From a bacterium (GTDB lineage: Bacteria > Patescibacteriota > Saccharimonadia > Saccharimonadales > UBA4665), in NCBI GenBank assembly GCA_021781915.1, contig JAJXVX010000002.1, positions 1 to 34,470 on the forward strand: DNA of 34,470 bases, read 5' to 3'. Below the pieces are notes generated by a model, which was given only the letters and a program-made list of their open reading frames with translations, was not told the origin of the DNA and searched no databases. The stretch's first letter is position 1, and each line of letters begins with the position of its first letter. Both the position numbers and the translations under genes were made by a program. Below are positions 1-34,470 of the stretch, piece after piece.

Positions 1-1
1 C

Positions 2-1390
2 GAAGAAGGTCTAAGTGAGGAAGAGATTAAAGAGGCTATCAAAAGAGCAGTTCTTGGCGGTAAATTTTTTGCCGTGTCTGGTGGAGATGGCCGTGGTGTT
101 ATAGTTGAAAAATTACTCGATGCTGTAGTTGAATTTTTACCTAGTCCACTTAATCGTGGTTCGACATGGGGAACTAACCCAAAAACCGGCGATGAAGTTG
201 AAAGAAAACCCGATAACAGCGAACCATTTTCTGCTTTGGCTTTTAAAATTGCAACTGATCCTTTTGTCGGAAAATTAGCCTATTTTAGAGTCTATTCGGG
301 AAAAATTACCGCCGGTAGTTATATTCTGAATAGTTCTACTGGAGAAAGAGAAAGAGTTGGACGAATTGTTCGAATGCAAGCCGACAAGCGTGAAGATGTG
401 ACCGAGGTTTTAGCTGGTGACATTGCTGCAATTGTTGGGCTGAAGGGAACTACCACTGGTAATACTTTATGTGAACAGGCCCATCCTATTGTGCTTGAGA
501 GTATTACATTTCCCGAACCACCCGTTTCTATAGCCATCGAGCCAAAGACTAAAGCCGATCAAGAAAAGATGAGTTTGGCTTTGCAAAGACTGGCCGAAGA
601 GGATCCAACCTTCAGAATACGAGTTGATGAAGAAACTGGCCAGACGATTATCTCAGGAATGGGTGAGCTGCATCTAGAAATTCTAGTTGATCGTATGAAA
701 AGAGAATTTAGCGTTGAGGCTAATATCGGTCAACCTCAAGTTGCATACCGAGAAACAATCAGAAAAGACAATGTTGAAGTTCAAGGTAAGTTTATTAGAC
801 AGTCTGGTGGCCGTGGACAATACGGTGACGTCTGGCTTAGATTATCTCAAAATAAATCTGGTGAAGGATTTAAATTCATAAACTCGATCAAAGGTGGTGT
901 AGTCCCTGCCGAGTATATTAAGCCTGTTGAGCAAGGTATAACCGAGGCCATGAATAACGGTGTTCTGGCTGGTTACCCAGTTGTTGATTTAATAGCTGAA
1001 CTTTACGATGGAAGTTATCACGAAGTTGACTCATCCGAACTTGCCTTCAAAATAGCTGGATCAATGGCGCTTCAAGAAGGAGTCAAGAAGGCTTCCCCAG
1101 TTTTAATGGAACCGATTATGAAAGTGGTTGTTGTTACACCAGAATCTTTCATGGGTGATGTGATCGGCGATTTAAATTCAAAACGAGGTCAAATAGAGTC
1201 AATGGAAGACTTAAGTGGTGGCATTAAAGAGATAACTTCATTTGTACCGCTTGGTGAAATGTTTGGCTATACAACTAATCTTAGAAGTATTACTCAAGGT
1301 CGTGCTAGTTCAACCATGGAACTTGATCATTATTCTGATGTTCCTGGCAATGTCACCGAGGCGATTATAGCTAAGAATGCTAAATCGTAA
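2..1390 (+). CDS. fusA: Elongation factor G, 3' portion (5' end truncated by window)
   Basis: Frame is open from nt 2 ([25 protein letters not shown]...) into the listed ORF; EF-G domain III-V motifs such as [18 protein letters not shown] and [30 protein letters not shown]; followed by tuf. Confidence 0.97.
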
Positions 1391-1403
1391 CAGAAGTTAT
1401 TAC

Positions 1404-1433
1404 TTTACAAAACATTAACTTTTACAGTATACT
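1404..1433 (+). promoter_or_regulatory. Putative sigma70-type promoter P1 for tuf
   Basis: TTTACA (1404-1409), 18-nt spacer, TATACT (1428-1433), in the fusA-tuf gap. Confidence 0.5.
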
Positions 1434-1459
1434 AATTCCTAGACGCTTTAGTGTGAGTC

Positions 1460-1489
1460 TTGATACTAATGCTTAAAGTCTAATATAAT
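1460..1489 (+). promoter_or_regulatory. Putative sigma70-type promoter P2 for tuf
   Basis: TTGATA (1460-1465), 18-nt spacer, TATAAT (1484-1489); tuf SD AAGGAG follows. Confidence 0.55.
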
Positions 1490-1515
1490 TTTTTAAATAT
1501 TAAGGAGCAATAAAA

Positions 1516-2700
1516 ATGGCTGATCAGTTTGATCGTTCCAAACCACATGTTAACGTCGGTACTATGGGTCACGTTGACCACGGAAAAACCACGCTAACAG
1601 CAGCAATTACTAGTGTACTTGCTAAAAAATTACCAAGCACCGTCAACAAGCCTGTCGCTTATGACCAGATTGACAATGCACCTGAAGAGAGACAGCGTGG
1701 TATTACCATAGCAACTTCTCACCAAGAATACGAAAGCGAAAAGAGACACTACGCTCATGTTGATATGCCTGGTCACGCAGACTACGTTAAAAACATGATT
1801 ACTGGTGCTGCTCAAATCGACGGAGCTATATTGGTTGTATCCGCTGCTGATGGTCCTATGCCTCAGACAAGAGAGCACGTATTGTTAGCTCGACAGGTCG
1901 GTGTACCAAAAATTCTTGTTTTCTTAAACAAGATGGACTTAGCAGATGCTGAGTTAGTTGATCTAGTTGAAGAAGAAGTTCGTGAACTACTTGAAAAGAA
2001 CGGTTTCGACCGAGAAGCTCCTATTATTCGTGGTTCAGCTGCTAAAGCACTCGAAGGTGACGCAGCTAACGAAGACGCTATCATGGAACTAGTTAAGGCT
2101 ATGGATGACTATATTCCAGAGCCTAAGAGAGAGTTGGACAAACCTTTCTTAATGCCAATCGAAGATGTCTTTTCAATTAAAGGACGAGGCACGGTTGCTA
2201 CCGGCCGAATCGAAACGGGAATCGTTAAGATTAATGATGAAGTTGAAATTGTTGGAATTAGAGACAGTCGAAAATCAGTTGTTATCGGTATTGAAGCTTT
2301 CAAGAAATCTCTTGATCAAGGTCAAGCCGGAGATAACGCTGGTGTCTTACTTCGTGGAATTGAAAGAGATGATATCGAAAGAGGTCAAGTTCTTGCAAAA
2401 CCAGGTTCTATTACTCCTCATACCGAATTTGACTCAGAGGTCTACATACTTACCAAAGAAGAAGGTGGTCGACACACTCCTTTCTTTAAGGGATACAAGC
2501 CTCAATTTTACTTCAGGACCACAGATGTTACAGGTGAAGTTGAATTACCTGCTGACAAAGAAATGGTTATGCCTGGCGATACAGTAACTTTCAAAGTAAA
2601 ATTACTTGCACCAATTGCTATGGACCAAGGTCTACGTTTTGCTATCCGAGAAGGTGGTAAAACTGTTGGCGCCGGTGTTGTAACCAAAATTGTTAAATAA
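1516..2700 (+). CDS. tuf: Elongation factor Tu
   Basis: 394 aa; [25 protein letters not shown] motifs; SD AAGGAG upstream. Confidence 0.99.
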
Positions 2701-2701
2701 T

Positions 2702-2731
2702 TTGACAGTTTAGTCAACTTATTGCTAGAAT
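2702..2731 (+). promoter_or_regulatory. Putative promoter for rpsJ
   Basis: TTGACA (2702-2707), 18-nt spacer, TAGAAT (2726-2731). Confidence 0.5.
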
Positions 2732-2830
2732 CTATCAGAATTTAATCGTGCTGAATAAAAGTCACTACTTTAATAAATATAAGTTGATGTTACAGTACAG
2801 CTCTTTACAAAGGGCAATAAGGAAAAATCA

Positions 2831-3160
2831 ATGAACGACTCGAAAAAGCCAGAACAGAAACAGAGAATTAGAATCAGGCTAAAAGCCTATGATCATAAAG
2901 TAATTGATCAGGCTGCCAAACAAATTATCGATACTGCACTAAGAACTGGTGCAGTTGTAGCCGGACCAATTCCATTGCCGACTAGAAAAAACACCTTTAC
3001 GGTAATTAAAAGCCCTCATGTCTATAAAAAAGGACGTGAGCAGTTCGAGATGCGAACTCATAAAAGATTAATCGATGTTTTAGAACCAACTTCAAAGACA
3101 ATTGATTCCTTGATGAGTCTATCACTTCCAGCCGGTTGTGATGTCGAAATCAAAATGTAG
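2831..3160 (+). CDS. rpsJ: 30S ribosomal protein S10
   Basis: 109 aa; [52 protein letters not shown]. Confidence 0.98.
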
Positions 3161-3322
3161 TTGAAGTAAAAAACTCAACGCATTGACAGATATCACTTAA
3201 TTGTGATAATCTATAACGGTATCTGTTAAAATTTATAGCTTAGAGGTATAAGTCATCCTCGTTTAATAGAGGTGATACTGTACTTTGCGCTATTTTTTAA
3301 TTTTTAAAGAATAAGAATATAT

Positions 3323-3934
3323 ATGAAACAACTTATCGCTACTAAAATTGGAATGCTCAGCACCATTAATGAAAATGGTGTGGTTGAAGCTGTGACAGTT
3401 TTAGCGGTTCCTAAACAAGTTGTTACTCAGCTAAAAAATCAAGAAAATGATGGCTACAATGCCGTTCAGGTTGGCGCTAAGGAAGTAACTAAGTTGTCAA
3501 AACCATTGGCAGGTCACGTTAAAGCTAGCAAGTTTTTACCGAAGATTATTAGAGAATATAGAATTGACCAAACTGAATCAAACTTAAATGTCGGGGATGA
3601 ATTAAACCTCGACATTTTTAATGTCAATGATAAAGTTGACGTTACCTCTAACTCTAAAGGAAAAGGTTTTGCTGGTACGATTAAGCGACACAATTTCAAA
3701 AGAGGTCGTAAAACTCATGGTGGTCGTAGCTATCGTCGACCTGGTTCAATTGGATCAATGTACCCTCAACGAATTTTTAAAGGCAAAAAAATGGCCGGTC
3801 GAATGGGTAACGACCGTGTAACTGTTAAAAACTTAAAAGTTAATTTTGTTGATCTTGAAAATCGTCTGATTGGTCTTTCTGGCGCAGTGCCTGGTCCTAG
3901 AAAATCAACCGTTTTAATTAAAGGGAGAGCATAA
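3323..3934 (+). CDS. rplC: 50S ribosomal protein L3
   Basis: 203 aa; SKGKGFAGTIKRHNFKRGRKTHGG...RRPGSIG, KMAGRMGNDRVTVKNLKV. Confidence 0.98.
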   Translation: MKQLIATKIGMLSTINENGVVEAVTVLAVPKQVVTQLKNQENDGYNAVQVGAKEVTKLSKPLAGHVKASKFLPKIIREYRIDQTESNLNVGDELNLDIFNVNDKVDVTSNSKGKGFAGTIKRHNFKRGRKTHGGRSYRRPGSIGSMYPQRIFKGKKMAGRMGNDRVTVKNLKVNFVDLENRLIGLSGAVPGPRKSTVLIKGRA

Positions 3935-4590
3935 TGGCTTCAACTGCTACCCTATATTCGAAGAAAGCTGAAAAAACAGCTACTAAGCTAACATTAGATA
4001 AAGAAGTTTTCGGAATTTCTGAAGTCAATCATCAATTGCTCTCGCAAGCTTATAAGACATATTTAGCAAACGGTCGAACCAACAATGCTGTTACAAAAAC
4101 ACGAGGTTTGGTTTCCGGTGGTGGTAAAAAACCATGGCGACAAAAAGGTACTGGGCGAGCTCGTTTTGGTTCGTCAAGAAACCCTATATGGAAAGGCGGT
4201 GGAGTTGCTTTTGGACCAACAGGAGTTGAAAACTATTCTTTAAAACTAAACACTAAAGCTCGGAAGCTAGCTGTAAAGCAGGCTTTATCGGCTAAACTAA
4301 CTGCCAATGCTATCAAATTTATTGAATCTTTTGATGTCGTTAAACCAAGTACTGCTAAACTAGTTGCGCTAATCGATAAACTAGATGCTAACAAAGGCAA
4401 TGTCTTATTAGTCGTTTCGAATAAAACTCCAGAGTTGACTCTATCGTCTCGTAACGTCACTAATTTTAAAGTTGTTAACAGTTCATATCTCAATGTTTTT
4501 GACATATTAAATGCTGATAATATTGTTATTGAAAATTCTGCCCTCGATGGCTTATCAGCTCAGCTAAAAAGCTCTAAGGAGACTAAATAA
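3934..4590 (+). CDS. rplD: 50S ribosomal protein L4
   Basis: 218 aa; TKTRGLVSGGGKKPWRQKGTGRARFGSSRNPIWKGGGVAFGP. Confidence 0.98.
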   Translation: MASTATLYSKKAEKTATKLTLDKEVFGISEVNHQLLSQAYKTYLANGRTNNAVTKTRGLVSGGGKKPWRQKGTGRARFGSSRNPIWKGGGVAFGPTGVENYSLKLNTKARKLAVKQALSAKLTANAIKFIESFDVVKPSTAKLVALIDKLDANKGNVLLVVSNKTPELTLSSRNVTNFKVVNSSYLNVFDILNADNIVIENSALDGLSAQLKSSKETK

Positions 4591-5006
4591 TGTCTAATCT
4601 TTTAGAACTATTACCAATTTTGTCAGAAAAAACCTATAAAATCTCATCCTCTAAGATTTATGCTTTTAAGGTTCCAAAAAATGCTAATAAGATCTCTATT
4701 AAACAACAAATTGAAGATTATTATAAAGTTGAAGTTCAGTCAGTTAATATTGTCCATACACCTGGTAAAACTAAAAGAACTATCTCATTGACCGGTAAAA
4801 GATACGATAATTCTTACGGCAAAAGAACTGATGTTAAGAAGGCGTATGTTTATTTAAAGGAAGGGTTTAGCTTACCATTCTTTGACGCAATTGAAGAAGA
4901 ATCTAAGAAAGAACAAAAAGCTCAAGAAAACTTTGACAAAGCGGCTGAAAAGATTGATAAGAAAGAGACTAAAAAGCCTAAGACTACCAAAAAGGAGAAG
5001 GCATAA
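4590..5006 (+). CDS. rplW: 50S ribosomal protein L23 with Lys/Glu-rich C-terminal extension
   Basis: 138 aa; SEKTYKISSSKIYAFKVPKNANKISIKQQIEDYYKVEVQSVNIVHTPGK; position between L4 and L2. Confidence 0.94.
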   Translation: MSNLLELLPILSEKTYKISSSKIYAFKVPKNANKISIKQQIEDYYKVEVQSVNIVHTPGKTKRTISLTGKRYDNSYGKRTDVKKAYVYLKEGFSLPFFDAIEEESKKEQKAQENFDKAAEKIDKKETKKPKTTKKEKA

Positions 5007-5860
5007 TGCCAATTGTTAACCTAAATCCAACCAGCCCCGGTCGACGTGGTAAAACAACGCAGGATTTTTCTGCTATTACTACTAAAAAACCGGTTAAATC
5101 TCTACTTGTAATTAAAAAAACTAAAAGCGGAAGAAACAATCAAGGTAGAATTACTACACGTCATCAAGGTGGTGGTGCTAAAAAGTTTTATCGATTAGTC
5201 AGTTTTAATCTAGAAGATGGTTTTAAAGGTGTAATTGAACACATAGAGTATGACCCTAACCGAAGTGCTCGGATTGCTCGTGTTAAAAAACCTGATAACA
5301 CCTACGCTTATATCCTAGCGACATCCGACATGAAGCAAGGTCAATCAATCATGACCGGCGAAGACGCACCAATAGAATCAGGAAACCGTTTTATGCTTAA
5401 AAATATTCCAATCGGGAGTTCAATCCATAATATTGAATTATCAATCGGCAAAGGCGGTCAACTTGTTAGATCAGCCGGTAACAGTGCTCAATTAATGGGA
5501 CGCGATAATGGCTATGCTCAGGTTAGATTACCAAGCGGTGAAGTTAGACTTATTAATGAAAACTGCCAAGCTTCACTCGGTGTAATTGGCAATGAACAGC
5601 ATCAGAATGTTAAGATTGGAAAAGCTGGTAGCAATCGACACAGAGGCATACGACCATCCGTTAGAGGTGTGGTAATGAATGCGGTCGATCACCCTCACGG
5701 TGGTGGTGACGGAGGTCGTCATGGTGTTGGTGGTGGAAAGAATCATGGATCTGCACCAAAGACTCCATGGGGTCAAAAGACACTTGGTTTCAAAACAAGA
5801 ACAAGAAAACGAAGTGATAAATTTATAGTCAGAAGCAGGCACGCTTCTAAAAGGAAATAA
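5006..5860 (+). CDS. rplB: 50S ribosomal protein L2
   Basis: 284 aa; [40 protein letters not shown]. Confidence 0.99.
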
Positions 5861-5862
5861 TT

Positions 5863-6135
5863 ATGTCAAGATCAAGTAAAAAAGGACCATTCGTAGATTT
5901 TAAACTAGCCAAGAAGGTAAAAGCACTTGGTTCTGAAGACAGAACTATTATTAAGACTTGGGCTAGATATTCAACTATCTCACCTGATTTTGTTGGTCGA
6001 ACTATTGCTGTTCATAATGGTAAAGTTCATGTGCCAGTTTTTATTACTGAAAATATGGTTGGACATAAACTTGGTGAATTTTCGCCAACTAGAAAATTCC
6101 GATCACATGGTGGAAAGTTAGCGAAGGGTAAGTAA
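5863..6135 (+). CDS. rpsS: 30S ribosomal protein S19
   Basis: 90 aa; [67 protein letters not shown]. Confidence 0.99.
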
Positions 6136-6136
6136 A

Positions 6137-6529
6137 ATGTCGGTATTAGCAGTTGCCAAATCAGTTAAAATTAGCCCAAGAAAAGTCTCCCAAGTGGCAG
6201 CTCTTGTCAGAGGCCGTACTGTAACTGATGCTCTTACAATCCTTTCTTATACAAACAGAAGAGGTGCTAAGGCAGTTATAGATGTCATAAAAAGCGCATC
6301 GGCTAACGCAACACATAACCATGGCTACAAACAAGAAGGTTTGTTTATTACCGAAATTACAGTTAACCACGGTCCTAGTCTTAAAAGATTTAGACCAGTA
6401 GCTCGTGGAATGGCACATCCTTTTCAACGACAGACATGCCACATTAGAGTTAAAATAGATGGTCAACTTCGTCAATCAGTCAAAAAAGAGACTGCATCTA
6501 AACCTAAAGCAGCTAAGGAGAATAAGTAA
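6137..6529 (+). CDS. rplV: 50S ribosomal protein L22
   Basis: 130 aa; VKISPRKVSQVAALVRGR, GPSLKRFRPVARGMAHPFQRQTCHI. Confidence 0.98.
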   Translation: MSVLAVAKSVKISPRKVSQVAALVRGRTVTDALTILSYTNRRGAKAVIDVIKSASANATHNHGYKQEGLFITEITVNHGPSLKRFRPVARGMAHPFQRQTCHIRVKIDGQLRQSVKKETASKPKAAKENK

Positions 6530-7158
6530 TGGGCCATAAAGTAAATCCAATTTCGATGCGTCTTCAAACCAATAAAGATTGGTCTTCTAAGTGGTTTGCT
6601 TCTAAAAATGACTATGCTAATTTCTTAAAAGACGATTTGACAGTTAGAAAGTTGATAGATCAAAAACTTGGTTCACGAGCATCAATTAATCGAGTTGAAA
6701 TCAACCGAACACCAAACCTGGTTACTATAACAATCTCAACCGCTAAAGCCGGAGTAGTTATTGGAAGGGGCGGAACTGGCGCGACTGAACTTAAAGAAAT
6801 TTTTGAGAAAATCTATAATACTCCAACAAGAGTAAATATAGAAGAAATCAAAAAACCTGATATGCATGCTAAGTTGGTAGCCGAAAATGTTGCTCATCAG
6901 TTAGAAAGAAGAATAAATTTCAGACGTGCAATCAAATCATCTGCTGCTGCGGCTATGAGAGCGGGTGCATTAGGCATTAAAATCGAAGTTGCCGGACGAC
7001 TAAATGGTGCTGAAATGTCTAGACGAGAGAAAGAATTTGCTGGTTCAGTACCACTTCACACAATCCGGGCTAATATTGATTTTGCTAAAGTTGCCGCACG
7101 TACACCAGCCGGTCTAATTGGTGTAAAAGTTTGGATTTATAAGGGCGAGGTAATCTAA
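6529..7158 (+). CDS. rpsC: 30S ribosomal protein S3
   Basis: 209 aa; [14 protein letters not shown] domain [27 protein letters not shown]. Confidence 0.99.
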
Positions 7159-7159
7159 T

Positions 7160-7573
7160 ATGTTATTACCAAGTAGAACTAAATTTAGAAAAGTCCGAAA
7201 AGGTAAAATCCGTGGAGTTGCGTCTTCTGGTAATTTTGTTGCTTTTGGTGATTATGGCCTAATGTCTCTCGGTCATGAAAGAATTACGTCTCGTCAAATA
7301 GAGGCATCGAGACAGGCAATGACAAGATACATTAAAAGAGGCGGAAAAATTTGGATTAGAATATTCCCTCACGTACCAGTTACGAGAAAACCTTTAGATG
7401 TAAAAATGGGTAGTGGAAAAGGTAATCCTGAGTTCTTTGTCGCTAAAGTAAAACCAGGAACCATTTTGTTTGAAATGCAAGGCGTCGAAGAATCTGTTGC
7501 TAGAGAAGCTATGAGATTAGCCGCCGATAAGCTACCTGTTAAAACAAAGTTCTTGAAAAGGCAGGAGGTTTAA
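7160..7573 (+). CDS. rplP: 50S ribosomal protein L16
   Basis: 137 aa; [60 protein letters not shown]. Confidence 0.99.
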
Positions 7574-7575
7574 TT

Positions 7576-7776
7576 ATGAAAATGATTGATATCCGAAAAC
7601 TTTCAACAGCAGATTTATCTAAGGAAAGCGTAAAACTTAAGAGTGAAATCTTTGAACTCAAGCATAAACTTCTCCTTGGTCAAATCACTAATGTTAAACT
7701 AATTAAATTAAAGAGAAAAGATCTGGCTCGAGTCCTCACAGTCTTAAGCGAACAATTATTAAAGGAGACCAAATAA
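7576..7776 (+). CDS. rpmC: 50S ribosomal protein L29
   Basis: 66 aa; DIRKLSTADLSKESVKLKSEIFELKHKLLLGQITN; position between L16 and S17. Confidence 0.94.
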   Translation: MKMIDIRKLSTADLSKESVKLKSEIFELKHKLLLGQITNVKLIKLKRKDLARVLTVLSEQLLKETK

Positions 7777-8078
7777 TGTCTAAAATTATTACCGGTATTG
7801 TGTCCTCGGATAAGGCTGATAAGACTATAGTAGTAACAGTATTAACCACTAAAGTTCATCCACTTTATCGTAAATCTTACAAAGTCAGTACTAAATACAT
7901 GGCCCACGACGAAAAAAATGAAGCAAGAATTGGCGATAAAGTCTCTATTAAAGAATCAAAACCTATTTCTGCGAAGAAAAGATTCATACTTGATTCTATT
8001 GTTGTTAAGGCTGAATTGAGCTCCCAAGACCTTGAAATTTTGAAGAATGAAGATGTAAAAACCGAAGAGGCTAAATAA
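7776..8078 (+). CDS. rpsQ: 30S ribosomal protein S17
   Basis: 100 aa; [64 protein letters not shown]. Confidence 0.97.
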
Positions 8079-8446
8079 TGATACAGCAAGAAACCAGATT
8101 AAATGTTTGCGATAACTCAGGTGCTAAGGAAATCTTGTGCATTCGAGTTCTTGGCGGCACCAGAAAAAGATATGCCCGAGTTGGTGATATTATTGTTGCT
8201 ACTGTTAAAGCCGCTAATACAACCGGTCAAGTCAAAAAGAAATCAGTTGTTAAAGCCGTTGTCGTTAGAACTCGTGAACAGATTAGACGACCTGATGGTT
8301 CAACTATTGCGTTTGATGACAATGCTGCCGTTATTATTGGTGACGATAAATTGCCTAAGGCAACTCGTATTTTTGGTCCTGTTCCAAGAGAACTTCGAGA
8401 TTTAGGCTATGCTAAGATTATAAGCTTGGCACCGGAGGTACTATAA
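8078..8446 (+). CDS. rplN: 50S ribosomal protein L14
   Basis: 122 aa; [57 protein letters not shown]. Confidence 0.99.
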
Positions 8447-8778
8447 TGAAATCTAATTTTAAGATCAAATTACGAAAAGGCGATAATGTAATCGTGCTTG
8501 CCGGTAAAGAAAAAGGTAAGGTCGGTAAAATATTAGCTACTCATCCTAAAGATAATAAAGTTACGGTTGAAGGAATTAATATTGTTAAGAAACATATAAA
8601 GGCCAATAATCAGTACCCTCAAGGTACCATTAAAGAATTAACTAAACCTGTATGGGTGTCTAAGGTTGCTATCGTTGACCCTAGTGTTAAAAAAGGCAGC
8701 CGAATAGGGATGAAAATAAATGAAAAAGATGGTAGCAAAACTCGCTTTTTCAAAGCTTCAGGCAAGGAGATTAAGTAA
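8446..8778 (+). CDS. rplX: 50S ribosomal protein L24
   Basis: 110 aa; KLRKGDNVIVLAGKEKGKVGKI (KOW), VEGINIVKKHIKAN. Confidence 0.98.
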   Translation: MKSNFKIKLRKGDNVIVLAGKEKGKVGKILATHPKDNKVTVEGINIVKKHIKANNQYPQGTIKELTKPVWVSKVAIVDPSVKKGSRIGMKINEKDGSKTRFFKASGKEIK

Positions 8779-9359
8779 TGGCAACTAAAACTACTACAAC
8801 TTCGACTGCTAAGCCACGACTAGAAACTCTATATAAAAATACTATCAGGCCGGAACTTACCAAAGAGCTTGGCTATAGTAATCTTCATCAAGTACCTAAG
8901 TTAGAGAAAATTGTAATTAATTCCGGTATTGGAAAAGCTAAAGATGATAAGAAAATGTTTGATCTAGTAATTAACAATATAACTAAGATAACAGGTCAAG
9001 CACCAATCGAGACTGTTGCCAAGAATTCGATAGCCGGTTTCAAACTCCGTGAAGGTAATAAAATCGGAGTCAAGGTTACTTTAAGAAAAGATCGTATGTA
9101 TGAGTTTTTGGATAGATTAATTAATATAGTTTTACCAAGATTAAGAGATTTCCATGGTGTTTCTCTTAAAGCTTTTGATAAATCAGGTAACTACAGTATT
9201 GGTATTTCTGATCAATCAATTTTCCCTGAACTTACTTTTGAAGAAACAACGACTATTCACGGGCTACAAGTAAATCTTGTTTTCCAGACTGAAAAACCGT
9301 CGGATACTATTTTGTTACTTAAGAAATTCGGCATGCCGTTTGAAAAGGAGACCAAATAA
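8778..9359 (+). CDS. rplE: 50S ribosomal protein L5
   Basis: 193 aa; [38 protein letters not shown]; short Thr-rich N-terminal extension. Confidence 0.98.
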
Positions 9360-9628
9360 TGGCTAAAAAATCTATCATTGCTAGAGATGCCAAGCGTCAA
9401 GTTATGTATACTAAATATCTAGCTAAGCGAATGGAATTAAAGAAACTTGGTGACCAAGAAGGTTTGGCTAAATTGCCTCGCAATTCATCTCAAACTCGTT
9501 TAAAAAACCGATGTGTCGAAACCGGCCGTCCAAGGGGTTATATGCGACAATTTGGTTTATCGCGTATTGCTTTTAGAGAACATGCTTCTAAAGGCGAAAT
9601 TCCAGGTATAACAAAATCTAGCTGGTAA
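9359..9628 (+). CDS. rpsN: 30S ribosomal protein S14, zinc-independent type
   Basis: 89 aa; [51 protein letters not shown]; no CXXC pairs. Confidence 0.98.
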
Positions 9629-9647
9629 GAAAGGAGGAATATAATAT

Positions 9648-10052
9648 ATGTCAAAGACAAGTACAGATCCAATTTCAGATATGCTGACCAGAATCAGAAA
9701 TGCAATTTTAGTCAATAAAAACGAAGTAGTGATTCCTCACAGTAAAATCAAGGTTTCAATATTAGACTTACTAATTGAAAATCATTTCTTAAAGAGTATG
9801 TCTACTATCGATATGCCTTCTATTGGCAAGTTAATCAAATTAGTTATAAACGATGAAAACACTAATGCTGCTATATCAGAAATTTCTCGAATTTCTAAGC
9901 CTGGACGTCGAATGTATGTCCCTGCTAAAGAAATCCCGAGAGTAAAAAAGGGACGTGGTTTAGTGATAATATCAACATCTCAGGGATTAATGACTGGCGA
10001 TAAAGCTAGGTCAAAGAACCTTGGCGGTGAGTTAATCTGTAAAATTTATTAA
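9648..10052 (+). CDS. rpsH: 30S ribosomal protein S8
   Basis: 134 aa; DPISDMLTRIRNA, SKPGRRMYVPAKEIPRVKKGRGLVIISTSQGLMT; SD AAAGGAGG upstream. Confidence 0.98.
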   Translation: MSKTSTDPISDMLTRIRNAILVNKNEVVIPHSKIKVSILDLLIENHFLKSMSTIDMPSIGKLIKLVINDENTNAAISEISRISKPGRRMYVPAKEIPRVKKGRGLVIISTSQGLMTGDKARSKNLGGELICKIY

Positions 10053-10070
10053 TGTTTAAAGGAATATAAA

Positions 10071-10610
10071 ATGAGTCGAATAGGAAAACTACCAATTCAA
10101 ATTCCAGAAGGCGTGACAATCACTGTCGACCCAAATTTTATCACTGTTACTGGCAAAAAAGGTGAATTAAAGATCCCTAATCTAGAACAGATAAAAGTTG
10201 AAGTTAAAGACAATCAAGTTGTCGTCTCTAGAGAAAATGAACTGCAACCAATTAAAGCTAAACATGGTCTTCAAAGATCTTTGATTAATAACATGGTCGT
10301 CGGTGTTACTGAAGGATTTAGCAAAAAACTAGAAGTTAACGGCGTAGGATTCAAAGTTGCCTTAGCGGGCAGTGATCTAAACATGAGTCTCGGCTTTTCT
10401 CACAGCGTAATTTATAAACTACCTCAAGGCATTAACGCCAGCGTCACTCAAAACATTATATCGATTGAAGGTATTGATAAGCAGTTGGTTGGGCAGGTTG
10501 CTGCTGAAATCCGAAGTCTTAAAAAACCTGAGCCATACAAAGGTAAGGGTATTAAGTATATTGATGAGCATATTATACGTAAAAGCGGTAAAAGCGGTAA
10601 GGATAAGTAA
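10071..10610 (+). CDS. rplF: 50S ribosomal protein L6
   Basis: 179 aa; MSRIGKLPIQIPEGV, PEPYKGKGIKYIDEHIIRKSGKSGK. Confidence 0.98.
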   Translation: MSRIGKLPIQIPEGVTITVDPNFITVTGKKGELKIPNLEQIKVEVKDNQVVVSRENELQPIKAKHGLQRSLINNMVVGVTEGFSKKLEVNGVGFKVALAGSDLNMSLGFSHSVIYKLPQGINASVTQNIISIEGIDKQLVGQVAAEIRSLKKPEPYKGKGIKYIDEHIIRKSGKSGKDK

Positions 10611-10612
10611 CC

Positions 10613-10969
10613 ATGAATAAACTGACTATTAAAAGAGCACATAAAGCTTTACGAAAAAATCGGATAAGGAGTGTTATCAATGGCACTTCCGTCAGACCAC
10701 GTTTAAGTGTAACTATTTCATTAACTCATGTTTCAGCTCAGTTAATTGACGACGAGAACGATTCGACGATTGCTTATTCAACCACTATTGGGTTAAAAAA
10801 AGAAATCGGTAGCATGACCAAGAAAGCTGAGTTTGTCGGTGCCGATGTTGCTAAAAAAGCAATTAAAAAAGGCATTAAAACAGTTGTTTTCGATCGTAAT
10901 GGAAAATTGTATCATGGTCGCATAAAGGCTTTAGCTGATAGTGCTAGAGCTGAAGGATTGGAGTTTTAA
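10613..10969 (+). CDS. rplR: 50S ribosomal protein L18
   Basis: 118 aa; VRPRLSVTISLTHVSAQLIDDEN, FDRNGKLYHGRIKALADSARAEGLEF. Confidence 0.97.
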   Translation: MNKLTIKRAHKALRKNRIRSVINGTSVRPRLSVTISLTHVSAQLIDDENDSTIAYSTTIGLKKEIGSMTKKAEFVGADVAKKAIKKGIKTVVFDRNGKLYHGRIKALADSARAEGLEF

Positions 10970-10970
10970 T

Positions 10971-11501
10971 ATGGATAATAATAGGAATAATAGAAGACTT
11001 GATGCTGCCTTTGCCGAAAAAGCATTCGATGAAAGAACGCTAGATATTGGTAGAATTGCTAGAGTTGTTAAGGGTGGTCGAAGATTTAGATTCCGAGCTC
11101 TTGTCGTCGTTGGTGATAAGAAAGGCAAGGTTGGGATTGGTGTTGCTAAAGGGTCGGATGTTACCGCTGCCGTTACTAAGGCTGTTGAAGTGGCTAAAAA
11201 GAACTTTATTACAGTTAAAACATATAAGGGTACGATTCCTCATGAAGTTCAAGCTAAAGTTGGTGGATCGAATATCCTTCTAAAACCTGCTTCGGTTGGT
11301 ACTGGATTAATTGCCGGCGGTATCGTTAGAAGTATTCTTGAAGTGGGTGGTGTATCAGATGTCTTATCTAAATCCTTAGGCTCTTCAAGTAAATTGAACA
11401 CTGCCTATGCTACAATAGAAGCCTTAAATCAATTGGTTGAAAGTAAGGATTGGATTACTAATATAGATAAGAAGAAATCAGCTAAAAAGGTAGAGGCTTA
11501 A
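10971..11501 (+). CDS. rpsE: 30S ribosomal protein S5
   Basis: Start moved to ATG 10971 (MDNNRNNRR...) from the ORF-track start at 10941, which overlaps rplR; RIARVVKGGRRFRFRALVVVGDKKGKVGIGVAKGSDV. Confidence 0.96.
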   Translation: MDNNRNNRRLDAAFAEKAFDERTLDIGRIARVVKGGRRFRFRALVVVGDKKGKVGIGVAKGSDVTAAVTKAVEVAKKNFITVKTYKGTIPHEVQAKVGGSNILLKPASVGTGLIAGGIVRSILEVGGVSDVLSKSLGSSSKLNTAYATIEALNQLVESKDWITNIDKKKSAKKVEA

Positions 11502-11505
11502 AGTT

Positions 11506-11967
11506 ATGAAATTTAATGAATTAGTAGTCGCAAAATCCAAGAAAAAGATCCGAGTCGGTCGAGGTATCTCGGCTGGACGCGGTAAAACTGCTGGACGAGG
11601 AACTAAAGGTCAAAAATCAAGGACTGGATCATCTGCAAAGCCTGGTTTCTCCGGCGGTCAAAATCCACTGATGCAACAGTTACCAAAATTACCTGGCTTT
11701 AAGAGTCATATCATTAAAGCCGAAAATGTAAGTACCGCACAATTAAATTCTCTTAAGGCTGCAATTGTTGATACTACAGTCCTTCACGATAATGGCTTAA
11801 TTTCTAGTCCTTATGTTAAGGTAAAGTTACTCTTTGCCGGCGAGGTAACCAAAAAATTAACCGTTAAACTACCTCTCGCTAGTCAGAAGGCAATTGAAAC
11901 CATTGAAGCTAATGGTGGAATATTTGAAAAAGTTGATCGTTTAGCTAGGCCTACAACAAAACAATAA
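11506..11967 (+). CDS. rplO: 50S ribosomal protein L15
   Basis: 153 aa; RVGRGISAGRGKTAGRGTKGQKSRTG, GFSGGQNPLMQQLPKLPGF. Confidence 0.98.
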   Translation: MKFNELVVAKSKKKIRVGRGISAGRGKTAGRGTKGQKSRTGSSAKPGFSGGQNPLMQQLPKLPGFKSHIIKAENVSTAQLNSLKAAIVDTTVLHDNGLISSPYVKVKLLFAGEVTKKLTVKLPLASQKAIETIEANGGIFEKVDRLARPTTKQ

Positions 11968-11996
11968 AATATTGTAGAATTAAATAAACTTATTTC

Positions 11997-13493
11997 ATGA
12001 ATTGGAAAGTAATTTGGCTATCTTTAAAAGAGAAGGATATGAGAAATCGTATCTTAGCTGTTATTGGTATCTTATTGGTCTTTCGTGTTCTAGCTCAATT
12101 ACCCGTACCGATAGCTAATGCTACTACACTTCACTCATTACTACAGAATCTGTTTAATTCATCATCGGCACCCCAATTTTTGAATTTTGTGAATGTTTTG
12201 TCTGGCGGTGCTCTAGCTAACTTCTCCATAATGATCGCCGGACTTGGACCGTATATTAATGCTTCGATTATTATGCAGCTATTAACCAAGGCAATCCCTA
12301 AGCTTGAAGCCCTTCATAAAGACGGAGAATTTGGGCAAAAGAAAATTAATCAGTATACAAGGATTTTAACGTTTCCTCTTGCTGTCATACAATCAGTTGG
12401 CTCGATTTATTTGATTAGACAGGCTGCTCAGAGCTTGGGTGGATCGGCTGCTACAGATATTACCGCTAATGCATCTATATTGCAGTGGGTGCTTATGGTT
12501 GGAGCCCTAACAGGTGGTTCTATGCTTTTAATGTGGCTAGGTGAACTTATTACCGAACAAAGCATCGGAAACGGAATCTCATTAATCATTACTGTTGGGA
12601 TTGTCAGTCGATTACCTCAAAATATTAAAAGTATAATTACATCGTTTAGTTCATCTAGTCACTGGAGAATATTCCATCATTGGACTCTGCCTTTCTCAAG
12701 GACAACATTCTATTATTCTATAGTTGTGATTGGATCAATTTTGTTAGTGACGTATCTAGTTGTTCTACTCAATGAGGCTTCACGAAATCTGACTGTATCA
12801 TATGCCAAAAGAGTTCAAGGAAACAGGGCTTATGGAGGCGTCACAACCATACTACCAGTTAAATTAATTACCGCCGGAGTCATACCTATAATATTTGCTG
12901 TTGCTTTCTTGAGTGTTCCGTCTTTTGTCGGACAGCTCTTACAAGGCATACATAGTACACATTGGAGCTCTGTGGGTACTAAATTAGTTTCGTGGTTCTC
13001 GGCTCCGACAGGTACGACCTTTAAAACTGAAGGATGGATTGCTTATATTTATCCGGTTACATATTTTCTATTAGTTTTTATTTTTACTTACTTCTATACA
13101 TCCATTACATTTAATGCGCAGGAAATTGCTGAAAACCTACATAAGCAAGGCGGCTTTATTGAGGGCGTTCGATCTGGACTTCAAACCGAAAAACATTTAT
13201 CTAAAATTGTTAACCGACTAACTTTCTTTGGTGCTTTGAGTCTTGCTATGTTAGCTCTTCTACCTATCATTGCCCAGGTATTCGTTAAAGTAAGCGTAAC
13301 TATTGGTGGTACAAGTGTGTTGATTTTAGTATCAGTTGCCCTGCAAACCCTCCGATCAGTTGAATCGAGAGCCTATATGGTGACATATGATAACTATACT
13401 GAATCTGATTTCTTTCATGATGAAGATAGTAAGACTATTAAAAAAACAAACAAGATAAAGTTTTTACCAAGACTTAAAAGTAAACAATCTTAA
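11997..13493 (+). CDS. secY: Preprotein translocase subunit SecY
   Basis: 498 aa multi-pass protein; VLSGGALANFSIMIAGLGPYINASIIMQLL, GNGISLIITVGIVSRLP, GGFIEGVRSGLQTEKHL; between rplO and infA. Confidence 0.98.
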   Translation: MNWKVIWLSLKEKDMRNRILAVIGILLVFRVLAQLPVPIANATTLHSLLQNLFNSSSAPQFLNFVNVLSGGALANFSIMIAGLGPYINASIIMQLLTKAIPKLEALHKDGEFGQKKINQYTRILTFPLAVIQSVGSIYLIRQAAQSLGGSAATDITANASILQWVLMVGALTGGSMLLMWLGELITEQSIGNGISLIITVGIVSRLPQNIKSIITSFSSSSHWRIFHHWTLPFSRTTFYYSIVVIGSILLVTYLVVLLNEASRNLTVSYAKRVQGNRAYGGVTTILPVKLITAGVIPIIFAVAFLSVPSFVGQLLQGIHSTHWSSVGTKLVSWFSAPTGTTFKTEGWIAYIYPVTYFLLVFIFTYFYTSITFNAQEIAENLHKQGGFIEGVRSGLQTEKHLSKIVNRLTFFGALSLAMLALLPIIAQVFVKVSVTIGGTSVLILVSVALQTLRSVESRAYMVTYDNYTESDFFHDEDSKTIKKTNKIKFLPRLKSKQS

Positions 13494-13500
13494 AAAACAC

Positions 13501-13528
13501 TTTACAAACTATTTTTTACTGCTATAAT
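13501..13528 (+). promoter_or_regulatory. Putative promoter for the infA-rpmJ-rpsM... operon
   Basis: TTTACA (13501-13506), 16-nt spacer, TATAAT (13523-13528), 17 nt before the infA ATG. Confidence 0.55.
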
Positions 13529-13545
13529 TAAACCTTGTTATATTT

Positions 13546-13767
13546 ATGTCCAGTTCTAAAGAAGTAATTGAGCTTAGTGGTACAGTTGTCGAGACCTTAC
13601 CCGGTACTCAATTTAAGGTAGAACTAGAAAATGGACACAGAATTATAGCTCATGTAGCCGGTAAAATGAGAAAACATTTCATTCGAATTGTACCCGGAGA
13701 CAGCGTGACGGTTGAGCTGACACCTTATGATCTTACTAAGGGTCGAATCACCTATCGCAAAGCTTAA
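13546..13767 (+). CDS. infA: Translation initiation factor IF-1
   Basis: 73 aa; [64 protein letters not shown]. Confidence 0.99.
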
Positions 13768-13826
13768 AAGTTTATAAATTAAGAAGCAGTGAGTTGTCGT
13801 ACTACTAGAAAGGTAAGATAATCCGC

Positions 13827-13943
13827 ATGAAAGTGCGTGCAAGCGTTAAAAAAATCAGTCCAGATGATATTGTCGTTCGACGAAAAGGACGAGTTTATAT
13901 TATCAATAAATTAAAACCTAAGCACAAACAGAGGCAGGGCTAA
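13827..13943 (+). CDS. rpmJ: 50S ribosomal protein L36, Cys-free (zinc-independent) form; missed by the ORF track
   Basis: Own translation of ATG 13827 to TAA 13943: [38 protein letters not shown] (38 aa); MKVRASVKK and PKHKQRQG are L36 hallmarks; located between infA and rpsM. Confidence 0.96.
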
Positions 13944-13944
13944 T

Positions 13945-14331
13945 ATGGCTAGAATTTCAGGAGTCACCCTACCAAACAATAAACAAGTTTGGATTGGTTT
14001 AACTTATATTTATGGTATTGGTCAAAAAACCAGTCTAGATATTTTAAGTAAAGCCGGAATCGAAGGTACTATTAGGATTAAAGACTTAACTGACTCAGAT
14101 ATATCTAAAATCCAAGAAGTTATTAACAATGAAGTAACTGTCGAAGGTGAACTTCAGAGAATCGTTACTTCTAATATCAAAAGATTAAAAGATATCAAAT
14201 CATACCGAGGTATGAGGCATAGTGCAAATTTACCTTCCAGGGGTCAGAGAACTAAAACTAATGCTAGAACTCGTCGTGGTAAAAAAGTAACGGTTGGTGG
14301 TACAGCTAAGAAATCACCGGCAAAGACTTAG
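13945..14331 (+). CDS. rpsM: 30S ribosomal protein S13
   Basis: 128 aa; MARISGVTLPNNKQVWIGLTYIYGIG, SYRGMRHSANLPSRGQRTKTNARTRRG. Confidence 0.98.
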   Translation: MARISGVTLPNNKQVWIGLTYIYGIGQKTSLDILSKAGIEGTIRIKDLTDSDISKIQEVINNEVTVEGELQRIVTSNIKRLKDIKSYRGMRHSANLPSRGQRTKTNARTRRGKKVTVGGTAKKSPAKT

Positions 14332-14349
14332 GGATTATGAGGATATAAT

Positions 14350-14739
14350 ATGGTTGATACAGTAATAAAAAAGAAGAAATCTAAAAAAAATGTTCCACAC
14401 GCTCAGGTTCATGTTTTTGCTAGTTTTAATAACACAATAATTACTTTCACTGATCCAAGTGGAAATGTTTTAGCCAGTTCAAGTTCCGGTGCTTGTGGCT
14501 TTAGAGGTTCAAAAAAAGGTACTGCTTATGCAGCACAGGTTGCTAGTGAAAAAGCCGGTCAAATTGCCAAACAACAATTTGGCGTACTAAAAGCTGATAT
14601 TTTTGTTAAAGGAATTGGTTTAGGCCGAGATTCAGCTATCCGTTCTTTAAGTTCATTAGAGATTGCCGTTGATAGCATCACTGACGTAACTGGGGTTCCA
14701 CACGGTGGAGTGAGACCTAAGAAAGCAAGAAGGATTTAA
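14350..14739 (+). CDS. rpsK: 30S ribosomal protein S11
   Basis: 129 aa; VHVFASFNNTIITFTDPSGNVLASSSSG, TDVTGVPHGGVRPKKARRI. Confidence 0.99.
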   Translation: MVDTVIKKKKSKKNVPHAQVHVFASFNNTIITFTDPSGNVLASSSSGACGFRGSKKGTAYAAQVASEKAGQIAKQQFGVLKADIFVKGIGLGRDSAIRSLSSLEIAVDSITDVTGVPHGGVRPKKARRI

Positions 14740-14740
14740 A

Positions 14741-15367
14741 ATGGCTAGAGACAGACAATCTATTGTTAAAATGAGCCGAAGAGAGGGTTATGCTCTTCAT
14801 CCTAAGGCCCATAAGGCTCTCGTTAAACGAAGTGCTTTACCTGGTTATAATCCAAATAGCCGATCAAGAGGCGGTGGTTCATCGAGCCAATATACTTTGC
14901 AGTTGAGAGAAAAGCAAAAAGTGAAGCGAATCTACGGTTTGCTCGAAAGACAGTTTTCCAATTTAATGAAGGAGGCAACTCGTTCGACTGATCAACAGGC
15001 CGGTGTTAAATTACTTGAGTTGTTGGAAAAAAGATTGGACAATGTAATTTATAGAGCAGGTTTTGCCCCATCACGACGTTCATCCAGGCAACTGTCCACG
15101 CATGGACATTTCCTATTAAACGGTACAAGGGTTGATATACCTTCAATTAAAGTTAAGCCTGGCGATATCATTACTCTTAGACCTAAATCAGTCAAATCAG
15201 AATTCTTTACTAAATTAGATGATAACAGTCCAGCACCCTCAGAAATACCCGGATGGCTTAAAGTTAATAGGAAAAAGTTTGAAATTTCAGTCGTCGGTAC
15301 ACCAAGTCGAGATGATGCCGAAGTCGATATCAATGAAAAGTTAATAGTTGAATATTACTCACGATAA
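14741..15367 (+). CDS. rpsD: 30S ribosomal protein S4, Cys-free form
   Basis: 208 aa; EKQKVKRIYGLLERQF, LLELLEKRLDNVIYRAGFAPSRRSSRQLSTHGHFLLNG (S4 domain). Confidence 0.98.
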   Translation: MARDRQSIVKMSRREGYALHPKAHKALVKRSALPGYNPNSRSRGGGSSSQYTLQLREKQKVKRIYGLLERQFSNLMKEATRSTDQQAGVKLLELLEKRLDNVIYRAGFAPSRRSSRQLSTHGHFLLNGTRVDIPSIKVKPGDIITLRPKSVKSEFFTKLDDNSPAPSEIPGWLKVNRKKFEISVVGTPSRDDAEVDINEKLIVEYYSR

Positions 15368-15382
15368 GAGAGGAAAATAGTA

Positions 15383-16330
15383 ATGTCAAATAATTTATAT
15401 ACACCAAACATCGTAGACGTAAATGAGCACCACGATTCAAGCGCTACTTTTGTCATAGAACCACTACATACTGGATATGGTAATACACTAGGAAACTCAT
15501 TAAGACGAGTTTTACTATCCTCAATCGCCGGTGCTGCAGTAACAGCCTTTAAAATTGAAGGTATTACCCACGAGTTTACAGATGTAGATGGAGTCGTGGA
15601 AGATGTTGTCGATATTATGCAAAATATTAAGGGAATCCGATTTAGGGTTTACGGTGATGAAAAACACACTGTTCGTTTAACCAAATCAGGTAAAGGTAAG
15701 GTTACAGCTAAAGATATTGAGGCAAACGCTGATATTGAAATAGTTAACCCTGAGCATGTGATTGCGACTATCGATGATGACAAAGCTAAACTGGTAATCG
15801 ATTTTGTAGTAGAAGTTGGTCGTGGATATCGCTCTATTGAAGAAAGCACAATTCGCAAAGCTAGTGACATGATAGCTGTTGATTCAATCTTTAGTCCTGT
15901 ACTGCGAGTTCGATATAAAGTTGAGAATACTCGTGTTGGACAAGCAACCGATCTAGACAAATTGTTATTAACAGTCGATACAGATGGTTCGATAACACCT
16001 AGAGATGCTTTCGAAGAAGCAGCTGCAATCTTGATAAATCAATACACTGCTTTGGCCGGCAAAACACGTGTAACATTCACACCGGAAAATGAAGTTGATG
16101 AAACTGACTACAGTGTTAAAGAAAAAGAAGACGATGAAAATTCTGTATTAAATACTTCTATCGAAGATTTGAATCTATCAGCTCGTACAACGAATGCGTT
16201 GATTAATAATGACATACATACTATTAAGGATTTATTCAGCCTAAATGATGCTGAGCTAAAGGATCTAAAAGGTTTTGGAAGTCGTGCGCTCGATGAAGTT
16301 AAAGAAAAGTTAGCTGAATTGGAGCTTTAA
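15383..16330 (+). CDS. rpoA: DNA-directed RNA polymerase subunit alpha
   Basis: 315 aa; FVIEPLHTGYGNTLGNSLRRVLLSSIAGAAVTAFKIEG; C-terminal IEDLNLSARTTNALINNDIHTIKDL. Confidence 0.99.
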   Translation: MSNNLYTPNIVDVNEHHDSSATFVIEPLHTGYGNTLGNSLRRVLLSSIAGAAVTAFKIEGITHEFTDVDGVVEDVVDIMQNIKGIRFRVYGDEKHTVRLTKSGKGKVTAKDIEANADIEIVNPEHVIATIDDDKAKLVIDFVVEVGRGYRSIEESTIRKASDMIAVDSIFSPVLRVRYKVENTRVGQATDLDKLLLTVDTDGSITPRDAFEEAAAILINQYTALAGKTRVTFTPENEVDETDYSVKEKEDDENSVLNTSIEDLNLSARTTNALINNDIHTIKDLFSLNDAELKDLKGFGSRALDEVKEKLAELEL

Positions 16331-16333
16331 ACT

Positions 16334-16753
16334 ATGCATCGTCACGGATATAAAGGTAGAAAATTTCATCGAAAAACAGATCAACGAACTGCTTTAATTA
16401 AAGGTTTAGCTGATTCTCTGATTAAATATGAAACAATTAAGACTTCATATTTTAAGGCTAAAGATCTAGTGCCTTATGTTGAAAAGCTTATAACAAAATC
16501 TAAAATTGGTGATTTACACAATCGAAGACAAGTTATTTCAAAATTACAGACATTGGCAAGTGCTAACAAATTAGTCGATGAAATAGCTCCTAAATTAACT
16601 AAGAGAAACTCTGGTTACCTTCGCATAACTAAACTTGAAAACCGCAGAGGTGACAATGCTTTAATGGCTCAAATATCTTTTGTAGATGATTTAAATTCTT
16701 CCGTCAACACAAAAAAAACTAAAAGCGTCGAAGCCAAATCGGAGACTAAGTAA
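16334..16753 (+). CDS. rplQ: 50S ribosomal protein L17
   Basis: 139 aa; MHRHGYKGRKFHRKTDQRTALIKGLADSLIKYETIKTS. Confidence 0.97.
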   Translation: MHRHGYKGRKFHRKTDQRTALIKGLADSLIKYETIKTSYFKAKDLVPYVEKLITKSKIGDLHNRRQVISKLQTLASANKLVDEIAPKLTKRNSGYLRITKLENRRGDNALMAQISFVDDLNSSVNTKKTKSVEAKSETK

Positions 16754-17199
16754 TGAAAACTTATAGTGCAAAACCTTCAGATATAACAAGAACTTGGTAT
16801 ATTCTTGATGCTAAAGATCTAACTTTAGGCAGATTGTCGACCAAAATCGCTACTCTTCTGTTAGGGAAAAATAAACCTGAGTTTACTAAACATATTGATT
16901 GTGGTGATTATGTTATAGTTCTTAATTCTGATCAATTAGTTGTGACTGGCAAAAAAATGACAGACAAATCATATTTCCATCATTCAAATTATCCTGGTGG
17001 AATCAAAGAAATTAAATTACAAGACCAAATCATTAAAGACTCAACTCAGGTTATTATTAAAGCAGTTAAAGGTATGATACCAGATAATCGACTTAAGACC
17101 GATCGTCTTGCTCGACTAAAAGTATATAGTGGCGAAGATCATCCACACATGCCGCAAAAACCGGTTAAATTATCTTTAAAGGGAGCTTCCAATGGTTAA
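16753..17199 (+). CDS. rplM: 50S ribosomal protein L13
   Basis: 148 aa; RTWYILDAKDLTLGRLSTKIATLLLGKNKPEFTKHIDCGDYVIVLN; overlaps rpsI start by 8 nt. Confidence 0.98.
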   Translation: MKTYSAKPSDITRTWYILDAKDLTLGRLSTKIATLLLGKNKPEFTKHIDCGDYVIVLNSDQLVVTGKKMTDKSYFHHSNYPGGIKEIKLQDQIIKDSTQVIIKAVKGMIPDNRLKTDRLARLKVYSGEDHPHMPQKPVKLSLKGASNG

Positions 17200-17590
17200 A
17201 CAAGAATATCATTACGCCTTAGGTAGAAGAAAAAGTTCAACCGCTAGAGTACGCTTGGTGCCTGGTACGGGAAAAATTATCGTTAACGCTAAACCTGTTG
17301 AGGACTATTTTGCTGGTTCAAAGACTCTTAATTCAAAAATTGTTGAACCTTTTATACTATTAGATTTGTTTAATAAGTATGATGCTACAATAGTTGTCTC
17401 TGGCGGTGGTCATAGTTCACAGTCAGAAGCGATTAGATTAGCTATTTCTAAAGCTTTAGTTTTAGTTAATAATGATTTTAAAAGTACGCTTAAGAGATCA
17501 GATTTACTCAGCCGAGACTCGAGAGACAAAGAGCGAAAGAAATTCGGTCTTAAGGGTGCTCGAAAACAAAGACAGTTTACGAAGCGTTAG
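17192..17590 (+). CDS. rpsI: 30S ribosomal protein S9
   Basis: 132 aa; YALGRRKSSTARVRLVPGTGKIIVNAKPVEDYF; C-terminal KKFGLKGARKQRQFTKR. Confidence 0.99.
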   Translation: MVKQEYHYALGRRKSSTARVRLVPGTGKIIVNAKPVEDYFAGSKTLNSKIVEPFILLDLFNKYDATIVVSGGGHSSQSEAIRLAISKALVLVNNDFKSTLKRSDLLSRDSRDKERKKFGLKGARKQRQFTKR

Positions 17591-17608
17591 TCTTATCGCT
17601 GAATACTG

Positions 17609-17614
17609 TATAAT
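17609..17614 (+). promoter_or_regulatory. Putative -10 box for trpS (likely leaderless start)
   Basis: TATAAT 9 nt before the ATG at 17624; no SD. Confidence 0.45.
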
Positions 17615-17623
17615 ATTTCATAA

Positions 17624-18652
17624 ATGGACAAATCTATTATTTTAACCGGCGTAAGGGCTAATGCCGATTTTACAATCGGTAATTATCTTGGTGCGATTGT
17701 ACCAATGGTTAAATTACAAAAAAATTTTTCCAAAGACCATCAAATTAATATTTTTGTACCTGATCTACATAGTTTCACCACTCCGGTTGAGCATAAAGAT
17801 CTTTATCTTCAGATTATTCGAAGTTTAAAATATTATGTTGCCTCTGGAATAGATTTAACTGATGATAATGTTTTTATCTATCGTCAAAGCTACATAGCTT
17901 CTCATAGTGAACTAACCGTTATTCTTAATAATTTCACATACTTTGGTGAGCTATCTAGAATGACTCAATTCAAAGAAAAAAAAGGCGATGATGATAATGT
18001 CTCGGTGGGTCTTTTTGATTATCCAGTCTTAATGGCCTCGGATATACTTCTTTATGGTGCTCACTGGGTTCCTGTTGGTGATGATCAAAGGCAACATTTA
18101 GAATTGGCTAGAGACATTGCTCTTAGGGTAAACAATAAATTTAATTCCGATATATTTGTCATACCGGAGGAATGGTCTAAGCAACAAGAATTTATTGGTC
18201 GTACAGACGGTATTAGAATTAGGAGTTTAACTGACCCAACTAAAAAGATGTCTAAATCTGACAGTGATCCAAACGGTTCTATTTTACTTTCTGATGATCC
18301 TAGCTTGGCGGTAAAAAAGATTATGTCAGCTACAACCGATTCTAATGGTAAAATCGAGTTTGATATGGAAAAAAATCCTGGGATATCAAATTTAATACAT
18401 ATCCTATCTTTACTGATCGACGAACCCCTCGAGATGACTATAAAAAATTGGAATGGAAAAACGAACTACTTAGAATTGAAACAGGCAGTTGCCGATGAGA
18501 TTAAGATATTATTGCAACATTTAAAGAATAATATGTCTAATATGGATGAATCTGAACTTATGAGAAAATTAGAATCAAGTGAGTATTTAATGCGTGATGT
18601 TGCTGTCCAGAGGCTATATAAAATTCAACAAGCAGTGGGTCTGAGACCTTAA
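17624..18652 (+). CDS. trpS: Tryptophanyl-tRNA synthetase
   Basis: 342 aa class I aaRS; TGVRANADFTIGNYLGAI, PVLMASDILLYGAHWVPVGDDQRQHLELARDIA, KKMSKSD motif. Confidence 0.97.
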   Translation: MDKSIILTGVRANADFTIGNYLGAIVPMVKLQKNFSKDHQINIFVPDLHSFTTPVEHKDLYLQIIRSLKYYVASGIDLTDDNVFIYRQSYIASHSELTVILNNFTYFGELSRMTQFKEKKGDDDNVSVGLFDYPVLMASDILLYGAHWVPVGDDQRQHLELARDIALRVNNKFNSDIFVIPEEWSKQQEFIGRTDGIRIRSLTDPTKKMSKSDSDPNGSILLSDDPSLAVKKIMSATTDSNGKIEFDMEKNPGISNLIHILSLLIDEPLEMTIKNWNGKTNYLELKQAVADEIKILLQHLKNNMSNMDESELMRKLESSEYLMRDVAVQRLYKIQQAVGLRP

Positions 18653-19531
18653 ATGAGATTAGTGTATAAAAATACTAAAAAACAGAGACTTGATTATTAT
18701 TTAAAAGATAAGCTAAAAGATTTAAATCGTTCTATCATCAGTAAGCTAATTAAAAATGGCGATATACTCGTTAACGGTGTTAAAGCTTCAAAAAATGGCC
18801 AGAAAGTAGGTCCAGAGGATCAAATAAAAATTAATTTAGAAAATCTAAAAATCTCTAGCAATCAACCGGACTTTAAATTAAAAATCATTTATGAAGATGT
18901 AAATGTCGTTGTTATCGAAAAACCAATCGGTCTGCTCTCTCATTCGAAAGGTGACTATAATCCCGAGAACTCGGTCAACTCATTATTAATAGATAAAACA
19001 GATAACCTCTCAGGTAATAGAGGAGGCATTGTTCATCGTTTAGATCGAGCCACTGATGGGGTAATGATATATGCTAAGACTGAAAACAGTTTAAAATATC
19101 TCCAAAAATTATTCTCGACCAGAAAAGTAGAAAAAGAATATTTCGCAGTGACCGAAGGCATTCCTCAAGAGAAGCATGCAATTATAGATATGCCAATAAA
19201 AAGAGATTCTAAGAATCCAAAGAAGTTTGTTGGAAATCCTGAGGGAAAATCGGCTAAAACTGAGTATGAAGTTATTGAAATAAATGATTCCAAGAACTTA
19301 GCTTTGATAAGACTTAAGCCATTTACTGGCAGGACGCATCAAATCAGAGTACATTTAAAATCTATAAATTGCCCTATAGCTGGAGATCAATTATATAATT
19401 TTTCAACATCTTCAAAATATACACGAATGTATCTACATGCCTACAGACTGTCTTTGAAATTACCCGGAGATAATAACACTTCAGATTTTATATCAGCTAT
19501 TCCAAAAGAGTTTAAAGAAGTATTAAAATAA
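18653..19531 (+). CDS. RluA/RluD-family 23S rRNA pseudouridine synthase with S4 domain
   Basis: 292 aa; GGIVHRLDRATDGVMIYAKT catalytic motif, GRTHQIRVHLKSINCPIAGDQLY; N-terminal S4-like domain. Confidence 0.93.
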   Translation: MRLVYKNTKKQRLDYYLKDKLKDLNRSIISKLIKNGDILVNGVKASKNGQKVGPEDQIKINLENLKISSNQPDFKLKIIYEDVNVVVIEKPIGLLSHSKGDYNPENSVNSLLIDKTDNLSGNRGGIVHRLDRATDGVMIYAKTENSLKYLQKLFSTRKVEKEYFAVTEGIPQEKHAIIDMPIKRDSKNPKKFVGNPEGKSAKTEYEVIEINDSKNLALIRLKPFTGRTHQIRVHLKSINCPIAGDQLYNFSTSSKYTRMYLHAYRLSLKLPGDNNTSDFISAIPKEFKEVLK

Positions 19532-19535
19532 TCCT

Positions 19536-20387
19536 ATGAATAGATTAAAAACACCGATTAATCCGGTGGTAGAAAAACAAATTAGAGCTTTCGTAAATTC
19601 TCCATCTAATAGTTTACTATTGTATGGCGAAAAGGGAATTGGAAAAAGTTTAATAGCTCATCGTATTGCGACAGAATTGCTTAACGAGTCTCCAGCATAT
19701 GATGGTCCGAAAATTGAAACAGTAAATTTCTTAGATGTAAAATCTTCAATTGATGAAATAAGACAACTTCGGAGTAATATTTATTTAAAAAGTTCAGTAC
19801 AAGTAGATAAAGTATACGTCTTTTTTAATTTCGATAGTCTATCTCTACCTGCCTATAACTCATTCCTAAAAACCCTTGAAGAACCGCCTGTTGGAATATG
19901 TTTTCTGCTATGTGTATCTGAAAAATCTAAGGTGCCCACTACCGTACTTTCACGAGTTAAAAATATTAACATTACCAAACCTAGTCACTCGGCTTTAATT
20001 AATTATTTAAAAATTAAATATCCAAACATAAATATTGATGATATAGAAAGGATTTATCAGGTTAATTCTGGTTTACCTGAGGCTATTGAAACAGATTTAT
20101 CTAAATTTAATTCAAAAGACGATAAAATTTTAAATCTAGCTAGAGATTTTTTTTCAATTAATGGAACTGAAAAGTTAATTTTAATTAATGACCTATATAA
20201 GAGTAAAACTGAAAGCATTCTGTTTTTAAAAATGGTTAAAGTCATGTCTGAAGCAGCGATCAAAAATAATTCGACAAATAGAATTTGGCAAAAAGCTTTT
20301 GAATCCAGCCTTAAAGCCATTAGATTGATTGAGGAAAATTCACAATCTCGATTAGTACTGTTAAATTTTGTCAATGAAATAATCTGA
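19536..20387 (+). CDS. holB: DNA polymerase III delta prime-like clamp-loader AAA+ ATPase
   Basis: 283 aa; LLYGEKGIGKSLIAHRIATELL (Walker A), SIDEIRQLRSNIYLKS, NSFLKTLEEPPVGICFLL. Confidence 0.8.
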   Translation: MNRLKTPINPVVEKQIRAFVNSPSNSLLLYGEKGIGKSLIAHRIATELLNESPAYDGPKIETVNFLDVKSSIDEIRQLRSNIYLKSSVQVDKVYVFFNFDSLSLPAYNSFLKTLEEPPVGICFLLCVSEKSKVPTTVLSRVKNINITKPSHSALINYLKIKYPNINIDDIERIYQVNSGLPEAIETDLSKFNSKDDKILNLARDFFSINGTEKLILINDLYKSKTESILFLKMVKVMSEAAIKNNSTNRIWQKAFESSLKAIRLIEENSQSRLVLLNFVNEII

Positions 20388-20396
20388 TAATAGAGG

Positions 20397-20402
20397 TATA
20401 AT
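20397..20402 (+). promoter_or_regulatory. Putative -10 box for the TPR gene (likely leaderless)
   Basis: TATAAT with 7 nt to the ATG at 20410. Confidence 0.45.
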
Positions 20403-20409
20403 ATATATA

Positions 20410-21063
20410 ATGTACGAAATATCGATTGTACTATTGTTTGCTTTTTTGACTATTTTTCATTCTAAGATCAGAGAGGATGAGTATGCCTCATTCTCTAGAA
20501 AATTTGGCGATAGATTATCTAAGCTTTGGGATATTGCCCATGTTTCTATGAGAGAAAATAGACTTTTAAGAGCTGAGAAGGCATTGCTTTTAATCCTGAA
20601 ACTAGATGAAAAAAACGCTGCCGCATATAATCGTCTAGGGATACTTTATGCCAAACGGAAGGAATATAAAGACGCAATCGACTGTTTCGAGATAGCTTCG
20701 AGTATTGAATCATCACCGTCGAGTCTTCATAATCTAGGTCTTATTTACTTCGAAACTGAAAATTACGATAAAGCAGCTATAGCTTTTGAAGAAGCAATTA
20801 GACTAGAGCCTAAATTTGCCGCTAGACATGTTGCATATGCTAAGGTCCAAGAGAAATTAAATAACAATAAATCAATGATTCAGTCGTTAGAAACAGCTGT
20901 AAGGCTTGAACCAACACGTCAAACATTAAACCTCCTTCATAAGGCCTATAAAGATAATGGTATGACCAAAGAAGCAGATAAGATAGCCTATCGCATCAAA
21001 AAAATCAAAAAATCTCCAATCAGACTTAAGCCATTAAACAGAGCCAAGAGAGTTGTAGTTTAA
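20410..21063 (+). CDS. TPR-repeat protein with N-terminal hydrophobic segment
   Basis: 217 aa; MYEISIVLLFAFLTIF then TPR-like AAYNRLGILYAKRKEYKDAIDCFEIASSIESSPSSLHNLGLIYFETENYDKAAIAFEEAIRLEP. Confidence 0.85.
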   Translation: MYEISIVLLFAFLTIFHSKIREDEYASFSRKFGDRLSKLWDIAHVSMRENRLLRAEKALLLILKLDEKNAAAYNRLGILYAKRKEYKDAIDCFEIASSIESSPSSLHNLGLIYFETENYDKAAIAFEEAIRLEPKFAARHVAYAKVQEKLNNNKSMIQSLETAVRLEPTRQTLNLLHKAYKDNGMTKEADKIAYRIKKIKKSPIRLKPLNRAKRVVV

Positions 21064-21100
21064 TCCGTATTTTGCTAAACTTTAATGGTATAAATTATCT

Positions 21101-21176
21101 GCCGACATAGCTCAGTGGCCAGAGCGGCTGTTTTGTAAACAGCGGGTCGTGGGTTCAAATCCCTCTGTCGGCTCCA
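21101..21176 (+). tRNA. tRNA-Thr (anticodon TGT), CCA encoded
   Basis: Acceptor GCCGACA/TGTCGGC, anticodon arm CTGTTTTGTAAACAG, T-arm GGGTTCAAATCCC, terminal CCA. Confidence 0.96.
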
Positions 21177-21185
21177 TTTAAACAA

Positions 21186-21271
21186 GCAGGGATAGTGAAG
21201 CGGTCAAACACGGGTGACTGTAAATCATCTGGCTTTCGCCTTCGGGGGTTCGAATCCCTCTCCCTGCACCA
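21186..21271 (+). tRNA. tRNA-Tyr (anticodon GTA) with long variable arm, CCA encoded
   Basis: Acceptor GCAGGGA/TCCCTGC, anticodon loop containing GTA (GACTGTAAATC), extended variable arm, GGGTTCGAATCCC, CCA. Confidence 0.94.
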
Positions 21272-21286
21272 TGAGATGTATCTTTT

Positions 21287-21362
21287 GCCGTCTTAGCTCA
21301 GCTGGTAGAGCGCTTCCATGGTAAGGAAGAGGTCTCGGGTTCAAATCCCGAAGATGGCTCCA
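21287..21362 (+). tRNA. tRNA-Thr (anticodon GGT), CCA encoded
   Basis: Acceptor GCCGTCT/AGATGGC, anticodon arm CTTCC-ATGGTAA-GGAAG, T-arm CGGGTTCAAATCCCG, CCA. Confidence 0.96.
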
Positions 21363-21381
21363 TTTTGTGATAAAAATCATT

Positions 21382-21410
21382 TTGACAATTTAAATAAAGC
21401 GATTTAAAAT
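21382..21410 (+). promoter_or_regulatory. Strong consensus-like promoter downstream of the tRNA cluster
   Basis: TTGACA (21382-21387), 17-nt spacer, TAAAAT (21405-21410). Confidence 0.6.
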
Positions 21411-21416
21411 GCTAAT

Positions 21417-21507
21417 GTTAAGGATGAAAACAAAACCATTCTTAAAATTCAGGTAACTTGTACAAGTACCAAAAAGAACTCCGGTTGATCCCCGGAGTTT
21501 TTTATTT
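21417..21507 (+). ncRNA. Candidate ~90-nt structured small RNA (or attenuated leader) ending in an intrinsic terminator
   Basis: Begins at the predicted start of the consensus promoter; three consecutive hairpins: 21418-21445 (TTAAGGATG/CATTCTTAA), 21452-21470 (GGT-a-ACTT/AAGTACC) and 21477-21499 (terminator). Confidence 0.45.
21477..21507 (+). terminator. Intrinsic terminator
   Basis: AACTCCGG-ttgatcc-CCGGAGTT 8-bp stem followed by TTTTTATTT. Confidence 0.8.
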
Positions 21508-21545
21508 CTATATTTCTTTTTAATCTGTTATAATATTTTATAATT

Positions 21546-21749
21546 ATGGCGAAAAAAGATAATAAACGTAAAATTATAGGTTTAGTAAGCGAAGAGAGCG
21601 GAGAACGTATATATTATACTTCTAAAAGCAGTTTCAACACTCCTGATAAACTAAGTCTTAAGAAGTACAGTCCTAAACTCAGAAAACACGTTTTGTTTAC
21701 TGAAACTAAAAAATCACTAGGTCGCAACGAAGTTAAGCCTAAAAAATAA
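21546..21749 (+). CDS. rpmG: 50S ribosomal protein L33, Cys-free form
   Basis: 67 aa; [50 protein letters not shown] matches the L33 pattern; TATAAT (21529-21534) 11 nt upstream. Confidence 0.88.
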
Positions 21750-21755
21750 TTTGTT

Positions 21756-23681
21756 CTAAACCCCCCTTAGGTCGATTATTGTATTGATTAACTCAGCATG
21801 ACTCCAGACTAAAGGATCTACACTAATAGGCGAATTAGTATGTGGATTTCTTTGTTCGCTCAATGTACCACCCGAAGACGCATAATTAATAACCCAATCT
21901 ATAATGGGTTTAGCATCCTGAGTCTTTTTTAGCGATATATAAATTTGAGCCAACCAAAGACTTGTCATTATCCAGGGATTTCCCGGTGTCTTTTCATCTA
22001 CCCTAAAATAATTGTCGTTATAGTATCTGATTACACCGTGATCTTCGTTATTATATTTTAGTTTTTCTTCAACGACTTTTAGGGTATTTTGAAAATATTC
22101 ATCATTTAAGTTAATTTTTCCGAATAAATAGATGCCATATAATGATGACATATCTAGAGTTTTATCGTATTCAAATTCATTCAACTCTGGGTTAAAAACA
22201 AAACCTTTAATGTAATATCCTAATGTTTTATCATATAATTTATTCAAACTTTGTTTAATTGTGTTAGAAGCATTTTGCCAAAAGTCAACGTACTGAGTAT
22301 CGTTTACTAATTTAGCTAAATTACAGGCTGAATCTAAGGATGCCATAACCAATGACGATGTGTAGGTTGTCGTTAAATATTTTTCTTCCCATAAATCATA
22401 GCTTGCGTGAGGTAGGCCGGTGTTAATATCGATATATGATGCCATAAAGTTGGCGGCGGGTTCGATTAATTTTTTAAAATAATAAGTAATCAGATCAATG
22501 TCATTCGATTCATTGTAGTATTGTTCTAGAAGGTAGATTACGATTGCAGTTTCATCCTCCTGAATTGTTAGCCGATTTCTACCATTTAAAAGCTGAGAAT
22601 GCCAAGTACTCCCAACTGATTTATCGGGCTGGTATTTATGCATTAAATATCCTTCAGGAGTGATAACTTCAGAGCAAAACTTAAAAAAGCTCTTAGCTTC
22701 ATCGAAATATTTTAATCTTAACAGTGGCCAGAGTGAAAAAGAGGCATCTCGCGTCCAACAATAAGCATAGTAATCTCTACCATAATTAAAGATTGATGAG
22801 TCGCCACTAGCGATTATAGTCCCATTATCGTTACAATGAGCTTTAATTATTAAAAGACTCCTGTTAATCTCTTTTTTATAATCGAGGTCGGTTTCCTTGG
22901 TTGGTTCAACCCATTTAATCCAATGATTTGTAACATATTTGAGACGATCAGACATCGAAGTTTTCATATAGTAATCATTCAATTTTCTGCCTTCATAAAG
23001 GTTCTCTATGGCTATAACCCAGTAATCCAATGCGACAGATGAGTTAGGCAAAAAAACTTTCTTAAATCTAATAGTGCTGTCTACGGAAGAATGTTCAACT
23101 GGATTATTAGAAAGCTCTCCATCTTCGGCATCTTTATAGGTACCAAGCTTTCCTTCTATATGATAGTTGCCAACTGAATACTGATCAAAACTTTTACCGT
23201 CTTCGAATTTACCATTAATTATTAAAGAAACTTTTCCTCGATAATCGTAAATGTAATTCTTATCTGGAACATAGAGTACGGTATCACCCCTACCTTCAGC
23301 TGATATTCTGAATACTTGATGCATAAAAATTCTGATTTCTCGTTGTTCGGTCGATAAATTATGGATATTTATATGTCTGATGAAAGTATTAAAATCACAA
23401 TCGATGTAGTCATTCATTTCCAATTTAATCTGAAGTTTTGTATTTTCCATAGTAATTTTACTGACTAAACTGTCCGGGACGTAGTTTAGATCTATTATCC
23501 AGTTCCCATCATTAACCCAGCTAAATTCATTATCAACAAAAACGCCAATCTTATGATGAAGGCTTCGAGCTGTAGTTAGATTATCTTGACCAACATATGG
23601 AAAATAAAAATCATTAACAAGACCATAGCGGTCGAGTCCGACAAAAAGGTTATTGTTGCTAAGAACTATTGGACGTGACAT
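21756..23681 (-). CDS. GH15-family glucoamylase/glucan glucosidase-like protein
   Basis: 641 aa; YAYCWTRDASFSLWPLLRL, GSTWHSQLLNGRNRLTIQEDETAIVIYLL, LPHASYDLWEE, TPGNPWIMTSLWLAQIY. Confidence 0.85.
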   Translation of the reverse strand: MSRPIVLSNNNLFVGLDRYGLVNDFYFPYVGQDNLTTARSLHHKIGVFVDNEFSWVNDGNWIIDLNYVPDSLVSKITMENTKLQIKLEMNDYIDCDFNTFIRHINIHNLSTEQREIRIFMHQVFRISAEGRGDTVLYVPDKNYIYDYRGKVSLIINGKFEDGKSFDQYSVGNYHIEGKLGTYKDAEDGELSNNPVEHSSVDSTIRFKKVFLPNSSVALDYWVIAIENLYEGRKLNDYYMKTSMSDRLKYVTNHWIKWVEPTKETDLDYKKEINRSLLIIKAHCNDNGTIIASGDSSIFNYGRDYYAYCWTRDASFSLWPLLRLKYFDEAKSFFKFCSEVITPEGYLMHKYQPDKSVGSTWHSQLLNGRNRLTIQEDETAIVIYLLEQYYNESNDIDLITYYFKKLIEPAANFMASYIDINTGLPHASYDLWEEKYLTTTYTSSLVMASLDSACNLAKLVNDTQYVDFWQNASNTIKQSLNKLYDKTLGYYIKGFVFNPELNEFEYDKTLDMSSLYGIYLFGKINLNDEYFQNTLKVVEEKLKYNNEDHGVIRYYNDNYFRVDEKTPGNPWIMTSLWLAQIYISLKKTQDAKPIIDWVINYASSGGTLSEQRNPHTNSPISVDPLVWSHAELINTIIDLRGV

Positions 23682-23684
23682 TTT

Positions 23685-24899
23685 CTAAGAAGAAAACCCT
23701 AATTTTATCAAACGTAACCTTAAATCTTGGAAACTATTCATAAAATTAGTGTAAGCTTCATACGGTGTATCATAGGCGCTGAAATAGGCATGGATGTCTC
23801 CATCATTAAACCATTTAGTGCACATGTAGTAGAAATGGTCTGAAGTTTGCAGTTTCCGCCAATCATTTATAAGTTCCGTGTCGTTTGATGCAAGTATAGA
23901 TTTTTCCATATCATAGAGCGCACTGATTGAATTTACCTGCATACTGTTTCCAAGCCACGCCGATAAATCTCGTTCAGTATCAGCCCAGGTAACTGTATAT
24001 GGCATATCAATTTCGTCTTTAACATCGTAAAAATTAATAGCTTCCGAAATTGTTTTAAAATCATGGCCTTCAGTTTTAAGCCACTCATTGGGTAAGTGTT
24101 CCAAAAAATCGAAAATTCCGGAATGTTCCCATTGATGCTCACCAAAGGTTTCATAGTCCATGAATAAATTAACGTTGGTTGCATTCTGATCTTCAGACAT
24201 CCAATGAGAGAACTTATCAGCTGTTAAAGGCCATTCAGACCAATTATGATCGCCGAATCGAAAGGCGATGTCGTCGGATAATTTATAGTTTTTCATCATT
24301 AATTTAATTTTAGAAGTATTAACAGGACGATAGACATAATTTGGACTTCGCCAACCTAGAATTGGATCCCAGCCTTCTGCCAAGATACCGCTATAGCCAT
24401 GTTCATCAGCCCACTTAGCTAAATCATTATTGTAGGCTAACTCAGTATTTCTAAGCACAACTGGAGTTTGATTGAAAAGTCGTCGAATTATTTGTTTATG
24501 TAATTCAATTTGTCTCTCGAATTCAGTTTTTGAATAGAAGAAAGCTAAACTGTGATAATAAGTTTCACCGACGATTTCAACCCTGCCAGTTTCTACTAAA
24601 TCTTGGAACGATCTTAAAGCTTCAGGGTGCCACATTTCTAGCTGCTCAAGAACGGTACCCGATATTGATAAACTTAGCTTAAATTCTGGGTTATTCTTCA
24701 TTAATTCAATTAATCTTTGGTTCGTAGGAAGATAAGATTTTTCGGCAACTTTATAGATTATTTTCTCGTTATTTGTGTTATTGTCGGCCGTTGAATTAAA
24801 ATAATTATGGTCATTTTCAATGTCAAAAACAGTGTAATGCTTAACTCTAAAAGGTTGATGAACGTGTAGGTATAGTACGATTGATTTGTTGCTATTCAT
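23685..24899 (-). CDS. GH57-family glycoside hydrolase (alpha-amylase-like)
   Basis: 404 aa; LYLHVHQPFRVKHY, VVLRNTELAYNNDLAKWADEHGYSGILAEGWDPILG, NLFMDYETFGEHQWE. Confidence 0.88.
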   Translation of the reverse strand: MNSNKSIVLYLHVHQPFRVKHYTVFDIENDHNYFNSTADNNTNNEKIIYKVAEKSYLPTNQRLIELMKNNPEFKLSLSISGTVLEQLEMWHPEALRSFQDLVETGRVEIVGETYYHSLAFFYSKTEFERQIELHKQIIRRLFNQTPVVLRNTELAYNNDLAKWADEHGYSGILAEGWDPILGWRSPNYVYRPVNTSKIKLMMKNYKLSDDIAFRFGDHNWSEWPLTADKFSHWMSEDQNATNVNLFMDYETFGEHQWEHSGIFDFLEHLPNEWLKTEGHDFKTISEAINFYDVKDEIDMPYTVTWADTERDLSAWLGNSMQVNSISALYDMEKSILASNDTELINDWRKLQTSDHFYYMCTKWFNDGDIHAYFSAYDTPYEAYTNFMNSFQDLRLRLIKLGFSS

Positions 24900-24901
24900 T
24901 A

Positions 24902-26101
24902 TTATGCCGTTGCGTATTCTCTATATAAATTATGTACATCGATAGCAGAATCGTTCCATGAAAGATTATAAAACTCTTTTTTTGCATTTGCTAAGAGTTC
25001 ATCATGTAGATCGGGATAACTAATAACTGCACTAATCTGATTAGCCATTTCATTAATGTCCCAAAAGTCAACTTTCAGAAAATTCTTGATTACTTCAGCA
25101 GCACCTGATTGCTTAGAAATGAGTGCAGGGGAGTTGTATCCAATTGCCTCCAGGGCCGTTATTCCAAAAGGTTCAGAAACTGATGGCATCACAAATAAAT
25201 CACCAATAGAAAATGCATCTCGATAATTCTTACCTCTTTGAAAGTCTGCAAAAATTACATTATGACCAATGTTAAGATAAGCAGACAATTCTAGAAGTTC
25301 GCGGTATTGTTCACCACTACCTACAATAAATAGTAGAGTTTTAGGATTTTTCTCAAGTACTAATTTAAAGGCGTGTAAAAGATTTGGTAGTCCTTTTTGA
25401 ATCGTTAATCTTCCTATACTGGTAATAATCTTGTAACCGTATTCTTTATATTTAACTAAACCTCTATAAACATTGTCTTGAAAGTTTTCATAAAATTCAT
25501 AAGGATTAATTTTATTGTGAACTACTTCTATTCTGTCCGCTGGAACCTGATAATCTTCAATTATCTTATTTTTTGTGTAATTAGACACTGCTATGATTCT
25601 ATCAGCCATATTTAGAGCATTATATTCAATTTCTTGAACAACTGGATTCCCTCTATGATTACCAGATCGGTCAGATTCAATCGAATGAACGTGCAAAATT
25701 ATCGGAACATTTCTTTTTTGTTTAACTCTTAGTGCAGCTTTGAAAGTAAGCCAATCGTGGGCGTGTAGTATGTCAAAAGAGAGATCTTCAACTAATCGTG
25801 AAACGGCGTTTTCGTACATTGACTGTTGATCAAAGATGTTAAGCCATTTTACATTTCCTTCAGAATCAATGTAGCTAAAACTATCGTAGGCTATGCCAGA
25901 TTTCTTAATTGACTTAAAGCTTTGATTTATGGCAGGTGTTATTTTCATGAAGTCTATCTTATGATCAGCGCTGTAGGGTAGGATAAACTCGATATCTATA
26001 TTGCCGTTTTGCGACAAAGCCTTGCATAGATTGTACGATGCAACACCTAAACCACCACTGTTATACGGAGGCAATTCCCACCCGAGCATTAGTACTTTCA
26101 T
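24902..26101 (-). CDS. GT4/GT5-like glycosyltransferase, possible glycogen synthase-like (ORF extends to GTG 26116)
   Basis: MKVLMLGWELPPYNSGGLGVASYNLCKALS; LHAHDWLTFKAALRVK; SIGRLTIQKGLPNLLHAFKLVLEKNPKTLLFIVGSGEQ; VMPSVSEPFGITALEAIGYNSPALISKQSGAAEVI. Confidence 0.87.
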   Translation of the reverse strand: MKVLMLGWELPPYNSGGLGVASYNLCKALSQNGNIDIEFILPYSADHKIDFMKITPAINQSFKSIKKSGIAYDSFSYIDSEGNVKWLNIFDQQSMYENAVSRLVEDLSFDILHAHDWLTFKAALRVKQKRNVPIILHVHSIESDRSGNHRGNPVVQEIEYNALNMADRIIAVSNYTKNKIIEDYQVPADRIEVVHNKINPYEFYENFQDNVYRGLVKYKEYGYKIITSIGRLTIQKGLPNLLHAFKLVLEKNPKTLLFIVGSGEQYRELLELSAYLNIGHNVIFADFQRGKNYRDAFSIGDLFVMPSVSEPFGITALEAIGYNSPALISKQSGAAEVIKNFLKVDFWDINEMANQISAVISYPDLHDELLANAKKEFYNLSWNDSAIDVHNLYREYATA

Positions 26102-26181
26102 TGCCGTTTTTCTCACTTTTTATTATTTTAGGCTTATTTTATTATTTTTTATCTTTAAACACAAGCGAATTGCCCACAATG

Positions 26182-26865
26182 CTACAGATTACTCAGCATA
26201 TTATAATTATCTGTGTACAAACCATCTACTTTAAGCTCTTTTAACCGTTCAAATTCGTTTGGCTTATTGACTGTATAACAGAAGATATTAATAGATTTTT
26301 TCTTGCAATACTTTAACAAAATTGGATTTAAAAAAAATCGGTTAACTATTATGATTGATGGTCTGGGTTTTAATAACATTAATCTCACTAATGCAGAAAA
26401 GTTAATAATTAACCCAGTTTGAATACGTTCATCTAGGTTTATATTTCTAATTTCAGTTAATAATCTCGATGAAATTAATATTTTTGGTTTAAAGTTAGGG
26501 TTATTTCGGAAATAATTAATTAGAAGTTCATTTAATTCTTTAGCTATTTTTTTTTGTTTTATTTCAATGTTTATAATGTTCATGTCCGATAACGCATCTA
26601 AACATTCTAGTAATGTTGGAATTTTATAATGTTTAAGAACTTTGATCTTACTAATCTCGCTGTAATCTGATTTTGAAATCGATAGATTTTTATCCGACAA
26701 CCTTTTTGTATTTTTATCATGAACTATAACTAAGACATTGTCTTTCGTTTTTCTAACATCAAACTCAACTGATCCACCTTTTTTACGGTTTAAGTTTACA
26801 AATGAATCTAATGTATTTTCTGGGTCATCTGGAAACAATCTACCTCTGTGCGAAAATGTTATCAT
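26182..26865 (-). CDS. Glycerophosphodiester phosphodiesterase (GDPD) family protein
   Basis: 227 aa; ITFSHRGRLFPDDPENTLDSFVN, GGSVEFDVRKTKDNVLVIVHDKNTKRLSDKN. Confidence 0.88.
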   Translation of the reverse strand: MITFSHRGRLFPDDPENTLDSFVNLNRKKGGSVEFDVRKTKDNVLVIVHDKNTKRLSDKNLSISKSDYSEISKIKVLKHYKIPTLLECLDALSDMNIINIEIKQKKIAKELNELLINYFRNNPNFKPKILISSRLLTEIRNINLDERIQTGLIINFSALVRLMLLKPRPSIIIVNRFFLNPILLKYCKKKSINIFCYTVNKPNEFERLKELKVDGLYTDNYNMLSNL

Positions 26866-27566
26866 TAATTATAAGCTGTTGGTTTAAACAGCACCTCTTT
26901 AGAAAAATAATGTGTATTAGATAATCTACCAAGGGATGTTAAATTAGTCATCATATACTGACTTTTATATAATCTCATAGTATTAAATTTATTTTTTATA
27001 GATGATCTTGATAATGTTATTGTTTCTGACGTAAAATCATTTCCTGTTTTTTCTTTGAGTGACTCAAATATTTTATTAGTTATAATTTTTGATGTATCCA
27101 TGTAAGGTATATCTGCATAAAAAATTACTCTAAATCCTTCACTGAATAAATCAATAGCTATATTTCTAATCAAAATATGATCAGCGTGTCTATACAAACT
27201 CGACATAGCTATTGGAGCGTATATTACAGAATCAGATTTATCAATATATTGTAAAATCTTATTTTTTATGTCTGCTGGATCATTAGATTTTTTATATTGT
27301 TTGTCCAGGAAGCCTAAATTAAGCGTTTTGAATCCCAATAAATTCGATACATTTTCATTTTCTTGAATTCGAATCTTCATCGTTTTAACCGAAGATTTAC
27401 CGGTGCATAAAAAATCCCATAGACTATTTTTTTTATTTTCTGGTAGGCCGGAAAAAATCGTAATTAAACTCCGACTAAGTTTATCGTTCGCTAAAATTGA
27501 GTATAAGCTGAATATACCATCGTCGAAATGCGGAGATAGTACTACATTATCAATTTTATTAGTCAT
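26865..27566 (-). CDS. PIG-L/LmbE-like deacetylase (divergent)
   Basis: 233 aa; NVVLSPHFDDGIFSLYSIL in place of canonical PHPDDE, SSLYRHADHILIRNIAID. Confidence 0.72.
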   Translation of the reverse strand: MTNKIDNVVLSPHFDDGIFSLYSILANDKLSRSLITIFSGLPENKKNSLWDFLCTGKSSVKTMKIRIQENENVSNLLGFKTLNLGFLDKQYKKSNDPADIKNKILQYIDKSDSVIYAPIAMSSLYRHADHILIRNIAIDLFSEGFRVIFYADIPYMDTSKIITNKIFESLKEKTGNDFTSETITLSRSSIKNKFNTMRLYKSQYMMTNLTSLGRLSNTHYFSKEVLFKPTAYN

Positions 27567-27568
27567 TT

Positions 27569-29053
27569 CTACTTAACTAAATTTTTTAAGAATTGGTAAA
27601 TTTTTACCATGGCAAATGTATCTAATGCACAGTATTCAAGCAGATTAGACAGTATTTGTTGCTTTTTATCGACATTTTTGTCTCTGAAGATTAAATCCAT
27701 CCATATTCTCTGAGCCGATCCACCATCAGAAATCTCTAAGTCCTGATGATTTAATTCAGGTACAAGAACTGGGAGTACTTTTTTTATAGATGCACTACCG
27801 TGAAATCGATAATCAATGTAGAAACCATCAGAAAAAGGAATCATCAGGTCATCAATCCTATCGTTTATTTTGTATAACCTGGTTCTATATTCAGGATTTA
27901 GTTTAGCTAATAAATTATTGCATTTTTTTTCAAATGACATATTCCAAGTTAGTATTGTTCCTTCGTCACCAATATATTCAATAAGCTTTTCGCTTAAATT
28001 CTTAGTTGGATCATTTTTATTATCATGAAGATATGAGTATTCTTCTAATTTACCTTCAAAACTATCTAATTTATGCAAAGAAAATTGAAAAGGAATTTGA
28101 GTGTAAGGGCTAGTCCCATCAAAATATGGAACGCCACTCATCAATGTTTCATAGTCCAAGAAATAGAGTGGGAATTTAATATTATCTAAAAACTGCTTAA
28201 TAAGTTCTAAGTTGATTATTGGTTTTTTGGTCTTGTAAGCGCTTAATTGTCTGAATTGTTTAGGATTATAAATTATATTATGGTCTATCTCGGATAGTTT
28301 TTTGATACCTAAATCCTCGAACTTTTTAGTAAGTTTCGCGTCTATATGGGTTAAATTAAAAATTGAATCTTCGTCTAAATTGATATTGTATTGATATATT
28401 TTCATCCAGTCTTCAAAAGACCCAAGTCTGCAATGTGAAGGCGATAAATCAGGGCAAATATTTTGAGACATTGTTTGGATAGCTTTTTGGGTATACTTTT
28501 CGGTGACCTCTTGAAGGTCATTGACTTCATCGGTAATGTCTACGACTGAAGTTATTTTTTTAGGATCGATTTCACCTTTTTTAACAAATCGATTATTAAC
28601 ATGTACCAATCCAATTTTTTGAACGGTGAAACCGTTTTTTTCAATAACTTGTTTCTGGAACGCAAGATCGTAGTGATGGTCAATCTTCACTTTGGTTGAA
28701 GATTTAATTTCGTAAAGGTGTATTACATTATCATCTTTAAATTCAACGACATCGCATATGCATGCCAAATTTTCAAACTCAAATTTTGCTTGCAGTATAG
28801 TTTTATGTCCAGACTTAATTGCTTCCTTCGTTTTTAGTCCAAGTTGAATGTATTCTTCATATCCTGAAAATGATAGTTTAAAACTATTTTTAAATATTTT
28901 TTCGGCGATTGCTTCAAATTCATGCCCGCCTTCGAACTTGGCTTTTGTTTGTTCATCTTCAGGTGGTAATTTTTTAGGGTCGTTCTTTTTTAGCCATAAC
29001 CATGCTGGATGTTTCAAAAACAGCATATAATCAGATTTTGAGAGTTGTTGCAT
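27569..29053 (-). CDS. DUF2779-like protein: Cas4/RecB-type PD-(D/E)xK nuclease fused to an RNase H-like DEDD exonuclease-type domain
   Basis: 494 aa; ACICDVVEFKDDNVIHLYEIKSS...DLAFQKQVIEKNG; FPLYFLDYETLMSGVPYFDGTSPYTQIPFQFSLH; ILTWNMSFEKKCNNLL; YCALDTFAM. Confidence 0.75.
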   Translation of the reverse strand: MQQLSKSDYMLFLKHPAWLWLKKNDPKKLPPEDEQTKAKFEGGHEFEAIAEKIFKNSFKLSFSGYEEYIQLGLKTKEAIKSGHKTILQAKFEFENLACICDVVEFKDDNVIHLYEIKSSTKVKIDHHYDLAFQKQVIEKNGFTVQKIGLVHVNNRFVKKGEIDPKKITSVVDITDEVNDLQEVTEKYTQKAIQTMSQNICPDLSPSHCRLGSFEDWMKIYQYNINLDEDSIFNLTHIDAKLTKKFEDLGIKKLSEIDHNIIYNPKQFRQLSAYKTKKPIINLELIKQFLDNIKFPLYFLDYETLMSGVPYFDGTSPYTQIPFQFSLHKLDSFEGKLEEYSYLHDNKNDPTKNLSEKLIEYIGDEGTILTWNMSFEKKCNNLLAKLNPEYRTRLYKINDRIDDLMIPFSDGFYIDYRFHGSASIKKVLPVLVPELNHQDLEISDGGSAQRIWMDLIFRDKNVDKKQQILSNLLEYCALDTFAMVKIYQFLKNLVK

Positions 29054-29100
29054 TAGTCCTATTATATACGATTTGTTCTAAATAATTTTCAATAAAATAT

Positions 29101-29176
29101 TGGCAGGGGAGACAGGGATCGAACCTGCGACTTTCGGTTTTGGAGACCGATACTCTACCAGCTGAGTTACTCCCCT
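29101..29176 (-). tRNA. tRNA-Trp (anticodon CCA), CCA tail encoded
   Basis: Reverse complement AGGGGAGTAACTCAGCTGGTAGAGTATCGGTCTCCAAAACCGAAAGTCGCAGGTTCGATCCCTGTCTCCCCTGCCA; acceptor AGGGGAG/CTCCCCT. Confidence 0.96.
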
Positions 29177-29275
29177 AAATTTTAAACGCTAACAATATTG
29201 TACATTTTCGATTATCTTAAAACAATTTTACTTATTTTTAAAAATATTATTATATAATATAATTAAGATTAATTT

Positions 29276-29926
29276 ATGGCTAAGATTTCACCAAAATCAA
29301 CTTTTCTATTGACTCTGTATGGTTATCCAGGCTCTGGTAAGACATACCTATCTAGACAGCTTAGTGAAGTTATCAATGCAGTGCATTTGGATAGTGAAAG
29401 AATAAGACAAGAGTTATTCTCACACCCTGTCTACGATTTACCTGAAAATAAAAAATTATGGCAAATAATGAATTACTTGGCAGAAAAATTCCTTAGCGTT
29501 GGGGTTAGTGTTATTTTCGACTATAATGTGGGTAAAAGCTTTCAACGACATCAATTAACATCATTAGCAAGGAAACACGCAGCTACTAATCTTGTAGTAT
29601 GGCAACAAATTGATCCAGAAACAGCTTATTCCAGAAACAGAAGAAGGGACAAAAGAAAATCGGACGACAAATACTCAGTTGTTATATCTCCCGATGTATT
29701 CAAATCAATGATAAGCTCTATGCAAAATCCTACAAATAGCGAAGACTATGTTGTCGTCAGCGGAAAACATGTTTTTCAAACACAAAAAAATGCTGTACTT
29801 AATAAAATGCGACAACTGAATATTATTGATGATCAGATAGCTCAGGAACATTTAACAATGCCTGGTATGGTGAACTTAATACCTAATGCGATAAACTCAA
29901 ATCATCGAAACGTTATTATCAGATAA
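29276..29926 (+). CDS. P-loop ATP-binding protein, AAA_33/zeta- or polynucleotide-kinase-like
   Basis: 216 aa; LLTLYGYPGSGKTYLSRQLSEVI (Walker A), VHLDSERIRQELF, VIFDYNVGKSFQR. Confidence 0.75.
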   Translation: MAKISPKSTFLLTLYGYPGSGKTYLSRQLSEVINAVHLDSERIRQELFSHPVYDLPENKKLWQIMNYLAEKFLSVGVSVIFDYNVGKSFQRHQLTSLARKHAATNLVVWQQIDPETAYSRNRRRDKRKSDDKYSVVISPDVFKSMISSMQNPTNSEDYVVVSGKHVFQTQKNAVLNKMRQLNIIDDQIAQEHLTMPGMVNLIPNAINSNHRNVIIR

Positions 29927-29956
29927 TTTTTTTATAAAAAATACTAAATTTATTTA

Positions 29957-30655
29957 GTGAAAAATATTTTAATCGAAAACAAATACCCAGTAAGTCTTAT
30001 AAAAAGAAAAGGTAGTAAATCAATAAGATTGACTTACTCACCTATTAATGGATTGAGAGTTACCTTCCCGGTGTGGGTTAGCTATTCTTATGCGATAAAA
30101 TTTGTTAATACTAAAATAGAATTTATTAAAAAGAATTACAGTGACTATAGAGGTATATCTGAGGATTTTAAAATTGCATCATTGTACCAAGTGAAATTTA
30201 TAAAAACTGAAAACGAAAAAATTTATCACAAGATAAATGCGGATCAACTAGAGATTTATTTTCCTTCTAGGTACGATATCTACGATCAGATTGTTCAAAA
30301 TTATACTAAAAAGATTAGTTTAAAAATTTTGAGAGAAGAGGCGGAATTTTATTTACCTAAAAGATTAAAATATTTAGCCGACCTTTATGGTTTTAATATA
30401 AATAAAATTAATGTTCGTGTACTGAAAAGCCGTTGGGGAAGTTGTGATACTAAGCAGAATATAACTTTGAATTTATATTTGATGCAACTACCGGGTCACG
30501 TTATTGATTATGTATTAGTGCATGAACTTGTTCATACAATCAACATGAGTCATAATAGTATTTTCTGGAATAAAGTAGGTAGTTTTATACCTAACTATAA
30601 ACAAATAAAGAAAGAACTCAGATTAAAACAGCCAATTTTTTCCGGCAACCTTTAA
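29957..30655 (+). CDS. YgjP-like DUF45 zinc metallopeptidase (GTG start)
   Basis: 232 aa; VRVLKSRWGSCDTKQNITLNLYLMQLPGHVIDYVLVHELVHTINMSHNSIFW (HExxH-type HELVH). Confidence 0.88.
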   Translation: MKNILIENKYPVSLIKRKGSKSIRLTYSPINGLRVTFPVWVSYSYAIKFVNTKIEFIKKNYSDYRGISEDFKIASLYQVKFIKTENEKIYHKINADQLEIYFPSRYDIYDQIVQNYTKKISLKILREEAEFYLPKRLKYLADLYGFNINKINVRVLKSRWGSCDTKQNITLNLYLMQLPGHVIDYVLVHELVHTINMSHNSIFWNKVGSFIPNYKQIKKELRLKQPIFSGNL

Positions 30656-30688
30656 AATTAGTCAATCATTTAATAAAATAAAAGAGAA

Positions 30689-31783
30689 ATGAATAATACT
30701 GAAAAACAAACATTAGATCAACAACGTTTAAATATTCTAATTAATAGTATGTCAGATGCCGTTATAACTATTGATGAAAATTTCAAGATACAGCTTTATA
30801 ACGCCTCGGCGCTAAATCTACTAGACATAAATAATATTAAGATTGGGGAAGATTTAACTAAAGTTATAGAAATTTATAACAAAAAAGATGAACCAGTCGA
30901 TCTGAAATATATTGTTAGAAAACCTACTAGGGTTACAACTTATGAAAATTATTCTCTAAAATATGTTGATAATAGTAAAGCTAATCTTTTTTTATCTATA
31001 TCACCAATACATTCAGTTTACGGAAAAAAAGATTTGTCGGGATATATTTTAATAATGAGAGATATAACAAGGAATAAATCTCTTGAAGAAGAAAGGGATG
31101 AGTTTATCTCGGTTGTTTCTCATGAACTTAGGACACCAATAGCAATTACTGAAGGAGCTGTTTCAAATGCGATGGCATTTACAGAAAGATCTGATGATAA
31201 AACTAAAATTTTAGAATTCTTAGACCAGGCACACAAACAAGTTCTTTATTTATCTGACTTAGTTAACGATCTGTCTACACTTTCTAGAGCAGAAAGAGGT
31301 GTTCTTGAAATTAAAAGTGAAGATATTGATGTAACCGGTCTTTTGAATGATTTATTAAACAATTATTCATCCGAAGCAAGAAAAAAAACTTTGCGAATTA
31401 AAGTGAAATGCGAAACAAATAATTTGATCCTTAAGTCAACCCAACTCTACGTAAAAGAAATCCTACAAAATTTTGTGACTAATGCCATAAAATATTCAAA
31501 TAAAGGTGTTATTCAGATAAGCGCAACAAAAGTTAATGATGGAATTAATTTCACCGTTAAGGACGAAGGGATAGGAATATCTAAATCTGATCAAACAAAA
31601 GTTTTTGATAAATTCTTTAGATCAGAAGATTTTAGAACTAGACAATCGAATGGAACAGGTCTTGGGCTGTACGTTACTGCGAAACTATCTAAACTACTTG
31701 GCGCTAAGATATCTTTAACAAGTAAACTCAACCAAGGATCTACATTTAATATTTTCGTTCCGAATTTGTCGAAGGAAAATTAA
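30689..31783 (+). CDS. PAS-domain sensor histidine kinase, no evident transmembrane segment
   Basis: 364 aa; PAS-like INSMSDAVITIDENFKIQLYN; HisKA EFISVVSHELRTPIAITEGA; HATPase VTNAIKYSNKG...VKDEGIGISKSDQTKVFDKFFR, GTGLGLYVTAKL. Confidence 0.93.
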   Translation: MNNTEKQTLDQQRLNILINSMSDAVITIDENFKIQLYNASALNLLDINNIKIGEDLTKVIEIYNKKDEPVDLKYIVRKPTRVTTYENYSLKYVDNSKANLFLSISPIHSVYGKKDLSGYILIMRDITRNKSLEEERDEFISVVSHELRTPIAITEGAVSNAMAFTERSDDKTKILEFLDQAHKQVLYLSDLVNDLSTLSRAERGVLEIKSEDIDVTGLLNDLLNNYSSEARKKTLRIKVKCETNNLILKSTQLYVKEILQNFVTNAIKYSNKGVIQISATKVNDGINFTVKDEGIGISKSDQTKVFDKFFRSEDFRTRQSNGTGLGLYVTAKLSKLLGAKISLTSKLNQGSTFNIFVPNLSKEN

Positions 31784-33260
31784 AATTGTAGTTTAACACA
31801 GGAAGGCAAATATTTCTTTCCTTCCAGTACACTTGTTTAAATTCATAAAGATACATTGATAAATTGTATAAATATATATCTAGAATAAAGGCGAATAGCA
31901 CAAGGAACCTATACCTGATAATTCTACGATCAAAAGTTAAATCAATTAATTGATTGTAATAAATGAGTTGAAGAATGATTGAAACTAAAGATAAAACGAT
32001 AAGAGGAGTATAAAGAAGTGAGATTGATAAAATAAGTGAAATTGTAGGTAGAATAAATAGAGCAAATTCAGTTAAAGTAATAATTGAAACTAAATCTAAT
32101 CGACGGTGAAGTTTAGGGTAGTATGTTCGTATAGCCGTTTGTTTTTGCTCATAACTTGATTTATAGCTTTCAAGTCCGATCGTTCTGTCTGATTTTAATA
32201 ATTTGTATTTAAGCTTAGATAATAATACTTGCCTAGAAACATAACTTTCTGGGGATACTTTATGCCTAATTGATTTGAAAGATCCATTTTTGATAAGAAA
32301 TTCTTTTTCGACTATCCAGCAAGTGCTTAATATAGGCGGTCTCTTTAACCAATACCTAGGAAATGAAATTTCAAATGCATATCTTAATGGTTGATAGAAT
32401 AGCGAACCAGCGTCAGCTTTGTCATAGGTATTCTTGGGAATTACACTAATCATCGAATATTTTTCTGTTTTATAAATGTCAATTAGGCTTCTGATAGTGT
32501 GCGTTTCAAATCTTACGTCAACTCCGCAAAAAATTATGATTTCACCGTTTGCTTGTTCTAGCAACTGCTCGTAAGCAAAGTTTTTAGGCAACCAATCATT
32601 TTCAGGAACCTGCCCTTGTAAAAACCTGACACCATTATGAGCAAAATTCTTGATAATTTGTGAAGTTTTTTTCGATAATGAGCAATCATCTAATACTATA
32701 ATTTCAAGTTTGGGATAATCAGATTTAACTAAACTCAACAAACATGATTCAAGATCGTTTGTTTCGTTCCTGGCTGGAATCAATACACTAACAGTAGGCA
32801 AGTCTTTATCGTAATAGTGAATCGGTTTATGGGTATGTTTGGCGTTTAAAATATTAAGCCGAGTAAAAATGTTAATCACCAAAAGCAGTAAAGTAACCGC
32901 CGATATATATATAAGTAATAATTTAATACTGAAAAGATATCTATAGAAATTATTGTATAGGAACAGTACTAGTATCACTAATACTATATTTAGCCTAATA
33001 CTAGAGTTAATAATCATTCCCTGTAAATTGACACTATATTGCTTAGCTCCTCTCATCAGGTTTAATATTCGGTAGCTACTAAAAAATAAAAACAATAAGA
33101 ACAGTAGCGGTGAGTTACTAAAGACAGCGAAAATTAAAATTGCGAAAAATGATAATATAGACAGTAAATAGTTAACAGTTCTCCCTTTAATTAAGGATAG
33201 TGAGATAACTTCTATTATTGATATAGTAAGAATGCAAAGCAGTGCGACTGATTCAATCAT
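31746..33260 (-). CDS. Membrane-anchored GT2-family glycosyltransferase (ORF opens to TTG 33299)
   Basis: PTVSVLIPARNETNDLESCLLSLVKSDYPKLEIIVLDDCS; flanking hydrophobic N- and C-terminal segments; ATG at 33260 preceded by AAAAAGG. Confidence 0.85.
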   Translation of the reverse strand: MIESVALLCILTISIIEVISLSLIKGRTVNYLLSILSFFAILIFAVFSNSPLLFLLFLFFSSYRILNLMRGAKQYSVNLQGMIINSSIRLNIVLVILVLFLYNNFYRYLFSIKLLLIYISAVTLLLLVINIFTRLNILNAKHTHKPIHYYDKDLPTVSVLIPARNETNDLESCLLSLVKSDYPKLEIIVLDDCSLSKKTSQIIKNFAHNGVRFLQGQVPENDWLPKNFAYEQLLEQANGEIIIFCGVDVRFETHTIRSLIDIYKTEKYSMISVIPKNTYDKADAGSLFYQPLRYAFEISFPRYWLKRPPILSTCWIVEKEFLIKNGSFKSIRHKVSPESYVSRQVLLSKLKYKLLKSDRTIGLESYKSSYEQKQTAIRTYYPKLHRRLDLVSIITLTEFALFILPTISLILSISLLYTPLIVLSLVSIILQLIYYNQLIDLTFDRRIIRYRFLVLFAFILDIYLYNLSMYLYEFKQVYWKERNICLPVLNYNFNFPSTNSERKY

Positions 33261-33316
33261 AACCTTTTTAATATTATTACTTTTGTGTGTTACAGACAAA
33301 CCTAAACGACATCTTG

Positions 33317-33345
33317 TTGACGGATTGATTAGGGCATGATATTAT
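33317..33345 (+). promoter_or_regulatory. Putative promoter for secE-nusG-rplK with extended -10
   Basis: TTGACG (33317-33322), 17-nt spacer, TGa-TATTAT (33337-33345). Confidence 0.6.
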
Positions 33346-33356
33346 TGACAAGTATG

Positions 33357-33387
33357 AACCTACAATTTATTGTAGGTTTTATTTTTT
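33357..33387 (+). terminator. Terminator-like hairpin between the secE promoter and SD; candidate attenuator
   Basis: AACCTACAA (33357-33365), loop TTTA, TTGTAGGTT (33370-33378), then TTATTTTTT; SD AGGAGA at 33388-33393. Confidence 0.6.
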
Positions 33388-33396
33388 AGGAGAGAT

Positions 33397-33771
33397 ATGG
33401 CAAAGATAACCAAAAACAACGGTAAAGAAAAAGCCTCTAGTCAAAGTCTTAGAGATAAATTTGAATCTTTATCTGATAAGGCAAAAATTAATTCTAACTC
33501 AACTAAAAGTAATTTAAAAAAACAGACTAAAGTTAAACGAGTATCAAAAAACACTAAATTATCAAAAGCGTTTAGGATAATTGGTTTGATACTTATGCCG
33601 ATATATTTCCGAAATAGTTGGAAGGAACTTAAACAAGTAACTTGGCCTAATTTTAAGCTAAGTCGTCAGCTGACATTAGCAGTTATAATTTTTGCAGTAT
33701 TTTTCGGGGTATCTATCGCATTAGTTGATTCTGGTCTTAGTCGAGTGTTTAAAGTTATATTATTAAAATAA
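33397..33771 (+). CDS. secE: Preprotein translocase subunit SecE with Lys/Ser-rich N-terminal extension
   Basis: 124 aa; YFRNSWKELKQVTWPNFKLSRQLTLAVIIFAVFFGVSIALVDSGLSRVFKVIL; upstream of nusG. Confidence 0.93.
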   Translation: MAKITKNNGKEKASSQSLRDKFESLSDKAKINSNSTKSNLKKQTKVKRVSKNTKLSKAFRIIGLILMPIYFRNSWKELKQVTWPNFKLSRQLTLAVIIFAVFFGVSIALVDSGLSRVFKVILLK

Positions 33772-33785
33772 GGAAAGTGGTTAAT

Positions 33786-34343
33786 ATGTCATCTACTAGC
33801 ACGAAAAGATATGACGAAACTTCTAAGAAATGGTATGCAATCCATACTTATTCTGGTTATGAAGAAAAAGTTTCGGAAAGCATTAAACAAAGAATTGAAT
33901 CACTTGATATGGGTGATAAAATTTTTGATGTACTAGTTCCAAAAGAAAAAATGATAGAAATTAAAAACGGGAAAAGAAGAATTGCAGAAAAAAAGATTTT
34001 TCAAGGTTATGTTCTTGTCAATATGAAGTTATCTGAAGATGCTTGGTATACAGTTCGAAATACCCCAGGAGTTACTGGCTTCGTCGGTAGCGGAAGTGAT
34101 CCAACACCAGTAGAAACAGCAGAAATAGAAAAGATTAAGAAGAGAATGGGGTTAGAACAACCTAAACACCAGATCGACTTTAAAATTGGTGATGTTGTCA
34201 ATATTATTGATGGACCTTTCAAAAGTTTTGACGGTAGTATTAGCGATATAGACCAACAAAAAGGAAAACTGAAAGTTTTAGTTAATATGTTTGGAAGAGA
34301 AACCCCTGTTGAATTGGATAGTTTGCAGGTTAAAAAAGTATAA
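33786..34343 (+). CDS. nusG: Transcription termination/antitermination factor NusG
   Basis: KKWYAIHTYSGYEEKVSESIKQRIES, IFQGYVLVNMKLSEDAWYTVRNTPGVTGFVGSG, VNIIDGPFKSFDGSISDI; ATG 33786 preferred over GTG 33777 because AAGGAAAG lies upstream. Confidence 0.97.
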   Translation: MSSTSTKRYDETSKKWYAIHTYSGYEEKVSESIKQRIESLDMGDKIFDVLVPKEKMIEIKNGKRRIAEKKIFQGYVLVNMKLSEDAWYTVRNTPGVTGFVGSGSDPTPVETAEIEKIKKRMGLEQPKHQIDFKIGDVVNIIDGPFKSFDGSISDIDQQKGKLKVLVNMFGRETPVELDSLQVKKV

Positions 34344-34366
34344 TTTTAGGATTAAAGGTATATATT

Positions 34367-34470
34367 ATGGCAGAAAAAGTTATTAAAGCTAATCTAAAAA
34401 TGAAGATCAAGGGCGGTCAAGCGAATGCTGCGCCTCCAGTTGGAAGCACTCTAGGTCAATACGGAGTCAA
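34367..34470 (+). CDS. rplK: 50S ribosomal protein L11, N-terminal part (truncated by window end)
   Basis: Own translation MAEKVIKANLKMKIKGGQANAAPPVGSTLGQYGV, the L11 N-terminus; follows nusG; too short/truncated for the ORF track. Confidence 0.95.
   Translation, partial: MAEKVIKANLKMKIKGGQANAAPPVGSTLGQYGV

Follow-up and report, generated by a model that had tools for sequence, protein, structure and literature searches.

Intergenic small RNAs of bacteria that act in trans share a set of traits: a small size, a sigma-70-type promoter of their own, hairpins in tandem, a 3′ end at a terminator and no conserved open reading frame (ORF). Two other kinds of RNA invite comparison with the locus described here, (i) 6S RNA, a small non-coding RNA folded into one long hairpin that is interrupted by a central bubble, and (ii) the leaders and attenuators of ribosomal protein genes, in which a unit with a terminator lies upstream of the gene. 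Saccharibacteria are very small, depend on a host and have reduced genomes; a full-text search of the open-access literature found no paper on their small RNAs.

The window considered here (the whole stretch of 34,470 nucleotides from a genome of the order Saccharimonadales) holds, between tRNA-Thr(GGT) and rpmG, a unit with all the traits of the intergenic small RNAs, from which it differs in having no Rfam match, an invariant GAUC in the terminator loop of its family and a self-complementary tip on hairpin 2. It is like 6S RNA in being a small non-coding RNA gene, and unlike it in that the family has three to four separate hairpins and no match to RF00013: none of 31 genomes of the group exceeds the cut-off for this family, and the window's genome has no match at all. 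The likeness to ribosomal-protein leaders lies in the position upstream of rpmG and the terminator, the difference in the separate promoter of rpmG and in units that occur without rpmG. An earlier note on this DNA recognised no known RNA family in the unit, and a scan of the window and 23 related loci against Rfam 15 (4227 families, curated gathering cut-offs) bears this out, returning tRNA matches only. The best sub-threshold match scores 30 bits, with the cut-off at 100, and lies on the opposite strand, and the permissive matches look like chance; the long form of the unit, described below, has no permissive Rfam matches.

The unit is almost certainly a real non-coding RNA gene. There is good reason to think that its product acts in trans as an RNA, and the unit as a whole is probably an autonomous gene for a structured trans-acting small RNA of ~90 nt that represents the short form of a family in Saccharibacteria. 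The features of the locus are the following:

21287..21362, + strand: tRNA-Thr(GGT), the 5′ neighbour, outside the small-RNA unit
21382..21410, + strand: small-RNA promoter, TTGACA-17 nt-TAAAAT, 11/12 consensus positions
21417..21507, + strand: small RNA gene, predicted transcript ~90 nt with predicted start and end; covariance-model match 21414-21507
21418..21445, + strand: hairpin 1, 9 bp with an A-rich loop, from fold and covariation
21452..21470, + strand: hairpin 2, 12-nt gapless palindrome ACTTGTACAAGT at 21456-21467 with the self-complementary tip GTAC, from fold and covariation
21473..21503, + strand: hairpin 3, the intrinsic terminator, whose loop TTGATCC holds the conserved TGATC (21486-21490)
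21525..21534, + strand: extended -10 of rpmG itself (CTGTTATAAT region; TCTGTTATAAT), outside the small-RNA unit
21546..21749, + strand: rpmG (ribosomal protein L33), the 3′ neighbour, with homologs in 55/60 genomes

The tRNA gene, the unit and rpmG thus all lie on the same strand. The -35 element TTGACA (21382-21387) and the -10 element TAAAAT (21405-21410), separated by a spacer of 17 nt, form the top promoter-like site in the region, with a predicted start about 21417, and a -35/-10 pair stands at the equivalent place ahead of nearly all homologous units. The arms of hairpin 1 are UUAAGGAUG (21418-21426) and CAUUCUUAA (21437-21445). Hairpin 2 reads GGUA(A)CUU-GUAC-AAGUACC and contains one bulged A, a detail additional to the earlier description. 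The terminator hairpin has its core at 21477-21499, a full stem at 21473-21484/21492-21503 and a U-tract at 21498-21503. A predicted transcript of 92 nt folds at -26.7 kcal/mol (z -4.1), and none of 200 shuffled sequences folds equally well. The promoter, the three hairpins with their U-tract terminator and the separate -10 of rpmG had all been proposed in the earlier note, and each is found where it was placed; in the case of rpmG, the -10 is of the extended type and a promoter is conserved behind the terminator in relatives. Read on the other strand, the terminator hairpin (21477-21499) also has the form of a - strand terminator, with a CTTTTT tail; a glucoamylase-like gene (21756-23681, - strand) is convergent with rpmG, and its transcripts could stop there after antisense passage through rpmG.

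By DNA similarity, the entire unit is found only in the nearest relative, G001, and an exact-pattern search with 3 mismatches likewise reaches only this genome. The 50-nt core differs between the two by 1 base; divergence is higher in the promoter spacer, in the flank of the terminator and in the coding sequence of rpmG. Because the primary sequence evolves fast, more distant homologs have to be sought by synteny and covariance models. For this purpose, rpmG was located in 55/60 genomes and the sequence upstream of it was read for units before any model was built, so that the first ~13 units are homologs identified by position and not by similarity. In many genera this upstream sequence has the same order of parts: a TTGACA promoter, a hairpin with an A-rich loop, a short hairpin, a terminator with TGATC in its loop and then the ATCTGTTA-type promoter of rpmG. 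Other genomes lack the unit, and there the rpmG promoter follows directly after the tRNA.

Three covariance models extend this set. R1 (12 units, with structure for hairpins 2 and 3 only) gives matches, a few of them weak, in 32/93 genomes of the window's family. A first MAFFT alignment (A2) misplaced hairpin 1 and was replaced by a model from seven well-aligned members; this model, R2, holds all three hairpins and was built from seven units of genera other than the window's. The unit in the window is the sole R2 match in its own genome (E 1.1e-5), which is an independent confirmation of homology, and R2 also recovers the unit in 5/6 other species of the window's genus. R3 matches the window at 21414-21507 with E 1.8e-9. 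Over 393 genomes of the order, R3 matches up to E ~3e-4 are genuine and come from about 31 genomes in the window's family and 7 in a second family (f35); two loci at contig edges, L059 and L060, were placed by model coordinates. Weak order-level matches in G353, G344, G257, G301, G297, G191, G178 and G064 proved on inspection to be other terminators or coding sequence. In G006, a genome of the same genus that is 96 % complete, tRNA-Thr and rpmG have no unit between them (locus L008) and no model match lies elsewhere in the genome, which may reflect recent loss or strong divergence. By model, the unit is absent from about two thirds of the window's family. Together, these absences suggest that the RNA is dispensable or that it has often diverged too far to be detected.

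As expected of a bacterial small RNA gene with a secondary structure under selection, all helices covary. Across an alignment of 35 units, standard pairs fill 85 % of the paired cells, compared with 65 % after shuffling and 38-45 % when the partners are slid by 1-3 columns, and double changes occur in 26/28 pairs across the three helices. The covariation score is 0.481 against 0.171, and 0/500 shuffles reach any of the values for pairing, double changes or covariation. These values are somewhat inflated, the alignment having been fitted to the structure; the effect exceeds this inflation by a wide margin, as the slid controls demonstrate. Within the same 35 units, helix 1 has double changes in 12/12 pairs, helix 2 covaries, and helix 3 covaries with 97 % of its cells paired; a cleaner set of 22 units gives a similar picture. 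Covariation in relatives was one of the checks that the earlier note had called for, and its proposal of a self-contained, unassigned small-RNA unit gains support from the conservation, the covariation and the lack of an Rfam match. Conserved and covarying as it is in relatives, the predicted unit is beyond chance.

Hairpin 2 has a further property that is retained across the family. In 37/38 units it forms a palindrome without gaps, 6-14 nt long, with a mean of 10.4 nt compared with 4.8 nt after shuffling, counts that take related genomes as separate and that include G275, where the longest palindrome lies elsewhere. Its tip occurs in six sequences, UGCA, UAUA, GUAC, CGCG, GCGC and GAUC, all of them self-complementary. 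A random tetraloop is self-complementary with a chance of 1/16, so the repeated arrival at such tips through several independent changes is unlikely without selection; for five changes a rough figure is 1e-6, the independence of the changes being uncertain. Two copies of hairpin 2 joined in an extended duplex are predicted to gain 12 to 20 kcal/mol over two unjoined hairpins, with the costs of concentration and kinetics still to be subtracted. The self-complementary tip hints at RNA-RNA self-contact, and functional self-pairing of hairpin 2 can be put forward tentatively.

The loop of the terminator provides a second retained feature. It holds GAUC in 35/35 units, UGAUC in 32/35 and GAUCA in 32/35, with UGAUCC in the window; R1 and R2 include this loop, so later matches are partly selected for GAUC, and the first ~13 units found by synteny are not. 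Terminators of the group do not carry GAUC loops in general: among 98 distinct terminator-like hairpins in the examined loci, TGATC occurs in or next to the loop in 39, all of which come from the small-RNA element (on either strand), and in none of the remaining 59.

The long form has a fourth hairpin between hairpins 1 and 2 and is found in the second family and, within the window's own, in G063 and G108. This hairpin carries a nearly invariant GGGCACATTCCGATAAACAATTGAGGAAAGGGCC across the two families (L093, L094, L095, L151 and L155; L055 and L065), and G067 keeps its loop, GATAAACAATTGA, within a different stem. The named long-form records all belong to Candidatus Saccharibacteria/Saccharimonadia, including the complete genome CP011211.1, and a phylum-level search for the long-form hairpin gives chance-level matches only. 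Being common to two families, the long form probably represents the ancestral state, and the form in the window's genus would then be a reduced one; the fourth hairpin looks like a recognition or binding domain that was lost in the window's lineage.

A second RNA-like unit lies upstream of rpmG at L007 (G035), L030 (G024), L031 (G015) and L015 (G027). It has a GTGCTT...AAGCAC-type stem around inner hairpins, followed by a C-rich terminator, and no Rfam match; G035 and G024 carry both RNA units. The motif CRTAAGC, conserved in the promoter spacer, was considered as an operator specific to the small RNA and rejected, a family-wide pattern search having found it in many other promoters. The arrangement TTGACA-N-CRTAAGC-N-TATAAT recurs in many Saccharibacterial promoters (L099-L128, e.g. 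L110, L116, L118, L105 near 1501 and L104 near 638), and CRTAAGC may be a group-wide spacer motif or a regulator site. Right after the CRTAAGC promoter at L110 (G069), L112 (G071) and L116 (G075) stands a shared leader, TATTAGTTTTGAG, then a hairpin and an A-rich stretch; it lies upstream of differing sequences in the three genomes and is a possible further small RNA or leader.

The usual place of the unit, directly upstream of rpmG and on the same strand, would suit a leader with a conditional terminator that controls rpmG, an attenuator that might involve the peptide MKTKPFLKFR, as the earlier note offered by way of alternative. The ORF is present as described (21424-21456, with an in-frame upstream extension to two further ATGs), it overlaps hairpin 1, and its sole substitution in G001 is synonymous. 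The peptide, however, is shared only by the window's genome (G000) and G001. In G002-G005 the ORF is lost, changed or frame-shifted through differences in the length of the hairpin-1 loop while the hairpins are kept, and other genera have nothing comparable, so that conserved protein-coding potential is lacking, as is the conserved short ORF with regulatory codons that marks a leader-peptide attenuator. An rpmG leader should also keep a consistent 5′ UTR position with no intervening promoter. Here, the ATCTGTTA-type promoter is kept ahead of rpmG, behind the terminator where there is one, whether or not a genome carries the small RNA, and some units are unlinked: the gap to rpmG is a few hundred to ~970 bases in G075, G116, G021 and G109 (in G116 and G021 a gene that we take, from its translation, to be PspC-like begins within it), rpmG is not near the unit in G063, G108 and the second family, and the examined flanks in G063, G108, G176 and G240 contain neither rpmG nor tRNA-Thr. 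Given the unlinked units, the unconserved peptide and the rpmG promoter, a leader peptide and an rpmG attenuator both fail as explanations of the unit, and the earlier alternative is extremely improbable. Units without a tRNA neighbour also count against the view that the tRNA-Thr/Tyr/Thr operon merely has its trailer and terminator here, which might yield a 3′-trailer small RNA. The usual upstream neighbour is indeed tRNA-Thr, the stretch from tRNA-Thr(GGT) to the unit has no terminator-like site of its own, and tRNA transcripts may end at the unit. Yet most relatives have a near-consensus promoter between the tRNA and the unit, and hairpins 1 and 2 covary, which a plain terminator does not need. 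Read-through from the tRNA into the unit's terminator is possible in the window and not a general rule; the trailer as a full account is improbable.

The two retained features allow readings of their own. Nearly every unit has an inverted repeat that is perfect and gapless, and this could work as DNA, as an operator for a dimeric repressor. The palindrome lies, however, inside a covarying RNA hairpin of a unit predicted to be transcribed, its sequence varies between species while the hairpin architecture is kept, and TTCTTGCAAGAA is not repeated at other family promoters, the extra copies examined being coding sequence; an operator is thus very unlikely. The GAUC loop, in turn, might bind protein by imitating the 16S rRNA 3′ end: GAUCA, present in 32/35 units, is the sequence read by the KH domain of Era in single-stranded RNA at that end (PMC10582724). 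The putative interaction would here involve a hairpin loop, a 5-nt match is weak, and the window's copy is GAUCC, in which one of the two adenines described as the most important is lacking. The resemblance is a lead only, and such mimicry has little probability.

Returning to the small RNA gene, its sequence has its own promoter and intrinsic terminator (both conserved in relatives), three covarying hairpins, no conserved ORF and independence from rpmG. The RNA would be transcribed from its own promoter and act in trans, with the exposed loops, including the A-rich loop of hairpin 1, as the likeliest contact parts; that its loops are short and A-rich tells against such a role. The tip of hairpin 2 could pair with that of a second molecule, in a kissing or an extended homodimer, and the invariant GAUC of the terminator loop may be a protein-binding site or a pairing seed. 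A more speculative proposal, on balance doubtful, is a Saccharibacteria-specific RNA that acts in homodimeric form. Through sequence turnover, the hairpin-2 tip, and possibly also the terminator loop with GAUC, would stay self-complementary so as to join two molecules by loop-loop or extended pairing, and the ancestral fourth hairpin (loop GAUAAACAAUUGA) would be a near-invariant recognition domain, lost in the window's lineage.

The family is apparently uncatalogued and of an ordinary kind, an autonomous small RNA with an intrinsic terminator, with unusual retained self-complementarity. A conserved small-RNA family with clear promoters offers a concrete entry to RNA-based regulation in Saccharibacteria, and RNA homodimerisation can be put to a direct test in vitro, given the self-complementary loop that the family has kept.
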